NCBI RefSeq assembly: GCF_900099925.1
Contig: NZ_FNDE01000007.1
Span: forward strand, 1 to 64,000
Reading direction: 5' to 3'
Source: Aneurinibacillus thermoaerophilus
GTDB lineage: Bacteria; Bacillota; Bacilli; Aneurinibacillales; Aneurinibacillaceae
DNA length: 64,000 nt
Below the pieces are notes generated by a model. It searched no databases and was not told where the DNA came from. It saw only the letters and a list, made by a program, of their open reading frames with translations. Made by a program: the position numbers and the translations under genes. Positions 1 through 64,000 of the stretch are shown one piece after another (positions within the stretch are counted from its first letter, which is position 1; the number at the start of each line of letters is the position of its first letter).

Positions 1-7
1 GGCACCA
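1..7 (+). tRNA. 3' end of a tRNA cut by the window edge
   Basis: The first seven bases read GGCACCA and lie just upstream of a tRNA array. They look like the last acceptor-stem bases, the discriminator and the CCA of another tRNA. In Bacillus, tRNA-Thr ends this way, but identity cannot be fixed from seven bases. Confidence 0.45.
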
Positions 8-17
8 TTTTTGATGC

Positions 18-94
<77 letters not shown>

Positions 95-100
95 TATATT

Positions 101-174
101 GCGGGTGTAGTTCAATGGTAGAACATCAGCCTTCCAAGCTGAATACGTGGGTTCGATTCCCATCACCCGCTCCA
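101..174 (+). tRNA. tRNA-Gly (TCC)
   Basis: Acceptor stem GCGGGTG/CACCCGC, T-loop TTCGATT, anticodon loop CTTCCAA with TCC at 133-135, and encoded CCA. It lies six bases after tRNA-Asp. Confidence 0.96.
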
Positions 175-207
175 TATATTTGCTTTTGAGCAAGAGTAAA
201 ATTTATT

Positions 208-284
208 GTGCCCGTAGCTCAACCGGATAGAGTGTCTGACTACGAATCAGAAGGTTGGGAGTTCGAGTCTCTCCGGGCACGCCA
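208..284 (+). tRNA. tRNA-Arg (ACG)
   Basis: Acceptor stem GTGCCCG/CGGGCAC, anticodon loop CTACGAA with ACG at 242-244, and encoded CCA. The first base A is expected to be deaminated to inosine in bacteria, so it would read CGU/CGC/CGA. Confidence 0.96.
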
Positions 285-288
285 CATA

Positions 289-365
289 CGGGAAGTGGCT
301 CAGCTTGGTAGAGCGCCTCGTTCGGGACGAGGAGGTCGCAGGTTCAAATCCTGTCTTCCCGACCA
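289..365 (+). tRNA. tRNA-Pro (CGG)
   Basis: Acceptor stem CGGGAAG/CTTCCCG with encoded CCA. The anticodon stem CCTCG/CGAGG encloses loop TTCGGGA, giving anticodon CGG at 323-325. This dedicated CCG reader would complement a TGG isoacceptor elsewhere in the genome. Confidence 0.94.
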
Positions 366-392
366 TGGAGGTTCAAAATGTATACGTATTGT

Positions 393-466
393 GGCGGCGT
401 AGCTCAGCTGGCTAGAGCGTACGGTTCATACCCGTGAGGTCGGGGGTTCGATCCCCTCCGCCGCTA
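393..466 (+). tRNA. tRNA-Met (CAT), elongator type
   Basis: Body closely matches the Bacillus elongator tRNA-Met: acceptor GGCGGCG, D-arm AGCTCAGCTGG, anticodon loop TTCATAC with CAT at 427-429, T-arm GGGGGTTCGATCCCC. No CCA is encoded (the discriminator A is followed by a T run), so CCA must be added by nucleotidyltransferase, unlike most neighbours. Confidence 0.92.
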
Positions 467-484
467 TTTTTCTAGTTTTATCTA

Positions 485-512
485 TTGATATTTTTAAGAA
501 ATATTGTAAAAT
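485..512 (+). promoter_or_regulatory. possible internal sigma-A promoter in the tRNA cluster
   Basis: TTGATA (485-490) and TAAAAT (507-512) with a 16-base spacer lie in the 90-base AT-rich gap between tRNA-Met and tRNA-Trp, the only long gap in the array. It could drive the last four tRNAs separately. Based on sequence match only. Confidence 0.4.
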
Positions 513-556
513 CTTGAGTAAGAAATTACATAATAAAATTTTTATATAAGAAATAC

Positions 557-630
557 AGGGGCATAGTTTAATGGTAGAACAGAGGTCTCCAAAACCTCCA
601 GTGTGGGTTCGATTCCTACTGCCCCTGCCA
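557..630 (+). tRNA. tRNA-Trp (CCA)
   Basis: Acceptor stem AGGGGCA/TGCCCCT, anticodon loop CTCCAAA with CCA at 589-591, and encoded 3' CCA. Confidence 0.96.
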
Positions 631-644
631 TTTTTATATCCTAT

Positions 645-733
645 GGAGGGATACCGAAGTGGTCATAACGGGGCGGTCTTGAAAACCGTTAGGGCGCAAG
701 CCCACGGGGGTTCGAATCCCTCTCCCTCCGCCA
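645..733 (+). tRNA. tRNA-Ser (TGA)
   Basis: An 89-base tRNA with the long variable arm of serine tRNAs (around 691-705). Acceptor stem GGAGGGA/TCCCTCC, anticodon loop CTTGAAA with TGA at 680-682, and encoded CCA. Confidence 0.96.
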
Positions 734-748
734 GTATCTTTTTCCTGT

Positions 749-825
749 GGCGACCGTGGCGAAGTGGTTAACGCATCGGATTGTGGCTCCGACATTCGTG
801 GGTTCGATTCCCATCGGTCGCCCCA
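749..825 (+). tRNA. tRNA-His (GTG)
   Basis: Acceptor stem GCGACCG/CGGTCGC extended by the histidine-specific extra G-1:C73 pair (G749, C822). Anticodon loop TTGTGGC places GTG at 783-785. CCA is encoded. Confidence 0.96.
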
Positions 826-828
826 TAT

Positions 829-901
<73 letters not shown>

Positions 902-917
902 CTACGAAGCTGAACGA

Positions 918-970
918 GAAACCATTTTTTATTAGAATCCCATTCTCTAATAAAAAATGGTTTCTTTGTT
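918..970 (+). terminator. rho-independent terminator of the tRNA cluster
   Basis: A perfect 19-bp inverted repeat (918-936 and 946-964) with a 9-base loop follows the last tRNA at once, with a T-rich 3' flank. Confidence 0.75.
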
Positions 971-1020
971 TTGTTTTGGCTTTATTAAAGGTAATAGCGT
1001 TTGTGGAAATGGAATGGAAA

Positions 1021-1064
1021 ATAATACAAAAGAACAGGCCAATTGGCCTGTTCTTTTGTATTAT
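1021..1064. terminator. 44-bp perfect palindrome, bidirectional terminator
   Basis: All 44 bases are self-complementary, with a GC-rich core AGAACAGGCC/GGCCTGTTCT flanked by A/T tracts. It sits between the plus-strand tRNA cluster and the 3' end of the minus-strand flavoprotein gene, so it can stop transcription from both sides. Confidence 0.8.
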
Positions 1065-1102
1065 TTATAACCGTTAGAAACGGACGAGAGGAAACAATAA
1101 TA

Positions 1103-2386
1103 TTAACTGTATTGTGGGCGCAATTGGGAACGCTTGTTTACATGTTTGTCCGCGCCAAGAGCTGCGATGGCACCGTCAGCTGCGGAAATAACCGCCTGCT
1201 TAATCGGTGTACGGCGCGCATCTCCGCCAGCGAATACGCCTGGTACATTTGTTTGCAGCATTTCATCAACTTTTACATAGCCTTCTTCGTCGCGTTCCAC
1301 CGCGTCCTTAAGGAAGTCAGTGCCCGGTTTCATTCCAGCAAGGTAGAGGAAAACGCCATCAATATCCCATGTTTCTAGCTCTTTTTGATCGTTTTGGACA
1401 ACGACTTTTTCCACGCTGTTTTCGCCAAGAATTTCTTTTACACGGTACTTTTTATAAATTTTTACGTTGTCTTTCGCCTCAAGTATGGAAAGGTCAGCCT
1501 GTCCTTTCACGGTACCTGTCGGAAGCAGGAAACGGACTTCTTTGCAGAATTTGGAGAGTGCTTCCGCTTCGTGTACGGCTTCTTCATTGTCTCCCGTGAC
1601 GACAACCGTACGATCCTGGAAGAATGCGGCGTCACATGTAGAGCAGTAGCTCACCCCGCGGCCCGTAAATTCTTCTTCTCCTTTAATTTTGCTGGAAGGC
1701 GCTTTGGCTCCAACGGCAATAAATACACTTTTGGCTTTAATGGTTCCTTCAGGAACTTCCAATTTCTTGATTTCTGCGTCGGAAAAGTCTACAGACAATA
1801 CGTTTGTGCGTACGAACGTAGCTCCGAAATCGTGTGCCTGTGCCTGCATGCGCTGAAGCAGTTCAAGGCCTGTTAGCTCTTCGCGTACGCCCGGATAGTT
1901 AGCGATTTTGTGGGTAATTGCCAGCGTGCCGGCGGCTGGTGCCTTGTCAATGACAAGAGTCTTCAGGCGGCCGCGCGCCGCGTATACCGCTGCGGAAGCC
2001 CCGGCAGGACCACCGCCGATTGTAACAAAATCATATACTTCATCAAGAATTTTTTGATCAACAGCTTGAAAAATGTCGCCTGTTTTTTCTTGCGGTTTTG
2101 CTTCTGCATTGTTTTGTGCAGCTGGTTCGGCTTTTGGTACTTCCGTCTCTTCCGGCAGGTTTAGCAATTTTTTCATTTTTGCTTCCTGGAAACCGAGCAC
2201 CAGTTTACCATTGATGTAAGTAGCTGGTGTTCCAAAAATCTTTTTTTGCTGCAATTCTTCGAAGTATTTGTAGTTCTCCGATACATTTCTTTCTTCAAAG
2301 GGCACGCCCCATGCGGTCAATTGTTCCTTGACTTTTTTGCAATACGGGCACCCTTGACTCGTATATACAATTACGTGATTTTCCAT
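1103..2386 (-). CDS. glutaredoxin-thioredoxin reductase-like fusion flavoprotein
   Basis: 427 aa. Residues 1-80 form a glutaredoxin/NrdH-like domain with redox motif CPYC (about 14-17) and the cis-proline segment TPATYINGK. A charged linker (about 85-110) leads to a thioredoxin-reductase-like domain with FAD motif GGGPAGASAAVYAARG, redox pair CSTC and the C-terminal FAD segment GGDARRTPIKQA. The usual NADPH signatures (GGG-[DN]-[ST]-A and HRR) are replaced by TGDNEEA and LLPTG, so the electron donor may not be NADPH. It probably reduces disulfides or peroxidase partners through its own glutaredoxin arm, as AhpF does with its N-terminal domains. An AGGAGG site precedes the ATG, and a consensus promoter lies upstream. 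Confidence 0.85.
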   Translation of the reverse strand: MENHVIVYTSQGCPYCKKVKEQLTAWGVPFEERNVSENYKYFEELQQKKIFGTPATYINGKLVLGFQEAKMKKLLNLPEETEVPKAEPAAQNNAEAKPQEKTGDIFQAVDQKILDEVYDFVTIGGGPAGASAAVYAARGRLKTLVIDKAPAAGTLAITHKIANYPGVREELTGLELLQRMQAQAHDFGATFVRTNVLSVDFSDAEIKKLEVPEGTIKAKSVFIAVGAKAPSSKIKGEEEFTGRGVSYCSTCDAAFFQDRTVVVTGDNEEAVHEAEALSKFCKEVRFLLPTGTVKGQADLSILEAKDNVKIYKKYRVKEILGENSVEKVVVQNDQKELETWDIDGVFLYLAGMKPGTDFLKDAVERDEEGYVKVDEMLQTNVPGVFAGGDARRTPIKQAVISAADGAIAALGADKHVNKRSQLRPQYS

Positions 2387-2509
2387 TTTAATCGCCTCCT
2401 GAATTCTCTCTGTCTTACTTTACACAAATTACGCAGTCATTAATCAATGGCAGTTATTTATTTCTTTTGATTATTAATTTATAATGGTTTTAAATAATTA
2501 TTTATCTTT

Positions 2510-2538
2510 ATTATACGAATGGTTTTTGGTGATGTCAA
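2510..2538 (-). promoter_or_regulatory. consensus sigma-A promoter for the Grx-TrxR-like gene
   Basis: On the minus strand TTGACA (2538-2533) and TATAAT (2515-2510) are separated by exactly 17 bases, a perfect housekeeping match. It gives a leader of about 115 bases before the ATG at 2386. Confidence 0.8.
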
Positions 2539-2550
2539 CCATTTGATGCG

Positions 2551-2590
2551 AAATAAAAAATGAGGCTAATGAATCAGCCTCATTTTCTCA
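2551..2590 (-). terminator. terminator after the recU-DUF309 pair
   Basis: The stem AATGAGGCT/AGCCTCATT around an 8-base loop begins a few bases after the DUF309 stop. In the minus direction it is followed by a T-rich tract. Confidence 0.75.
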
Positions 2591-2593
2591 GAG

Positions 2594-3007
2594 TTAAAAT
2601 TTGTCTTCTTCGGATACCCCTTTTGGAACGCAATTAATAACCGCTTTTTCAAGCTCAGGATCTAAAATGAAGATATGCAAAGGATAAAACGAAAAGGGAA
2701 CTTTTTCGTACGCGTATAGTTTCTTTACATATTCTCTCGTCTCGTTAAACAGTTTATCTGTATCGATGCCAAGCTTGCCGCTCCATGTTTCTTTTGATTT
2801 GGCCAGCGCTGCTTCAAACAGGCGGATAGCTCCCTCGACGTTTCCATTGCGGAAATGATGAAGTCCCACCGCTACTTGCAACAGTGCTTGAAGCAGGCGG
2901 TTCCGCCCTTCATTCAGCCATAATTCTTCCATCACTTCATGGCATTCATAATAATCTTGTTCGACATTAAAATAATATAGATATTCAATATATAAACGAT
3001 GATACAC
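2594..3007 (-). CDS. DUF309 family protein (YpuF-like)
   Basis: 137 aa, a small all-helical protein carrying the family signature HEVMEELW near residue 24 and the LLQALLQVAVGLHH helix. Its biochemical role is unknown; the family is widespread in Bacillales. The start is GTG at 3007, chosen because AAGGAG lies 8 bases upstream. It lies 48 bases downstream of recU on the same strand and shares its terminator, so the two are probably co-transcribed. Confidence 0.85.
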   Translation of the reverse strand: MYHRLYIEYLYYFNVEQDYYECHEVMEELWLNEGRNRLLQALLQVAVGLHHFRNGNVEGAIRLFEAALAKSKETWSGKLGIDTDKLFNETREYVKKLYAYEKVPFSFYPLHIFILDPELEKAVINCVPKGVSEEDKF

Positions 3008-3055
3008 AACGCCCGCTCCTTTTCCTTAGAATCAGAGGGTTCATCGGTAAGCAAA

Positions 3056-3697
3056 CTAAAAGTAATGCCGCTTAATGACCGATAAATAATCGAGACGCGG
3101 TCGGAAGCCCTCTGGAATCAAATAACCATGCTTTTGAATATAACTATACGGAATGGATTTGCGGCCACCGCAGGCAGCTTCCTCCCAGAAACGGATAATA
3201 TGAGCGGCATCCAGCACATATGTCTCATCATGTAAGATGAAACGGATAATCGCAAAGGAAATGCCCTTTTGCTTCAGTACAAGTCGCATGTGATTAATTT
3301 GGTGGGCATGGAAGTTGTTGAGCGGAAGCGACGTTTTGTTGCGGGTCTCTTTCGCTTCGAAGTCGAGGTAGCGTCCTTCAAATACTCCGTTATAGTCCGT
3401 TGTCGAAGGTTGACGGAAATATGCTTCCCGGATAACGGCTGAAGAACGAGAAGGATAATCGACTTTTACGATTTGAACGGGTGTCGGCTTTTTGTGGACG
3501 GAAGCAATTTCATGTGCTACATAGTATGCATTGCTCTCATTAACATCCTCCTCAAGCGACATGCCGCGGCCCGCTGCTGATGTTTGCTTATCTTGGATAA
3601 GCGTGAGAAAATCTTCCGCTCTCATGCGGTTAGGAAGTTCGGCATCGGAATGTTGCAGAGCGGGGAATTTTCCGTTTGGATAGCGAATGTTCCGCAA
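3056..3697 (-). CDS. recU: Holliday junction resolvase RecU
   Basis: 213 aa, the usual RecU length. RecU cleaves four-way junctions during recombination, repair and chromosome segregation, acting with RuvAB and RecA. The N-terminal IRYPNGK, the nuclease core [18 protein letters not shown] (acidic and lysine metal-site residues) and the stalk-forming middle are visible. The start is TTG at 3697, preceded by AAGGAGGG. In B. subtilis recU sits next to ponA; here the class A PBP gene lies about 24 kb away, so that linkage is absent. Confidence 0.96.
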
Positions 3698-3862
3698 TGT
3701 GCTCCCTCCTTTTTCATCTATTGTATAATAACAGAAAGAAGAAAAAAGTTATACCTGTGGGCAAGTCAAGAGCTAAAGAAAAGGAGAAGGGATACGCATT
3801 TGTTTGCCGAACCGCTTGCAGCGTTTTTGAGAGGAACAGACATATAAACGAAGGAGGATATG

Positions 3863-4435
3863 ATGAACGACCTGTTAGAATTGATCATGACAAGACGGAC
3901 GATCGGAAAAGTAAAAGATGATCCGGTGCCGCGCGAAGATATTGAGAAAATTCTCGAAGCCGGCAATTGGGCACCCAGTCATTTCAATACACAGCCATGG
4001 AAATATTTTGTAATAACTGGAAACGGAAGAAAAAGGCTAGGCGAGGCGTACGCAAAAATCGCTTTATTAGAAAAAGGGGAGGGGCTCACGGATGCAGAAA
4101 CGAAGGCATTGTATGAAAAAAGCATGAATAAGGCGTTCCGTGCGCCACTTGTCATCGCAGTAGCCTGCTTGCCGCATGAAGAGGAGTACGTGGTGGAAGC
4201 GGAAGAGTTCGCGGCGGTTGCGGCCAGCATCCAAAACATGCTTTTGGCTGCTCACGCGCTTGGATACGGTGCGATTTGGCGAACAGGGGCGCCGAGTTAC
4301 CATCCTGTTATGAAAGAATTATTTGGACTTGGGGCAAAAGATCGGCTAATGGGGCTCGTTTATATTGGCAGACCGGATATGGTGCGCGAATCCCGCCGCA
4401 TTCCTGTCGAACAAAAGACTGAGTGGTGGAGCTAA
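3863..4435 (+). CDS. nitroreductase family protein (YdjA-like)
   Basis: 190 aa. An FMN-dependent NAD(P)H oxidoreductase of the nitroreductase superfamily. It shows the N-terminal RRTIGK FMN-phosphate segment, the APSHFNTQPW motif near residue 40, and the GYGAIWRTG segment near 135. The size and YdjA-like motifs suggest a homodimer acting on nitro compounds or quinones; the substrate is not predictable. Two in-frame ATGs exist at 3860 and 3863. AGGAGG at 3852-3857 leaves only 2 bases to the first, so 3863 is preferred. It is divergent from recU and followed at once by a terminator. Confidence 0.9.
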   Translation: MNDLLELIMTRRTIGKVKDDPVPREDIEKILEAGNWAPSHFNTQPWKYFVITGNGRKRLGEAYAKIALLEKGEGLTDAETKALYEKSMNKAFRAPLVIAVACLPHEEEYVVEAEEFAAVAASIQNMLLAAHALGYGAIWRTGAPSYHPVMKELFGLGAKDRLMGLVYIGRPDMVRESRRIPVEQKTEWWS

Positions 4436-4436
4436 G

Positions 4437-4467
4437 AAAGAGGGATAAGACCATCCCTCTTTTTTTG
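4437..4467. terminator. terminator between the nitroreductase gene and cotJC
   Basis: The stem AAAGAGGGAT/ATCCCTCTTT is followed by T7 on the plus strand. A-rich sequence on the other side lets it serve the convergent cotJ operon too. Confidence 0.85.
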
Positions 4468-4481
4468 CTTTTTATGGCAGG

Positions 4482-5051
4482 CTAAAAGATTTTTTTGTGG
4501 TCACGTTCTTCTTTGAGGATTTCGACAGCCTCGCGGAAGCGTTGGGAATGAACGATTTCTCGCTCACGCAGGAAACTGAGCGAGTCTTTCAAATCCGGAT
4601 CATCTGTCATGTTAATAAGCCATTGGTATGTGGCGCGCGCTTTTTCTTCGGCAGCAATATCTTCATACAAATCGGCAATCGGATCGCCTTTGGCCGCGAT
4701 ATATGTCACGGAAAACGGTACTCCAGCGGCGTTGTTATAAAATAGCGCTTTGTCATGGTTAGCATAGTGTTCACCTAAACCGTGTTTCTCCAACTCTTCC
4801 GGTGTTGCGTCCTTTGTCAGTTTATACACCATTGTCGCAATCATTTCTAGATGAGCCAGCTCCTCGGTTCCGATATCATTGAGCACGCCGATCACTTTAT
4901 CCGGTACGGTGTAGCGTTGGTTCAAATACCGGAGTGCCGCCGCCAGTTCCCCGTCGGAGCCGCCGTATTGCTCGATTAAAAATTTGGCCATGCGAACATC
5001 ACATTTGCTGACACGTACCGGATATTGCAGCTTCTTTTCATAAAACCACAA
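4482..5051 (-). CDS. cotJC: spore coat protein CotJC (manganese-catalase fold)
   Basis: 189 aa. CotJC belongs to the dimanganese catalase family with a ferritin-like four-helix bundle and is incorporated in the inner spore coat. Visible metal-ligand segments are GTEELAHLEM (about 63) and AAEEKARATYQW (about 130), plus the EIVHSQRF segment (about 163). It is the last gene of cotJABC, 27 bases after cotJB. The operon is sigma-E dependent in B. subtilis; no convincing sigma-E promoter could be picked here by eye. Confidence 0.95.
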   Translation of the reverse strand: MWFYEKKLQYPVRVSKCDVRMAKFLIEQYGGSDGELAAALRYLNQRYTVPDKVIGVLNDIGTEELAHLEMIATMVYKLTKDATPEELEKHGLGEHYANHDKALFYNNAAGVPFSVTYIAAKGDPIADLYEDIAAEEKARATYQWLINMTDDPDLKDSLSFLREREIVHSQRFREAVEILKEERDHKKIF

Positions 5052-5078
5052 AGTAGAAAGCCTCCTTCGCGTATATTT

Positions 5079-5339
5079 TTAGATTTGCCAGGGCCAAGGA
5101 GATTTCCCCCATTTCCAGGGTGTTGGAGAATAGCTGTAACCAAAACTTGTAAGCGGCCCATATATTGATTCAAAATTTTTTTTCAGTTGCATACTTCTTT
5201 GTACGTATTCGTTATACTGGACGATAGCTGCCTGGTCATTTGGATGGGTATTAAGATAAAGATTTAGTTCTAAAATAACAAAATCAGTCTGTTGAATTTC
5301 AAGAAGAAGGTCATAGTATTTCTCATCCACTTGCTTCAT
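5079..5339 (-). CDS. cotJB: spore coat protein CotJB
   Basis: 86 aa, the normal CotJB size. It has a helical N-terminus (KYYDLLLEIQQTDFVILELNLYLNTHP) and a Trp/Pro-rich C-terminus ending in WKWGKSPWPWQ, both typical of the family. It assembles with CotJA and CotJC. Its start overlaps the cotJA stop by 4 bases, indicating translational coupling. Confidence 0.94.
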   Translation of the reverse strand: MKQVDEKYYDLLLEIQQTDFVILELNLYLNTHPNDQAAIVQYNEYVQRSMQLKKNFESIYGPLTSFGYSYSPTPWKWGKSPWPWQI

Positions 5340-5572
5340 TCATCTGTCCCTCCCCGGCCGTATTTATCTTTGTATGGACTTTGATAAGGCGCGTACAGTG
5401 CGGGCCACAGGGTACCAAGACGTAGGGCTTCGGCAGGGGGGACTTGAGGAAGACCATAAGGCTGAAAACCCATATAAAGCTGAGGCGGAGTTTCATATGT
5501 CCTTTTTATTATTGGAGGGCAGGGATCAAAGGGACTTACATACGTACGATATCTTTTGCGAAACGTATGCAT
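5336..5572 (-). CDS. cotJA: spore coat-associated protein CotJA
   Basis: 78 aa. Proline/tyrosine-rich, with the CotJA core segment GTLWPALYAPY and the DPCPPIIKRTY region. First gene of the cotJ operon. Start ATG at 5572 with AAAGGAG about 9 bases upstream. It recruits the other CotJ proteins to the coat. Confidence 0.93.
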   Translation of the reverse strand: MHTFRKRYRTYVSPFDPCPPIIKRTYETPPQLYMGFQPYGLPQVPPAEALRLGTLWPALYAPYQSPYKDKYGRGGTDE

Positions 5573-5817
5573 GCGTGCGCGCTCCTTTCTTTCATATTCA
5601 ATCTTTTTTATAAATATGGAGGTTGTTTTTCAATTAGTACAAATTGGATAAAAATGGGGCGATTTTCATTGTTCGACAAAATTCGTCTTTATTTATGTAC
5701 AGAAATTGGTTCTTATATTGATTTTCCCTTGCCTTTTCAAAAAAGTATGGTATATAAAGAAACAGAGTAAAAAAAAGAATACCCCATACGCAAAAAATAA
5801 TTGAGTTGGAGGAGAGT

Positions 5818-6051
5818 ATGGAATACGCGATTATTGGTTTGCTTTTGTTGGGCATTGGGATTTTGGTTTATTCCTTCTATAAAGAGAAAGATCAGGCTGT
5901 GCAATTGGAAGAAAAAATGGAGAATCTCTCTATTCAGATTCTTAAAGAAATCCATCAGATACAAAGTACGCTTGTGCCGCAAGGAAACAACAAATTGGGG
6001 GAAAACCGCCGGTCAAAAGAAAGTTTAAAGGAGAAAAAAGAAGGTGCTTAA
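5818..6051 (+). CDS. small membrane-anchored protein of unknown function
   Basis: 77 aa. One N-terminal transmembrane helix (YAIIGLLLLGIGILVYSFY, residues 3-21) is followed by a charged, probably coiled-coil cytoplasmic tail rich in Lys and Glu. The start is ATG at 5818: GGAGGAG directly upstream is its ribosome binding site, although the open frame extends a few codons further back. The stop overlaps the next gene, so the two form a coupled pair. No family was recognised. Confidence 0.7.
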   Translation: MEYAIIGLLLLGIGILVYSFYKEKDQAVQLEEKMENLSIQILKEIHQIQSTLVPQGNNKLGENRRSKESLKEKKEGA

Positions 6052-6490
6052 GCTTCAGGTAAACAAAAATAGTTTGCGCGGCTTCGCTGCGGGCGTTTTA
6101 TTTTCGACGGCGGTACTGTCGTTTGTATATTATAGCGAATCGCCAGAGAAAGCAGCTTCGGTGCAGGCGGAAAACGTGGAACGAAAAGATCCGGCTACGC
6201 AGCCGATCAAGGCGATTGAAATGCCGAAAGCCGCAACTTCTATTCCTAAACAGACACAGCCTGAGCCAAAAGTATATACATACCGGCTGGTTATTGAGAA
6301 GGGCATGAGTCCAGAGAAGGTAGCGGAGATTCTTGAGAAGGCACATATTATTCCTGATAGGAAATTGCTGAATAAATATTTAAACGATACTGGTCTGATG
6401 GGTTTGGTACGTTATGGAACATATGACCTTAATAGCAACATGAAAATTCCGGAAATCGCAAAAATCATTACGACACCGAAAGCGGAATAA
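6044..6490 (+). CDS. membrane-anchored protein with YceG/MltG-like N-terminal module
   Basis: 148 aa. Residues 10-28 form a signal anchor, then a Pro/Lys linker (about 35-80), then a domain with the pattern of the LysM-like N-terminal subdomain of MltG (IEKGMSPEKVAEILEKAHII ... GTYDLNSNMKIPEIAKIIT). The catalytic part of MltG is absent, so it is probably a peptidoglycan-binding or regulatory protein, not a transglycosylase. The start is GTG at 6044, overlapping the upstream stop, with AAGGAG 10 bases ahead. A strong terminator follows. Confidence 0.75.
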   Translation: MLKLQVNKNSLRGFAAGVLFSTAVLSFVYYSESPEKAASVQAENVERKDPATQPIKAIEMPKAATSIPKQTQPEPKVYTYRLVIEKGMSPEKVAEILEKAHIIPDRKLLNKYLNDTGLMGLVRYGTYDLNSNMKIPEIAKIITTPKAE

Positions 6491-6540
6491 AAAAAGGGCG
6501 CGGATTGCACATGATGTTGTGCGATTCGCGCCTTTTTTAT
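6489..6540 (+). terminator. terminator after the YceG-like gene
   Basis: A long hairpin with A6-GGGCGCG pairing CGCGCC-T6 and an inner GTGC/GCAC-type stem directly follows the stop codon. It can also act on the convergent DUF4127 gene. Confidence 0.8.
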
Positions 6541-6645
6541 CGAACAGAAAAATTTCCTAAATATTTCGCTTATTATTTTGCAGTGTCGCGGCTGTTTTGC
6601 TTCGCGGCCGAAAAAGAACGAGAGAAAAAGCTTTGTGCATTTTGT

Positions 6646-8178
6646 CTAGCGAAAGGTGTAGCCGATTTCAAAGATGCGATGCCACGGAAGCTCAGCCTTT
6701 GCGATGCGCGGAGCGGGAGAAATAGCGACATATCGCCCGTTTTTTCGCGTGGCGAGAGAGAGGGTGGCGAGAAATTGATTGGTGCGCTTGGTCACGTTCT
6801 CCATTAACATCTTCTCTTCGAGAGGTGGCACTTTTTTGCTAGAGGAGTAGCGCAATGCGTATTCGTAACGTTTAATTGTATTGTAATAGTAATCTTCGGC
6901 GTAGCGGAGTGCAAGCCAACGTTCATGAGCTTCATTCCATGTTGGTTCATCGCGGATCATCTCCAGGTGCGCCACCAGCAGCCCGATGGTATTTCCACTT
7001 GTATTCCACGCCGCATAACTGTGAATTTTGCTGGAGAGCTTCTGTCGTAAATAATTTTCCATCCAACCTGTTTCAAGAAAGCTTGCGTAAGAGACATCAG
7101 CCACACCGCGCAAGTTGTTAGGATGTGCACGAATCCAGTTCTGCAGATTTTCTATTGGCTCTTCGTGCGAATGAACATAGAGAGAAAGAAGGGCGGGCTG
7201 TCCGGAAGCAGGGGACTTCGGCTGGACAAACGCGATTTTTTTCCGGATTACTTCTGCAAGCGGTTGTCCATCATACGCTTTGATCGTATTTTGTAATTGT
7301 TCGTGTGAAAATGTTACGTCATAACGTGAAGCAGAGCCGGACAATTCGTTTTTGTAACGGGCCAGCAGCAGTGCTGTAATATCATCTGCTCCAGGCATGA
7401 TGTACACGTTTCGTATGTTTTGCTCTTTGCAGTACTGGAGAAGACGCATTTCATTAAATTTTGGAAGACCCATATCGCTTGTGTCATCCAGACCGATCAC
7501 GACGCCGTCGACCAACCCTGCTTTCGCCCAATCCGCCATAGTATAAAGAACACGGGTGTTTTCGTTAAACAGTTTCAAATAATCTCTAACATATGAAAAC
7601 GGGATGGTATTCTGCATTTGACGCAGAAAGTAGAGCATATAATTCCTGCCTTTGACCGTGTTAGCCATCATGTACTGTGCATACTTACGGCCGTATTGCG
7701 TAAGCTCCGTCGAATATTTGAAAGCGGGAGTGATGTACGAAGGCTTCTCCCTGGGAATAAGCCCAATAAGGTATATGGTTTTATATTTATATGCACTTAG
7801 AATGCTTTGTAACTCAGCCAGACGGTATGCATTTCGCACATAGCTTTCCGCATGCCGTCCTTCAATTAGACTCCCGTTTAGCCACTGCGGAACGCAGATA
7901 AAAACGGCATCAGCTGTGGGCAACTGCTGTATTAAAAACGACTTTATTTTTGCGTAATCGGACGGGCGTTCATAATGATCGAGGCCATCTTCAGGGTAAA
8001 CGACAGACGCGCCGCCGATTTCGCTGAGCATTTTTATGTATTCAGTATTGACCGGACGGCTGTCAAGCGGGATAAGCACAATCTTTTTTCCGGCGAACGA
8101 TCCACTTGCCGATACGGATGATGCGGAGCATGCGAGCAAAAAAAAGAACATCATTATCCAAACCCCAAAAAACTTCAC
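6646..8178 (-). CDS. DUF4127 family exported protein
   Basis: 510 aa. An N-terminal hydrophobic signal (about 5-25) is followed by the DUF4127 hallmark VLIPLDSRPVNTEY and further conserved segments: YPEDGLDHY, VIGLDDTSDMGLP, MPGADDITALLLAR. The family is found in Firmicutes with no established activity; the arrangement resembles an alpha/beta hydrolase-type or sugar-processing fold, but that is only an impression. The start is GTG at 8178, chosen because AAGGAG lies 7 bases upstream. An open frame extends 12 codons further but has no ribosome binding site. Confidence 0.85.
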   Translation of the reverse strand: MKFFGVWIMMFFFLLACSASSVSASGSFAGKKIVLIPLDSRPVNTEYIKMLSEIGGASVVYPEDGLDHYERPSDYAKIKSFLIQQLPTADAVFICVPQWLNGSLIEGRHAESYVRNAYRLAELQSILSAYKYKTIYLIGLIPREKPSYITPAFKYSTELTQYGRKYAQYMMANTVKGRNYMLYFLRQMQNTIPFSYVRDYLKLFNENTRVLYTMADWAKAGLVDGVVIGLDDTSDMGLPKFNEMRLLQYCKEQNIRNVYIMPGADDITALLLARYKNELSGSASRYDVTFSHEQLQNTIKAYDGQPLAEVIRKKIAFVQPKSPASGQPALLSLYVHSHEEPIENLQNWIRAHPNNLRGVADVSYASFLETGWMENYLRQKLSSKIHSYAAWNTSGNTIGLLVAHLEMIRDEPTWNEAHERWLALRYAEDYYYNTIKRYEYALRYSSSKKVPPLEEKMLMENVTKRTNQFLATLSLATRKNGRYVAISPAPRIAKAELPWHRIFEIGYTFR

Positions 8179-8289
8179 TTCATCTCTCCTTGGTTTACAG
8201 AATTGACCATGCATACGTTTTAGTTATATTCATCACGCTATAAAAGGATTCACATGAATCCGACACAAGCATACGGGAGGGAAAAGCAC

Positions 8290-8721
8290 ATGTCGCAACG
8301 TTTGCAGGATATTATGACAAGGCAAGTTGCTACCGTTCAGCCGAACCAGACATTGGAAGAGGCGGCACGAATCATGAATGAATATAACGTTGGCGCTGTT
8401 CCTGTCGTTGAAAACGGTCAGTGTGTCGGTATGATCACCGACCGCGATATCGCCACTCGCGCATCCGCACACAATCGTGATAGTCAGACGAAAGTGCGCG
8501 ACGTTATGACGCACAACATCATCACCGCACCCGCTGATATGGACGTTCATGAAGCGGCTGATTTGATGGCGAAAAATCAAATTCGCCGTCTCCCGGTTGT
8601 GGATCACAATCAACTGGTCGGCATCGTTTCCCTTGGCGACCTTGCCGTGCAAGACATTTATCAGAACGAAGCGGGCATGGCTCTCTCTGATATTTCCCAA
8701 AACTATCCTAACAGAGGATAA
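8290..8721 (+). CDS. CBS-domain pair protein (YhcV-like)
   Basis: 143 aa, consisting only of two CBS motifs (about 5-60 and 70-125) forming one Bateman module. Each repeat shows the DIM/DVM ... P(V/I)V ... (G/V)(M/I)(I/V)(T/S) pattern. Such proteins bind adenosyl nucleotides and act as energy sensors; the partner is unknown. Start ATG at 8290 with GGGAGGG upstream; the frame stays open 12 codons further back. Likely monocistronic, with a terminator right after. Confidence 0.88.
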   Translation: MSQRLQDIMTRQVATVQPNQTLEEAARIMNEYNVGAVPVVENGQCVGMITDRDIATRASAHNRDSQTKVRDVMTHNIITAPADMDVHEAADLMAKNQIRRLPVVDHNQLVGIVSLGDLAVQDIYQNEAGMALSDISQNYPNRG

Positions 8722-8732
8722 CATGGGAAGGA

Positions 8733-8764
8733 AGGGCCGGGGAAAATTTTCTCGGCTCTTTTGC
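8733..8764 (+). terminator. terminator after the CBS gene
   Basis: Hairpin GGGCCGGGGAAAA/TTTTCTCGGCTC with a short AT-rich turn, ending in TTTT, 12 bases past the stop. Confidence 0.7.
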
Positions 8765-8824
8765 CATTTATTTTAGTAATCATGAAACTTTCTTCTACGC
8801 AAACTAAGCGTGGAGGTGAAACGC

Positions 8825-9451
8825 ATGCACAAAGCATTCAAGCAAGTGATTATCATGTCTTTAGCACTTATGATGGCTGGATCGCTTGCGGCGTGCGGTC
8901 CGAGAAAAGATGGCACGACCAAAACGCAATCCGAAACGTACCGCCTCAATCAGTATCGTACCAACGGCACGGTCATGGATGATAATTTCGGCATTCGCCC
9001 GTACGGTACACAACAGTACAGTCTGCGTCCAGATATGGCGTATATGTACCCGAATGCCAGAGCAGGGCAATATAACATTTATGGGGCCCGTCCCCATAGT
9101 ACCGTCGAACAAGATCAAAAAGCCGCCGAAAGAATGGCACAGCTTGCGGCCAATGTCCACGGTGTGACTCGCGCTACAGCGATTGTGTACGATCGCGATG
9201 CAGTGATCGGCGTTGAAGGAGCGACTGCATCCAATATGAAAATGTTGGAGCGCAGCGTTCATGAAGCGCTAAGGCGAGCTGAACCGGGATATACGATCCA
9301 TGTTACCGCGGATAAAACGCTCACCCAGCGCATCCGCACGCTAAGCGCTAATATGGGAAACAAGGGGACGAATGCGATGCGTACGTTTGGACGGGACATT
9401 ACTCAGTTAATCCGTGATATCGGCCGTTCTGTTACCGCGCCGTTTCGTTAA
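8825..9451 (+). CDS. YhcN/YlaJ family sporulation lipoprotein
   Basis: 208 aa. Type II signal peptide with lipobox LAAC (Cys about 24), a low-complexity Gln/Tyr/Arg-rich middle, and a C-terminal BON-like YhcN/YlaJ domain (AANVHGVTRATAIVYDRDAVIGV...). Family members are forespore inner-membrane lipoproteins, some needed for germination or outgrowth. Start ATG at 8825 after GGAGGTG; an earlier in-frame GTG at 8810 overlaps that site and is rejected. Confidence 0.9.
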   Translation: MHKAFKQVIIMSLALMMAGSLAACGPRKDGTTKTQSETYRLNQYRTNGTVMDDNFGIRPYGTQQYSLRPDMAYMYPNARAGQYNIYGARPHSTVEQDQKAAERMAQLAANVHGVTRATAIVYDRDAVIGVEGATASNMKMLERSVHEALRRAEPGYTIHVTADKTLTQRIRTLSANMGNKGTNAMRTFGRDITQLIRDIGRSVTAPFR

Positions 9452-9457
9452 GTTAAA

Positions 9458-9500
9458 TGGAAGAGAAAGGGAATGTCCGGATGGGTATTCTCTTTTTCTT
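9458..9500 (+). terminator. hairpin after the YhcN/YlaJ gene
   Basis: An imperfect stem (AGAGAAAGGGAAT against ATTCTCTTTTTCT) ends in T-rich sequence shortly after the stop. Probable terminator. Confidence 0.5.
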
Positions 9501-9550
9501 TTGCGATGGGAGGAAACATGGTATCATAGTTAAATGTGGACAATGAGAAG

Positions 9551-9586
9551 AAAAACAGGCGCCAGAACTGCCGCCTGTTTTTCCTT
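9551..9586 (+). terminator. hairpin upstream of prfC
   Basis: The stem AAAAACAGGCG/CGCCTGTTTTT plus trailing T residues ends about 40 bases before the prfC start. It is either a second terminator for the upstream unit or an attenuator in the prfC leader. Confidence 0.6.
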
Positions 9587-9624
9587 TTGCATAAACATTA
9601 CAAAACGGAGGCGTTTTCACATAC

Positions 9625-11205
9625 ATGGCAACAGCAAGACCAAGAAAAACGTTTGCAATTATTTCTCACCCGGACGCCGGGAAGACGACATTGACTGAAA
9701 AACTGCTTTATTTTGGTGGAGCCATTCATACGGCAGGCATGGTAAAAAGTCGTAAATCCAAACTACAAGCGACATCCGACTGGATGGAAATCGAAAAGCA
9801 GCGCGGAATTTCGGTAACCTCCAGCGTAATGCAGTTCTCCTATAATGGATATGCGGTTAACATTCTGGACACTCCAGGGCATCAGGACTTTAGCGAAGAT
9901 ACATACCGTACGTTGACGGCAGCTGATAGTGCGGTAATGTTAATTGATGCCGCCAAAGGAGTAGAACCACAGACCATTAAGTTGTTTGAAGTATGTCGGA
10001 TGCGAAAAATTCCGATTTTTACTTTTATCAACAAAATGGATCGTGAATCGAAAGATCCGCTAGCTTTATTAGAGGAACTGGAAGAAGTGCTTGGCATCCG
10101 CTCCTGTCCGATGAACTGGCCAATTGGTTCTGGCATTGATTTTAAAGGAGTATATGATCGGGAGAGGCAGCAGGTGGAACTTTTTAAACATGGAGAAAAA
10201 GGACGCCATATTTTCCCCGTATTCCAGGAGGGAAAAAGTAATGAGAAAGTGAAGGAACTGTTGGGCGAAGAAAGATATATGAAGCTGAAAGAAGATATTG
10301 AGCTACTTGATATCGCGGGTGATCCGTTTGATCGTGAAAAAATTGACAATGGATTATTGACGCCTGTCTTTTTTGGGAGCGCGCTGACAAACTTCGGTGT
10401 AGAGTCGTTCCTTGAGTATTTCCTCAGGCTGGCTCCGGGACCGGCTCCCCGTATGAGCGATAAGGGCCTCATTTCTCCAGAGCACAACAAGTTTTCCGGA
10501 TTCGTGTTTAAAATTCAGGCAAATATGAATCCTGCGCACCGTGATCGAATCGCTTTTTTGCGCATTGTTTCGGGCAAATTTATTCGAGGGATGACCGTAC
10601 AACACGTGCGCACTGGAAAACGTATCAAGCTTTCTCAGCCTCAGCAATTTCTGGCACAGGAACGCAACATTGTGGAAGAAGCGTATCCAGGAGACATTAT
10701 TGGCTTATTTGATCCAGGAACGTTTGGCATCGGCGATACGCTGGTAGAAGGAAATCAGACGTTTAGCTTTGCGGATATTCCACATTTTTCGCCTGAGATT
10801 TTTGCGAAGGTACGCGCCAAAGACACGATGAAATATAAGCAATTTCATAAAGGAATGCAGCAGCTTACGGAAGAAGGGGCTGTCCAATATTTCACGACGG
10901 CCGCTCCCGGCGCCGAAACGTTGATTCTCGGCGTGGTGGGCCAATTGCAGCTTGAAGTTTTTGAATACCGTATGCGCAACGAATATGGGGTAGATGTAGA
11001 GCTTCAGCCGCTAGGTTTTACACTTGCCCGCTGGGTGAAAGGGAACAAAAAAGAACATGAATTAAATCTCATCCAGTATGGAGGCAGTCTTGTTGTACGC
11101 GACCGGGAAGGAAGGCTGGTCGTGCTGTTGGAAAACGAATTCGCTGAACGCTGGGCGAAGGAGAAAAATCCGGATGTGGAGTTCGTCAGCACATCGTACG
11201 AATGA
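9625..11205 (+). CDS. prfC: peptide chain release factor 3 (RF3)
   Basis: 526 aa, the normal RF3 length. A GTPase that recycles RF1/RF2 from the terminating ribosome. It has G1 HPDAGKTT, G3 DTPGHQDF, G4 NKMD, then EF-G-like domain II and the RF3 C-terminal domain (MRNEYGVDVELQPL). ATG at 9625; the GGAGG site is rather far (about 14 bases). B. subtilis has no canonical prfC, but several other Bacillales do. It converges with the protease gene, with only 13 bases between the stops and no clear hairpin. Confidence 0.95.
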   Translation: MATARPRKTFAIISHPDAGKTTLTEKLLYFGGAIHTAGMVKSRKSKLQATSDWMEIEKQRGISVTSSVMQFSYNGYAVNILDTPGHQDFSEDTYRTLTAADSAVMLIDAAKGVEPQTIKLFEVCRMRKIPIFTFINKMDRESKDPLALLEELEEVLGIRSCPMNWPIGSGIDFKGVYDRERQQVELFKHGEKGRHIFPVFQEGKSNEKVKELLGEERYMKLKEDIELLDIAGDPFDREKIDNGLLTPVFFGSALTNFGVESFLEYFLRLAPGPAPRMSDKGLISPEHNKFSGFVFKIQANMNPAHRDRIAFLRIVSGKFIRGMTVQHVRTGKRIKLSQPQQFLAQERNIVEEAYPGDIIGLFDPGTFGIGDTLVEGNQTFSFADIPHFSPEIFAKVRAKDTMKYKQFHKGMQQLTEEGAVQYFTTAAPGAETLILGVVGQLQLEVFEYRMRNEYGVDVELQPLGFTLARWVKGNKKEHELNLIQYGGSLVVRDREGRLVVLLENEFAERWAKEKNPDVEFVSTSYE

Positions 11206-11218
11206 TAAGGTAAGGAAT

Positions 11219-11932
11219 CTAAAGGAATTTTCGGATAAACGGCTTGATGCTATCGATGCCGATGGCGAACCCAAGCCCATGGTTGTCCCGGATAATAAAG
11301 GCGTTCATGCCGATTGCTTCACCGTTCATATTAATGAGCGGGCCTCCGCTGTTTCCAGGATTGATCGCGGCGTCTGTTTGAATGATGTCTTCATACTTCC
11401 GGTCGGCGATTTGAACCGGCCGGTTTTTTGCGCTGATAATGCCGGTTGTAACTGTATTTTCCAGACCGAGTGGATTGCCGATGGAGATGACAAGTTCCCC
11501 GACCTGTGCTTCTGTGGAGGAACCAAGAGGAAGTACAGGTAGCGGATTGCGGGTTTGTATGTGAAGTAGCGCGAGATCGCGTTTCGGATTACTCCAAACG
11601 ACGTTCGCCTTTTTCACTTCTCCTGAATAGAGCTTAACGTAAATTACGCGGGCGTTATGAATCACGTGCTCGCTCGTTAAAATATAACCGCGCGGATGAA
11701 TGATAAAGCCGGTGCCGAAGCTGCGGCGCACTTCTTTTTCGTGAGGCTGTGAATTCGGAAATAAAAAATTATGAAGAATTTGTGTCATTTTTTTGTTGAC
11801 CGCGTAGTCTTCCGTTGTAATGGAAATAATGGCAGGTTTTACTTTTTCAACGATTGGAACGAAAAAATTGGCGGGATGCATGTAGGAAGGTTTGCGGAAT
11901 GTACGCGTTATATGCGTTACTTTTCTTTTCAA
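11219..11932 (-). CDS. HtrA-like trypsin-fold serine protease without anchor or PDZ
   Basis: 237 aa. The S1C catalytic triad is visible: SEHVIH (His), NPKRDLALL (Asp) and GNSGGPL (Ser). Bacillus HtrA-type proteases have an N-terminal membrane helix and a C-terminal PDZ; both are missing. The chain ends right after the protease fold (GFAIGIDSIKPFIRKFL). The start is TTG at 11932: AAGGAGG sits 7 bases ahead, whereas the longer frame up to 12052 has no ribosome binding site and adds only a basic, non-hydrophobic extension. Predicted soluble and intracellular; possibly a spore or forespore enzyme. Confidence 0.85.
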   Translation of the reverse strand: MKRKVTHITRTFRKPSYMHPANFFVPIVEKVKPAIISITTEDYAVNKKMTQILHNFLFPNSQPHEKEVRRSFGTGFIIHPRGYILTSEHVIHNARVIYVKLYSGEVKKANVVWSNPKRDLALLHIQTRNPLPVLPLGSSTEAQVGELVISIGNPLGLENTVTTGIISAKNRPVQIADRKYEDIIQTDAAINPGNSGGPLINMNGEAIGMNAFIIRDNHGLGFAIGIDSIKPFIRKFL

Positions 11933-12171
11933 TCTCTTTCCTCCTTCCTGCACTGGGGCGAAGAATCGGCCTCTAGGCAAGGATAGCTTCTTCTGCCAAG
12001 TATATGATTTGCCTTTGACCATTTGGGATAAGAGCGAATCTTTTTTCTCCATATAGTTTATGTTGCTTGTTGGACAGTGTGAAAGTATTTATTTTCTTAT
12101 AATTCGTATAAAGCAGACGTTTCTGGTACATGCTAGAAAATACATACAGTGGAATACCAAGGAGGTCTGTA

Positions 12172-12381
12172 ATGATGAATGAAATGCCTTTATCTATTTA
12201 TACGGGACAAATTTTTAAACCTTTCGCCTGGAAAGCGAATTTTGACATGGAATTTTCTTCAGAATGTATGTACTGTGATTCCAATAAGAATCTTAAAGGG
12301 TATGTGGTAGAAGATGAAACAGGTGGTTCAGTACGGGTAGCGATTTGCCCGGTGTGTCAGAAAATAAATGCCAGATATTAA
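12172..12381 (+). CDS. small zinc-ribbon-like protein, hypothetical
   Basis: 69 aa. Two CxxC pairs (CMYC and CPVC) separated by about 25 residues suggest a zinc ribbon. The frame opens earlier (12130), but AGGAGGT at 12160-12166 points to ATG 12172 or 12175. No family was recognised. It precedes a second small cysteine-pair protein in the same direction with a 74-base gap. Confidence 0.7.
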   Translation: MMNEMPLSIYTGQIFKPFAWKANFDMEFSSECMYCDSNKNLKGYVVEDETGGSVRVAICPVCQKINARY

Positions 12382-12455
12382 AGTGGGTTAAAAGTCGCCT
12401 TTCCTGAATACATATAAGGCAAACTGATAGTGTGTGTCGGGAAAGGGGAACGACA

Positions 12456-12836
12456 ATGGAAAAGCAGTGTAACCGTTGCGGCCATGTAATGCATTTGTAT
12501 TTGCGAAAGCTTGTCTATATGAACCATACGCAAATCGAACATGTGCCTATGTACTGGTGCTGCTATTGCGGGCACCACGAATTAGTTGAACAAATTAAAG
12601 AAGAGTTGAAGCAATGCTTACAGCGGCTGCACACCGAAAAAGGAACAAAGGCGATTTCGTTTGCTGAACATTCCATATTTACGCGCATGATGCTAAAGAC
12701 CTGCGCGCAAAAACCTTGCTTTACCGTTGATGAATGGCTCGACCTATATCTTCTGGCCAAATCGCTGGGGGATAAGCAATGGCTCAGGCAGGTGCTTGTT
12801 TCTTTACGGGAAGTAGCGCGCTCGAAATGTGAATAA
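12456..12836 (+). CDS. zinc-finger-like hypothetical protein
   Basis: 126 aa. The N-terminal half carries CNRCGH and CCYCGHH, a four-Cys zinc-ribbon pattern like those of YgiT-type antitoxin N-termini. The C-terminal half is helical (FTVDEWLDLYLLAKSLGDKQWLRQVL). There is no HTH and no toxin partner nearby, so an antitoxin role is unsupported. ATG 12456 follows AAAGGGGA; a terminator follows the stop. Confidence 0.7.
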   Translation: MEKQCNRCGHVMHLYLRKLVYMNHTQIEHVPMYWCCYCGHHELVEQIKEELKQCLQRLHTEKGTKAISFAEHSIFTRMMLKTCAQKPCFTVDEWLDLYLLAKSLGDKQWLRQVLVSLREVARSKCE

Positions 12837-12849
12837 AGTTTTACAATTT

Positions 12850-12892
12850 ATTAAAAAAACGGGTAGATAGAAGGATATTTATCCGTTTTTTT
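12850..12892 (+). terminator. terminator after the zinc-finger gene
   Basis: Stem A7-CGGGTA / TATCCG-T7 with a 14-base loop, immediately after the stop codon. Confidence 0.75.
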
Positions 12893-12894
12893 GG

Positions 12895-12924
12895 TAGACA
12901 TTTCCCTAATCTTTTTATTACAAT
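12895..12924 (+). promoter_or_regulatory. possible sigma-A promoter for the 35-residue gene
   Basis: TAGACA (12895-12900) and TACAAT (12919-12924) with an 18-base spacer, beginning right after the upstream terminator and about 30 bases ahead of the small open frame. Confidence 0.5.
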
Positions 12925-12956
12925 AGAAGTAAATAAATGTGGGAGGTACGCTTAAG

Positions 12957-13064
12957 ATGGGTGGGCAACAAATTGCCATGTTCGGTTTGATTGCATCGAT
13001 GGCCATTCCGCTCATTTTGTTATCCATGATGTTTATTGCCGCAAAGAGAAAGAAAAGCTCTTAA
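12957..13064 (+). CDS. 35-residue single-span membrane protein
   Basis: A 35-aa frame: a hydrophobic helix (IAMFGLIASMAIPLILLSMM, about 6-25) followed by a basic tail AAKRKKSS, giving an N-out/C-in topology. It has its own promoter candidate, a GGGAGGT ribosome site 9 bases ahead of the ATG, and a strong terminator downstream, a complete small transcription unit. Function unknown; such peptides often modulate larger membrane complexes. Confidence 0.65.
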   Translation: MGGQQIAMFGLIASMAIPLILLSMMFIAAKRKKSS

Positions 13065-13083
13065 AGGCGTGAACATAGAGGAG

Positions 13084-13113
13084 CCCCCTGACGTTCGGCT
13101 GTCAGGGGGTTTT
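13084..13113. terminator. terminator overlapping a convergent stop codon
   Basis: Stem CCCCCTGAC/GTCAGGGGG, loop of 8, then TTTT on the plus strand. The TGA of the minus-strand gene ending at 13102 lies inside the right arm. Confidence 0.8.
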
Positions 13114-14634
13114 GATATCCGGGAACGTAAGCGTAGGAACGGGGTGTTTTTGCATCCATTTTTCTTTTTTCGTGATAAGATACTGCAACGCATCGCTCGG
13201 TTTTCCATAGAGCAATACAAGCAGTTTTTGCGAATGCAACAAATCATCGTGCGTTAATTTATAATAATCTTCCGCCGGGTAAGGCATGAGACCCGGGGTT
13301 AAGGCATAGTAAAAGTTGGAGTCGGGACGTACCCATTTTTCCTTGGTTGCCTTAATAGCGGCGAACAGCTTGGAGGCCGCCTGTTTTTTGGCCGGGTTTT
13401 GATCATATAAATATGCTTCCAGCAGATAATTCATGTTGGCAGCCAGATGGTTGAGCGACGTGTGCGTCCGCCTGCTGTTTTGAGCACCTACATAATCAGG
13501 AATAAAGCTGATCGTTTTATCGCCAGCTTTCTGACTATATTTGTCGATATAGCGCAGCATATAATGGTCCCACTTGCGCAAAGTTTCCCTAATATCCGGA
13601 TCGGGTTTTTGCTGCACGTAGCGCAATAAAAACAGCGCATTGTCGGCGTTTCGACGGTTATCCATATAGGCGTAATCAATGTTATATTCGCGGCGGAGCC
13701 ATTGTGAACGCGGATACGTGGGCCAGTAGCCCTCTTCGTTCTGTGATTGCACTGCCGTATAGGCTAGATGAGTGGCGATATCCATAAACAGGCTGCCCAT
13801 CGCTGGATAAGATACGAAATCATTAGCGCGCAACCCTTCGCCATTAGCAGGGTTCCGGTAGAAGGCCATTTTCGAACTTGGTTCGTAGTTTTCCGGAATA
13901 ATGGAGTATGCACCGTCTGCCCGCAGTTTTTTGTCATGTTCGAATTCGATTTCTAACGCTTTTTTGTACGCTTTTGGCTCATTCCAGTTAATTAGAGGAT
14001 GGCCGGCGAGTATGCCCCAGGCAGTGCTCATGGAAGTGCTGTCTGCGGGTAAGGTGACTTTGTATTGCGTGTATCCGTTTTGCACCACCTGCACATCGGA
14101 TGCATAATATGGGAGCTCTTCGTAGACAGTATAGCCGAGAGGACGGTATACTTCCGCTTTACCAATCCGGTAGAACAATTTTTGGCCGTCCACGTACGCG
14201 GCTTTAGATAATGAGTTGGGAAGTTCATCCCATCTTTGCCAGGCCGGGGGTTTACCGGGTGCGAACATATGCACGTATCTTGGTTCGTTTTCTTTGACAG
14301 TAATTTGAAGGAACGCTTTGTTCGCCTTAGGAGTAGCATGGTTTTCGGCGAAGTATAAAATATCTCCGTTTTTTATCTTGGCTATGGTCAACCGGAAGAA
14401 GCGTCCGTCTTTTTTGTAATCGTAACGCGTATAGATAGCATGTTCGTAACGTTTCTCGGTTGTTACTGGTTTAACGTCCTCCATCCAGCCACCTAAATTG
14501 ATTTTATAATCGCTGAGCACGAAACTTTTAATCCGGTAGGAAAAATCAGCCGATATATTATTTGCGACAAGAACAAAGGAGCATAGGAGTACCGTTATAG
14601 TGCTGATCACCAATATACGCTTTGCATATCTCAA
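13102..14634 (-). CDS. large membrane-anchored or secreted protein, possible alpha/alpha-barrel carbohydrate enzyme
   Basis: 510 aa. An N-terminal hydrophobic segment (ILVISTITVLLCSFVLVAN, about 7-25) is followed by a beta-rich region (about 60-200) and a helical C-terminal half with repeated aromatic helices (YPAMGSLFMDIATHLAY, NADNALFLLRYV, HTSLNHLAANMNYLLEAYL). This layout recalls alpha/alpha-toroid proteins such as D-glucuronyl C5-epimerases, but no catalytic motif was recognised with certainty. Start TTG at 14634, chosen for AAAGGAGGG 7 bases upstream; the frame extends 23 codons further without a ribosome site. Confidence 0.7.
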   Translation of the reverse strand: MRYAKRILVISTITVLLCSFVLVANNISADFSYRIKSFVLSDYKINLGGWMEDVKPVTTEKRYEHAIYTRYDYKKDGRFFRLTIAKIKNGDILYFAENHATPKANKAFLQITVKENEPRYVHMFAPGKPPAWQRWDELPNSLSKAAYVDGQKLFYRIGKAEVYRPLGYTVYEELPYYASDVQVVQNGYTQYKVTLPADSTSMSTAWGILAGHPLINWNEPKAYKKALEIEFEHDKKLRADGAYSIIPENYEPSSKMAFYRNPANGEGLRANDFVSYPAMGSLFMDIATHLAYTAVQSQNEEGYWPTYPRSQWLRREYNIDYAYMDNRRNADNALFLLRYVQQKPDPDIRETLRKWDHYMLRYIDKYSQKAGDKTISFIPDYVGAQNSRRTHTSLNHLAANMNYLLEAYLYDQNPAKKQAASKLFAAIKATKEKWVRPDSNFYYALTPGLMPYPAEDYYKLTHDDLLHSQKLLVLLYGKPSDALQYLITKKEKWMQKHPVPTLTFPDIKTP

Positions 14635-14683
14635 GCTGTATCCCTCCTTTCCAGACCACAGAGCGCATGGCAGCGATGAAGTA

Positions 14684-14722
14684 TAAGAGGCCCATATCCT
14701 CACAGAGGAATGGACCTCTTAT
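14684..14722. terminator. inverted repeat between two minus-strand genes
   Basis: AAGAGGCCC and GGACCTCTT pair with one mismatch around a loop of about 17 bases. T-rich sequence follows on the plus strand only, so it may be a weak terminator or an RNA processing hairpin between the dehydrogenase gene and the next gene downstream. Confidence 0.35.
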
Positions 14723-14750
14723 TTTTATTATACCTATAAAAGGATACAGA

Positions 14751-15830
14751 TTAGAAATTTTGCATGGTAGCCCATACGTCTAGTTTTGTTTTTACACGTT
14801 TGATTACTTCATCCGTAAATTCGGTTGTTGTTGCACTTCCGCCTAGATCGGCCGTACGCACGCCTTGGCTTACGGCTTCAATGGTCGCTTCGTAAATTGC
14901 GCGGGAAGCTGCATATGCGTTTTGTTCATGGAAATATGTGAGCAGGGATGCGGAAGCAAGAATCATCGCCATCGGGTTCGCGATGTTTTTGCCTTGGAGA
15001 GCCGGAGCGGTACCGTGCGGTGCCTCTACCATTACGGCTTGTGTGTTGAAATTTTCGTCGAAACCGAGCAGGACGGATTCAGCGCCCGCGATAGAACCAA
15101 ACATTTGCAACACCATATCGCTTAGGCAGTCGCCGTCGCGGTTCAAAGCCGGAATGACCATCGCGTCACCAGCGGAAGAAAGCAGCAACGCATATGTAGC
15201 GTCAATGAGTTGTGGTTCGTATTTTACATTTGGGTAGCGTTTGCTTACGGCATCCATTTCTTCTTTCAGCATGCCTTCATAGATCGGGCTTACCGTGTAT
15301 TTTGGACCGCCGAATACTTTAGCGTTTGTTTTTTGTGCATGGCGGAACGCGAATTCAGCAACGGCACGGCACGTTTTGCGATCAATTTTTTCGGTGCGGT
15401 ATGCGATTTCATCTAAGCCTTCACCTTCGCGCCATTCCTTTGCACCGTAAGCATCACCGACAGCCATGCGAACAACGGAAATTGGAGCGTAAGCGCCCGC
15501 TACCGGACGGATGCCAGGAATTCTGCGGCCTGTCCGCAGGATGACTTTCCCATCGATTTCGCGGCGGAGAATTGCGTTCGGGCTGCCTACAGAGCCCTTT
15601 TCTTCCGGCGTGATTGTGGCCGCCTTTAAGCCAAATCCTGTTCTTTTCATTGCGCGCGCTGCTTCGTGTACGACTTCGTTATTTGTTTTTATGCGATTTT
15701 CGAGGCTTAAATCGTATGTCTCAAAATCAATTTCAAAGCCGATAACATCAGGCTGAAGTACGCGCAACGCTTCTTCAAGCAGTTCTTGGCCAGTCTGGTC
15801 GCCTTGCATAACAACAACTGTTTTTTTCAT
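14751..15830 (-). CDS. isocitrate/isopropylmalate dehydrogenase family protein
   Basis: 359 aa. A beta-decarboxylating dehydrogenase: nucleotide and metal segments include GDQTGQELLEEAL at the start, the substrate arginine region ILRREIDGKVILRTGRRIPG, MVIPALNRDGDCLSDM and EAPHGTAPALQGKNIANP. It is neither the NADP-type Icd next to citZ nor LeuB in context; NAD-linked isocitrate or a related 2-hydroxy acid substrate is possible. AGAGGTGG precedes the ATG by about 7 bases. Apparently monocistronic. Confidence 0.85.
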   Translation of the reverse strand: MKKTVVVMQGDQTGQELLEEALRVLQPDVIGFEIDFETYDLSLENRIKTNNEVVHEAARAMKRTGFGLKAATITPEEKGSVGSPNAILRREIDGKVILRTGRRIPGIRPVAGAYAPISVVRMAVGDAYGAKEWREGEGLDEIAYRTEKIDRKTCRAVAEFAFRHAQKTNAKVFGGPKYTVSPIYEGMLKEEMDAVSKRYPNVKYEPQLIDATYALLLSSAGDAMVIPALNRDGDCLSDMVLQMFGSIAGAESVLLGFDENFNTQAVMVEAPHGTAPALQGKNIANPMAMILASASLLTYFHEQNAYAASRAIYEATIEAVSQGVRTADLGGSATTTEFTDEVIKRVKTKLDVWATMQNF

Positions 15831-16013
15831 GTCTGTACCACCTCTTCTGAAATCTTTCTCTTCCTCTTTTATTTAACAAACAACCTTACTTATTATGCAT
15901 GATTTCATAAAATATCTCAATTATTATTGACAGGATTTGTATGAGGAATACAAAGAAATTTTGGAGAAACTAACGAATGCATAAAGTCTGACTTTTTGCC
16001 GGAGGTTAAGAAA

Positions 16014-16247
16014 ATGGTACAGAAGATACGCATGGAACCGTTGACCGCCAACGAACTTGTACAACTCGAAGCGCGGATGAGCCAGGAAGAAATGATTTGT
16101 CAAACATATATGAATGCGGCTTCCAATGTGGTAAGCACGGACTTGAAAGAATTATGCGGCCAAATGGCCGCACGTCATCAAAAAAATTATCAGCTGCTGT
16201 GTCAAATGCTGAATCAGCATCAGCATCCGCCGCACGGGGTACAGTAG
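16014..16247 (+). CDS. small helical protein, probable spore coat type (CotF-like)
   Basis: 77 aa, predicted as a helical hairpin (ELVQLEARMSQEEMICQTYMNAASN ... LCGQMAARHQKNYQLL) ending in a His/Gln/Pro-rich tail. The pattern resembles small ferritin-like CotF-related coat proteins. ATG 16014 follows GGAGGTTAAG. It is 13 bases ahead of a second protein of the same type, so the two form an operon. Confidence 0.65.
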   Translation: MVQKIRMEPLTANELVQLEARMSQEEMICQTYMNAASNVVSTDLKELCGQMAARHQKNYQLLCQMLNQHQHPPHGVQ

Positions 16248-16260
16248 AAAGGGGGCTGGA

Positions 16261-16608
16261 ATGATGCCAGTATCAGATAAACAAATTGCCAGTGAATTGT
16301 TGGCATACGAGAAAATGATGGTTACCGCGTATGCGCAGACAATGACGGAGACGAACTGCCCGGAGCTTCGACAGGGGATTCAACAATTGTTGAATCATTC
16401 ACTGCAAAACATCGTAGAAATTGGACAGATTATGGCAGCAAGCGGATGGGTGGCTCCGCGTTATGCATTGCCGGATGAAATTGCAGAAGCAGCAATTCGT
16501 GCCAGACAGACAAATCAGAATTTGCAACAAGCCGTATCTGCTTGGCAGGCAGCGGAAGCATCAGCCGGACAGCAGCAAGGGGCACGGAAGCAGCAGAATG
16601 GAACATAA
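16261..16608 (+). CDS. CotF-like spore coat protein
   Basis: 115 aa. Helical, with DKQIASELLAYEKMMVTAYAQTM and LLNHSLQNIVEIGQIMAASGW segments typical of CotF-domain coat proteins, and a Gln-rich disordered C-terminus. Two adjacent ATGs (16261, 16264) follow AAAGGGGG at 5 or 8 bases; either is possible. It pairs with the preceding small gene. Confidence 0.75.
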   Translation: MMPVSDKQIASELLAYEKMMVTAYAQTMTETNCPELRQGIQQLLNHSLQNIVEIGQIMAASGWVAPRYALPDEIAEAAIRARQTNQNLQQAVSAWQAAEASAGQQQGARKQQNGT

Positions 16609-16617
16609 AGCGGGTAC

Positions 16618-16650
16618 CCGCTTGTATGTAGAACATACAGGCGGCTTTTT
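16618..16650 (+). terminator. terminator of the coat-like pair
   Basis: Stem CCGCTTGTATG/CATACAGGCGG with a 5-base loop and one G-U pair, then CTTTTT. Confidence 0.8.
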
Positions 16651-16722
16651 GTATTTATACCAGAGAAAAAAACAGGTAATATAAAATAGGAAGATGAACA
16701 GAATGAAAGGAGAGGAACAACG

Positions 16723-17043
16723 ATGCAAGAATTGACTTCCATCGAAGAATTAAACCAATTTTTAGAGAAGAATCCTGAGGCCATTTTGTTGAAGCACAGT
16801 ACAACTTGTCCGATTAGCAGCCAAGCTTACGACGAGTTTATGAAGTATGTCAAAAGTGTGGAGACAAAGCCGTGGGCGCTCATAATTGTGCAAACCGCCC
16901 GCCCGGTATCCAACGAAATTGCAGATCGTTTTGGCGTTAAGCACGAATCGCCGCAAGTATTGTATATAAAAGACGGCAGCGTGGCATGGCATACTTCCCA
17001 TTGGAATATTACGGAGAAGAATCTGCAAGAAAATATAGTATAG
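16723..17043 (+). CDS. ytxJ: bacillithiol-system redox protein YtxJ
   Basis: 106 aa thioredoxin-fold protein of the YtxJ (monothiol bacilliredoxin-like) family. The signature KHSTTCPISSQAYDEF contains the single active cysteine in CPIS; SPQVLYIKDGSVAWHTSHW is the cis-Pro region. It is thought to act in de-bacillithiolation. RBS AAAGGAGAGG before the ATG. In B. subtilis ytxJ also precedes aroA-ccpA, so this is conserved order. Confidence 0.93.
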   Translation: MQELTSIEELNQFLEKNPEAILLKHSTTCPISSQAYDEFMKYVKSVETKPWALIIVQTARPVSNEIADRFGVKHESPQVLYIKDGSVAWHTSHWNITEKNLQENIV

Positions 17044-17072
17044 GAAATTTTTGTAACATTTTAGCTATAAGT

Positions 17073-17128
17073 CAGATTGAAGACAAACTCCCTTGTCTCG
17101 CAAGAAACAAGGGAGTAATTAAAAAAAA
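17073..17128 (+). repeat. dispersed hairpin repeat, copy 1, used as a terminator
   Basis: The hairpin ACTCCCTTGT/ACAAGGGAGT is followed by an A-rich tract and terminates ytxJ or the convergent gene. About 44 bases (17073-17116) are nearly identical to 46197-46240, including the 5' AGATTGAAG(A/G)CAAA arm and the loop CGCAAGAAAC, so it is a member of a dispersed repeat family. Confidence 0.7.
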
Positions 17129-17160
17129 CTTTCATTAAACATAGAGATAAAAATTTGCAA

Positions 17161-19317
17161 TTATTCCCACCTGCACTCCAATACGTCTCCTGTTTTGATG
17201 ACATCCTGGAATGAAGCTGGATTTCCGTTAATTGTAATTACAAGATTTTTTCCTGAATCCATCGTTTGCAAGCTTTCATCTACATAGCGAAATACATCGC
17301 TGAAGATCGGATCGCCCGTGAAGCGAACTCGCACCGCGATGGACGCGTGCGCCCGGATCGGTTCCGTTAATGCAACGCGTTCCCCGTCCAAGTAAATTTC
17401 CATTTCACTTGCAGGGATTTGAACTGTTTTTCCATTGAATGTTATGATTGTGTTCACTTCTGTTCGTTCTTCAGGTGGAAGCACATCCTCGATCGTAGGA
17501 AGTGCAGTTGTATGTCTGCGATATAAAATCTGATCGTTTTTCTTAATTTTGTTATCCAGACTGGCTTCTTTTCCGTTGATAGTAAAAACGTATGTGGAAT
17601 ACGTATAATGCATTGCTTTTCCGTTGACGGTAAACGGCAGTTGCTGGGTTTCCATTTCCGGTCTGTATGCTCCTGCGGCGATGAGTACTTCGCGCAGTGT
17701 AGACGGCAGTGAGATTTCTATCTCATCCCTGTCCTTGAGAGGCGTATCCCATGACGCTTCCTGACCGTTAATAAAAATGAACGGAGAAAGGGATAACGGA
17801 GTATCATTTAGCATGATGTCCAGCGTGTCGGTGTCTCCTGCCAGTTCAATTGGTTTAGCTGAAGCGGGAACGCCATCTTTTCCCGGCTTAAATATGATCC
17901 GATCCTCCGCTTGAACAGGCGTATCCAGTTGTGCTGGCTCGTTGTTAAGGAGCAGAACGGGTGCTGTGCCATGCCCGCCAGGAATGATTTTCATTTTGCC
18001 GTTTACGTGTACGGTCATCGCCAGACCGGGACGTCCGTGCAGACGCTTGATGTCTATCCCCGCGTACAGCAGCACATCGCCGACAGTCATTTGTTTTAAA
18101 TCAAAGATACGCAGCGTTTCCCCGTTAAGATGAATGGATAAATATTTAATCGGGTGTTTCACTGCCGCTACCGCAATTCCCAGCGGCGTTACGAATTCCG
18201 GCCCCGTTAGGTTCGCTTTGCCGATAAAGGCTTGGATAGCATCCGCGCCTCGTACAGCAACGCGCGCGGGAGGAAGATTCAAGCGTTCGGCAATTTTGGA
18301 GGGCAAGGTTGGTGTCAGGCTACCGCCGCCGATTAGTATCACTGCTTGCGGGGGATTTCCGTTTAACTCCAGAATGCGTTCGCTGATTAAATTGGCAAGG
18401 TTATGAATATCGGTTTCAATATTACGAATGACTTCCTCGCGGCTATAGGTGTATTCTATGCCGAGGATGTCGGAAAATGTGACCGTGTCCTGTGTCGACA
18501 GTTTCCGCTTGATTTCTTCAGCTATTGGAAAGTCAAGCAGATACGCCTGACTGAGCGCTTCCGTAATTTCGTCTCCAGCGATCGGCACCATGCCGTATGC
18601 TGTCACTGTTCCCGCTCCGGTAATGGCAATATCCGATGTACCTGCTCCGATATCAACCAGCGCCACATTAAGGCGGCGCATGGTGGGCGGAACAAGCACA
18701 TTAATGGCTGCAATCGGTTCAAGTGTAAGCGCGCACATCCTGAGATCCGCTCGTTTTAGTGCAGCAATTAGGGAGTCGACAACTACACGAGGGAGAAACG
18801 TAGCGATAATTTCCACTTTTGCCTCGTTGCCGCGTTGGTCGATCAGGCTACCGATGATCTCCCCATCAAGAAAATAGTTGACCACGCTATAGCCAACACA
18901 ATAATACTGGGTAAAGTCATTCGCTTTATGTTGTTTGGCCAGAATGCGCTGGGCTTTCTGGATGGCGGCAAGTTCAAGTGCGATACTATCGTTGTGTGAT
19001 ATTGGGCCTGCCCCGGAAATATCTTTGCTTACTTCGATGCGTTGTGTATGGAGTGAACGTCCCGCAGCCGCTACGGCCACGTCCGTGAGCTTTACATTTA
19101 CTTTCGTTTCCAGACGCTGCTTGACACGAGAGATGACTTCAGCTACTGCCACTACGTCGTGGATTTGTCCGTCCAGCATTGAGCGCTCCGTATGCTCTTC
19201 GCATTCATACCCGATAACCTCAAATTTGCCTTCCGGGCTAGGGACCACCAGCAGTCCAACTACACTGCGCGTTCCGATATCAAGAGCGAAAATATGTTGT
19301 GAATGTCCTTCGCCCAT
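17161..19317 (-). CDS. FtsA-like actin-fold protein with C-terminal beta-grasp-like repeats
   Basis: 718 aa, far longer than FtsA (about 420-440). Residues 1-380 show the FtsA/PilM/MreB ATPase fold: ALDIGTRSVVGLLVV (phosphate 1), VDIGAGTSDIAI (phosphate 2), VILIGGGS (adenosine). The C-terminal 330 residues repeat units of the type NG-x2-A-x-(L/F/W)-D-x5-K-x-(D/G)-D-x-I, as in INGQEASWD, INGKEASLD and INGNPASFQ, resembling ThiS/ubiquitin-like beta-grasp domains. No amphipathic FtsA membrane tail is evident. Probably a cytoskeletal or division-related scaffold; partner unknown. RBS AGGAG before ATG 19317. Divergent from aroA. Confidence 0.8.
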   Translation of the reverse strand: MGEGHSQHIFALDIGTRSVVGLLVVPSPEGKFEVIGYECEEHTERSMLDGQIHDVVAVAEVISRVKQRLETKVNVKLTDVAVAAAGRSLHTQRIEVSKDISGAGPISHNDSIALELAAIQKAQRILAKQHKANDFTQYYCVGYSVVNYFLDGEIIGSLIDQRGNEAKVEIIATFLPRVVVDSLIAALKRADLRMCALTLEPIAAINVLVPPTMRRLNVALVDIGAGTSDIAITGAGTVTAYGMVPIAGDEITEALSQAYLLDFPIAEEIKRKLSTQDTVTFSDILGIEYTYSREEVIRNIETDIHNLANLISERILELNGNPPQAVILIGGGSLTPTLPSKIAERLNLPPARVAVRGADAIQAFIGKANLTGPEFVTPLGIAVAAVKHPIKYLSIHLNGETLRIFDLKQMTVGDVLLYAGIDIKRLHGRPGLAMTVHVNGKMKIIPGGHGTAPVLLLNNEPAQLDTPVQAEDRIIFKPGKDGVPASAKPIELAGDTDTLDIMLNDTPLSLSPFIFINGQEASWDTPLKDRDEIEISLPSTLREVLIAAGAYRPEMETQQLPFTVNGKAMHYTYSTYVFTINGKEASLDNKIKKNDQILYRRHTTALPTIEDVLPPEERTEVNTIITFNGKTVQIPASEMEIYLDGERVALTEPIRAHASIAVRVRFTGDPIFSDVFRYVDESLQTMDSGKNLVITINGNPASFQDVIKTGDVLECRWE

Positions 19318-19511
19318 ACTTTACAACTCCTCCAATTATAAAGCGTGTCCTTCATGGTTTATTTGAAGGAATATGTAAGATATTCGCTGCGGGATAGAAA
19401 ATTCCTTTTTTCTTTTATATAAAGGCTGACAAAGAACAAAGAATAAGATATAATACACTTCAAATATTTTTTTGAAAATTGTCTGAAAAAAATACAAGAG
19501 GTGGAGAGAAG

Positions 19512-20603
19512 ATGAGCAACGAAAAGTTGGAGCAGCTTCGCAGTGATCTGGATGCGGTAAATCTTCAGATTCTGGAGCTGATTAACAGGCGAGCGGAGCT
19601 GGTGCAGGAAATCGGGAGGGTCAAGCTCAAGCAGGGGATTAATCGTTTTGACCCTGAGCGCGAACGTCAAATGCTGAACTTGATTCTGGAGCATAATAAA
19701 GGGCCGTTTGAAGACAGCACCATTCAGCATCTTTTTAAACAAATCTTTAGCGCCTCTCTTGAATTGCAAAAAGACGATCATCGCAAAGCATTGCTTGTAA
19801 GCCGCAAGAAGAAGCAGGAGGATACTGTGGTGGAAATTGGGTCTGTGCGGGTAGGCGATGGAGATCCGGTGCTTGTGGCTGGCCCGTGTTCGGTCGAATC
19901 GTATAATCAAGTTCGTCAGGTTGGGGAAGCGCTAAAAGCGAACGGCATTACCCTTTTACGTGGGGGTGCATTCAAGCCGAGGACGTCGCCGTATGACTTC
20001 CAAGGACTTGGCGTGGAAGGTTTGAAGATTTTGCGGCGTGTGGCAGACGAACTTGGCTTAAAAGTAGTGAGCGAAATCGTGAATCCAGCTGATATTGAAA
20101 TGGCGACCGAATACGTGGATGTCATTCAAATCGGGGCGCGTAACATGCAAAACTTTGAGTTGCTGAAGGCGGCGGGCCGTGTGAAAACGCCGGTGCTTTT
20201 AAAGCGCGGTTTATCTGCTACCATTGAAGAGTTTATTCACGCTGCTGAATATATCGTGTCCGGTGGAAACGATCAAGTCATGCTTTGTGAACGCGGTATC
20301 CGCACATACGAAAAAGCGACACGCAATACGCTCGATATCTCCGCCGTTCCGATTTTGAAACAAGAGACGCACTTGCCAGTGCTCGTCGATGTGACGCATG
20401 CAACAGGACGCCGTGACATTCTGCTGCCGACAGCGAAAGCTGCGCTGGCTGTGGGAGCGGATGGTGTCATGATCGAAGTGCACCCGGATCCGGATGTGGC
20501 GCTTTCCGACGCAAAACAGCAAATCAATATCCCGCAATTCAACGAATTCGTCACTAAATTGCGCGAATCCGGCTTGTACAAAGAGAGCGCATCTGTTTTA
20601 TAA
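19512..20603 (+). CDS. aroA: bifunctional chorismate mutase / DAHP synthase
   Basis: 363 aa. An AroQ-type chorismate mutase domain (about 1-90; [22 protein letters not shown]) is fused to a type I-beta DAHP synthase (about 105-350; [40 protein letters not shown]). It catalyses the first step of aromatic amino acid synthesis; the mutase domain senses chorismate/prephenate for feedback control. Start ATG at 19512 after AGGTGGAG; the frame is open 11 codons earlier. The aroA-ccpA neighbourhood is conserved in Bacillus, here with a lipoprotein gene inserted between. Confidence 0.96.
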
Positions 20604-20615
20604 GTGTGAACGGGC

Positions 20616-20650
20616 AAAAACCGCTGAGATGATTTCAGCGGTTTTTCTTA
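20616..20650 (+). terminator. terminator after aroA
   Basis: AAAAACCGCTGA / TCAGCGGTTTTT with a 7-base loop, 13 bases past the stop. Confidence 0.88.
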
Positions 20651-20712
20651 TATACATAAAAAGAATAAGAGAGGTGCACCCTACAAGTATCATATTTCTA
20701 AGGAGAAACAGG

Positions 20713-21357
20713 GTGACGCATATGCCGCGACAGTATACACGAGCACTTGTCCTTATGACGATTCTTGTAACTGCATCGCTTGCTACAGGATGCGGCGGGC
20801 AAAAAATCCAGAGCGAGCATGGGAAGACACCGATTGAAGGACCGATGTCATTTGATCATCAGCTTCCAAAGCTAAGAAAAGCAGAGCGGCAGGAGCTGAT
20901 CAATGCCATTCGCGAGGCGGAAGAAAAAGTGTGGCGTGCTACGGAGCATACAAAAGTTGCGTATGTAAAGGGGCAGCCAGTTCGTGTGTATAGCGATTTC
21001 ACAAGCAAAAAACAATTATATAATTATTATAGACAAAGCTGGAGCGAGCAACTGGCAACGCAGCTCACGCATGAAACAATTGATTTGAATTATTCGATTC
21101 CTAACAAAGCGTTGGCCGTGCATCCTGCATTTCGCCATGTTAGCCTGCTTTCCATGAAAATGCCGGAAATCCGCGTAACTTCTTATTATAAAAACACAGC
21201 GGTTGTGGAATGTATAGGAACGCTTATGACAGGTGAGCGGCACCGCATCCAGTACACATTAATGAAAAGCAACGATAATAGTCGCTGGATTGTCGCTCAC
21301 AAGGCTATTAGCGACGGCGGAATCGGGCCTTATATTGGAAACAAGAGAGGAACATAA
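20713..21357 (+). CDS. putative lipoprotein of unknown function
   Basis: 214 aa. Hydrophobic signal (ALVLMTILVTASLATGC) with a lipobox-like LATGC, then a helical segment (KAERQELINAIREAEEKVW) and a beta-rich domain (DFTSKKQLYNYYRQSW...). It will sit on the outer face of the membrane. Start GTG at 20713 because AAGGAG is 7 bases ahead; ATG 20722 would have a 16-base gap. No family recognised; the C-terminal part resembles IseA/NTF2-like lipoprotein folds only loosely. Terminators on both sides make it a single-gene unit. Confidence 0.75.
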   Translation: MTHMPRQYTRALVLMTILVTASLATGCGGQKIQSEHGKTPIEGPMSFDHQLPKLRKAERQELINAIREAEEKVWRATEHTKVAYVKGQPVRVYSDFTSKKQLYNYYRQSWSEQLATQLTHETIDLNYSIPNKALAVHPAFRHVSLLSMKMPEIRVTSYYKNTAVVECIGTLMTGERHRIQYTLMKSNDNSRWIVAHKAISDGGIGPYIGNKRGT

Positions 21358-21366
21358 GCGCTTATG

Positions 21367-21403
21367 GACAAATCTCATGTGAGAGTATGGATTTGTCTTT
21401 TTC
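21367..21403 (+). terminator. terminator after the lipoprotein gene
   Basis: GACAAATC and GATTTGTC around a 15-base loop, followed by T5. Confidence 0.75.
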
Positions 21404-21533
21404 CTTTTCATGAGGTTTACATGAATACGATTGCATGCAAGAGTGATTTATAATATGATAAATGAAAAATTATGAAAATGGGTGAAAACTGATATACAAT
21501 AATTATGCATAAAGAATATAGGAGGAGTTACGA

Positions 21534-22568
21534 TTGCCGGTTACAATTTATGATGTAGCAAGAGAAGCAGGTGTATCGATGGCGACGGTTTCTCGTGTTG
21601 TGAACGGAAACCCGAATGTAAAACCATCGACGAGAAAGAAAGTACTTGCGGCGATTGAGCAATTGGGCTATCGTCCAAACGCGGTGGCACGCGGTCTTGC
21701 CAGCAAGCGGACGACAACGGTTGGTGTTATCATTCCTGATATTTCCAGTCCGTTTTTTGCGGAGCTTGCGCGCGGTATTGACGATATTGCCAGCATGTAC
21801 AAGTATAACATTATTTTGTGTAATTCGGATGAGCGTGTTGAGCGAGAAGTGCATTTAACGAATACGCTGCTGGAAAAACAGGTGGATGGCATTGTTTTCA
21901 TGGGCCGTGAAATTACGGAAAGCCATATGCAGGTCTTTACAACCGCTTCTGTGCCGATTGTTCTCGCCGGAACAAAAGATCCAACCGGAAAGCTTCCATC
22001 GGTTGATATTAGCCATTACGACGCCGGTTACGATGCAACCAAGTATTTGATTGACAAAGGGCACAGGCGGATTGCGATGGTGACTGGACCGCTGATTGAT
22101 CCGCTCGCGGGTATGCGCCGATTTGAAGGATATAAGCAAGCGCTGACAGAAGCCGGTTTGCCCTTGAAGGATAGCTATGTATACAATGGCAATTTCCGTT
22201 ACGAATCCGGTCTGGCCGCTGTTGAACAATTTTTGTCTTTGGTGGAACAGCCGACGGCGATTTTTGCAGTTAGCGACGAAATGGCGGTCGGGGTTATCCA
22301 TGGCTTGCAGGACCGCGGCCTGCGCGTTCCGGATGATATAGATGTTATCGGTTTTGATAACATTCGCCTGGCAGAAATGGTGCGGCCGCGTCTGACGACA
22401 GTAGTACAGCCGATGTATGATATTGGCGCGGTAGCGATGCGTTTATTGACTAAGTATATGAATAATGAAAAAGTTGACCATCATATCGTGATTTTGCCGC
22501 ATCGGATTGAAGAGCGTCAGTCTACCAAAGGACGTATGACAGAAGAACAGCAAGATGAATTGGAGTAA
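21534..22568 (+). CDS. ccpA: catabolite control protein A
   Basis: 344 aa LacI-family regulator. The N-terminal HTH ([22 protein letters not shown]) and hinge helix ([12 protein letters not shown]) are typical of CcpA, followed by a periplasmic-binding-protein-like core ([32 protein letters not shown]). With HPr-Ser46-P it binds cre sites to repress or activate carbon genes. Start TTG at 21534 with AGGAGGAG upstream. Immediately followed by mtnN (12 bases), so co-transcription is likely. Cre-like sites occur near acsA, the actP pair and nifZ in this same window. Confidence 0.96.
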
Positions 22569-22580
22569 GGAGAAGCGGAG

Positions 22581-23273
22581 ATGAAAATCGGAATCATTGG
22601 AGCAATGGACGAAGAAATTGAGCTATATAAAGAAGGCATGGAACTTACGCGTGAGACGCATAAAGCCGGCATTGCATATTATGAAGGGAAATGGGAAGGC
22701 AAAGAAGTCGTTCTCTGTAAATGTGGGGTCGGCAAAGTAAACGCAAGCGTATGCACACAGATTTTAATTGATACGTACGAAGCAGAGGCGGTTATTTTTA
22801 CCGGTGTGGCGGGCGCATTGCACCCAGAGTTAGAAATCGGAGACATCGTCGTGTCATCGGATTGCCAGCACCATGATATGGATGTAACGGCGCTTGGTTT
22901 TGCGCGCGGTCAGATTCCTTTCGCTGATGTATCGGTATTCGAGGCGGACGGGAAACTGGTGGAAGCTGCGGTAAAAGCGAGCAAAAAGGTAACGGAAGGT
23001 AGAACGATTATTGGACGCATTTTATCGGGGGACCAGTTTATTGCAAGTCGTGAGACGGTACGGGAATTGTACGAGACAATGAACGGTGTCTGCACGGAAA
23101 TGGAAGGGGCAGCTGTGGCCCAAGTGTGTGCAATGAACGGAGTGCCATTTGTTGTGATTCGTTCCATGTCTGATAAGGCAGATGGTTCGGCGCATGTGAA
23201 TTTCCCGGAATTTACAAAGTTAGCGTCCAAGCGCTCTTATGAAATTGTAAAAAATATGCTGGAGCATTTATAA
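22581..23273 (+). CDS. mtnN: MTA/SAH nucleosidase
   Basis: 230 aa. Hydrolyses 5'-methylthioadenosine and S-adenosylhomocysteine to adenine plus the ribosyl thio-sugar in methionine salvage and SAM recycling. Conserved N-terminus MKIGIIGAMDEEIELY, FTGVAGAL, catalytic region CTEMEGAAVAQVC (Glu) and SMSDKAD (Asp). RBS AAGGAG. The gene occupies the place held by motPS downstream of ccpA in B. subtilis. Confidence 0.96.
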   Translation: MKIGIIGAMDEEIELYKEGMELTRETHKAGIAYYEGKWEGKEVVLCKCGVGKVNASVCTQILIDTYEAEAVIFTGVAGALHPELEIGDIVVSSDCQHHDMDVTALGFARGQIPFADVSVFEADGKLVEAAVKASKKVTEGRTIIGRILSGDQFIASRETVRELYETMNGVCTEMEGAAVAQVCAMNGVPFVVIRSMSDKADGSAHVNFPEFTKLASKRSYEIVKNMLEHL

Positions 23274-23277
23274 AGCG

Positions 23278-23308
23278 AAAGCGGAAGGACAACCCTTCCG
23301 CTTTTTTA
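23278..23308. terminator. bidirectional terminator mtnN/acuC
   Basis: AAAGCGGAAGG / CCTTCCGCTTT with a 5-base loop and T7. The acuC stop codon (TAA on the minus strand) lies in the T tract itself. Confidence 0.88.
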
Positions 23309-24463
23309 TCCACGCGGGCAATATAAAAGTGCTTTTTCGATTGTATTTTTGTTCTTGGCGGTAATCTCGGCCCGGCGCGGAATTGGCGGAAACAGCCCTT
23401 CAGGATCAAGAATTGTAGGCGCGAGTTGTACCGGGCTTTCTTCTTGATATTTAGCAATCCACGCCTGTGGGATGGGCACATTATTAACGATTCGCTGACC
23501 AGATAATTCAGCCCACAATAAAGTCCAGGCGCGCGGCACCACGCGCCAGATGTCATATCCTCCCCCTCCGGTTGCGATTAATCTGCCATCGCATAATTCT
23601 TCTGCAAGTTCCCTTGCCAGCTTGGGAATCTCCTGATAAATCCGCATTGATGTTGACAGATGTGTCAGCGGATCGAACATATGGGAATCACATCCATTTT
23701 GCGTCACGATAACATCCGGTTTAAATCCGCGAGCTACGGTCGGAAGCACGGTATCGTATGCTTCCAGCCATGAGTCATCTTCTGTAAACGCATCCAGCGG
23801 GACGTTGACCGAAAAGCCGTACCCTTGCCCATCCCCGCGTTCAGTAATATTTCCGGTACCAGGGAAAAGATATTTCCCTGTTTCATGAAAGGAAAGGGTC
23901 AGCACGTTCGGATCATCGTAAAATGCCCATTGTACGCCGTCGCCGTGATGTGCGTCCGTATCAATATAAAGCACGCGGGCGTCATATTTTTGGCGCAAAT
24001 ACGCAATCGCAACCGAGCAATCGTTATAAATGCAGAATCCGGAAGCTCGTCCACGAAAGCCGTGGTGAAGCCCCCCAGCCAGGTTGACAGCGTGGCGGTA
24101 TTCGCCGGACATGACCAATTCAACGGCGCGAAGGGTTCCGCCGACCGCCAATGCCGATGCTTCATGCATATTAGGAAAGATAGGACAGTCCTCTGTTCCT
24201 AATCCGAAGCTTGCGGCAATGGGGATTTCCTGCTTCGAATGGCCGCATTCTTTCACTGCTTCGATATATTGCCGATCGTGTATAAGCGCCAGTTCGTCAT
24301 CAGTCGCCATCCGCGGCGGCACAATATCGTTTTCGGAAAGCAAATTCATCATTTGCAGCAAATCCAGCGTCAATACGAGACGCTTTTGGTTAAACGGATG
24401 CTCTTCATTAAAAAAATAATGTAAATATTCGTCGCTGTAAATAAAAGCTGACTTTATTTTCAT
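23306..24463 (-). CDS. acuC: acetoin utilization protein AcuC (class I deacetylase)
   Basis: 385 aa, the normal AcuC length from ATG 24463. HDAC-like protein lysine deacetylase that reactivates AcsA after AcuA acetylation. Motifs: GGLHHG, ASGFCIYND, DTDAHHGDGVQW, NGCDSH, TGGGGYD (zinc and charge-relay residues). The ATG overlaps the acuB-frame stop as ATGA, the usual coupling. Because acuB has lost bases upstream, the acuC frame is also open back to the acuB start at 24808, so a 500-aa CBS-AcuC fusion could be made as well. Confidence 0.95.
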   Translation of the reverse strand: MKIKSAFIYSDEYLHYFFNEEHPFNQKRLVLTLDLLQMMNLLSENDIVPPRMATDDELALIHDRQYIEAVKECGHSKQEIPIAASFGLGTEDCPIFPNMHEASALAVGGTLRAVELVMSGEYRHAVNLAGGLHHGFRGRASGFCIYNDCSVAIAYLRQKYDARVLYIDTDAHHGDGVQWAFYDDPNVLTLSFHETGKYLFPGTGNITERGDGQGYGFSVNVPLDAFTEDDSWLEAYDTVLPTVARGFKPDVIVTQNGCDSHMFDPLTHLSTSMRIYQEIPKLARELAEELCDGRLIATGGGGYDIWRVVPRAWTLLWAELSGQRIVNNVPIPQAWIAKYQEESPVQLAPTILDPEGLFPPIPRRAEITAKNKNTIEKALLYCPRG

Positions 24464-24808
24464 AGTAATCCCTCTGATTCTCTGGGCCAAATCATACGAT
24501 AGCCGGCCTTCTCGATTTTGGAAACGATGTTGCGTGGATCGATTGTTTGTACGCGGAACACAAGATTTTTCTTGCATGGAAGAGACAGGCGTGTCTAAAA
24601 TTTTTTCGTCCTCATTATGCGGTGTGCTGATAATGGAAGGACATGCATCCCGCACATCGCGGTCGGAGATAATTCCAACCAGCTTGCCTTCTGAAACAAC
24701 CGGCAAGTGGCGAATCCGGTGCTGATGAATTTTTAGAAGTGCGAGTCGAATTGAATCTTCCGGCTCGATGGTTATTAAACTTCTTCTCATAATATCTTCT
24801 ACGAGCAT
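24460..24808 (-). pseudogene. acuB: acuB remnant with internal deletion and frameshift
   Basis: AcuB is normally about 210-215 aa: two CBS motifs plus an ACT domain. Here only 349 bases remain. Frame 1 from ATG 24808 encodes the first CBS motif (MLVEDIMRRSLITIEPEDS ... GIISDRDVRDACPS) up to about ILDTPVSSM. A second frame then gives the typical AcuB C-terminus VFRVQTIDPRNIVSKIEKAG and MIWPRESEGLL, stopping at the acuC ATGA. The missing part is the second CBS and most of the ACT domain, with a junction around 24570-24590. The reading frame instead runs on into acuC. A good RBS (AGGGAGGAATATCCG) is still present. Confidence 0.85.
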
Positions 24809-24889
24809 CGGATATTCCTCCCTGACTATAGAAATATTCGTGATATATATGCAGCCGGATGCCGAAGAACCTTGTTTCTTAGTATCGGT

Positions 24890-25522
24890 TTAATACATAA
24901 AACGATTTTGAAAGCGGATGCGATCAAAGGCTTGCACCGATTCCATGGGAATGTTCTTTCCGATTCTTGCCATTAAGCAGTTCGCGGGATGGGCACAAAT
25001 CTCCGGATCGTCGGTGGCGAACCACTCAAGACCGACGGAAGCCATTACTTTTTCCATAATTTTTCTGTATTCCCATACATCGAGTCCTGTGCCTTTTAAA
25101 TCCCAGTGCCAGTAATACTCGGTCGTAAAAACAATGTAATTTTCCATCGCATCATCACGGAAGGCGAGCATCAGCATGTCTTCCCCCACATGTTGATGAC
25201 GAAAACACTTGGTCACTTCAATGGCTCCTAGTTCTAGCAGGTCTTCCATTCCAGCCTGTGCCCATCGTTCCATTGGATCGGGGTAGAGGAAAGTGACATA
25301 GCCGACGATAGTATCATTATGAACTGCTAGAATAATGCGTCCTTCGGGAAGACCCGCGATTTCTTCCAGCGCTTTTTGCTGATCGCGCGGCTTGCGAAAT
25401 GCTGTCAACCCTTCATCCATTTTAAGCATTGCGACACGTTCAGGCGAAACGGGTCCTTCGATTAGAAGCCTGCCTGCTGATTTTTCTATTTCTTCTCGAT
25501 AATACGTTTTTTTGTGCTCCAT
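24890..25522 (-). CDS. acuA: protein acetyltransferase AcuA
   Basis: 210 aa GNAT-family enzyme that acetylates the active-site lysine of acetyl-CoA synthetase and inactivates it. GNAT core: IILAVHNDTIVGYVTFLYP, GAIEVTKCFRHQHVGEDML (acetyl-CoA binding), with AcuA-type EYYWHWDLKGTGLDVWEYR. First gene of acuA-(acuB)-acuC and divergent from acsA, as in B. subtilis. Confidence 0.94.
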   Translation of the reverse strand: MEHKKTYYREEIEKSAGRLLIEGPVSPERVAMLKMDEGLTAFRKPRDQQKALEEIAGLPEGRIILAVHNDTIVGYVTFLYPDPMERWAQAGMEDLLELGAIEVTKCFRHQHVGEDMLMLAFRDDAMENYIVFTTEYYWHWDLKGTGLDVWEYRKIMEKVMASVGLEWFATDDPEICAHPANCLMARIGKNIPMESVQAFDRIRFQNRFMY

Positions 25523-25676
25523 ATTCGTTCACACCTTACTATTCAGATATAAAATCGTTTTGTTATGTTTCACCGTTTGATTCAATCTATCATTTTTTCT
25601 TTATAATTAGAAATTATCTAATATTACCTATCATCCTGACAATGCATAAATTTGAAAAACCTGTGAATGATAATAA

Positions 25677-25706
25677 TTGATAAAATAACAGATTATTTGG
25701 TATAAT
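25677..25706 (+). promoter_or_regulatory. acsA promoter
   Basis: TTGATA (25677-25682) and TATAAT (25701-25706) with an 18-base spacer, giving a leader of about 85 bases to the acsA ATG. A cre-like site overlaps the transcription start region. Confidence 0.7.
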
Positions 25707-25714
25707 CGAAATAA

Positions 25715-25728
25715 CGAAAGGGTTTTCA
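25715..25728 (+). promoter_or_regulatory. cre-like CcpA site at the acsA start
   Basis: CGAAAGGGTTTTCA matches the palindromic cre TGAAAGCGTTTTCA at 12 of 14 positions, losing the central C and the first T. It lies about 5-20 bases after the predicted transcription start, the position of repressing cre sites; acsA is CcpA-repressed in B. subtilis. Confidence 0.5.
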
Positions 25729-25796
25729 AAGGAAAAAATAGAGTATATGAATTTAGGTTGGGATCAAGTAAAAATTAGTGGGAGAGGAGCTGCAAT

Positions 25797-27524
25797 ATGA
25801 AAGAAACGATGCACAGCAAGATACTTCCCGTGGTTGGGAGCGGTTATAATATGCCTGCGTATGAAGAGGCTTATAACAATTTCAGCTGGGAAGATGTAGA
25901 AAAGCAATTTACATGGTATGAAACGGGCAAAGTAAACATGGCACACGAAGCAATTGATCGTCATATAGGCACCCTCCGCGAAAACAAGGTAGCGCTTTAT
26001 TATAGCGATGCAACACGCGATGAGAAATATACATTTGCAGAACTGAAAACTTTATCTGATAAATTTGGAAATGTACTTCGCAAATTGGGAGTTCGGAAAG
26101 GGGAGCGCGTGTTTATTTTTATGCCCCGTACACCGGAACTATATGTAAGCGTCCTAGGTACGATTAAAGTCGGCGCCATCGTTGGTCCGTTATTCGAAGC
26201 TTTCATGGAAGGCGCGGTGCGCGACCGTCTGGAAGACAGTGAAGCGGTTGCGATCGTCACGACGCCCGCACTGTTGCCACGCGTTCCGGTAAAAGAGCTT
26301 CCGGCGTTGAAGCATGTGATTCTGGTTGGTGCAGAAGGAGAACTAGAAGAGGGACAGGTAAGCTATGAGAAGGAAATGGAGCAGGCTTCGGAAGATTTCC
26401 AAATCGAATGGGTAGATCGTGAAGACGGTCTTATCTTGCACTATACGTCCGGTTCTACCGGAAAACCGAAAGGTGTGCTTCATGTTCATAATGCCATGAT
26501 TCAGCACTATCAGACAGCCAAATGGGTGCTGGATCTGAAGGATGACGACATTTACTGGTGTACGGCTGACCCGGGTTGGGTAACCGGGACATCGTATGGT
26601 ATTTTTGGCCCATGGCTCAATGGGGCAACTAACGTTATTCGTGGCGGCCGCTTCAGTCCGCATGATTGGTATTCCACCATTGAGAAATACAAAGTTACCG
26701 TTTGGTATAGCGCTCCGACCGCATTTCGCATGCTGATGGGAGCGGGTGACGAAGTGGTGAAGCAGTATAATCTGTCCAGCTTACGTCATATTTTGAGCGT
26801 AGGGGAGCCGCTGAACCCGGAAGTCGTATATTGGGGCACGAGAGTATTCAATAAGCGTATCCATGACACATGGTGGATGACAGAGACGGGCGCCCAGCTA
26901 ATCTGTAATTATCCGAGCATGCCAATTAAACCAGGTTCCATGGGTAAACCATTTCCAGGTATTGTCGCGGCAATTGTGGACGATGAAGGCAATGAATTGC
27001 CGCCGAACCGCATGGGCAACCTGGCGATTAAAGTCGGTTGGCCGTCAATGATGCGCAAAATTTGGAACAACCCGGCCAAGTATGAGGAATATTTCCGCTT
27101 GAAGGGTTGGTACGTATCCGGTGATTCAGCATACATGGATGAAGACGGATATTTCTGGTTCCAAGGCCGTGTGGATGATGTGATTATGACGGCGGGTGAG
27201 CGTGTGGGCCCATTTGAAGTCGAAAGCAAGCTGGTTGAGCACCCGGCGGTAGCAGAAGCGGGGGTTATCGGTAAGCCAGACCCGGTACGCGGGGAGATTA
27301 TCAAAGCGTTCATCTCACTGCGTGACGGATATGAAGCGACCGATGAACTGCTGGAGGAAATCCGCCAGTTTGTCAAAGTGGGGCTGGCTGCGCACGCAGC
27401 GCCGCGCGAAATTGAAGTAAAAGATAAATTGCCAAAAACGCGTTCCGGTAAAATCATGCGCCGCGTCCTTAAAGCGTGGGAACTTGGGTTGCCGACCGGA
27501 GACCTGTCTACAATGGAAGATTAA
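25797..27524 (+). CDS. acsA: acetyl-CoA synthetase
   Basis: 575 aa AMP-forming acetate:CoA ligase of the Bacillus AcsA type. ATP motif YTSGSTGKPKG, aryl/acyl pocket TWWMTETGAQ, WYVSGDSAYMDEDGYFWFQGR hinge, and near the C-terminus PKTRSGKIMRR, whose lysine is the AcuA/AcuC acetylation target. It activates acetate to acetyl-CoA, which can feed the TCA cycle or PHB synthesis (phaB/phaC at the window end). RBS GAGAGGAG. Divergent from acuA. Confidence 0.97.
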   Translation: MKETMHSKILPVVGSGYNMPAYEEAYNNFSWEDVEKQFTWYETGKVNMAHEAIDRHIGTLRENKVALYYSDATRDEKYTFAELKTLSDKFGNVLRKLGVRKGERVFIFMPRTPELYVSVLGTIKVGAIVGPLFEAFMEGAVRDRLEDSEAVAIVTTPALLPRVPVKELPALKHVILVGAEGELEEGQVSYEKEMEQASEDFQIEWVDREDGLILHYTSGSTGKPKGVLHVHNAMIQHYQTAKWVLDLKDDDIYWCTADPGWVTGTSYGIFGPWLNGATNVIRGGRFSPHDWYSTIEKYKVTVWYSAPTAFRMLMGAGDEVVKQYNLSSLRHILSVGEPLNPEVVYWGTRVFNKRIHDTWWMTETGAQLICNYPSMPIKPGSMGKPFPGIVAAIVDDEGNELPPNRMGNLAIKVGWPSMMRKIWNNPAKYEEYFRLKGWYVSGDSAYMDEDGYFWFQGRVDDVIMTAGERVGPFEVESKLVEHPAVAEAGVIGKPDPVRGEIIKAFISLRDGYEATDELLEEIRQFVKVGLAAHAAPREIEVKDKLPKTRSGKIMRRVLKAWELGLPTGDLSTMED

Positions 27525-27528
27525 ACAT

Positions 27529-27561
27529 AAAAAAGGAGGGGAATTAATCCTCTCCTTTTTT
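27529..27561. terminator. bidirectional terminator acsA/PBP
   Basis: AAAAAGGAGG against TCCTCTCCTTTTT with a short loop. The TAA of the minus-strand PBP gene lies in the loop. Confidence 0.8.
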
Positions 27562-29955
27562 TCCTTCTTTTTTACTATCTGTTTTTTTCTCTTCCTTCGG
27601 TTTGTCTTCAGACGGCTTGGATTGCTTCTTCGAAGATGTTTTTTCGCCGTCATCATTACTCGTCTTTTTGTCGGAAGGAGTTTTTTGTTCATCCGACTGC
27701 TTGTTGTCTTCTTTTGGCTTATCGGCATTATCACCGGGCTGCTCGGATTTTGTTTCGTCTTCTGGCTTCTCTTCTTTCGCTTTGTTTTTATCCACTGTTT
27801 CGCCTTCAGTGTTTGGCTTCTGTTCGCTGTCGTTCTTTTTCTCTTCTTCCGTCTTTCCATAGGAAGCAGGATTTTTTGAAGTTGCCAAATCGGCGTTATA
27901 AATGGCTGCCATGGACGTTCCTGGCGGACGCTTCATATAATTGCCGGCAGGCGAAAGATTCGGGTCGATTTTCAGAGCGGAGCTGAAAATTTTTCCCCAG
28001 ACGTATTGAGCGTTATAAAATGAGCTCTTATATAGTTTGTATTTTTTATCATAGCCAATCCATACCCCAAGAGAAATGTCGGGGGTGTAGCCCACAAACC
28101 ATTTATCTCGATAATCCTGCGATGTTCCTGTTTTTCCTGCGACATCGCGTCCCATTTTGTAGGGACGTACCCTTGTTCCGGTACCACTGTCGATAACATC
28201 GCGCAACATATCCGTAATCATCCAGGCGGTCTGTGGTGAGAACACGCGTACCGGTTTTGGTTTGTGTTGGTATATCACTTCATGCTCGCTGTTTTCGATG
28301 CGCTCAATTAAATAAGCATCGATGAAGTTCCCTTCATTTGGGAAGGTAGCATACGCATTTGTTAGCTCTTCCACAGAAATCCCATGCGTAAATCCACCGA
28401 GTGCAGTAGGCAGGTAGTAGTCGCTGTCCACAATTGAGTTTATGCCCATTTTCTTTACGTAAGAAAGCGATTTTTTAACCCCGGTTTCGAAATACACTTT
28501 AACGGCCGGTACGTTACGTGAAAATTTCAGAGCATGGCGTATGGTCATCGGCCCTTTAAAGTTATTGGAGTCATTTTTCGGGGTATATCCACCAGGGAAC
28601 ACAGTCTCCTCATCGACAACGATTGAATCAGGTGAAATAATGCCTTCCTCAATAGCAGGGGCATACACGCCGACAGGTTTGATTGCCGAACCCGGCTGAC
28701 GGGGCACGGTTGCATGGTTTGTTTTCTCAATTTCGAAGTCACGTCCTTCGATCATGCCGAGAATAGCCCCTGTTTTATTATGGATTAGGATAGCTCCTAC
28801 CTGTTCCGGCATTCGCTTGCCACCGATTGGTGGACGTTCCGGGCCAAAGTTATCAGAATCAGTGGCGATTTCCTGCATTTTTTCATAAATGCGTTTATCA
28901 ATGGTGGTATAAATGTGGTAGCCACCCTGACGAACCGCCATTCGTTTTTCTTCCAGAAGTTTTTCATACGGTTGATTTTTTAGTTCCGGCTTTTTCTCAA
29001 AATCTTGTTGTAACAGGATTTCCGCTGCGCGTTTTTCGATTTCCATCATAAGGAATGGATATTTCTCAAACGCTTTAGGTGTTGGTTTAGCCAAGTGCGC
29101 TTCAATATCATAAGCCAATGCTTCATCGTATTGCTGTTTCGTGATCTTGCCGTTTTCCAGCATGCGGTTCAGCACGATTTTTTGGCGCTCTTTTCCCAGT
29201 TGAAGACCCCTCTTTTTAAATGGAATATAAGAAGAAGGTGCCTGCAACATTCCAGCCAGATAAGCCGATTGGGCGATATTCAAATCTTTGGCATTCACGC
29301 CAAAAATCCCTTTAGCTGCCGCTTGAACGCCATATACATTCGAACCATTGGCGTTTTTTCCGAAGTACATTTTATTAATGTACGCGTCGAGAATTTGTTC
29401 CTTACTGAACATGCGCTCTATTCGCAATGCAAGGAAGATTTCTTTAAATTTTCGCTCCATTGTTTGTTCGGGCGAAAGGATCGTTTGTTTTACAAGTTGC
29501 TGGGTTAGGGTGCTTCCTCCTGTCTGCACCGATGCTCCGGTAATCTGCTGGATTCCGGCCCGGGCGATGGCGGAAGGAACGATCCCGTTGTGCTCAAAGA
29601 AATATTTGTCTTCCGTTGAGATGATAGCATCAATTAAATGAGGTGAGACCTCTTTATGCGATACAAGCCGACGGTCTTCTGCTGTGATCAATTGGCCGAT
29701 CATTGTTTTGTCTTTGAAATATGCGAATCCGGTTAAGTTATTGGTAGAGATTTTTTGGTAAATTTCATTATAACTGCGAACCGGGTCGTCTTTGACAAGC
29801 GAAGCGACATAACCAGCGGCGGTACCGCATGCGAAAAGCACGCCCATAAAGAATAGAATGGCAGAAACTTGAAAAATAATGAGAAGAGTATGCCAAATGC
29901 TTTTTTTGCGCCTTGGCCTATCCGGCGTACTTGCGGAACCGTTTTGTTTTTCCAT
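27544..29955 (-). CDS. class A penicillin-binding protein (PBP1A type)
   Basis: 803 aa bifunctional transglycosylase/transpeptidase. Cytoplasmic basic N-terminus, one membrane helix (about 20-45), GT51 domain (STEDKYFFEHNG, GGSTLTQQLVKQ, RKFKEIFLALRIE), then a transpeptidase with SAIK (catalytic Ser), SRN and KTGTS. The last 115 residues are a disordered Lys/Glu/Ser/Asp tail, as in Bacillus PonA-type PBPs. Start ATG 29955 after AAGGGGG. It separates acsA from tyrS. This could be the ponA orthologue moved away from recU, or an additional class A PBP. Confidence 0.93.
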   Translation of the reverse strand: MEKQNGSASTPDRPRRKKSIWHTLLIIFQVSAILFFMGVLFACGTAAGYVASLVKDDPVRSYNEIYQKISTNNLTGFAYFKDKTMIGQLITAEDRRLVSHKEVSPHLIDAIISTEDKYFFEHNGIVPSAIARAGIQQITGASVQTGGSTLTQQLVKQTILSPEQTMERKFKEIFLALRIERMFSKEQILDAYINKMYFGKNANGSNVYGVQAAAKGIFGVNAKDLNIAQSAYLAGMLQAPSSYIPFKKRGLQLGKERQKIVLNRMLENGKITKQQYDEALAYDIEAHLAKPTPKAFEKYPFLMMEIEKRAAEILLQQDFEKKPELKNQPYEKLLEEKRMAVRQGGYHIYTTIDKRIYEKMQEIATDSDNFGPERPPIGGKRMPEQVGAILIHNKTGAILGMIEGRDFEIEKTNHATVPRQPGSAIKPVGVYAPAIEEGIISPDSIVVDEETVFPGGYTPKNDSNNFKGPMTIRHALKFSRNVPAVKVYFETGVKKSLSYVKKMGINSIVDSDYYLPTALGGFTHGISVEELTNAYATFPNEGNFIDAYLIERIENSEHEVIYQHKPKPVRVFSPQTAWMITDMLRDVIDSGTGTRVRPYKMGRDVAGKTGTSQDYRDKWFVGYTPDISLGVWIGYDKKYKLYKSSFYNAQYVWGKIFSSALKIDPNLSPAGNYMKRPPGTSMAAIYNADLATSKNPASYGKTEEEKKNDSEQKPNTEGETVDKNKAKEEKPEDETKSEQPGDNADKPKEDNKQSDEQKTPSDKKTSNDDGEKTSSKKQSKPSEDKPKEEKKTDSKKEGKKGED

Positions 29956-30074
29956 ACAATTCCCCCTTACCTGTAACAGAGACATTATATCATAAAGACG
30001 ATTCCTGAGGTTAAATGTTGCATTCTCTTATTACTTTTAGTTATTATGGTAATAACAAAGGCATAATATCATTT

Positions 30075-30325
30075 TATTCACGATGAAGGCGTATCAGTAG
30101 TGGCTTTGGAACCGGAAGCAGCAGAGAGTCGGTGGAAGGTGAGAACCGGCCCGGCCAGGCAACGAAATACAGCGTTGGAGTGAATTCCGCTCCGTATAGA
30201 TGTGTGGGCGGACGGTATATTCGTTTGGAATAGGCCGTTATCCGTATGAGTGAAGGGCTTTTTTGCCCTTAAGTAAGGGTGGTACCGCGAGCAAACTCGT
30301 CCCTTTTTGGGACGAGTTTTTTATT
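30075..30325 (+). ncRNA. T-box leader (tyrosine) of tyrS
   Basis: A leader of about 250 bases. Stem I shows AGAGAG, the GGTGGAAGGTGAGAACC apical region and the specifier TAC (Tyr, 30168-30170). The T-box AAGGGTGGTACCGCG lies at 30275-30289. A terminator AAACTCGTCCC/GGGACGAGTTT-T3 follows (30293-30322). Uncharged tRNA-Tyr would pair at the specifier and T-box to form the antiterminator. Confidence 0.95.
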
Positions 30326-30360
30326 TTGTTTTAAGAAATTAGGAATTGGAGGAAGCAGAC

Positions 30361-31620
30361 ATGATTGAAGAAAGCATTGCTTTGACCGAAGAGCAGGCGC
30401 GTGAAGTAGAGCGTCAGATGAGCATTATCCGCCGTGGTGTGGCAGAAATTATACCGGAAGAAGAAATGAGAAAAAAGGTGGAGCGTTCTGTCGTAACTGG
30501 AAAGCCGCTAAAAATAAAGCTTGGGCTAGATCCATCCGCACCGGATATTCATATTGGCCATACTGTGGTGCTTCACAAGTTGCGTCAATTCCAGGAGTTA
30601 GGACATAGAGTGCAATTGGTTATTGGCGATTTCACAGGACGAATCGGTGACCCGACCGGGAAATCCGAGGCGAGAAAGCAACTTACAGAAGAGGAAGTCA
30701 AAAAGAATGCAGCGACATATGTAGAACAGTTTGCGAAAATCCTCGATACAGGCAAGATTGAGGTCAATTATAATAGCAAGTGGCTAGCGCCTATGAATTT
30801 TGCAGATGTAGTAAACTTAGCTGCGAAAATAACAGTAGCTCGAATGCTTGAACGGGATGATTTTGAAAAACGTTATTCAAATAATCAACCGATTAGCGTC
30901 CATGAGTTTTTCTATCCGTTGATGCAAGGATATGATTCGGTAGTATTGGAAAGCGATGTGGAACTGGGAGGGACGGATCAGAAGTTTAACTTGTTGATGG
31001 GCCGTCAGTTGCAGAAGGAATTCGGACAGGAACAGCAATGCGCGCTGATGATGCCGATCATCGAAGGATTGGATGGCGTACAGAAGATGAGCAAAAGCTT
31101 GGGCAACTATATCGGTATTAGCGAGCCACCGAAAGAAATTTACGGCAAAGCCATGTCAATTCCAGACGAACTGATGGTAAAATATTACGAACTAGCGACC
31201 GATATTTCTATGGAAGAATTGGAGAGGCTCAAGAGAGGGTTAGCTGACGGTTCCGTGCATCCGCGCGACGCTAAAATGCGCCTTGCGTATACGTTTGTAA
31301 GAATGTATTGGGGTGAAGAAGCGGCAAAACAAGCGGAAGAACATTTCAAAACCGTGTTCCAGCAGCGCGCGCTACCTGCGGATATTCCGGAAAAAGAAGT
31401 AGCCGTAAGCGAATTGGAAGACGGCAAGATGTGGGTTATCAAGCTTTTGTCTGTGCTGGAACTCGTGCCGTCAAATGGCGAAGCGCGCCGCATGGTGCAA
31501 CAAGGTGCCGTAAAAATCAACGAAGAAAAAGTGACTTCCGTGGATGAGCATATCGCCGTGGAAGACGGTATGATCGTTCAGGTCGGGAAACGCAAATTCG
31601 TGAAAGTAGTGATTAAATAA
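30361..31620 (+). CDS. tyrS: tyrosyl-tRNA synthetase (TyrZ-type)
   Basis: 419 aa class I synthetase. HIGH motif in [24 protein letters not shown] in [12 protein letters not shown], and a C-terminal S4 RNA-binding domain ([16 protein letters not shown]). The N-terminal pattern ([29 protein letters not shown]) matches the second TyrRS type, TyrZ, rather than B. subtilis TyrS, although the locus beside rpsD is that of tyrS. ATG 30361 follows GGAGGA; an upstream TTG in frame is the ribosome site itself. Controlled by the T-box upstream. Confidence 0.95.
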
Positions 31621-31624
31621 TAAT

Positions 31625-31656
31625 AAAACTCCCGTCGGAGACGACGGGAGTTTTGC
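31625..31656. terminator. bidirectional terminator tyrS/rpsD
   Basis: AAAACTCCCGTCG / CGACGGGAGTTTT, 13 bp perfect with a 4-base loop, between convergent genes. Confidence 0.92.
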
Positions 31657-31668
31657 TTGAATTTAAGA

Positions 31669-32265
31669 TTAACGAGAGTAGAACTCGACGATCAACTTTT
31701 CGTTGATTTCAGCCGGCAGTTCTTCACGGTCTGGCAGGCGAGTGTACGTACCTTCCATTTTTGTTTCATCATAGCTCAGATAGTTTGGCAGGTATGCACG
31801 AGCTTCCAGCGATTCTTTTACTATGCTTAAGTTGCGGCTCTTTTCGCGCAGGCCAATTACATCGCCAGGTTTCACACGGTAAGAAGGAATGTTTACTTTC
31901 TTGCCGTTTACTGTAATGTGGCCGTGAGTTGTCAACTGACGTGCAGCCGGACGAGTTGGTGCGAAACCAAGACGATATACCAAGTTGTCGAGACGAGACT
32001 CAAGCAGCTTCATGAAGTTTTCACCGACAACCCCAGGCATTTTTGTTGCTTCGTTAAATGTTTTGCGGAATTGCTTTTCCATCAAGCCGTACATATGACG
32101 AAGCTTTTGCTTTTCAGTAAGCTGAATCGCGTATTCGCTCATTTTACGACGGGAATGTCCATGTTGTCCCGGTGGAAAATTACGTTTGATGTCTTTGCCA
32201 GTTCCGTCTAGGGAAATGCCCAGACGACGAGCCAATTTGTGGCGTGGTCCAGTATAACGTGCCAT
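31669..32265 (-). CDS. rpsD: 30S ribosomal protein S4
   Basis: 198 aa. Primary 16S rRNA-binding protein and assembly initiator. [19 protein letters not shown] start, S4 domain ([30 protein letters not shown]), ends VEFYSR. RBS AAAGGAGAA. Monocistronic in this position, as in B. subtilis, where S4 represses its own leader. Confidence 0.98.
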
Positions 32266-32289
32266 AAAATTCCGTTCTCCTTTACATTT

Positions 32290-32425
32290 AGATTTAATAG
32301 GTGTTTACTTCCGCCTGGCTAGTTCCTAACTTTACTGCATGCTCTTCGGACGGTAGCGTTTCCGCCGCATGCTCCATTAAGGGATAAAACAGCCGCTGCC
32401 CTTAAGGGAGGAAGCTAATGAATTG
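32290..32425 (-). promoter_or_regulatory. putative S4 autoregulatory leader of rpsD
   Basis: The 150 bases upstream of rpsD on the minus strand are GC-richer than the flanks and can fold. GCATGC at both ends of a segment encloses GCGGAAACGCTACCG, and CCCTTAAGGG plus a second AAGGG-type arm lie further 5'. Bacillus rpsD carries an S4-binding pseudoknot leader here; assignment rests on position and visible pairing. Confidence 0.55.
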
Positions 32426-32504
32426 ACCAGACGTTTTTACCTAAAATCATTGCTACCCTAGGATGAAGCACATAAATAATATTATATTCCCTTATAATAG
32501 AAAG

Positions 32505-32786
32505 TCAATATTTTTCCCGGTTGACAATAATAATTCCGGTCGCAACGAACAGCAGAGTCAAAAATACTACGAAATGAAGCGTTTCATTGAGGAAAATGGC
32601 AGAAAACGATGCGCCGAACATCGCTGTAAAAGTGATGTCTATCCGGTTTGCAACAAATTTCTCCGTATTCAATCGTATGTAATCTTTTTTACTAAGAAAA
32701 AATAGATTGAGAAAATACAGAAAAATTATGTAAATCACAAAGAAAAAGATGAAAAGGGAACATAAATATAGTACAATATCAACCAA
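32505..32786 (-). pseudogene. possible relic of an EamA/DMT transporter C-terminus
   Basis: A 93-codon frame with two hydrophobic stretches. Its last 40 residues (AMFGASFSAIFLNETLHFVV followed by LTLLFVATGIIIVNR) match the pattern of the final EamA segment (...LFLGE-T-L...G..LI..GV...N). The rest of the roughly 300-aa transporter is absent, the first codon is TTG without a ribosome site, and base composition is AT-rich. Probably a decayed fragment; chance hydrophobic frame is the alternative. Confidence 0.35.
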
Positions 32787-32841
32787 GATAAGTTTGCTGT
32801 AGAAAGTAATAGAAGAGAATCGTTGAGAGGAGTTAGAAAAG

Positions 32842-34038
32842 ATGAGTAAAGTGGAAACAAAAAAGGGATACTTCGGGGAGTTTGGGGGGAGCTTTGTACC
32901 AGAGCCGTTGCAGGCTGCGCTCGATCATTTGGAGCAGGAGTTTGAACGGTATAAGGATGAGCCTGACTTTAATGCAGAACTGGAACATTATTTGAAGGAA
33001 TATGTTGGGCGCCCGAACCCGCTTTATTATGCGCAGCGCTTAACTGAGAAGCTTGGAGGCGCGAAAATTTATTTAAAACGTGAAGACTTAAACCATACGG
33101 GAGCGCATAAAATCAATAATGTGATGGGCCAAGTTCTGCTTGCCAAGCGCATGGGCGCAAAGCGTGTGATCGCGGAAACAGGGGCAGGTCAGCATGGAGT
33201 GGCGACAGCGACTGCATGCGCGATGTTTGGAATGGAATGCGTCATTTATATGGGGGAAGAAGATACTCGCCGTCAGGCATTGAACGTATTTCGTATGGAA
33301 CTTTTGGGGGCGAAAGTAGTAGCGGTAAAAGACGGCGCCCGCACGCTGAAGGAAGCGGTAGACGCTGCGCTCAAGGACTATGCGGAGAATTACGAAAGTA
33401 CGTTTTATTTGCTCGGGTCGGCTGTCGGACCGCACCCATACCCCACTATTGTACGCCATTTCCAATCCGTTATTGGCAGAGAAGCACGTGCGCAACATCT
33501 TGAAAAAGAAGGAAAGCTGCCGGACTATATTATCGCGTGTGTGGGTGGCGGAAGCAACGCCATTGGTTTGTTCGCTCCGTTCTTTGATGACAAAGAAGTA
33601 CGCATTGTCGGCGTTGAACCAGGCGGAAAAGGGCTTGCACCGGGGCAGCATGCCGCGCCGCTTGTAGCTGGGGAGCCAGGGATCATTCACGGTTTCAAGT
33701 GTTACATGATAAAAGATGAAAATGGTGAGCCTGCCGCTACACATTCGATTGCTGCTGGTCTCGACTATCCAGGCGTCGGACCTGAACATAGCTATTATAA
33801 AGCGATTGGTCGTGCGAAGTATGTAACGATCGACGATGCTGAGGCGCTTGAGGCGTTTCACGCTTTGTCGCGAACAGAAGGCATTATTCCCGCGATTGAA
33901 AGTTCTCACGCGGTGGCATATGCAATGAAACTTGCCCCAACATTATCGCCGAACCAAACGATTATCGTTAACCTTTCCGGCCGTGGAGACAAGGATGTGC
34001 AACAAGTTTTCAACATGATGCATAATAAAGGACAATAA
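32842..34038 (+). CDS. trpB: tryptophan synthase beta chain
   Basis: 398 aa PLP enzyme condensing indole and serine. PLP lysine in HTGAHKINN (about residue 90), GGGSNAIG phosphate cup, EDLNHTG, and the C-terminal SGRGDKD. Full TrpB1 type. It stands alone: no trpA, trpF or other trp gene is next to it, so either the trp operon is dispersed or this is a second copy used for indole salvage. RBS GAGAGGAG. Confidence 0.96.
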
Positions 34039-34043
34039 TGATG

Positions 34044-34075
34044 AAAAGAGGCCCGAACCCCCGGGCCTTCTTTCA
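34044..34075 (+). terminator. terminator after trpB
   Basis: AAAGAGGCCCG / CGGGCCTTCTTT around a short C-rich loop, just after the stop codon. Confidence 0.75.
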
Positions 34076-34256
34076 TTATATAATAGATCAAAAGGTTCAA
34101 AAGTTTTGAAGCGGTGAGCCGCTTAAACTTTCTTGGTATTTTACGTAAAACATATGCTATCATCTGGAAATGTATAGAAATAATGAGTGAAACCTTATTT
34201 GATATTTCGTATAATTATTATATGATAAGTAATATTAAGAAGGGACTGAATTTTCT

Positions 34257-34862
34257 ATTACCACTGTAAAGCACATTTATCTTGTTCGTCACGGGGAAAC
34301 CGAATGGAATGCCAAACGTTTAATTCAGGGACATAGCGATATTCCACTGAACAGGCGAGGCAAAGAGCAGGTGCGACGATTAGCGGCGCGCTTAAAACAA
34401 TCGCCTATTTCCCAGATTTGCTCCAGCGACTTGCAGCGGGCTTATGATACGGCGCAGGCGGTGGCCGATATGCTTGGTTTATTTGTTTGCCGCCATGTGG
34501 AACTTCGCGAGCGGAATTACGGGGACTGGGAAGGAAAAGATTACCGCATGATCCAATCGCAGTTTCCCGACTTTAACCCGTGGATGGATACAGAAAGCAA
34601 GTATAATGTTGAGACGTTTTCCGCGATGCAGCAGCGGGGAATGTGTTGTTTGCAGGAAATTTTGCGGGAGAGCGAAGCAGAGCATATTTTGGTGGTTAGC
34701 CACGGGGGCTTGATTAATGCGCTGTTGCATCATATAAGCGGGGGAGTGCATGGAACCGGAAAAACAAAGTTGGTAAATACAGGAATTAGTTACGTTCGAT
34801 ACGAAAAAGGCAACTGGACAGTGCATACAGTGAATGACGGAACGCATCTAGCCGACCAGTAA
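34257..34862 (+). CDS. histidine phosphatase family protein with apparent AUU start
   Basis: 201 aa if read from ATT at 34257. The catalytic RHG motif (LVRHGETEWN, about residues 8-17), a phosphate-binding QGHSDIPLN region and the second histidine (VVSHGGLINALL) define a phosphoglycerate-mutase-like phosphatase. No ATG, GTG or TTG lies in frame between the upstream stop (34236) and a GTG at 34371, which is already past the RHG motif. ATT ACC ACT GTA AAG is where an N-terminus (M)TTVK is expected. AAGAAGGG lies about 12 bases upstream. Substrate unknown. Four bases separate its stop from the next reading frame. Confidence 0.85.
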   Translation: MTTVKHIYLVRHGETEWNAKRLIQGHSDIPLNRRGKEQVRRLAARLKQSPISQICSSDLQRAYDTAQAVADMLGLFVCRHVELRERNYGDWEGKDYRMIQSQFPDFNPWMDTESKYNVETFSAMQQRGMCCLQEILRESEAEHILVVSHGGLINALLHHISGGVHGTGKTKLVNTGISYVRYEKGNWTVHTVNDGTHLADQ

Positions 34863-34893
34863 GAGAGTGGGAGAGAAGGGAGAAGGCGGGACT

Positions 34894-37203
34894 GTGAAGA
34901 AGCACACGGTGGATCAAAATTGTGGAGAGATTGAGTCTTCTTATTTTTACAGGGAACGACTTGCGCATATTTTTCGAGATAGTTTCCAGTTTATATTCTC
35001 CCCTTTCTTTTTGGCAGATAGGGGATGGGTGTTTGTAGCAGACCGTCATGGCTATGTAGTTGCTTGTGAAAAAGCAGGTCAGCCGGAGTTTGATGTGAAG
35101 CCGTTTTATCCGTTGCATCCAGAAAAAATGTATATTCAGAACAATGTGGAGGAAGATAGCCGGACGGTGTGTGTTCCGGTGCTCCAGGATGTTTGGTTTC
35201 CTGGCTATATAGGAGTTGTGCTGCCTGCGTGTATAGAAGAAAGGTGTGCGTTTTCGTTTTTGCAGGGAATGACGGCTGTTTTCCGCCTCATACAGGAGCA
35301 ATACATCAGCAAGACCATTTCTTCATGTATTAAAGCCGTAAGCCAGAATATGGGCCTGAATAGTGCTATGCAGACGATTGTCCGGCGGTTTGCCGAAAGC
35401 TTGTACCAAGTCGAATGCATTGCAGTCGTATTTGATGAAGAACAGGATGGAATGGTGCCGCATTGGTCTTCGAGTGAGCAGAATTGGCTGTGTCGGGAGA
35501 CCATGAAGATGCGCAATCTTAGAAAAATATATGAGCAGATCGTTTCGCAGTTCTCCGTGGAGCGTAATGTTTTGCGTAGGGAAGATATTGATATACAAGG
35601 ACTATTGGAGTTAGAAGAGCTGTCTGAGGCGGATTGGTTAATTTCTCCTTTTGACTATAATGACAAAATTATCGGATTTTTAGTCGTATTGCGTGATAAG
35701 AACTTTCCATTTACAGACGAGGAGCAAAAATTTATCTTTCGTTTCACGAAAGCCCTTGGCCCTTCCGTTCACAACTCTGCCCTTTATATGCGTGTTCAAC
35801 GCGACGAACAAAAACGGAGCATGATGTTTGAAATTACAAAAAAACTCCATTCATCTATCAATGTGAATGATGTGTTGCATGCCGTGATAGAAAATACAAA
35901 AAAACTGTATCCGGAAATGCAGGTTGATTTATGGCTGTCCCATGATTCATTTTCCACGAAGCTGCCCGTCAAGCCATTTTCTTTTTCGACCGGAGAAAGC
36001 AAAAGCAATGTAAGTGCCCGAGCGTTTATGGAAGCACGAACGATCATCGTGAAATCCTGGGGGAAGCGCAGTGTGACGTTAGCCGCTCCGCTCAGGGGCA
36101 AACAAGGGGTTTATGGTGTGTTGGAACTTTACAGCGACAAGCCGATATCTCTTCCAGCGCGAGAGATAGAGTATATTACGATGCTGGCAGATACGGCAGG
36201 TAATGCATTCGAAAATGCTCAGCTTTATCAACAATCCTGCCATTTAATCAAAGAATTGTTGCTCATTGATGAAATGACGCGGCAACTCAATAAGAATATT
36301 AAGCTTAACGATTTACTTACATTTATCACGCGTAAGCTGACGGAGACGTTTCGTACGGAACATTGCTGCATTTTTTCTTGGTCAGAAGAAGAAAAAGCAT
36401 ATGTCGCGTGTGCGTCCACTGGACAGGAAAACGTTCCGCTTGTTTTGCGGATTCCGGAAGCAGGCAAACTTCATGATTTGTTTGTCAAAAAGGAGTCGAT
36501 TTTAATTGCGGATACGAAAGAAATAGATTCACTTCTCCCGTCTTTTTCTTGTCGGTCGTTAATGGCTGTGCCGCTTATGGGTAAAGGTCAAGTAGAAGGA
36601 GCCATTTTTCTGATAGATTCTCAGCCAAATCGTTACACATTCGATGATTTTAAGCGCCTGGAGATGTTGGCCCGTCATGTGAAAGTCGCGGTGACGAATG
36701 CTTCCCTGCATGCCGAAGTCGAGCGAATGGTGATAACGGATAATTTGACGGGCCTGTATAATCGAAAGTATTTATATGACTGTATCCGTCATTCCCAGCA
36801 GCGTGACATCTGTGGCTCACTTATTTTAATTGATGTGGATTACTTTAAGAATATTAATGATACGTATGGTCATCAGATTGGCGATGAAATTTTGATCCAA
36901 GTGGCAGAAGTGCTTGTTGCTTCAATTCGCACATCTGATGTTGCCGCTCGTTGGGGCGGAGAAGAGATGGCTGTATACTTGCCAGCGGTACAGGAAGATA
37001 TTGCCCACCAAGTAGCGGAGCGGTTACGCATGAATACAATGAGCAGCACGAGACCGGCTGTTACGATTTCCTGCGGGGTGGCTACCTGGTTGAAAGAAAA
37101 CGGCATTCCGAGCGTCGAACGATTGTTCCAGCAAGCGGATGAGGCTTTATATCGCGCGAAGCATAGCGGGCGTAACCAGGTTTGTTTGGCAGGAAAAGTA
37201 TGA
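34894..37203 (+). CDS. dgcP: GAF-GGDEF diguanylate cyclase (DgcP/YtrP-like)
   Basis: 769 aa. Three or four GAF-like modules (about 10-130, 140-290, 310-440, 450-600) precede a GGDEF domain (about 605-765) with active site RWGGEEMAVYL, DVDYFKNINDTYGH metal site and DNLTGLYNRKYL. It makes cyclic di-GMP. B. subtilis DgcP (YtrP) has the same layout and is encoded near refsZ-ezrA. The A-site GGEEM is a functional variant. An RxxD inhibitory motif is not obvious. Start GTG 34894 is preferred over 34867 because GGGAG/GGCGGG lies upstream. Confidence 0.92.
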   Translation: MKKHTVDQNCGEIESSYFYRERLAHIFRDSFQFIFSPFFLADRGWVFVADRHGYVVACEKAGQPEFDVKPFYPLHPEKMYIQNNVEEDSRTVCVPVLQDVWFPGYIGVVLPACIEERCAFSFLQGMTAVFRLIQEQYISKTISSCIKAVSQNMGLNSAMQTIVRRFAESLYQVECIAVVFDEEQDGMVPHWSSSEQNWLCRETMKMRNLRKIYEQIVSQFSVERNVLRREDIDIQGLLELEELSEADWLISPFDYNDKIIGFLVVLRDKNFPFTDEEQKFIFRFTKALGPSVHNSALYMRVQRDEQKRSMMFEITKKLHSSINVNDVLHAVIENTKKLYPEMQVDLWLSHDSFSTKLPVKPFSFSTGESKSNVSARAFMEARTIIVKSWGKRSVTLAAPLRGKQGVYGVLELYSDKPISLPAREIEYITMLADTAGNAFENAQLYQQSCHLIKELLLIDEMTRQLNKNIKLNDLLTFITRKLTETFRTEHCCIFSWSEEEKAYVACASTGQENVPLVLRIPEAGKLHDLFVKKESILIADTKEIDSLLPSFSCRSLMAVPLMGKGQVEGAIFLIDSQPNRYTFDDFKRLEMLARHVKVAVTNASLHAEVERMVITDNLTGLYNRKYLYDCIRHSQQRDICGSLILIDVDYFKNINDTYGHQIGDEILIQVAEVLVASIRTSDVAARWGGEEMAVYLPAVQEDIAHQVAERLRMNTMSSTRPAVTISCGVATWLKENGIPSVERLFQQADEALYRAKHSGRNQVCLAGKV

Positions 37204-37289
37204 AACATGCACGGAAAGAGCTTCTGGCAGGGAAGTTTCTTTCTTCCCTCATTTTATGAATGAACATTCAATCAGTAGGAGGAAGAGAC

Positions 37290-38282
37290 ATGCAAAAAGC
37301 AGTGAATACGCAGGTTTTTCGGCTTGAGATCCCGACTCCGTTTAGCGTTGGAGCGGTCAATATATTTTTAATAAAAGGGGAAAGTTGCACGCTTGTTGAT
37401 GTCGGGCCAAAAACGAGGGAAGCGCGTGAGGCGCTACGAGTCTTCTTAAAAGAGAATGGGCTTACATGGCGGAATATTGACCAGATCTTTCTTACACATC
37501 AACATGTAGACCATTCTGGTTTGGTAGCGGAAGTAGCAGAACGTACGGATGCGCAGGTGATCGCCCATCCGAATGCAGTGCCGTATATTGAAGGGGAAGA
37601 AACATTTATGCGGCATCACGATGCATTTTTTCGCGAACTATATGAAGAAAATGGCGTTCCGGAACAATTGCTGGGGCATGTAGAGCGGTTTCAGAAAATG
37701 TTGAACATGTATAGCGATCCCGCACCGGTTCATCGAATTGTGCGAGGCGGCGAGCTGTTGGGAAGTTGCGGGGAGTGGCGTATTATTTTTACGCCGGGAC
37801 ATACACAAACCCATTTGGCTTTATACCGAGAGGCAGACGGTTTGATGCTGTCAGGCGATTTTTTAATTAAAGAGATCTCATCCAATGCTTTCGTAGAGCC
37901 TCCGGCGCGAGCTGGTGAAGAAAGGGAAAAGCCGCTGGTTGTATACAGGCGAGCAATGCAGGAAGTAAAGATGATGCCAGTGCGGCGCATGCTCCCGGCA
38001 CACGGCGAAGAAATTGAAAAGCCGTCTGAACTTATCGTTTATCGCTTGCGTAGACAGGAAGAGAGAGCGGAAAAAATTTATGGTTTACTTGCGGATGGTG
38101 CCAAACATGTTTTTGAGTTGTCAGCATTATTATTTCCTAGCATTTATATTAAAGAGTTACCACTTACGTTTTCGGAAACGCTTGGACACCTCGATTTGTT
38201 AATTGAACAGGGAAAAGTAGAGCGAGTATGGTCAGAAGAGAAAAATGTGTATCTTTATCGAACGAAAGAATGGGCTAGATAA
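37290..38282 (+). CDS. MBL-fold metallohydrolase
   Basis: 330 aa. Zinc site HQHVDHSG (HxHxDH), third ligand TPGHTQTHLALY, GDFLIKEIS and PAHGEEI. A C-terminal winged-helix-like region (LSALLFPSIYIKELPLTFSE) is typical of YobT/LACTB2-type hydrolases acting on thioesters or nucleic acids. ATG 37290 follows AGGAGGAAGAGAC. Terminator downstream. Physiological substrate unknown. Confidence 0.88.
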   Translation: MQKAVNTQVFRLEIPTPFSVGAVNIFLIKGESCTLVDVGPKTREAREALRVFLKENGLTWRNIDQIFLTHQHVDHSGLVAEVAERTDAQVIAHPNAVPYIEGEETFMRHHDAFFRELYEENGVPEQLLGHVERFQKMLNMYSDPAPVHRIVRGGELLGSCGEWRIIFTPGHTQTHLALYREADGLMLSGDFLIKEISSNAFVEPPARAGEEREKPLVVYRRAMQEVKMMPVRRMLPAHGEEIEKPSELIVYRLRRQEERAEKIYGLLADGAKHVFELSALLFPSIYIKELPLTFSETLGHLDLLIEQGKVERVWSEEKNVYLYRTKEWAR

Positions 38283-38325
38283 ATATAATTTGATATACCG
38301 ACTTACCATCATACAAATGATTTGT

Positions 38326-38353
38326 AAACTCTCTTGAGGAAGGAGAGTTTTTT
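38326..38353 (+). terminator. terminator after the MBL gene
   Basis: AACTCTC/GAGAGTT stem with 9-base loop and T6. Confidence 0.75.
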
Positions 38354-38404
38354 GCTTTTTTGGTGATATAATAAAAAATACGAAATGATAAGGGAGACGG
38401 TGAA

Positions 38405-39067
38405 TTGAAGCGTTTACTACTTTCTGCCTTTTTCCTGATTGTCACGATCTATTTGGTTATGCAGACTGAATTCGGTCATTTGATTCGTACCGGAAACTTG
38501 GAGCAAATTGCCGCGTATATTCAATCGTATGGTTGGGTTGCGTTTTTTATATCAATTATCGCCATTGTCTTGCAAACGTTTTTTCCGATTGTTCCTTTCG
38601 TATTGCTGGCGGGTGCGAATGTGGTTGCCTTTGGTCTCTGGCCCGGATTTGCAATCAGTTGGGTTGGTGCGGTGTTGGCCGCGCTGGCCAATTTTCTTTT
38701 GGCCCGCTATGTTGGGAGGGAGTGGGCGGACAGAAAATGGGGCCATCATTCGTTTGCAAAAAATTTAAACAAGTATGCAGAAACAAAAGGGTTTATTGTT
38801 ATTTTGTTTGCGCGGTGGGTCCCCGTATTGCCTTCCAGTGCGGTAAATACGGCAGCTGGCATTTCAAAAGTGTGTTTTCGCACATTTTTACTGGCGACAA
38901 CGCTAGGCAAAGGCCCGGCTGTTCTGTTTGAATCGGTTGTTGGACATTATTTGGTTCATTGGGAACAGCACAAAGGCAAGCTTCTTTTTATTGCGTTTGG
39001 TCTTTGCTTATTTATGCTAGGGATCAGCTATGTGAAGAGGAAGAAAAAATTAACCTTGCTTTCATAA
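38405..39067 (+). CDS. TVP38/TMEM64 family membrane protein
   Basis: 220 aa with about five or six hydrophobic segments. The VTT/SNARE-associated core is visible: LAGANVVAFGLWPGFAISWVGAVLAALANFLLAR, and RWVPVLPSSAVNTAAGIS with the conserved arginine-proline. DedA-superfamily relatives move or flip lipids, including undecaprenyl phosphate carriers; which lipid here is unknown. Start TTG at 38405 after GGAGACGG. The refsZ start follows 32 bases after the stop, so an operon is likely. Confidence 0.9.
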   Translation: MKRLLLSAFFLIVTIYLVMQTEFGHLIRTGNLEQIAAYIQSYGWVAFFISIIAIVLQTFFPIVPFVLLAGANVVAFGLWPGFAISWVGAVLAALANFLLARYVGREWADRKWGHHSFAKNLNKYAETKGFIVILFARWVPVLPSSAVNTAAGISKVCFRTFLLATTLGKGPAVLFESVVGHYLVHWEQHKGKLLFIAFGLCLFMLGISYVKRKKKLTLLS

Positions 39068-39099
39068 GAGAAAGGCAAGGTTTTTGGGAGGGACAGGCT

Positions 39100-39726
39100 G
39101 TGAAACGTTCACCGAAGCTTACCAAACAAAAGATTGTTGAAGCTGCTGTCGAACTGTTTGATTCACAGGGATTCGACGGTACGACAGTACGGCAGATCGC
39201 TTGTAAGGCAGGGGTGAACGTTGCGCTTATTGCCTATTATTTTAAAAATAAAAAAGGATTGCTCGAATATGTTATGGTAGAGTATTATGAGGCTTTATTT
39301 CGAAAGCTGGACGGTTGCCGCCATGACACGGAATGGGAATCTCTTTATGATTTGCTGCGCCACATGTTAGAAAGCCTCGTCCGTTTCCAAAGTGAATTTT
39401 ATCAGGTAACACGATTGATTCATCGGGAATTATCCGTAGAATCAATGCTCGGGCGGGAGATTATGAGCACTTACCTGGCCAAGCTTAAACATTATTTTGC
39501 TGCGGTGATTGAAGAGGGAGTTGAGGAAGGGGAATTTCCGCCGTTACAGGTAGAAGGCGTGGTCATTCAACTGATGGCGATTACAAGTTTTCCTTATACA
39601 TACCCGCAAATTATTCGTGAAGTATTTTATTTGGAGCCATTGGATGAACAATTCGTGGAACAGATGGTGCATTATACATATGACTTTTTACACCATATGA
39701 TGACACCGCTCAACACATTTCGCTAG
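39100..39726 (+). CDS. refsZ: TetR-family regulator of Z-ring positioning, RefsZ-like
   Basis: 208 aa. TetR HTH (TKQKIVEAAVELFDSQGFDGTTVRQIACKAGVNVALIAYYFKNKKGLL, about 7-55). The effector domain has REIMSTYLAKLKHYF and PQIIREVFYLEP segments characteristic of RefsZ (YttP). RefsZ binds motifs near the origin and affects FtsZ ring placement at sporulation. The next gene is the ezrA-like fusion, also an FtsZ regulator, as in B. subtilis. Start GTG 39100 with GGGAGGGACA upstream. Confidence 0.88.
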   Translation: MKRSPKLTKQKIVEAAVELFDSQGFDGTTVRQIACKAGVNVALIAYYFKNKKGLLEYVMVEYYEALFRKLDGCRHDTEWESLYDLLRHMLESLVRFQSEFYQVTRLIHRELSVESMLGREIMSTYLAKLKHYFAAVIEEGVEEGEFPPLQVEGVVIQLMAITSFPYTYPQIIREVFYLEPLDEQFVEQMVHYTYDFLHHMMTPLNTFR

Positions 39727-39829
39727 GTTTTTTCATAAAAAGCTTGCTTTCAAGCAGGAACTTTCTCGTTTTATACCTAATTATTATTATAATAAGATAG
39801 GTTGACTTTTCCAAAAGGAGTACGGCACA

Positions 39830-42070
39830 ATGTCATATGCAATACAACGAATGTTTCGTTTTTTTATAGCGCTTGTCGCGTCAGTTGCGATTCTGGCAGG
39901 CCCTTGTTATGCACAGGCCGCCCCAATGCCAGCCTCGCTTGATAAGCCGGTAATAGATATAAACAATGTAATGAAAAGCGAAGAAGAAAAAAAATTCATT
40001 AATCTGACGTCTGGCATGAAGCAGACGTACAAGCTGGTCGTCATCGCCGATGCCAAACCACTGACGCTTCAGCAGTACGCACAGAAACTGCTTGAAACTT
40101 TTACGATCGAAGATAAAACTATGGTCATGGTTTTGTCAGCCAGTGAGAGAAACATGGTTATTTTAAGTGGGAAATATTTCAAGGAAAATGGGATTAACCA
40201 GGAAGTGTTACAGCATAAGATGGAGCATTATTTTGAACCGTATGCGAAGCAAGGCACGCTAATGACCGGCGTTATATCGTTCGTAGAAGCGGTTGATGAA
40301 GAATTAAAAGCGTTCGCGCAGAAACAGGGAAGCGGAGAACAGGTTAAAATGGCGGGAATTTCAGCGTCTGCGGCTACTAAGGACGTTACGTCTTGGCCTG
40401 TCTGGTTGCTTGGCGGATTGATTTTATTGGCAGTCGCTTCCGTAGGAGCTGCCATGGCTTACACGAAACGTGGACGAATTTTGAAAGAAGTCGATGAAGT
40501 GGACGAATGGCGAGGGAAAGTCGCTGATCAGCTTAATTCATTTGAAATTGATAGTTCATGGAAAAAAGAACCGGGAAGAATTAAAGAGAAGTATCTGGCG
40601 ATTTTGACCTCGCTTGATGACTTAAAAAAAGATGCCATTGCCGATGTAGAACTCATCCTGGTGGATGCTGAAGAAAATCTTATGAAATTCCGTTTTAAAA
40701 GAGGCCAGGAAATTATTCAGGAAGCAAAAGATAAACTGTTCCGCATTGAAGAAGAATATCGCAATTTACATATCCGGCTGGGTAAACTTCAGGAAACATT
40801 ACAAGATATCGTTGCTTTAAAGGAGGAAACAAAGCAGCTTCAGCAGAAAAACGAACGCCGGCTGGACGAGCTGCGCATTCAATATAGCGTCTCTTTTCAT
40901 GTTTTAAAAGAGGAAATGAATCAGTTTGATCGTGAAATGCAGGCGGTGAAGCAGGCGGAAGAAAAAGGGGATTTCGAAGATGCAAGAGCTTGTTTGCAAC
41001 AAGCGGCAGAGAGTCAGCGAGCGTTGATGGATGTGATGCAAAAAGTTCCGCTTATTCGTCAGACAATCGTCAAAGATCTGGATCAGGAAATTCGACAGCT
41101 GGATGAGGATGCAAAAGAAATGGTGGCAGGTGGTTATACAAGCGGGGAAGAATTCTTTAATGCGCGCATTGTAAAAATTCGTGGAAAGTATGAAAAGCTG
41201 CCGATTTTATTCGAAGAAGGGAAAATAACGGAAGCCGAGGAATTAATTATAAAAATACGTGAAGATATTGAATCGGTCTATCAGACGATGGAAGAGATCG
41301 TGACAAACCGCCACCAGTATCGGCAGTATGTAGTCGAGCTTCCGTACTATCTTAAAGTGCTAAAGCAGGATGAAGAATATTTAGCAGGTGAATTGCACGA
41401 TCTTTCACAACGGTATTTGGTAGAAGATGGTGAAGCATTTCATTATTATCAGCAAATTCCTGCTGTTATTGCAGATATCGAAAATGCGCTGGAGCAGATT
41501 AGCGCAAGCACAGAAAAAGACAATTATGAACGACATGGTGAGACGCTAACTCAGGTGGCCGAACGCGTAAATCAGATGATGGAGCGGCGTGAGCTTGTGA
41601 TGAAAGAATTAAAAGTGTTTCGTCAGGGGGAAGTAGAGGCGCACGAAGAATTGCAGGATATGCGTGCCAGCGTTACACGGGTGGAGCAGCAGTTGAAACG
41701 ATTGCATCTGTCGAAAGTGCCGTATAGCGTTACCAGCAATATTCAGATTTGCCGTCAGGCTATTGATACGGTAGAAGAAGCACTTGGAGAAGTTCCGCTG
41801 AAAATGCAAAAAGTTGATCATGTGCTGAAAGAAGCAAAAGAACACGTTTCCGAACTGTTGGAACAAGCGGCAGAGATGATTCGTGATATCCGGTTAGCAG
41901 AAGACAAAATTCAACGAACGAACCGTTTCCGGCGCTATGATAAGGAAATTGCCAGACTTTTGCAGACAGCAGAGGACGTGTTCCGTGAAGCGGAGTACGG
42001 AGAAGCGCACGAACTGGCCGATCAAGCGTTTCGCCTTGCACAAGAACGGTATGGACTGGATGTAGAATAA
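39830..42070 (+). CDS. ezrA: TPM-EzrA fusion, septation ring regulator with extracytoplasmic TPM domain
   Basis: 746 aa versus about 560 for EzrA. Residues 1-32 are a signal peptide (cleavage near AQAAP). About 35-170 is a TPM (TLP18.3/Psb32/MOLO-1) domain: VIDINNVMKSEEEKKFINLTS, YAQKLLETFTIEDKTMVMVL, a tail matching ...G..T.GVISFVEAVDE. A transmembrane helix follows (about 188-210, VWLLGGLILLAVASVGAAMAY). The remaining 530 residues are EzrA: ILKEVDEVDEWRGKV, DAEENLMKFRFKRGQEII and long spectrin-like coiled coils to the C-terminus. EzrA inhibits FtsZ assembly away from midcell. The TPM part would sit outside the membrane and the EzrA part inside. RBS AAAGGAG. Own terminator. Follows refsZ. 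Confidence 0.88.
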   Translation: MSYAIQRMFRFFIALVASVAILAGPCYAQAAPMPASLDKPVIDINNVMKSEEEKKFINLTSGMKQTYKLVVIADAKPLTLQQYAQKLLETFTIEDKTMVMVLSASERNMVILSGKYFKENGINQEVLQHKMEHYFEPYAKQGTLMTGVISFVEAVDEELKAFAQKQGSGEQVKMAGISASAATKDVTSWPVWLLGGLILLAVASVGAAMAYTKRGRILKEVDEVDEWRGKVADQLNSFEIDSSWKKEPGRIKEKYLAILTSLDDLKKDAIADVELILVDAEENLMKFRFKRGQEIIQEAKDKLFRIEEEYRNLHIRLGKLQETLQDIVALKEETKQLQQKNERRLDELRIQYSVSFHVLKEEMNQFDREMQAVKQAEEKGDFEDARACLQQAAESQRALMDVMQKVPLIRQTIVKDLDQEIRQLDEDAKEMVAGGYTSGEEFFNARIVKIRGKYEKLPILFEEGKITEAEELIIKIREDIESVYQTMEEIVTNRHQYRQYVVELPYYLKVLKQDEEYLAGELHDLSQRYLVEDGEAFHYYQQIPAVIADIENALEQISASTEKDNYERHGETLTQVAERVNQMMERRELVMKELKVFRQGEVEAHEELQDMRASVTRVEQQLKRLHLSKVPYSVTSNIQICRQAIDTVEEALGEVPLKMQKVDHVLKEAKEHVSELLEQAAEMIRDIRLAEDKIQRTNRFRRYDKEIARLLQTAEDVFREAEYGEAHELADQAFRLAQERYGLDVE

Positions 42071-42079
42071 AAATGTTGC

Positions 42080-42109
42080 AAAGAGAGGAGACAGTTCCCT
42101 CTCTTTTTT
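42080..42109 (+). terminator. terminator after the ezrA-like gene
   Basis: AAAGAGAGG / CCTCTCTTT stem followed by a T tract, 10 bases past the stop. Confidence 0.85.
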
Positions 42110-42192
42110 GTTGCCTTGTTTTTCCTCGTTTACTCATGGAGTGAAAAGATATGTTGCTTTATTACTATAAAGTAGCATATCCTTTCTTATAC

Positions 42193-42221
42193 AAAAAAAA
42201 GACACATCAATGCGATGTGTC
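42193..42221 (-). terminator. terminator of the symporter operon
   Basis: GACACATC/GATGTGTC with a 5-base loop; read on the minus strand it is followed by T8. About 110 bases past the symporter stop. Confidence 0.8.
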
Positions 42222-42332
42222 CAATATAAGGGAGTAGAGGTGTGAGAGTCAGTTGCAATTTTAAAGGGGAGTAGGTTTACTATTATGTTTCCCCGTCTGT
42301 TTTTTATTTAAACAACAAAATGAAAAAATTTT

Positions 42333-43862
42333 TTATGCCGAATCGCGGATTCCTGTGTTGGCCTTGACTAGGACTTCGTCAAATTTCGCATCGCTTTCGC
42401 GGCGGCCAAAGATAATAGCGCCGAGATAAGCAGCAATGAAACCGGCCGGCACGGAAATGAGCGCCGGGTTAGTCAGGCTGATTAGTGGCGTGCCGACGAG
42501 GATTGCTTTGCCTGGTGTTGGATCAAGCACATTTGGACTTACTACAACAAGAATAAGCGCTGTGAAGAGACCGACAAGCATGCCGGTAATGGCGCCTGCC
42601 GTGTTAAATCTTCGCCAGAAAATCGTGTACATAATAACCGGCAGATTTGCGCTGGCGGCTACGCAGAACGCCAACGATACGAGGAACGCTACGTTCATTT
42701 TTTGCGCGAACAGAGCCAAGATAACAGATGCAACTGCAACGCCTACGGAAGCATAGCGGGCAGCCAGCATTTGTTCCCTTTCCGTGGCTTTGCCTTTACG
42801 GATAATATGGCTGTAGAAGTCGTGCGCGAACGCGGAGGCCGCCGCCAAAACAAGGCCCGCTACTACCGCTAGAATGGTGGCAAAAGCAACCGCTGCGACG
42901 AATGCCATCAAAAAGTCGCCGCCCAATTCACGCGCAAGCAGCGGAGCCGCCATGTTTCCAGCTTTGTTTGCCTCGATAATCGTTTCGTTGCCGACAAACG
43001 CGGCAGCACCGAAGCCGAGGAAAATCGTCATAATATAGAATAGGCCGATGAGCCAGGTTGCGTATACAACTGATTTTCGTGCGGTTTGCGCGTCCTTCAC
43101 TGTAAAGAAACGAATCAAGATATGCGGCAGTCCCGCTGTTCCAAGGACGAGTGCAATGTTAATGGAAATCGTATCAAGTCCGTTTTTATACTTGACGCCT
43201 GGATTCAGGAACGCGTCGCCAAGCGGTGTTGCTTTTTTCATGTGATTAAACATTTCCACAAAGTTAAAGTGAAATTTCGCGAATACCATTAGGGAGATGA
43301 TGAACGTACCAACCATAAGCAGTATTGCTTTTACGATTTGTACCCAACTGGTGGCTGTCATGCCTCCGAAGATGACGTAAATTGTCATGAGCGTGCCGAC
43401 AATCAATACAGAGGTGGTGTAATCCAGGCCGAGCAAAAGCTTAATTAATGCGCCTGCGCCTACAAGTTGAGCAATCATATAAAAAATGGAAATGGCAATG
43501 GTGCTTAGCGCCGCCACCCCGCGAACTTTTGCATTGTTGAAGCGGGCGGCAATCATGTCTGCCATCGTGTATTTGCCAAGGTTGCGGAGCGGTTCGGCAA
43601 CGATGTACAGAACGACCAAATATGCGACGAGATAACCTATGCTGAAGAAGAAGCCGTCAAAGCCGGTCAACGCGATGGCACCAGCGATGCCGAGGAACGA
43701 AGCGGCCGACATGTAATCGCCGGCAATCGCTAGACCGTTCTGCCATCCGGTCAGGCCGCCGCCTGCTGTGTAGAATTCGCTCGTCGTATTGGTTTTTTTC
43801 GAAGCGTAGTATGTGATAACAAGCGTTGCAGCCACGATGAGAAGAAAGAATGTAAATGCCAT
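42333..43862 (-). CDS. sodium:solute symporter, acetate permease type (ActP/YwcA-like)
   Basis: 509 aa with 13 predicted membrane helices. SSS-family pattern: YASKKTNTTSEFYTAGG, WQNGLAIAGDYMSAASFLG (sodium site), GLPHILIRFFTVKDAQTAR, LAFCVAASANLPVIMYT. This and the adjoining DUF485 gene match the E. coli yjcH-actP and B. subtilis ywcB-ywcA arrangement, so acetate or short monocarboxylates are the likely substrate. Its ATG shares one base with the DUF485 stop. Functionally coherent with acsA and PHB synthesis. Confidence 0.92.
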   Translation of the reverse strand: MAFTFFLLIVAATLVITYYASKKTNTTSEFYTAGGGLTGWQNGLAIAGDYMSAASFLGIAGAIALTGFDGFFFSIGYLVAYLVVLYIVAEPLRNLGKYTMADMIAARFNNAKVRGVAALSTIAISIFYMIAQLVGAGALIKLLLGLDYTTSVLIVGTLMTIYVIFGGMTATSWVQIVKAILLMVGTFIISLMVFAKFHFNFVEMFNHMKKATPLGDAFLNPGVKYKNGLDTISINIALVLGTAGLPHILIRFFTVKDAQTARKSVVYATWLIGLFYIMTIFLGFGAAAFVGNETIIEANKAGNMAAPLLARELGGDFLMAFVAAVAFATILAVVAGLVLAAASAFAHDFYSHIIRKGKATEREQMLAARYASVGVAVASVILALFAQKMNVAFLVSLAFCVAASANLPVIMYTIFWRRFNTAGAITGMLVGLFTALILVVVSPNVLDPTPGKAILVGTPLISLTNPALISVPAGFIAAYLGAIIFGRRESDAKFDEVLVKANTGIRDSA

Positions 43863-44221
43863 TACTGTTGCCCCCTTTTTTGGAGCTCTTCGATAATTTC
43901 ATCGGCGAGTTTGTCAAAAGAGGAGGCTTTGCGGGTATAAATCATACATAATGCCCATGTCATAATAAATTGGCCGAAAGCATACAGCCACGCCCAAGTG
44001 ATAGAGCCAATCGCGGGAATGTTTAATATGTTGCTATATGACGTCAGAATTGGAAGTGTGTAATAAAAAATTATGAAAAAGACGCACATAGGAACGATAA
44101 AATTTCTTTTCGCTTGTATCAAACTTTTGAATTTTTTACTTTGAGCTATAGCTGTATAGTCAATGTTTTGCTCTTGGATTCTTCCCGTGCCGGAAGATTT
44201 GTTTTGTGCGAGGTTTTCCAT
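43862..44221 (-). CDS. DUF485 membrane protein, symporter partner (YjcH/YwcB-like)
   Basis: 119 aa. A hydrophilic N-terminus (1-38) then two membrane helices (NFIVPMCVFFIIFYYTLPILTSY and WLYAFGQFIMTWALCMIYT) and a charged tail, the DUF485 pattern. Role probably in assembly or activity of the neighbouring symporter. RBS GGGGTGA; first gene of the pair. A cre-like site lies about 75 bases upstream. Confidence 0.92.
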   Translation of the reverse strand: MENLAQNKSSGTGRIQEQNIDYTAIAQSKKFKSLIQAKRNFIVPMCVFFIIFYYTLPILTSYSNILNIPAIGSITWAWLYAFGQFIMTWALCMIYTRKASSFDKLADEIIEELQKRGQQ

Positions 44222-44292
44222 ACAGTTTCACCCCAATCTTTATTAGTTTTTTCTATCTTTCTTTGTGTAGAAACATTCATCACCCCCCCAGT

Positions 44293-44307
44293 AATAAAGC
44301 GTTTACA
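44293..44307. promoter_or_regulatory. cre-like site upstream of the symporter pair
   Basis: AATAAAGCGTTTACA matches WTGNAANCGNWWNCA at 13 of 15 positions (TG replaced by AT). Located 72-86 bases before the DUF485 start; catabolite control of an acetate permease would be expected. Confidence 0.35.
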
Positions 44308-44424
44308 AAATTGTTCGTCCGAAAGATATGTTCAGAACTCACCATAATATTAAAATATTTTTAAAAAAATTAAAACTAAATATATTCGACATATTTAGAC
44401 AAATGATACAAATGATAGAAAAAG

Positions 44425-44464
44425 AAAGCAAGCAGAGAAAGTTTAGCGTTTTTCTGCTTGCTTG
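44425..44464 (-). terminator. terminator after the YtfP-like gene
   Basis: AAAGCAAGCAGA / TTCTGCTTGCTT stem; on the minus strand a T-rich tract follows. About 17 bases after the stop. Confidence 0.8.
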
Positions 44465-44480
44465 GCGGATAGCAAAGCGT

Positions 44481-45794
44481 TTATCGTTCTTTGTTTTTTT
44501 GCTTTAACGGAACAAAGCTTTCTTCTATTCCGAGAGCCTGTCTGGCAGCAGCCAAGCCTGCTGCGTGGCCGGTTGTAAAAGCGACAGTAATATTGTAGCC
44601 GCCTGTATGTGCATGCACATCAAGCACTTCCCCGGCAAAAAAGAGACCGCGCTTTAATTTAGATTGTAAGCTTTTTGGATCGATTTCTTTTACGCTGACT
44701 CCGCCGCCTGTCACCGTAGCTTGTTCAAGCGGCAACGTGCCTGTAATCGTAACGGGAAACTGTTTGATAAGCCGCGCCATTTCGTACCATTTCGTCCGGG
44801 AAATATGTGGATACGTTATCCCTTCATCAATACCGGACAATTCAAGAATAAGCTGAAGCAGTCGTTCCGGGAGATAGGCGCGCAGCACGTTTTTGATCGC
44901 TTTTTTTGGTTCACGTTCCATTAGGTTCATCATTTCTTGGACGATATCATCCTGTGTTTTTTCCGGTAAAATGTCAATGGTTAAAAGGAGCGGAACAGGT
45001 CCGAATTTCCGTTGTGCAACGGAAACGTAATGACTTACGCGTAGCGTAGCCGGACCGGAGATACCAAAATGGGTAAACAGCATGTCGCCTTCTTCGGTGC
45101 AGATTTTTTTGCCTTTTGGGTTCCATAGCGTTAGATAGACGCTGCGCAGCGAGAGACCCTGCAATCTCGTTTCTTTAATATAGTTATCACAAGCCGTCAA
45201 TGGTACAGCTGTAGGAAACAGATCGGTGATGGTATGGCCGACAGCCCGGGCCCACGGATAAGCATCTCCAGTAGAGCCGGTGCTCGGAACGGAGCATCCG
45301 CCTGTCGCGACGATCACATGGTGACAATGAATGATTTCACCGGATGCAAGCTCTACACCTGCCACTCCGGCATCAGTATATAACAGCTGTTTGACCGGCT
45401 CATTTGTGCGTATCGTTACGTTGAGCCTGCGCACTTCGCCAATGAGCGCATCCACTACGGTTTTTGCTTTGTCGCTGACCGGAAACATCCGACCGCGATC
45501 TTCTTCTTTCAGCCGGATGCCCAATCCGGTAAAAAAGGCGATAATATCTTGGTTTCCGAAGCTGTTTAGCGCGCTGTACAAAAATTTGCCGTTGCCAGGC
45601 ACGTTTTTTATGAGTTCTTCCAGCGGTTTGGCATTGGTGACATTGCATCGGCCTCCCCCGGAAATCATAAGCTTTCTTCCAAGTTTATTTCCTTTATCGA
45701 GAAGCAATACTTTCGCTTTTTGGGAGGCGGCAGCTACGCAGGCCATGAGGCCGGCCGGCCCTCCGCCGATTACGATAACATCCCACTGTGACAT
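44481..45794 (-). CDS. HI0933-family flavoprotein (YtfP-like)
   Basis: 437 aa. Rossmann FAD motif VIVIGGGPAGLMACVAAA at the start, the family block GRKLMISGGGRCNVTN, and C-terminal RGLFFAGEVLDVHAHTGGYN. Family members (YhiN/YtfP/BaiN) are NAD(P)-dependent flavin oxidoreductases of uncertain physiological role. ATG 45794 after GACGGTGG; the frame remains open 43 codons upstream but has no ribosome site there. Confidence 0.92.
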   Translation of the reverse strand: MSQWDVIVIGGGPAGLMACVAAASQKAKVLLLDKGNKLGRKLMISGGGRCNVTNAKPLEELIKNVPGNGKFLYSALNSFGNQDIIAFFTGLGIRLKEEDRGRMFPVSDKAKTVVDALIGEVRRLNVTIRTNEPVKQLLYTDAGVAGVELASGEIIHCHHVIVATGGCSVPSTGSTGDAYPWARAVGHTITDLFPTAVPLTACDNYIKETRLQGLSLRSVYLTLWNPKGKKICTEEGDMLFTHFGISGPATLRVSHYVSVAQRKFGPVPLLLTIDILPEKTQDDIVQEMMNLMEREPKKAIKNVLRAYLPERLLQLILELSGIDEGITYPHISRTKWYEMARLIKQFPVTITGTLPLEQATVTGGGVSVKEIDPKSLQSKLKRGLFFAGEVLDVHAHTGGYNITVAFTTGHAAGLAAARQALGIEESFVPLKQKNKER

Positions 45795-45995
45795 AAAACC
45801 ACCGTCTTTCTTTTGTATATGTTTGTCTTGTGATATCGTATCTTGATTCGCACTTTTATATTTTTGACATGGTTCTTTTAAATTGCAACTATCCTGAATA
45901 AAAAAGTTCTGGTTTTTCCGCACACTTTATATCCAGTAAGTGGTATAATATTTAAAGAAGCGCTTCAAACATTAGTGGCATGGGAGGGGTCTGCC

Positions 45996-46175
45996 ATGGA
46001 AAGATACTTGAAGCTTTTATCAGAAAATGCGCAAAAGAACGGCAATATCTATCAATTTGTGCTTGAGTTGATTCGTCAGGTTACGTTTGATGCAAGTTTA
46101 TCATCCAAAGAGCGCATGGATGAAATAAAAAAAATATACTGGGCTTTGGAAGAATATGTTGCTGTGCAGAATTAG
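45996..46175 (+). CDS. small hypothetical protein, 59 aa
   Basis: A helical, charged polypeptide (MERYLKLLSENAQKNGNIYQ...) with no recognised family. GGGAGGGG lies 6 bases ahead of ATG 45996 and a terminator follows the stop immediately, supporting a genuine short gene. Divergent from the flavoprotein gene. Confidence 0.65.
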   Translation: MERYLKLLSENAQKNGNIYQFVLELIRQVTFDASLSSKERMDEIKKIYWALEEYVAVQN

Positions 46176-46176
46176 A

Positions 46177-46196
46177 CCGTTCTTTTGAACGGTCTT
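46177..46196 (+). terminator. terminator after the 59-aa gene
   Basis: GACCGTTC/GAACGGTC with a TTTT loop directly after the TAG. Confidence 0.75.
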
Positions 46197-46252
46197 AGAT
46201 TGAAGGCAAACTCCCTTGTTACGCAAGAAACAGGGGAGTTTGCCTTCAATCT
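46197..46252. repeat. dispersed hairpin repeat, copy 2 (19-bp perfect arms)
   Basis: AGATTGAAGGCAAACTCCC and its exact complement GGGAGTTTGCCTTCAATCT enclose an 18-base centre containing CGCAAGAAAC. Nearly the same sequence occurs at 17073-17116. Stable stem-loop with no T tract, hence not simply a terminator. Confidence 0.75.
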
Positions 46253-46321
46253 GAGGCGCTTATCAAGCGTTTCCTTCTTCTGCCCAAATTGCAGATTTTC
46301 CGAGCAGGAAACCCCATCGCC

Positions 46322-46359
46322 TTTATATATTGGAGTGTCAAATGCTCCAATATATAAAA
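46322..46359. repeat. AT-rich inverted repeat
   Basis: TTTATATATTGGAG and CTCCAATATATAAA form a 14-bp perfect stem around TGTCAAATG. It lies in the gap before the etf/fix operon; function unknown (relic of a small element or RNA hairpin). Confidence 0.5.
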
Positions 46360-46645
46360 GAAAGTGTAATTTTTCACAAAAATATTAGCAGGAATCCTCG
46401 TGTGGACAGCGAATAAAATAATTATAGTAAATGGATTAAGAAACAAATGCTGCAGATACATATTTTCACACATCCCACCATAAATACTATTATTATGATA
46501 ATAAAACTCAGAATATTCAGTTTTCCTCTACTATATCTCTTCTCGGTTGCACAATCCAGTTCTTTATTTCTTGTTAGCATCATAGCTCAACTTGTGTATG
46601 TAATTTTTTTCACGATATATTCATTTTGCACAAGGAGGCTTTTTT
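46360..46645 (+). other. AT-rich leader and promoter region of fixABCX
   Basis: No gene seen. A weak sigma-A-like pair TTGTGT (46592-46597) and TATATT (46616-46621) with an 18-base spacer lies just ahead of the etfB ribosome site AAGGAGG; start of transcription not otherwise visible. Confidence 0.4.
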
Positions 46646-47470
46646 ATGCACATTCTCGTTTGTGTCAAGCAGGTGCCGGATACGAAAATTATCAAGGTAG
46701 ATCCCAAGACGAACACGCTGGATCGGCGTGGCGTGCCAGCGATTTTAAATCCGTATGATACGCATGCTGTTGAAGAAGCGGTGCGACTGCGCGCCCGATA
46801 CGGAGGCAAAGTATCTGTACTGTCGATGGGCCCTCCCCAGGCTGTAGTCGCGATTAAAAAATGTGTGGAAATCGGTGCGGATGAAGGGTATTTAATTTCG
46901 GATCGTGCATTCGCCGGTGCGGATACGCTGGCGACTAGCTACGCGCTGTCGCGGGCGATTTACCGCATTATGAAAGTAGAGCCGATCGATCTAATCATAT
47001 GCGGAAAAATGGCGATTGACGGTGACACAGGACAAGTCGGACCCGGTATCGCGCGTCGGCTCGATATTCCGCCTTTAACCGGCATCAAAAAAGTGGTTGA
47101 GATAAATAAAGAGAAACGGCGAATTATTGTGCACCGCAAATTGGAAGACGGCTATGAAGTGCTGGAGTCATCCATCCCCTGTTTGCTGACAGTGGAGAAA
47201 GAAATTAACGAAGTGTCTTATTCTCCGTTGCCGAACATGATTCGCGCTGCACGCTACAAGCCGGTGGTTTGGACAGTCGATGACTTGGAAGACGTAGATC
47301 GTTCCCAGCTTGGATTGAAAGGCTCGCCCACGATTGTGGGCAAGATGTTTACCCCGCCGAAACCGCAGGGTGGAAAACGCCTTGAAGGCACGGCAGATCA
47401 GCAAGTAGAGCAGCTTGTGAACGCATTGTTGAAGGAAAAACGCGAATTGTTTGTGCAAGGGGGCAGGTAA
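46646..47470 (+). CDS. fixA: electron transfer flavoprotein beta subunit (FixA/EtfB)
   Basis: 274 aa. MHILVCVKQVPDTKI start, ALNPYD-like ILNPYDTHAVEEAVRL, nucleotide loop GKMAIDGDTGQVGPGIARRL and LTVEKEINEVSYSPLPN. The Fix/bifurcating group keeps long C-termini as here. First gene of a four-gene operon fixA-B-C-X. RBS AAGGAGG. Confidence 0.93.
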   Translation: MHILVCVKQVPDTKIIKVDPKTNTLDRRGVPAILNPYDTHAVEEAVRLRARYGGKVSVLSMGPPQAVVAIKKCVEIGADEGYLISDRAFAGADTLATSYALSRAIYRIMKVEPIDLIICGKMAIDGDTGQVGPGIARRLDIPPLTGIKKVVEINKEKRRIIVHRKLEDGYEVLESSIPCLLTVEKEINEVSYSPLPNMIRAARYKPVVWTVDDLEDVDRSQLGLKGSPTIVGKMFTPPKPQGGKRLEGTADQQVEQLVNALLKEKRELFVQGGR

Positions 47471-47471
47471 G

Positions 47472-48824
47472 ATGGCTGTTACGATTTCCAGCGCCTGTAT
47501 TTCGTGTGGCACATGTGTTGATACATGCCCGGTTAGCGCCCTGTATTTAGGCCCGGACAAATGTGAAGTAGACCCGGCAAAATGCGAAGAATGCCAGGAA
47601 TGTATTCCCGTATGTCCAACGGAAGCGATTAGCTTGCCGAATCCGACCAAGAAAGCCGTATCGAAATCTTCTCCGGCAGAAGCGGCTGCCTCAACGGAGA
47701 CGGTCGCGCTGCCAAAGCAGGATGAAGTGAAGCATGCGGCGCAGGAACCCATCGCCATGATTGAAACAAAGGCACCCACGAAAGCGAAGAAGCCGACAGA
47801 TAAGTTTGCCGATTATGAAGGGGTGTGGGTGTTTATTGACCAGACGGACGGTAAAATTGCAGGCGTTTCGCTGGAACTGCTAGGTGCAGGGCGCCGGCTT
47901 GCTGATAAGTTAAATGTGCCGCTTTCCGGATTTATACTTGGCTATCAGATTGAGCATTTGGCACAGACGTGTTTTGAATATGGCGCGGACGTTATGTACA
48001 TGATTGATGACCCACTTTTGAAAACATACCGTTCCGAAACGTACATGAAAGGGACGGTAGACCTGTGCAATAAATACAAGCCGGAAATTATTTTGTACGG
48101 AGCCACCACGAACGGCAAGGATTTGGCCAGCGCCGTGGCGACAGATCTTGCGACCGGCCTGACCGCCGACTGTACCATCCTTGATGTAAACGTAGAGAAA
48201 CGGCTTCTGGAAGCGAGCCGTCCCGCTTTTGGCGGTAATATCATGGCGACCATTCTTTGCAAGAATCACCGCCCGCAGATGGCGACAGTCCGTTCCAAAG
48301 TGATGAAAGCGCTCGAACCGCAGCCGGGGCGTACCGGTGTTTTGATTCATGAGCCGTTTGGCTTGCGTGAGGACGATGTAAAAACGAAAGTACTAGAAAT
48401 TGTACGTGAGGCTGGAAATAGGGTAAAACTGGATGAAGCGCACATTATTGTCGCTGGCGGAAAAGGATTGGGCGACGCACGAGGTTTCCGGATTTGCTAT
48501 GAATTGGCGGAAGTGCTTGGTGCGAGCGTTGGTGCCAGCCGGGACGCGGTGGAAGCCGGATGGATTAGCCATCAGCATCAGGTCGGGCAGACCGGGGTGA
48601 CTGTTACGCCAAAAATTTATTTTGCGATCGGAATTTCCGGAGCCGTGCAGCATGTGGTGGGTATGCAAAATTCCGAAATTATTATTGCGATCAACAAAGA
48701 TCCGAATGCACCTATTCATAATGTTGCTACGTACAGCATTGTCGGCGATGCGTTTGAAATTGTGCCGAAACTGATTACAGAGTTCAAAAAAGTGGTCAAA
48801 GGTGGTGAAGCGGTCAATGTCTGA
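47472..48824 (+). CDS. fixB: electron transfer flavoprotein alpha subunit with N-terminal ferredoxin (FixB/EtfA)
   Basis: 450 aa, about 120 longer than plain EtfA. Residues 1-60 form a 2[4Fe-4S] ferredoxin (CISCGTCVDTCP and CEECQECIPVCP), then a Lys/Ala/Pro-rich linker (65-115), then EtfA with the FAD domain GGKGLGDARGF, SRDAVEAGWISHQHQVGQTG, YFAIGISGAVQHVVGMQ and NKDPNAPI. The ferredoxin may accept or relay the low-potential electrons. Start ATG 47472 just after the fixA stop. RBS GGGGGCAGGT. Confidence 0.94.
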   Translation: MAVTISSACISCGTCVDTCPVSALYLGPDKCEVDPAKCEECQECIPVCPTEAISLPNPTKKAVSKSSPAEAAASTETVALPKQDEVKHAAQEPIAMIETKAPTKAKKPTDKFADYEGVWVFIDQTDGKIAGVSLELLGAGRRLADKLNVPLSGFILGYQIEHLAQTCFEYGADVMYMIDDPLLKTYRSETYMKGTVDLCNKYKPEIILYGATTNGKDLASAVATDLATGLTADCTILDVNVEKRLLEASRPAFGGNIMATILCKNHRPQMATVRSKVMKALEPQPGRTGVLIHEPFGLREDDVKTKVLEIVREAGNRVKLDEAHIIVAGGKGLGDARGFRICYELAEVLGASVGASRDAVEAGWISHQHQVGQTGVTVTPKIYFAIGISGAVQHVVGMQNSEIIIAINKDPNAPIHNVATYSIVGDAFEIVPKLITEFKKVVKGGEAVNV

Positions 48825-50112
48825 GAAGTTTGACGCGATTGTTGTTGGCGCCGGCCCGGCTGGAACGTCTGCCGCGTATACGATGGCGAAAGCCGGATTG
48901 AATGTGCTAGTAATTGAAAGAGGTGAGTATCCAGGTGCCAAAAACGTAATGGGTGGAGTGTTGTACCGCCATCAGATGGAAGAAATGATTCCCGGTTTTT
49001 ATAAGGAAGCGCCGGTCGAGCGTCCGGTTGTGGAGCAGCGTTTTTGGTTTTTGGGCGAAGAGTCTGTATTTACAGGTGGATACAAAGGTCTGGAATGGGC
49101 GAAAGAACCGTACAATAATTTCACCGTTCTGCGTGCTAAGTTTGACCAATGGTACGCAAGCAAAGCTGTTGAGCAAGGCGCTTTGCTTATTAATGAAACG
49201 GTAGTGACAGAATGTATTGTGGAAGACGGACGGGTAGTTGGTGTGCGCACGGATCGTCCGGACGGCGATGTATATGCAGACGTTGTGGTGCTCGCTGATG
49301 GGGTAAATTCGCTTCTCGCTAAATCGCTTGGGTTTCACAAAGAGTTTAAGCCGGATCAGGTGGCGCTGGCGGTGATGGAAGTGCTCAATCTGCCTGCGGA
49401 AAAAATTGAGGATCGTTTTAACTTAGAGCCGAATCAGGGTGCGACAATTGAAATTTTTGGCGATGCGACCAAAGGTGTGCTGGGAACAGGCTTTATTTAT
49501 ACGAATAAAGAAAGCATTAATATTGGTGTCGGCGCGACATTATCCGGAATTATTAAGCATAGACTGCGTCCGTACGATTTGTTGGAGTATTTAAAAAAAC
49601 ATCCGATTGTTCGTCCGTTGATTCGCGGTGGAGAACCGATGGAATACGCGGCGCATCTGATTCCGGAAGGAGGTTTCCATGCGATGCCAAAAATCGTAGG
49701 CAATGGTGTGATGGTTGTCGGTGATGCCGGACAGATGGTTAACAGCGTTCATCGTGAAGGAAGTAACATGGCGATGACATCAGGGAGACTCGCGGCGGAA
49801 ACGATCATTCTTGCGAAAGAGGCAAATGATTTTTCAGAGAATATGCTGGACACGTACCGCGTGCGTTTGCTTGATAGCTTCGTCGGTCAGGATCTCAAGA
49901 AATACAAAGATGCGACACATACGTTTGAAAACTATCCGCAGTATTTCAAAGAATATATCCCGATGATTAACAAGGCGGCCAGTCAGTTCTTTACAGTGGA
50001 CGGCGTGCCCAAGAAAGAAAAACAGAAGAAAATACTGAAGAGTTTGATGGAAAGGAAGAGCAAACTGAGCATGGTGCAAGATATTTATCGTGCATGGAAG
50101 GTGATGAAATAA
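48817..50112 (+). CDS. fixC: ETF-quinone oxidoreductase FixC
   Basis: 431 aa FAD protein of the FixC/ETF-QO family: DAIVVGAGPAGTSAAYTMAKAG, PGAKNVMGGVLY, GVNSLLAKSLG, VVGDAGQMVNSVHREGSNMAMTSG. It passes electrons from EtfAB to quinone. Start ATG 48817 overlaps the fixB stop by 8 bases, with AAAGGTGGTG upstream. Confidence 0.94.
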   Translation: MSEKFDAIVVGAGPAGTSAAYTMAKAGLNVLVIERGEYPGAKNVMGGVLYRHQMEEMIPGFYKEAPVERPVVEQRFWFLGEESVFTGGYKGLEWAKEPYNNFTVLRAKFDQWYASKAVEQGALLINETVVTECIVEDGRVVGVRTDRPDGDVYADVVVLADGVNSLLAKSLGFHKEFKPDQVALAVMEVLNLPAEKIEDRFNLEPNQGATIEIFGDATKGVLGTGFIYTNKESINIGVGATLSGIIKHRLRPYDLLEYLKKHPIVRPLIRGGEPMEYAAHLIPEGGFHAMPKIVGNGVMVVGDAGQMVNSVHREGSNMAMTSGRLAAETIILAKEANDFSENMLDTYRVRLLDSFVGQDLKKYKDATHTFENYPQYFKEYIPMINKAASQFFTVDGVPKKEKQKKILKSLMERKSKLSMVQDIYRAWKVMK

Positions 50113-50408
50113 TGGATATCATACCGCGTACAAATACGATTGAAGAGAAACAATATCTGGTGAGATTCAGGGCGGATACGCAGTCACATTTGCATGTGCT
50201 GGATCACGACATTTGCGCGACGAAGTGTCCTGATAAGCTGTGTACAGTGTTCTGTCCAGCGGAAGTATATAAGTGGGAAGGCATGCGAATGGCGGTCGGT
50301 TACGAAGGTTGCCACGAGTGCGGCAGCTGTAGAATCGGCTGCCCATATCAGAACATTAAGTGGGAGTATCCGAAGGGTGGTCACGGCATAGTGTTCAGGT
50401 TGGCATAG
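50112..50408 (+). CDS. fixX: ferredoxin-like protein FixX
   Basis: 98 aa. Two cysteine clusters CATKCPDKLCTVFCP and CHECGSCRIGCP, the FixX/ETF-QO C-terminal ferredoxin pattern. It pairs with FixC to make a complete ETF-QO. The ATG overlaps the fixC stop as TAATG. Last gene of the operon; no good terminator seen before the pseudogene downstream. Confidence 0.94.
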   Translation: MDIIPRTNTIEEKQYLVRFRADTQSHLHVLDHDICATKCPDKLCTVFCPAEVYKWEGMRMAVGYEGCHECGSCRIGCPYQNIKWEYPKGGHGIVFRLA

Positions 50409-50426
50409 GAGGAATAAGTAAAAGAC

Positions 50427-50617
50427 AAAAGAGGGTTACTGGGTCTATTCATTACACGCACGCCGCTAGGTTTTATGAGCATCATGGGATTAATCGCCTT
50501 GGCAGGCATTGTTGTACGCAACGGTATTGTACTGATTGAGTTTATTGAAGATTCGAGGCAGGAAGGAATGGATGTAAAGGAAGCGGTTATCAAGGCCGCA
50601 TCCGCCCGTTTCCGTCC
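50427..50617 (+). pseudogene. RND efflux transporter fragment (AcrB type)
   Basis: About 63 codons reading LFITRTPLGFMSIMGLIALAG followed by VRNGIVLIEFIED and KEAVIKAASARFRP, which is the signature of the last third of AcrB-like RND pumps, normally about 1000 aa. Both ends are abrupt; the 3' end runs straight into an inverted-repeat element. No start. Clearly a relic. Confidence 0.85.
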
Positions 50618-50745
50618 TAATAAAACAACACCCAAGAACTATCAAAGATCATGAGCCGCCTGTTTAACCTTCTGCGGAAAAACGGGTGGAAATCCCATTG
50701 ATACGGGAAGAAAATGGTCTTTGATATATTGGGTGTTGTTTATTA
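50618..50745. mobile_element. 128-bp element with terminal inverted repeats (MITE-like)
   Basis: The left end TAATAAAACAACACCCAA... and right end ...TTGGGTGTTGTTTATTA are near-perfect complements over the first 16-17 bases. Inner ATCAAAGATCA and TGGTCTTTGAT extend the match with small gaps. No coding frame inside. It joins the RND fragment and is probably an internally deleted insertion sequence. Confidence 0.6.
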
Positions 50746-50797
50746 TTATACCGCTTCTGCTTGTAAGATAATGAATGTTCAGGTTAACGCAATTTGT

Positions 50798-51679
50798 TTA
50801 TTTAATGTATTCATTGCTAACCAAAATATTGGAAATCACATCTGTCGGAATCGTAAATTCGACAGTACCCATATAGCCGGGCGCGACATCGTATTTATTA
50901 AAAGAAATTACTAATTTCCCATCTTTGTTTATATAAAAATTCTGGTTCTTCGCAATACTTTTAAATTCCATACCGGGTATGACTTCCGGTCCTCCAGGGT
51001 AAGAAACCCAATAGACTTTCCCGGGATCCGCTTTCATTTGTCGTATCATCTGTTCCTTGATATAGTTACTGATCACCGCAATATAAGAGTCATCTTTGAA
51101 CAAGCTGGGCAGCGTAATTAAAATCTGCTTTTGCTTGTCGATCGTATCGAATTTTAATGTTGTTGAGGACGATCCTACCGTATTTACAACGTATCTGCTG
51201 ATGGATAGTATTTTCTCATTATTTGTTTTCACTTGGTATCCGCTATCTATACCTAAATGACCGCCACCATTCTTTTCTAAACTGTCCATTTGAGCCTTGA
51301 AATCGGCATATAGCTTTTTATTTTCTTCAAGATATTTTTGATTCAAACCATTTTCTAATGATTTATTTTCCAAATTAGCAACAGCAGGTACTTTTAAATC
51401 TGCATGATAATTTTTATCCTCTATTTTAAATTCTCTAAAAGTAAACACCTTCACAATATTTGCGACAACGGGCACTTTTGAAAAAGCATTTGCTATCGTT
51501 GGACTACTATTAATCCCTATTACAAATACAATAGCCGCCGCTCCTGTTCCAGCAAGACATTTCAAAAGCCTCTTTCTTCTTTTTCTTTGATTTAATGCTT
51601 TTTTCACGACAAAATCTAGTTCATTAGGGATAGGTATATCCATATATTGCTTTTTTAATTGCTCCAACTTTTTATCCAC
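50798..51679 (-). CDS. rsiV: anti-sigma-V factor RsiV
   Basis: 293 aa. Short cytoplasmic sigma-binding segment (LDFVVKKALNQRKRRKRLLK), one membrane helix (CLAGTGAAAIVFVIGINSS, about 41-59), then an extracellular DUF4179/DUF3298 domain (KYLEENKKLYADFKAQMDSL, GGGHLGIDSGYQVKT, FNKYDVAPGYMGTVEFTIPT). In B. subtilis RsiV binds lysozyme and is then cleaved to release sigma-V. Very close in pattern to B. subtilis RsiV. Starts 1 base after the sigV stop. Confidence 0.94.
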   Translation of the reverse strand: MDKKLEQLKKQYMDIPIPNELDFVVKKALNQRKRRKRLLKCLAGTGAAAIVFVIGINSSPTIANAFSKVPVVANIVKVFTFREFKIEDKNYHADLKVPAVANLENKSLENGLNQKYLEENKKLYADFKAQMDSLEKNGGGHLGIDSGYQVKTNNEKILSISRYVVNTVGSSSTTLKFDTIDKQKQILITLPSLFKDDSYIAVISNYIKEQMIRQMKADPGKVYWVSYPGGPEVIPGMEFKSIAKNQNFYINKDGKLVISFNKYDVAPGYMGTVEFTIPTDVISNILVSNEYIK

Positions 51680-51680
51680 C

Positions 51681-52181
51681 CTACTTTACCTCCTCAACGG
51701 ATTCAGCATTCATTTTGACACGCAGTAGTCGAAGAGCCTGATATAACCTGGTTTTTATGGTGTTTACATTTTCATCCAACACATCTGCAACTTCTTCTAT
51801 TTTCAAATCTTCAAAATATCTAAGCACGACGACACTTCGATATTTGATGGGTAAATCATCCAATGCTCTTTCTAAATCAATATTGTTATAAACATCATTT
51901 ATTCCTGGGCTATAGGACTCCAGTGTTTCTTGGTCTACAATATAAACCTTCTTTTGTTTCCTCAAGAAATCTAAAGAAGTATTCACAACAATTCTATAAA
52001 ACCAACTCTTAATCGCTTTAGGGTTTTTAATTGTTTGTATGGATGATATAGCCCTATGAATAGAGTCTTGAACGATATCCAGAGCATCCTCAGAATTTTT
52101 TACGTAGCTATAAGCTAATCGATAAATATTTTCCTTATTTTCTGTTATATACCGAATGAGTGAGTTTTCTATTTGTTTCAT
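51681..52181 (-). CDS. sigV: ECF sigma factor SigV
   Basis: 166 aa, the length of B. subtilis SigV. Region 2 (IYRLAYSYVKNSEDALDIVQDSI, IKSWFYRIVVNTSLDFLRKQKK) and region 4 (YRSVVVLRYFEDLKIEEVADVL, NTIKTRLYQALRLLRVK). Start ATG 52181 with AAAAGGAG about 11 bases upstream; an ATG 33 bases earlier has no ribosome site. Autoregulated in B. subtilis and responsible for lysozyme resistance via oatA and dlt; oatA is not adjacent here. Confidence 0.94.
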   Translation of the reverse strand: MKQIENSLIRYITENKENIYRLAYSYVKNSEDALDIVQDSIHRAISSIQTIKNPKAIKSWFYRIVVNTSLDFLRKQKKVYIVDQETLESYSPGINDVYNNIDLERALDDLPIKYRSVVVLRYFEDLKIEEVADVLDENVNTIKTRLYQALRLLRVKMNAESVEEVK

Positions 52182-52235
52182 TAAACTAAAAACTCCTTTT
52201 TCATACGTATCCATTATTTATTGTCTTACATTGTA

Positions 52236-52265
52236 TAGACGAATGAAACAGCCTAAAAAGTTTTT
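52236..52265 (-). promoter_or_regulatory. possible SigV-dependent promoter of sigV-rsiV
   Basis: On the minus strand AAAAAC (52265-52260) and CGTCTA (52241-52236) with 18 bases between the blocks resemble ECF-type promoters of the AAC...CGTC class, 55 bases ahead of sigV. Consistent with autoregulation. Confidence 0.45.
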
Positions 52266-52310
52266 AAACAAAGCAACCATTTAATAGAAGCAGCGAGAAG
52301 TCTTCTTGAT

Positions 52311-52718
52311 TCAGGAGGTGGCAGCGCTTATAAATGCAATGCTTACCACTTCAATTGGTGTCTTTTCTAACACATGAAGACGGATCGTTTCCCCGAGAAT
52401 CCGTACCTGATATCCTGTTATGAGAATGAAATAGATAATCAGCGCGATACTGAGAATGGTGCCGATAAATCTCCCAGCAATGATTTGATTGTACTGATAG
52501 AAAGTCTGTCCAGGAAACTGCTGGCTCAATTTGGCGGCAACATATCCGAAGAACAGGGAAAGAAAGCCACCCAGAAGTACCGAAATCCAGGCATCAGATG
52601 TTCCGCTCTTATCGACAACGATGCGTGGTAAAACAAGAATACTTACCCCAATAGTAAAATGAGCCACGGTTAAAGCTGTCTGTGTTGGTGTGATTCGATC
52701 TTTCGGGTGAAGAATCAT
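52311..52718 (-). pseudogene. truncated spore germination permease (GerKB/GerAB family)
   Basis: 135 codons covering only the N-terminal third of a permease normally about 360 aa. DRITPTQTALTVAHFTIGVSIL and LPRIVVDKSGTSDAWISVLL are typical of the endospore germination permease family. It has four hydrophobic segments and then stops at 52311. The A and C subunit genes are absent. Start ATG 52718 has GGAG-type sequence upstream. Non-functional or at most a fragment. Confidence 0.8.
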
Positions 52719-53044
52719 GGCAGGGCTCCTTGTATTGCGTCTTCGTTCCTCTTGTTCTGAATTTACGCTTTTACGTTAATATCTACAGGTCTTTTTCTAA
52801 AACGTTTATCCCAGTCTTTTTTATTTTTTCCTACATATGAGAGAAACATGTAAGACGTATAGAATTTTTAATTCCAGAAAGAATGTCCGGTAGTACGCAA
52901 AATGTAGACAAGCCAGGTTAATTAAGGCTGGCTTATTCATTTATTGAATCGGGAATTTCGATTCGGGAGATTTCCAATAATTAAACGACTTCTTTGAATT
53001 TAACTTTTTTCACGTTTACATGCGTGGCATTATCGGATATTTAG
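52719..53044. other. intergenic region with relic sequence
   Basis: No intact gene. An inverted repeat AAGCCAG/CTGGCTT lies around 52912-52937. A few codons further, FIESGISIREISNN is followed by a stop, which looks like the start of a resolvase- or transposase-type HTH. Possibly the remains of an insertion sequence in the decayed zone. Confidence 0.35.
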
Positions 53045-53078
53045 TTGACAAGTCGTTGTTTATTTGTAATTATTATAA
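53045..53078 (+). promoter_or_regulatory. promoter with PerR-like box ahead of the glutathione peroxidase gene
   Basis: TTGACA at 53045-53050 with -10 candidates at 53068-53076 (AATTAT after 17 bases). TTGTAATTATTATAA at 53064-53078 matches the PerR box TTATAATNATTATAA at 14 of 15 defined positions and covers the -10. Peroxide control of a peroxidase would be sensible. Confidence 0.55.
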
Positions 53079-53106
53079 AAAGATAATGATTGTGGAGGTG
53101 TTATAT

Positions 53107-53652
53107 ATGACGATTTATAATTTTACTGTAAAAGACATTACCGGAAAAGAGATTAAACTGGAACAATATAAAAATAAGGTAGTAATGATTGTGAATACAG
53201 CAAGCAAGTGTCGCTTTACCACCCAATATAATGATTTGCAGAAATTGTATGATCGTTATCATTATCGTGGATTTGAAATTTTAGGTTTTCCTTGCAATCA
53301 GTTCGCAGAGCAAGAACCGGGCACTAATGAGGAAATTCAAGCATTTTGTCAACTTAACTATGGTGTGAAATTTCCGCTGTTTGAGAAAATAAAGGTACGA
53401 GGGCCTCAAGCACACCCGCTGTTTACATATTTAACAGAGCAAGCACCGTTTATGGGATTTGACTTTACTCAGATAAGCGCAAAATTGCTTCATACGTTCT
53501 TGCAGGAAAAATTTCCTGAATTTTTAATTGGTGACTCTATCAAGTGGAACTTTACAAAATTCCTGATAGATAAAAATGGCTATGTCGTGAAAAGATTTGA
53601 ACCAACTGTGGAATCGATAGATATAGAAAAGGAAATTGAAGCTTTATTATAA
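53107..53652 (+). CDS. glutathione peroxidase-family thiol peroxidase
   Basis: 181 aa. Catalytic tetrad motifs: NTASKCRFTTQY (peroxidatic Cys in place of Sec), FPCNQFAEQEPG (Gln and resolving-type Cys) and IKWNFTKFLID (Trp-Asn). Bacterial members usually use thioredoxin rather than glutathione, and bacillithiol organisms lack glutathione. ATG 53107 after GGAGGTG. Preceded by the PerR-like box. Confidence 0.92.
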   Translation: MTIYNFTVKDITGKEIKLEQYKNKVVMIVNTASKCRFTTQYNDLQKLYDRYHYRGFEILGFPCNQFAEQEPGTNEEIQAFCQLNYGVKFPLFEKIKVRGPQAHPLFTYLTEQAPFMGFDFTQISAKLLHTFLQEKFPEFLIGDSIKWNFTKFLIDKNGYVVKRFEPTVESIDIEKEIEALL

Positions 53653-53689
53653 AGTTAATTTTATATACATTTGTTTTAGGTATTGAAAT

Positions 53690-53785
53690 GACAAATATTG
53701 ATGATGAAACGGACTGCGGACGCTAACGACCCAAGAATTCCACGCTTTCAAGCGTGTGGAGTGTCAGTTGTTAGAGATAAATTCC
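53690..53785 (+). mobile_element. relic resembling an IS200/IS605 right end (omega-RNA-like)
   Basis: GAAACGGACTGCGGACGC is followed by GACCCAAGAATTCCACGC and a hairpin CCACGCT/AGCGTG with a 2-base bulge, then GAGTGTCA. This order matches the conserved 3' end of tnpB-bearing IS605-type elements, where the guide RNA scaffold ends in such a hairpin. No tnpB or tnpA frame is present within the window nearby. Confidence 0.5.
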
Positions 53786-53841
53786 ATGTTTTGGCCGTTT
53801 CTTATCCGGGTATAAAATAAGATAGGGAGTGAATTGTCCAT

Positions 53842-53979
53842 ATGAGCAAATACCCGGAAAAATGTAAAAAATTGTATGATAAGAAACGGCAGACAAGGCT
53901 TAACCGGACGCTCAGCGAATTGCGCAAGGAATTGGAGAAGCCGATTTGGAAAGATATTATTAAGAAAAGTGGCAAGTGA
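53842..53979 (+). CDS. 45-residue basic hypothetical protein
   Basis: A lysine/arginine-rich helical peptide (MSKYPEKCKKLYDKKRQTRL ...). AGGGAG is about 12 bases upstream, a little far. A strong terminator begins right at the stop codon, supporting expression. No family recognised. Confidence 0.5.
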   Translation: MSKYPEKCKKLYDKKRQTRLNRTLSELRKELEKPIWKDIIKKSGK

Positions 53980-54010
53980 AAAAGCACCGGAACATCCGGT
54001 GCTTTTATTG
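53978..54010. terminator. bidirectional terminator between small genes
   Basis: AAAAGCACCGGA / TCCGGTGCTTTT, 12 bp with a 3-base loop, serving the 45-aa gene and the convergent DUF378 gene. Confidence 0.88.
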
Positions 54011-54039
54011 TGCGTTCCAAAGCAGGCAACGCAAGCGCG

Positions 54040-54237
54040 TTATGACGCCGGGCGGCGTTCGCGGAACAGCAGGCTAATGCAGTACAGCCCTGCCAAACCA
54101 ATGAGAGAATACACAATACGGCTTACAACAGAACCTTCACCGTTAAACAAACCTGCTACCAAGTCCCATTGGAATAGACCTACAAGCAGCCAGTTGAGAG
54201 CTCCGATGATAACAAGAATAAGGGCCAAACGATCCAT
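54040..54237 (-). CDS. DUF378 membrane protein (YuzA-like)
   Basis: 65 aa with two membrane helices. The signature ALILVIIGALNWLLVGLF followed by LVAGLF and RIVYSLIGLAGLY is the whole DUF378 domain. Function unknown. RBS AAAGGAGAT before ATG 54237. Confidence 0.92.
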   Translation of the reverse strand: MDRLALILVIIGALNWLLVGLFQWDLVAGLFNGEGSVVSRIVYSLIGLAGLYCISLLFRERRPAS

Positions 54238-54328
54238 GATGCATTCATCTCCTTTCTAAGCCTGTACTTTCAGTATGTCCATTTTTTTCGTCGATAATCA
54301 GAAAGGAGAACATATCCATAAGACATTC

Positions 54329-55117
54329 TTATTTTTTGTTTAAGCGCGGAGCGATGACGCGATCGAAAAAGCGCGGAAACAGGTGAAAAAGAATAACGCC
54401 GATGCGCATATAACGCGGGATTATCGCTTCTGCTTTGCGGTTATGTATGGTGCGTAGAACGCTTTTTGCCACAGTTTCCGGGGGTAGCATAAACGCTTCT
54501 ACACTGCGCCGGTATTCTCCGCTTTGGTCGGCGCGTTCAAAAAACGGGGTTTGCACCGGACCGGGGTTGACTAGCGAAATCGAAACACCGCTCCCCTTCA
54601 GCTCTTGGCGTAGGCTTTCCGTAAAGCCAACGACGGCGAATTTACTGGCAGTGTAGCCGCTTGACTTCGGCGTGGCTAATTTTCCGGCTACGGAAGCTAC
54701 ATTAATAATATGTCCCGATTTTTGTCCGAGCATATGGGGAAGCACCGCTTTTGTGCAGCGCACTGTTCCCAGATAATTCACGTCCATCATGTTTGCTATG
54801 TCTTCGAGCTTTGCCTCCGAAAATGGAGCAAAAATGCCGAAGCCTGCGTTGTTGACCCAGATGTCAATCTTTCCGTATCTGCATATGATTTTCTGAACAA
54901 TATCGACAATCTGCCTATCCTTAGTTACATCAAGCCTATAATAGCCGACATCGGGCGCGCTATGCTGAAGGTTGTCTGCCAGGGCGCGCAACGTATCTAC
55001 GGAGCGGGCCAGCAGCACGGGCGTCATTCCGGATTCAGCGGCCAGGATGGCGGTTGCTTTTCCGATGCCGCTGGAAGCTCCGGTAATGACGATTACTTTT
55101 TTGTTTTTTGTCGTCAT
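54329..55117 (-). CDS. short-chain dehydrogenase (YqjQ-like)
   Basis: 262 aa classical SDR. TGASSGIGKA (NADP motif), NNAGFG, catalytic Ser in NVASVAGKLATPKSS, YTASK (Tyr/Lys) and NPGPVQTPF. The C-terminal extension ends in a hydrophobic/basic segment (IGVILFHLFPRFFDRVI). Substrate unknown. RBS AGGAGG 9 bases upstream. Confidence 0.9.
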   Translation of the reverse strand: MTTKNKKVIVITGASSGIGKATAILAAESGMTPVLLARSVDTLRALADNLQHSAPDVGYYRLDVTKDRQIVDIVQKIICRYGKIDIWVNNAGFGIFAPFSEAKLEDIANMMDVNYLGTVRCTKAVLPHMLGQKSGHIINVASVAGKLATPKSSGYTASKFAVVGFTESLRQELKGSGVSISLVNPGPVQTPFFERADQSGEYRRSVEAFMLPPETVAKSVLRTIHNRKAEAIIPRYMRIGVILFHLFPRFFDRVIAPRLNKK

Positions 55118-55277
55118 TTTTCACATTACCTCCTGTTCATAGTTTTGACGGTAAAGTGCTAATTCCTGCTTGTCAGCTAAGTGAAAAAAGTCAGTACTGG
55201 AAATTTGACAATATGTGTCACATTTCGTTTATGGACGAATAGACTATAGAAGACTACCTTTGCGGGGAGGGCTTTTC

Positions 55278-56018
55278 ATGGAATTTGCGAAGCAATCGGT
55301 GGTTATCACCGGGGGAGCTGGCGGTCTGGGCAAGAAAGCGGCACAGCTGTTCGGTGAGCAGGGAGCGTACGTTATTATCGCAGATATTAATAGCGAACAA
55401 GGTGAACAAGTCGCCGCGGAGTTGGGGAAAACGGGCGTGAATATTGACTTTGTTCAGGTGAACGTCGCCGATGAGACATCAGTGCAAGCATTGATGGAAG
55501 CGGTTAAACAAAAAGCGGGCAGGCTCGATATTCTTATCAATAACGCGGGAATTACACAGGACAGCATGTTGCATACATTGACAAAAGAAAAATGGGAGCA
55601 AGTCATTGCCATTAACTTGACTGGAGTATATTTATGCACAAAAGCAGCGGTGCCGCTTATGCTTGAGAACGGCTACGGGCGCATTATTAATACTTCATCC
55701 GTGGTTGGCCTATATGGTAATATTGGGCAGACGAATTACGCGGCAACAAAAGCGGGTATCATCGGGTTAACCAAGACATGGGCGAAGGAGTTAGGCGGAA
55801 AAGGCATTACGGTAAATGCAGTAGCGCCTGGATTTATTAGAACGCCAATGACAGAAGCTGTGCCTGGGAAAATCTTAGAAATGATGCGGGCGAAAGTACC
55901 GGTGCAGCGCCTGGGCGAACCGGAAGATATCGCGCGTGCCTATATGTTTCTAGCGTCGCCTCACTCTTCCTATATTAACGGAGCTGTGCTTTCTGTGGAC
56001 GGAGGAGTTGTTCTATAA
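55278..56018 (+). CDS. 3-oxoacyl-ACP/acetoacetyl-CoA reductase-type SDR
   Basis: 246 aa. GGAGGLGKKAA, NNAGITQDSMLHTLTKEKW, NTSSVVGLYGNIGQTNYAATKAG and PGFIRTPMTEAVP, all matching FabG/PhaB. It probably reduces 3-oxoacyl thioesters. A second FabG/PhaB-like gene lies at the window end beside phaC, so this one is more likely a paralogue than the fatty acid operon gene. ATG 55278 after GGGGAGGG; the frame opens 21 codons earlier. Confidence 0.88.
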   Translation: MEFAKQSVVITGGAGGLGKKAAQLFGEQGAYVIIADINSEQGEQVAAELGKTGVNIDFVQVNVADETSVQALMEAVKQKAGRLDILINNAGITQDSMLHTLTKEKWEQVIAINLTGVYLCTKAAVPLMLENGYGRIINTSSVVGLYGNIGQTNYAATKAGIIGLTKTWAKELGGKGITVNAVAPGFIRTPMTEAVPGKILEMMRAKVPVQRLGEPEDIARAYMFLASPHSSYINGAVLSVDGGVVL

Positions 56019-56092
56019 TTTTCTCTTTTCAAAATCTCCTCCATCTTCTACTATGTATATATTATTACAAAGTTAGATGGAGGGGAATTTAT

Positions 56093-57301
56093 ATGAACAG
56101 CAAATTGGCAAAAGGGTACGGCGCGAAGCAAGAAATGATTAACAAATTTGTGGATAAGCATGCGGCATGGACAGTAGAAGTGCGGCGCTACCTCCATCAA
56201 TATCCGGAATTGTCGCATCAAGAATCAAAAACGGCGCGGTACATTCGCGAACAGCTTGAAAGCATGGGGTTAGCCGTGCGGTCTTATACAGGCAAAGATG
56301 TCGTCACCTACATAGAGGGAACAGCGCCTGGCAAAACGGTAGCATTGCGTGCTGATATTGATGCGCTCCCGATTCAGGAAGAGACGGGACTTCCATATGC
56401 ATCGAAAAATCCGGGCATTATGCATGCGTGCGGGCATGACGGTCATACCGCGATTTTATTGGGAGCGGCGCGCGCATTAACGGAAGCGAAGCTATTGTTT
56501 GCTGGCCGGATTAAACTTATTTTTCAGCATGCTGAAGAAGTGGTACCTGGCGGAGCATCCGAATTGGTGGAAGCCGGCGTTTTGGAAGATGTAGATGCTA
56601 TTTTTGGTTTGCATTTGTGGCAAAATTTAGAGGTTGGTCTTTTAGGTACCTGCTCTGGCCCGATCATGGCTGGTTCCGATTCCTTTACGATAAAAATTCA
56701 GGGGAAAGGCGGACATGGTTCGATGCCGCATCTGACGGTTGATCCGATTGTCATTGCGGCTCATCTTGTCACACAGATACAGACGGTAGTGAGCCGTTCT
56801 CTTGATCCATTATATCCAGCGGTCGTGAGTGTAGGGCAGATTCATGCCGGCGACACGTACAACATAATTCCGGACACTGCGCAACTGCAAGGAACGGTAC
56901 GCTATTTCCACCCGGATGTACAGAAAGAAATTCCAGCGATCTTAGAGCGCTTGGCGAACGGCGTGTGTGCGTCATTTGGCGCGACGGCAACGTTTGAATA
57001 TGTGGAAGGTGATCCTTCTGTTGTTAATGACTCGCGAATGAATAATATCGTAGAACAGGTGGGATGTACAGTGCTGGGGAAAGAAAATGTGCGACCAGCT
57101 GTTCCGAGCATGGCAGGAGAAGACTTCTCTTATTATCTGCGGCAGGTGCCTGGCGCGTATTTTTTCCTGGGTATCCAAGGAGACGAGGCGGCGTATGGCC
57201 ACCATCACCCTCGCTTTACTATTGATGAGCGGATGCTTTCTGTCGGAAGCAAACTTTTGGCAGGTATCGCTCTTATGTATTTAGACCAGCAAGCGAAGTA
57301 G
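56093..57301 (+). CDS. M20 family amidohydrolase (N-acyl amino acid amidohydrolase type)
   Basis: 402 aa. Metal ligands in MHACGHDGHTA, QHAEEVVPGGA and LHLW; dimerization domain KIQGKGGHGSMPH; C-terminal GHHHPRF. The YtnL/AmaA/HipO-like subgroup hydrolyses N-acyl amino acids or peptides. RBS TGGAGGGG. Probably monocistronic. Confidence 0.93.
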   Translation: MNSKLAKGYGAKQEMINKFVDKHAAWTVEVRRYLHQYPELSHQESKTARYIREQLESMGLAVRSYTGKDVVTYIEGTAPGKTVALRADIDALPIQEETGLPYASKNPGIMHACGHDGHTAILLGAARALTEAKLLFAGRIKLIFQHAEEVVPGGASELVEAGVLEDVDAIFGLHLWQNLEVGLLGTCSGPIMAGSDSFTIKIQGKGGHGSMPHLTVDPIVIAAHLVTQIQTVVSRSLDPLYPAVVSVGQIHAGDTYNIIPDTAQLQGTVRYFHPDVQKEIPAILERLANGVCASFGATATFEYVEGDPSVVNDSRMNNIVEQVGCTVLGKENVRPAVPSMAGEDFSYYLRQVPGAYFFLGIQGDEAAYGHHHPRFTIDERMLSVGSKLLAGIALMYLDQQAK

Positions 57302-57428
57302 GCGCAGATAAGTTGGAAGAAACATGAACGCATGCGTGGAAGCGGAAGGGCACACCCTATGTAATAGGGAAGGGCTGTTCGCTTTCACGCGCCGGCTCTC
57401 CCTTGATTTAGCAAAAGGGGGGGTTTTT

Positions 57429-57647
57429 ATGCCACAAGGTGTAAAATGCAGCGTTTCAAACTGTACGTACTGGGGACAGGGAAATAATTGTGTGGCTGAA
57501 GCCATTATGGTTGATATTGACCGTCACGCAGATACGAATTATAAGGAAGAAATTGGGGAAATTGGGATTTCTTCAGATCGACAAGAAGTAGCCCAATATT
57601 CCAGCGAGACGTGCTGTCATACGTTTAAGCCGAAACAAAAAGCATAA
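57429..57647 (+). CDS. DUF1540 family protein
   Basis: 72 aa. Cysteine pattern VKCSVSNCTYWGQGNNCVAEAI and late ETCCHTF form the DUF1540 zinc/metal-binding-like motif, found in small proteins of spore formers. ATG 57429 follows a G7 run. Function unknown. Confidence 0.85.
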   Translation: MPQGVKCSVSNCTYWGQGNNCVAEAIMVDIDRHADTNYKEEIGEIGISSDRQEVAQYSSETCCHTFKPKQKA

Positions 57648-57673
57648 TAAGCCCGAATATTCCAGCGAAAGAG

Positions 57674-58033
57674 ATGAGAATGGGCATGAAAAGAACAAAA
57701 CGCCGTGATAACATCATTTTGTTCCCGTTTCGGGAAGAAGTAGCCAGTGAATTTCATGTGCCGGCTCCGTCGCGCCGCATAATTAAACGGCGGAGAAGTC
57801 GGCAAGGAGATTTGGAAGCGGGCGAACGGAAGAAAGCAGGTGGAACAGGACTGGGCGTTCTGGGACTTATTATGAGTCTGCTTGCTTTTTTTATGATGCC
57901 AGTTGCGCTTGGGATATCCGGTTTTATCGTCGGATACATTGCCGCAATGCGTGGTTCTGGAATTGGAAGATGGGCGATGGGACTCGCTGTTGTTGCTGTC
58001 GTTTTGCCTTTGTTTTTGCGTGTATTTTACTAA
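57674..58033 (+). CDS. DUF4190-like small membrane protein
   Basis: 119 aa. A basic N-terminal half (about 1-50, RRIIKRRRSRQ) and two membrane helices (GVLGLIMSLLAFFMMPVALGI, MGLAVVAVVLPLFLRVF) separated by GFIVGYIAAMRGSGIGRW, the DUF4190 hairpin pattern. Three in-frame ATGs (57674, 57680, 57686) and a poor ribosome site leave the start uncertain. Confidence 0.75.
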   Translation: MRMGMKRTKRRDNIILFPFREEVASEFHVPAPSRRIIKRRRSRQGDLEAGERKKAGGTGLGVLGLIMSLLAFFMMPVALGISGFIVGYIAAMRGSGIGRWAMGLAVVAVVLPLFLRVFY

Positions 58034-58048
58034 TGTATTGATCAGATC

Positions 58049-58075
58049 AGCCGGATTCTTAATCCGGCTTTTTGT
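58049..58075 (+). terminator. terminator after the DUF4190-like gene
   Basis: AGCCGGATT / AATCCGGCT with a short loop and T5. Confidence 0.85.
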
Positions 58076-58265
58076 CGCTTAAGAAATACGGCCGTTGCCT
58101 ACCCGATGCCTACCATAAGGAAAAGAGGAAGTAAAGAATACGTCTCTTCCTTCTCCGCGCCTTTTGACTTTCCAATTATTATAATATTGAAACTTTATGC
58201 GTTTTCCTGCGTATGGACATAATAAGAAAAATTTCTTGACTTAACCGTAAGGAGGCAATCAATCA

Positions 58266-59372
58266 TTGGCGGAGACAAAAAAGAAAAGGCGCGGATGGGG
58301 TGCGCTGGGGGGACTGATTGGATTTCTTGCGCTCTTAGGCAGCAAACTGAAATTTTTGCTTCCCTTATTAAAAATGGGCAAGTTCGGAACAACCATCTGG
58401 ACAATGGCGCTGTCAGTCGGGGCTTATATGCTGATTTACCCGTGGACATTTGCGATCGGGCTTGTTATTATGCTGTTTATTCATGAAATGGGACATGTAT
58501 GGGCGGCCAAACGCAAAAAACTACCCGTTTCCGTCCCTGCTTTTATTCCGTTTTTGGGGGCGTTGATTACGATGAAAAAGCAGCCAAAAGACGCGGAAAC
58601 GGAAGCGTACGTGGCACTTGGTGGTCCGCTTCTGGGTACGATTGGTGCGGCAGCTGCGTTGTTTCTGGGGATTGTTACCGGTTATCCGGTGCTTTATGCT
58701 ATTGCAATGATCGGTTTTTTTCTTAACTTAATTAATCTGCTTCCGATTCATCCGCTCGATGGAGGGAGAATTGTAACCGCGATTTCCCGTTGGCTTTGGG
58801 CGTTTGGGCTAATTGGCGGACTTATTATCATTTTGTATTTGAAAGCGATTATTTTCCTATTGTTCTGGGCACTATTCGCTTGGGAGTTGTACGATAAATA
58901 TATACGTAAGAGGAAAAAGGAGCGAAACGGCTCCCGGTTGCGGAAAGAGTATGTATTTTTATGGATTCCGGTACAGCAATTTGATGAGAAAGGGTTATTT
59001 ATTCCGGCAGCCGAGCATTGCCGTTCTCTGCCATTTACACATGTAGGAGATATGGCGGCAAAGCGGGATATGCTGAAGATTGACTATCCGGGAATTGAAG
59101 AAACGAAAACGTTTGAATATACGTCCGGGCTGGTGCATAATGCGCAGCTTGTGAAAACAGAAATCGCAAATGACCAGGTGAAGATGACAGTTGAGCTTAC
59201 GGTGGAACCTTATAAAGAGGAGCAGGGCTTGATTCGGGATGACAAATATTATGAAGTGTCGCCGCGCACTCGCTGGATATACGGTCTCGCTTACTTTGGG
59301 CTGGCGATTGTGCTCGGTCTTTTGATGGTGTATACATCGGTAAAGATTCCGCAAATTCCGCTCGCAGGATAA
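58266..59372 (+). CDS. site-2 protease family (M50) membrane protein
   Basis: 368 aa. Zinc motif HEMGH (about residue 75) in a membrane helix, second ligand LDGGR, and about six hydrophobic helices. An extra C-terminal soluble region and final helix (LAYFGLAIVLGLLMVYTS) extend the usual core. May cleave membrane-embedded regulators or have a non-proteolytic role. Start TTG at 58266 with AAGGAGG 9 bases ahead. Confidence 0.9.
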   Translation: MAETKKKRRGWGALGGLIGFLALLGSKLKFLLPLLKMGKFGTTIWTMALSVGAYMLIYPWTFAIGLVIMLFIHEMGHVWAAKRKKLPVSVPAFIPFLGALITMKKQPKDAETEAYVALGGPLLGTIGAAAALFLGIVTGYPVLYAIAMIGFFLNLINLLPIHPLDGGRIVTAISRWLWAFGLIGGLIIILYLKAIIFLLFWALFAWELYDKYIRKRKKERNGSRLRKEYVFLWIPVQQFDEKGLFIPAAEHCRSLPFTHVGDMAAKRDMLKIDYPGIEETKTFEYTSGLVHNAQLVKTEIANDQVKMTVELTVEPYKEEQGLIRDDKYYEVSPRTRWIYGLAYFGLAIVLGLLMVYTSVKIPQIPLAG

Positions 59373-59377
59373 ATGCC

Positions 59378-59424
59378 AAAAAGGGCCGAAACTTTTCCGC
59401 TGCATGAGTTTCGGCCTTTTATTT
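59378..59424. terminator. bidirectional terminator M50 gene/50-aa gene
   Basis: AAAAGGGCCGAAACT / AGTTTCGGCCTTTT around a loop of about 12, between convergent genes. Confidence 0.85.
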
Positions 59425-59429
59425 ATGCG

Positions 59430-59582
59430 TTAGCCGTTGTATACTTCGGTGAGAAATACATCGGTATCCAAGCGTTCGAATCCTTGAATGGGTTGTTCCT
59501 GAAGTGCTTTTAATTCACGTTGCAGTCGAGCGATCTCTGCTTCCATTTTTTTTAGTTTTTCTACTTTCACCATTACAGTCAT
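59430..59582 (-). CDS. 50-residue coiled-coil protein
   Basis: MTVMVKVEKLKKMEAEIARL and onward to LQRELKALQEQ form a heptad-type coil; the tail is acidic (DTDVFLTEVYNG). AAAGGAGAG lies 7 bases ahead of ATG 59582. A sigma-A promoter and a perfect cre lie upstream, and a terminator downstream. No family recognised. The open frame extends upstream to 59705 with AT-rich, unlikely codons. Confidence 0.65.
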   Translation of the reverse strand: MTVMVKVEKLKKMEAEIARLQRELKALQEQPIQGFERLDTDVFLTEVYNG

Positions 59583-59691
59583 ATTAATCTCTCCTTTATT
59601 TAAATATTCAGAAAAAATATTGAATTTTTCTGCAATCTTTTGTTGAAAATTATGAAAAAGAAGACTATGAATTTTTAATTTATTGAAAAAT

Positions 59692-59720
59692 ATAATAGCA
59701 AGCAAGGTTTCATTTGTAAA
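59692..59720 (-). promoter_or_regulatory. sigma-A promoter of the 50-aa gene
   Basis: Minus strand TTTACA (59720-59715) and TATTAT (59697-59692) with a 17-base spacer; transcript leader about 100 bases. Confidence 0.6.
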
Positions 59721-59732
59721 TAGGTTTTTTAA

Positions 59733-59747
59733 ATGTAATCGTTTGCA
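59733..59747. promoter_or_regulatory. perfect cre consensus
   Basis: ATGTAATCGTTTGCA fits WTGNAANCGNWWNCA at all defined positions. It is centred about 55 bases upstream of the predicted start of the 50-aa gene, as at CcpA-activated ackA and pta promoters, and about 155 bases before nifZ on the other strand. Confidence 0.6.
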
Positions 59748-59895
59748 AAAAAGAAAAATAAAGAATGCACAGGGAGAAGGGATAGATTCGTCAATAACTA
59801 TATTTTCTAAACAAAAATAAATGTGCTATGATAAAATTCGAGCTTTTTTCTATATGTGCGGGTAATACTATGAGAAAAGGTAAGAAGGGGAAATT

Positions 59896-61050
59896 ATGAT
59901 CTATTTTGATAATAGCGCAACAACTCTTCCTCATCCGGACGTTGTAAAAGCGTTTGGCGATGTGGCAAGCCAATTTTTCGGCAATCCGTCTTCGCTCCAT
60001 CATCTCGGCGGAAAGTCGGCGCAATTGCTCGATCAAGCGCGCAAAGTCGCTGCGGATTGTCTCGGTGTTCAGCCGGGGGAAATTGTATTTACATCCGGTG
60101 GTACTGAGAGCAATAATGCCGCGTTGAAAGGTGTAGCGATTCAGCATCGTTCGCGCGGTAAACATATTATTACAAGCAGCATAGAACACGCTTCGGTGTA
60201 CGAAACATGTAAACAGTTAGAGGAATTAGGATATTCAGTAACATATTTGCCGACAGATGATAAAGGGCGTGTGCGGCCGGAGGATGTACAGCGCGCGCTC
60301 TCTGATGATACGATTCTTGTCTCGGTAATGTATGTGAACAGCGAACTAGGTACGGTGCAACCGATCGAGGAAATCGGTCGAATTTTGTCCGCGTATCCGA
60401 AAACATATTTTCATGTGGATGCGGTACAGGGGTTTGGTAAGTTGCCGCTTATGCCAGGAAAATGGGGCATTGACCTGTTGTCGCTGTCCGCGCACAAATT
60501 TCATGGGGTGCGCGGTTGCGGTCTTCTGTATGTTCGACGCGGCGTGATGCTGTCTCCGCTTATTATCGGAGGCGGACAGGAAGGAGGACTTCGTTCCGGC
60601 ACAGAAAATGTACCAGGTATCGTCGCAATGGCTAAAGCGATGCGCATGCAACATGAGAGGCTCCAGGAAAACCATGAACATATGAAAAAGCTGCGTGCCC
60701 GCTTGATCGATGGCCTTCTGCCGCTTGAGTACTGCAAATTGAATGGCCCAGGCAAGGACGATGCTTATGCGGCACCGCATATTGTGAATGTCTCGTTTCC
60801 GGGCATAAAGGCGGAGGTTGTATTGCACGCACTTGAGAAGGAAGAAATTTATGTATCAACCCGTTCCGCTTGTTCTTCTAAGAACAGTAAACCGTCCCGA
60901 GTATTACTTGCGGCCGGGATTGACGAGGAGCGAGCACGCAGCGCATTGCGCATAAGCTTCTCGCCTGATAATACGGAAGCGGAAGTGGACGTGTTCATAC
61001 GGGCGATCCAAAAAATTGTGCCAAATTTAGCAAAGATAATGAGGGTGTGA
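59896..61050 (+). CDS. nifZ: cysteine desulfurase (NifZ/IscS-like)
   Basis: 384 aa PLP enzyme. YFDNSATT start, GGTESNNAAL, SIEHASV (His), LSAHKFHG (PLP lysine), RSGTENVPG, and the catalytic cysteine loop STRSACSSKNSKPS. It supplies persulfide sulfur; paired with thiI 3 bases downstream, as B. subtilis nifZ-thiI, for 4-thiouridine and possibly thiazole. Start ATG 59896 after AAGAAGGGG. Confidence 0.94.
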   Translation: MIYFDNSATTLPHPDVVKAFGDVASQFFGNPSSLHHLGGKSAQLLDQARKVAADCLGVQPGEIVFTSGGTESNNAALKGVAIQHRSRGKHIITSSIEHASVYETCKQLEELGYSVTYLPTDDKGRVRPEDVQRALSDDTILVSVMYVNSELGTVQPIEEIGRILSAYPKTYFHVDAVQGFGKLPLMPGKWGIDLLSLSAHKFHGVRGCGLLYVRRGVMLSPLIIGGGQEGGLRSGTENVPGIVAMAKAMRMQHERLQENHEHMKKLRARLIDGLLPLEYCKLNGPGKDDAYAAPHIVNVSFPGIKAEVVLHALEKEEIYVSTRSACSSKNSKPSRVLLAAGIDEERARSALRISFSPDNTEAEVDVFIRAIQKIVPNLAKIMRV

Positions 61051-61053
61051 AGC

Positions 61054-62259
61054 ATGCAGTATGAACATATTTTAATCCGTTATGGCGAGCTAGCGCTCAA
61101 AAAGCGTAACCGTGGCGATTTTGAAGCGCAGCTTGTCCGCAACATTAAAAAAAGCTTACAGGCTCACCCGAACGTACAGGTTGAGCGGGTGTACGGTCGG
61201 CTATATCTCGCATTAAACGGTGAACCGTATGAGCAGGTAGCAGAAAAGTTGAAGAAAGTATTTGGAATTTATTCGTTTAGCCCGACTCGCTTTCTTAAGA
61301 CGTTCGAACTCGAAACGATCCAGCAAGCGGCACTGGAAGTGTTGAGAGACGTAGAACCAGTCCCGCGTACGTTTAAAGTAACGGTGAAGCGGCCAAACAA
61401 GCAGTTTCCGTATCGTTCCCAGGAGATGAACCATTTGGTGGGTAGTTACATCCTGCGCAATACGGAGAATATAAAAGTGGACGTGCACCATCCGGAAGTC
61501 GAACTCGTTGTGGAAATTCGTATCGAGGGGGTGTTTATTTCTTGTCGCACCATCCGCGGTATGGGTGGGCTGCCGACTGGAAGCAGTGGAAAAGCGATGT
61601 TGATGCTTTCTGGTGGTATTGATAGTCCAGTAGCGGGCTGGATGACCATGAAGCGCGGCGTACGCATTGAAGGCGTGCATTTTCACAGCTATCCATTCAC
61701 TTCGGAACGGGCCAAGCAAAAGGTGATCGATCTGGCACGAATTTTATCGCAGTACAGCGGCGGAATGAAATTGCATATCGTGCCGTTTACGGAGATTCAA
61801 ACCCAGATTCGTCAGCACTGCCCGGAGCATTATATGATTACGATTATGCGCCGCTTTATGATGCGCATTACGGAACGGTTGGCGCAGAAGCACGGAGCGC
61901 TGGCGATTGCGACTGGAGAAAGCCTGGGCCAAGTCGCTTCGCAGACGATGGAGAGTATGTATACGATTAATAGCGCGATCCATACGCCGGTTATTCGTCC
62001 GTTGATAGCGATGGATAAGGAAGAGATCATGGCAATTTCGAGACGAATTGGAACATATGAAACATCGATTTTGCCCTATGAAGATTGCTGTACGATTTTT
62101 GTGCCCAAATCTCCGGTGACGAAACCAAAACCGGAGCAGGCGGAAAAATTTGAGCGTGCGTTGGATGTGGAACGTCTCATTGAAGAAGCGGTTAACGGGG
62201 TAGAAACGATATGGATTGAATTTGGAGACGAAAAAGTAGAGCATCAAAATTTCTTCTAG
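61054..62259 (+). CDS. thiI: tRNA 4-thiouridine synthase ThiI
   Basis: 401 aa. NFLD/THUMP N-terminal domains (about 1-165) and a PP-loop adenylation domain with LSGGIDSPVAGW. The rhodanese extension of E. coli ThiI is absent, as in Bacillus. Uses the NifZ persulfide to thiolate U8 of tRNA. Start ATG 61054; the RBS lies inside the end of nifZ. Confidence 0.96.
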   Translation: MQYEHILIRYGELALKKRNRGDFEAQLVRNIKKSLQAHPNVQVERVYGRLYLALNGEPYEQVAEKLKKVFGIYSFSPTRFLKTFELETIQQAALEVLRDVEPVPRTFKVTVKRPNKQFPYRSQEMNHLVGSYILRNTENIKVDVHHPEVELVVEIRIEGVFISCRTIRGMGGLPTGSSGKAMLMLSGGIDSPVAGWMTMKRGVRIEGVHFHSYPFTSERAKQKVIDLARILSQYSGGMKLHIVPFTEIQTQIRQHCPEHYMITIMRRFMMRITERLAQKHGALAIATGESLGQVASQTMESMYTINSAIHTPVIRPLIAMDKEEIMAISRRIGTYETSILPYEDCCTIFVPKSPVTKPKPEQAEKFERALDVERLIEEAVNGVETIWIEFGDEKVEHQNFF

Positions 62260-62306
62260 AATTAGAATAACAGGGAAAATCATCTGAATTTCTTTGTCTC
62301 TTATAT

Positions 62307-62344
62307 GCAAAAAAAGAGCAGAAATAACCTGCTCTTTTTTTGCG
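62307..62344. terminator. bidirectional terminator thiI/phaC
   Basis: GCAAAAAAAGAGCAG / CTGCTCTTTTTTTGC, 15 bp perfect with a 7-base loop, between convergent genes. Confidence 0.92.
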
Positions 62345-62353
62345 TTGCCTTTT

Positions 62354-63445
62354 TTATTTTGATCTTTGTTCCAGCCAGTCTCCGATCGTCGGATAAGTCT
62401 TGTTGATCGCCTGACGGCCGAAGCAAACGGAGACATGACCGGTAGGCATTACCACATACGTTTTGTCTTTGCTTGAAATAACGGGCATTAAAGCTTCAAT
62501 CTGGTGTGGAAGTGCGATATGATCGCGTTCGGCGGCAATGTTTAGCACGTTTGCCTTAATATTGCTCAAATCGACTCTGCGTCCCCGGATATACAATTCG
62601 CCTTTTAGCAGTTTATTATGTTGATAGAATTCACGAATCCATTGGCGGAACGCTTCACCAGGAAATGGTATTCCGTCATTTACCCATTTTTGCATTAATT
62701 TCCATCCGGTAACGAAATTATCATTTTCCGCCCGGTCAACGAGATTTACATATGGCCCATAGAAGTTTACGATTGGTTTCAACATTTTATTTCCAAAGTC
62801 GATCATCTCCGGTGGAATGATACCCAGTGTATCGACCATTTTATCCAGATTGAAATATTTTTCATCGAGCCAGTGCGTAAATAAGCCAGCGTCAGCGAAG
62901 TCAAACGGACTCGTCATAAAGATAATGTTGCGGATCGGCAGATCAGGGTGGAGTGAAGCGAAAATAGACGTCATCGTGCCGCCCATGCAGTAACCGAGTA
63001 AGGAAATTTCGTCAGCTCCAGATGTTTTCAGCACTTTACGGACAGCGCGCGGAATGTAGTCCATGATGTAGTCGTCCAGCTTCATGTTACGATCTTCCAG
63101 CGCGGGTGTGCCCCAATCGATAAGATAGATGTCGAAGCCGCGATTTACCAAGTATTCGATAAGGCTGTTACCAGGGGATAAATCAAGAATATATGGCTTA
63201 TTGATCAGTGCATAAATCATCAGTAACGGCACGCGGTGTTTTTTGGGTATGGCCGGCTGATAGCGGTATAGCTTTGCTTTGTTTTTTGTCCAGATAATTT
63301 CCTTTGGAGTCAGACCTACTTCCGGTTCAGCTTCTGTCGTCAGTACTTCCGTCGCTTTTTTAAAGCGGCGGTACGTGCGCTTTATCTCCTGGGGCATGGA
63401 GTCCAGCAAATCTTCCCAACTTTTTTTTGTTACTGGAGTTGCCAT
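62354..63445 (-). CDS. phaC: poly(3-hydroxyalkanoate) synthase subunit PhaC (class III/IV)
   Basis: 363 aa. Alpha/beta hydrolase synthase with lipase-like box GYCMGG (nucleophile Cys), catalytic Asp in AAERDHIALP and His in PTGHVSVCFG. The length and pattern fit the short class III/IV catalytic subunit of Bacillus, which needs PhaR; phaR may lie beyond the window. Polymerises hydroxyacyl-CoA to storage polyester. ATG 63445 with GAGG(GA)AGAGG upstream; a TTG 18 bases earlier overlaps the ribosome site. Confidence 0.95.
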   Translation of the reverse strand: MATPVTKKSWEDLLDSMPQEIKRTYRRFKKATEVLTTEAEPEVGLTPKEIIWTKNKAKLYRYQPAIPKKHRVPLLMIYALINKPYILDLSPGNSLIEYLVNRGFDIYLIDWGTPALEDRNMKLDDYIMDYIPRAVRKVLKTSGADEISLLGYCMGGTMTSIFASLHPDLPIRNIIFMTSPFDFADAGLFTHWLDEKYFNLDKMVDTLGIIPPEMIDFGNKMLKPIVNFYGPYVNLVDRAENDNFVTGWKLMQKWVNDGIPFPGEAFRQWIREFYQHNKLLKGELYIRGRRVDLSNIKANVLNIAAERDHIALPHQIEALMPVISSKDKTYVVMPTGHVSVCFGRQAINKTYPTIGDWLEQRSK

Positions 63446-63503
63446 GTTTCCTCTTCCCTCCAACCTTCGAAATATTGGTGAAATATTTTGTCTTTTTATG
63501 TAA

Positions 63504-64000
63504 CTACATGTAAAGACCGCCGTTAATGTTTAATTGTTGTCCTGTGATATATTCCCCGTCTTGGCACAAGTAAATAACGCCGCGCGCGATTTCCTCTGGA
63601 AGACCGAAACGTCGCACAGGGATTTTAGCCACGATTTGTGCACGGATTTCGTCCGGAATGGCCTGCACCATTTCGGTGTCGATAAATCCGGGGCAGATGG
63701 CGTTCACGGTGGTACCTGTTTTTGCCAGCTCAAGCGCGAGCGATTTGGTAAAGCCAATCATGCCAGCTTTAGCCGCAGAGTAGTTTGTTTGACCAAATCC
63801 ACCGGCCTGGCCAATGATAGAGGAGATGTTAATAATACGTCCCGCGTCAGATTCTAAGATGTGAGAGAGAGCAGCCGTTGTCATATTGTAGACGCTGTTA
63901 AGATTGACTTGAATGACTTTATTCCAATCTTCATCGGTGATTTTGCGGAAGGTACGATCACGGGTGATCCCGGCATTATTTATCAGAATATCGAGCTTTC
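63504..64000 (-). CDS. phaB: acetoacetyl-CoA reductase PhaB / FabG-type SDR, 5' end outside the window
   Basis: At least 165 codons. Visible: LDILINNAGITRD at the edge, Ser in NISSIIGQAGG, YSAAKAG (Tyr/Lys), CPGFIDTEMVQAIPDE and the C-terminal GQQLNINGG. Makes (R)-3-hydroxybutyryl-CoA for PhaC, whose gene follows 58 bases downstream. The phaB-phaC order is that of the Bacillus phaRBC cluster. N-terminal NADPH motif not seen because it is cut. Confidence 0.9.
   Translation of the reverse strand, partial: KLDILINNAGITRDRTFRKITDEDWNKVIQVNLNSVYNMTTAALSHILESDAGRIINISSIIGQAGGFGQTNYSAAKAGMIGFTKSLALELAKTGTTVNAICPGFIDTEMVQAIPDEIRAQIVAKIPVRRFGLPEEIARGVIYLCQDGEYITGQQLNINGGLYM

Follow-up and report, generated by a model that had tools for sequence, protein, structure and literature searches.

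An EzrA with a predicted extracytoplasmic TPM domain in Aneurinibacillus thermoaerophilus, and the probable loss of this domain from the EzrA of model species

EzrA, a regulator of the division ring, is described as a one-helix protein that acts only from the cytoplasm. The ezrA gene of Aneurinibacillus thermoaerophilus encodes a protein of another build, in which a signal peptide and a TPM domain come before the membrane helix. This raises the question of whether the outer domain was added to a conventional EzrA or whether the conventional EzrA has lost it, and of what such a domain would do at the division site. We analyzed the gene within a window of 64,000 nucleotides, meaning the whole stretch of DNA considered here (Table 1). 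Our reading, to which we give a probability of roughly 0.65, is that the protein preserves an original two-sided EzrA, that the fusion existed before the TM-only form, and that the TPM domain couples ring regulation to the septal wall machinery. A literature search, mostly of papers outside subscription, turned up none that brings EzrA and the TPM domain together.

Table 1. Features of the ezrA locus in the window. Residue numbers refer to the 746-aa TPM-EzrA.
Feature	Position	Strand	Basis and remarks
GAF-GGDEF diguanylate cyclase, dgcP-like, upstream syntenic gene	34867..37203	+	
refZ, upstream neighbour of ezrA, GTG start	39100..39726	+	NF037937, 214.5 bits (cut-off 180)
Shine-Dalgarno sequence AAAAGGAG	39813..39820	+	9 bases before the ATG of TPM-EzrA; read from sequence
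ezrA, gene for TPM-EzrA	39830..42070	+	single frame, 746 aa; ATG start
Signal peptide, residues ~1-31	39830..39922	+	hydrophobic segment 4-22; likely SPase I site between AQA and AP
TPM domain, residues ~36-165, predicted extracytoplasmic	39935..40324	+	PF04536 above cut-off; fold match to 2KW7, 5ANP, 3PVH, 8C7I
Low-complexity linker, residues ~166-189	40325..40396	+	pLDDT <50 at 168-190
Transmembrane helix, residues ~190-212	40397..40465	+	hydropathy; followed by YTKRGR (positive inside)
EzrA region PF06160, spectrin-like repeats, predicted cytoplasmic	40421..42028	+	Pfam; hmmsearch to 4UXV, E 2e-94
QNR motif Q695-R-T-N698-R699	41912..41926	+	alignment; IQRTNR at 694-699

A first-pass annotation of this DNA had proposed a TPM-EzrA fusion, and the decisive check, matches to both Pfam families on one chain, bore it out. 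PF04536 (TPM_phosphatase) matches residues 44-157 at 25.8 bits with the full chain (cut-off 22.1) and residues 43-157 at 28.0-29.3 bits with the N-terminal part alone, and PF06160 (EzrA) matches residues 198-733 at 228.6 bits (E 1.6e-67, cut-off 39.6), spanning model positions 4-541 of 557. The NCBIfam EzrA models match at 241.8 bits, under their equivalog cut-off of 556, and the window protein is therefore a divergent EzrA; we label it a divergent EzrA variant because those models were built on TM-only EzrAs. An AlphaFold2 model from 18 homologues has a mean pLDDT of 85.8 and a pTM of 0.46, so that the local folds are good but the model does not fix how the domains are placed relative to one another. 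Foldseek with this model returned EzrA 4UXV first (E 2.3e-7, probability 1.00) together with the TPM structures 2KW7, 5ANP, 2KPT, 3PVH and 8C7I (probability 1.00). A profile search of the PDB found 4UXV, 4UY3 and 5ANP, the last a TPM protein. When the TPM part was searched against the PDB as a single sequence with phmmer, no TPM was matched, whereas the profile and fold searches did find TPMs.

Hydropathy identifies only two hydrophobic segments in the chain (~4-22 and ~191-209). An AxA motif with its AP follows the first and YTKRGR follows the second, and the protein is therefore read as N-out/C-in. This topology prediction places the TPM domain on the outer face of the membrane and the spectrin-like arch in the cytoplasm, which agrees with the order proposed before (signal peptide, outer TPM, helix, inner EzrA). 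In the AlphaFold model the transmembrane helix is joined to the helix of repeat 1 of the EzrA part. The predicted departure from the textbook one-helix EzrA likewise stands, and amounts to ~190 extra N-terminal residues with a TPM domain.

Does the remainder of the chain qualify as EzrA? The known EzrAs (PF06160; B. subtilis 4UXV, S. aureus 4UY3) have a transmembrane helix only at the N-terminus, whereas the window protein has a signal peptide and TPM domain before its helix, and the two are divergent at ~20-24% identity. They have in common the full-length spectrin-like cytoplasmic region and the QNR motif, features that the studied EzrAs need, as well as an N-out membrane helix, a refZ-linked locus and a single copy. 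The upstream gene, earlier spelled refsZ, is refZ by NF037937, and the GAF-GGDEF gene fits dgcP, so the assignment to the ezrA locus was sound. In the whole 3.66 Mb genome this is the only EzrA that PF06160 finds above cut-off. Together, the locus, the copy number and the motif show orthology with EzrA. On the other side, a sodium:solute symporter of the acetate/monocarboxylate type (42333-44221, minus strand), with a DUF485 gene upstream of it, is convergent with ezrA. Nine tRNA genes (Asp, Gly, Arg, Pro, Met, Trp, Ser, His, Met) are clustered at 18-902 of the window.

We surveyed 61 relatives and, family by family, 76 Bacilli genomes (families are given as codes). Long EzrA frames with an N-terminal extension occur in f1, f2, f3, f13, f20, f21, f23, f24, f25 and f26, so that homologues with the same extension are present across about ten family-level groups of Bacilli, which rules out a local oddity of one genome. 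All 29 fused-type homologues have an EzrA match and 19 have a TPM match at E <= 0.01; the remaining TPM parts, although divergent, align in the corresponding position, except that G038 (f26) has a TPM too divergent to be aligned, or none. Residues D43 and G114 are invariant or near-invariant across families, and most fused EzrAs retain the QNR motif. The gene directly upstream of the fused gene is refZ in f1, f2, f13, f20, f21 and f23, as it is upstream of ezrA in several TM-only families. A profile scan of contigs gave nine named loci, from Aneurinibacillus species, Ammoniphilus species and two MAGs. In the f23 proteins (L021, L022) an Ala/Glu-rich low-complexity insert of ~100-150 aa replaces part of a spectrin repeat, and the EzrA match is split in two pieces.

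TM-only EzrAs of ~570 aa are found in about 23 families. One of them, G027, scores 749 bits against the structure of B. subtilis EzrA and another, G023, matches that of S. aureus, which anchors the family codes to model species. We found no EzrA in a sample of 149 genomes of Bacillota other than Bacilli. Two genomes of Aneurinibacillaceae itself live without the TPM domain, and it is therefore not indispensable. G009 has a TM-only EzrA of 561 aa. G010 (L013/L114; taken as Aneurinibacillus sp. Ricciae_BoGa-3, a complete chromosome) has lost the TPM fold in frame and retains the signal peptide and membrane helix; a search of the rest of its genome found no TPM. Its EzrA is a natural, ready-made deletion of the domain.

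Trees of the two parts bear on whether the domain was gained or lost. The TPM-less EzrAs do not form one clade in the EzrA-region tree: the f32 EzrA joins the fused proteins of f20 (100/99), a family of the same order, and this group adjoins a large TM-only clade (100/97-99). In the EzrA-domain tree the TPM-less EzrAs require two changes in all bootstrap trees. A single clade of all TM-only EzrAs was rejected (AU p = 0.000345) under a constraint that covered the TM-only EzrAs and left the two Aneurinibacillaceae losses uncounted; it was rejected again, at a moderate AU p of 0.0138, for a reduced set that was aligned in another way and lacked ten rows that were long or of odd composition. The TPM-less group is broken up by one TPM-less genus only, f32 with two genomes. 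The TPM-region tree, of only 128 columns, unites every TPM of TPM-EzrA in a single group (99/98), separate from the stand-alone and coil-type TPMs, and the f20 fusions therefore acquired no new TPM. Trees of both parts indicate one fusion that was vertically inherited.

Also inside the TPM-EzrA group fall two stand-alone TPM-TM proteins of EzrA-less f9 genomes, as if their cytoplasmic half had been lost. These proteins of 215-218 aa (L097:5829-6482 and L098:5179-5823, both on the minus strand) have a TPM domain and a C-terminal transmembrane helix, and a rhomboid-like gene follows the one in L097.

The root was placed with distant TPM-TM-coil proteins, which have a signal peptide, a TPM domain, one helix, a long helical cytoplasmic part and a Gly/Ser/Trp-rich tail. 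Of eight members sampled, every one matches TPM and five match PF06160. They align with TPM-EzrA in register over the TPM, helix and cytoplasmic part (hhalign E 1e-40) and have a weaker profile match to TM-only EzrA (E 1e-19), and when one member was modelled with AlphaFold, the PDB entry that matched best was EzrA 4UXV (E 8e-3, probability 1.00). The QNR motif is absent from them, and a PspA-like gene, recognized by sequence motif, adjoins the outgroup gene at three of seven loci inspected (L086, L087, L093). One genome, G052, has two TPM-TM-coil paralogues alongside TPM-EzrA. Proteins with a TPM followed by a long coiled coil have been described (PMC11237479), and our outgroup fits the YdjH-type proteins of that study by Ravi et al. 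The YdjH-type proteins of PspA operons, such as B. subtilis ydjH, share with the window protein an extracytoplasmic TPM and one transmembrane helix, and their long forms have a cytoplasmic helical region that can be aligned with EzrA. They differ in the missing QNR motif, the Gly/Ser/Trp-rich C-terminal tail and the PspA neighbour, whereas the window TPM-EzrA has a refZ neighbour and no such tail.

Rooted in this way, the tree has fused forms at its base and TM-only EzrAs nested among them. The root depends on a distant outgroup with long branches, and coiled-coil regions align easily; because long branches meet at the root, its position among fused forms is support and not proof. The opposite history would start from a TM-only EzrA to which the TPM domain was added once, to be lost later in f32 and the two Aneurinibacillaceae genomes. 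A single gain is simple and stand-alone TPM domains are common in the same genomes, yet we regard this history as unlikely: the f20 fusions and f32 lie beside the main TM-only clade, so that this clade has fused forms all around it unless the root falls inside, and the outgroup of the same plan is itself TPM-fused.

The first-pass annotation had called the TPM an added domain. Since fused forms are widespread in Bacilli and surround the TM-only EzrAs, their TPM parts form one group and the outgroup is also fused, this direction is probably backwards. The trees support a fusion that arose once, before TM-only EzrA, with loss of the TPM in the ancestor from which the EzrAs of Bacillus/Staphylococcus/Streptococcus type descend and, further, in three or more other lineages. 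What the model species have, a TM-only EzrA, is thus probably a derived, TPM-less form. We lean slightly towards a further step, in which EzrA would go back to a membrane protein of TPM-TM-spectrin build and of the PspA-anchoring kind; the first EzrA would have been two-sided, a link between the outer face of the envelope and the Z-ring, of which the EzrA of B. subtilis, S. aureus and streptococci would be a truncated descendant.

We compared the TPM part among eight Aneurinibacillaceae genes, where it is 39-72% identical to that of the window. Codon differences are mostly at third positions, dN is ~0.18-0.48, and dS is saturated in most pairs; in the one pair where it could be estimated, dS is 3.21 and the ratio 0.10. 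These codon comparisons show purifying selection on the TPM part. The domain might still be a structural or export leftover of little function on a protein that works simply as EzrA: it has been lost at least three times, one Aneurinibacillus deleted the fold in frame and kept the signal peptide and helix, and it evolves faster than the EzrA part. This seems improbable to us, given that about ten families retain the TPM with its conserved D43 and G114 and that nonsynonymous change in it is far below synonymous change.

If the domain is functional, it could be an active enzyme outside the cytoplasm, either a phosphatase or a nucleotide hydrolase, with a substrate to modify at the division site, as the Pfam name TPM_phosphatase would have it; phosphatase or ATPase/ADPase activity is reported for other TPM proteins in works referenced in PMC11237479. 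The stand-alone TPMs (TLP18.3, Psb32, BA41, PG_0361; PF04536) share the fold and the Pfam match with the window TPM, but they are soluble or differently anchored. They also carry a G...NNG loop, present in 83-100% of the stand-alone TPMs sampled, whereas it is absent from the window TPM, as from all TPM-EzrAs and coil-type TPMs. The missing loop makes the TPM of TPM-EzrA more likely a binding module than an enzyme, although as evidence against hydrolysis it is suggestive only, as the catalytic residues are not settled; among the papers searched there was none on TPM active-site residues. Ravi et al. (PMC11237479) and the lipocone paper argue against a phosphatase function, and we consider an active hydrolase quite improbable.

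The reading frame itself gives little room for doubt. The AAAAGGAG motif has a similar counterpart, AAAGGAG, in Aneurinibacillus relatives, and neither in-frame ATG, at residue 145 or 174, is preceded by a Shine-Dalgarno sequence. With the third-position variation in the TPM, this upholds the start at residue 1 and led us to reject an internal start just ahead of the membrane helix. That two genes were merged by a sequencing or annotation error, or that translation normally begins before the helix, is refuted by the intact fused frame in many independent genomes and by the good ribosome site at residue 1 with none internally, and we give it almost no weight.

How might a two-sided EzrA work? 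The first spectrin-like repeat of EzrA contacts FtsZ (PMC4243239) and its QNR motif contacts FtsA (PMC12288466). The B. subtilis TPM protein YdjH interacts with PspA and YdjI, which require it to be recruited to the membrane, and cells that lose YdjH have disturbed shape and wall synthesis under alkali stress (PMC8581546); TPM has been proposed as a chaperone-like assembly domain (PMC11237479). The first-pass annotation had suggested that the outer part could be a sensor of wall or lipid state. By analogy with YdjH, we infer that the outer TPM may couple an envelope state or partner to the FtsZ/FtsA ring. The inner arch would bind FtsZ and FtsA at midcell as in B. subtilis, and the outer TPM would be a module for assembly or docking that binds, probably without catalysis, either a protein of the envelope or a lipid-linked partner. 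Regulation of the ring would thereby be linked to the machinery of the septal wall, to its state or its arrival. In TPM-less lineages the job may have been taken over by other contacts of EzrA, or may not be needed.

A conserved outer domain on the EzrA chain in about ten families offers a way into the question of how the Z-ring is connected with what happens outside the membrane. TPM-EzrA makes the origin of EzrA testable, and links a division regulator to PspA-associated envelope-stress proteins. If the rooting holds, the evolutionary reading would be of interest to division specialists, and the EzrA of model species may be a reduced form.
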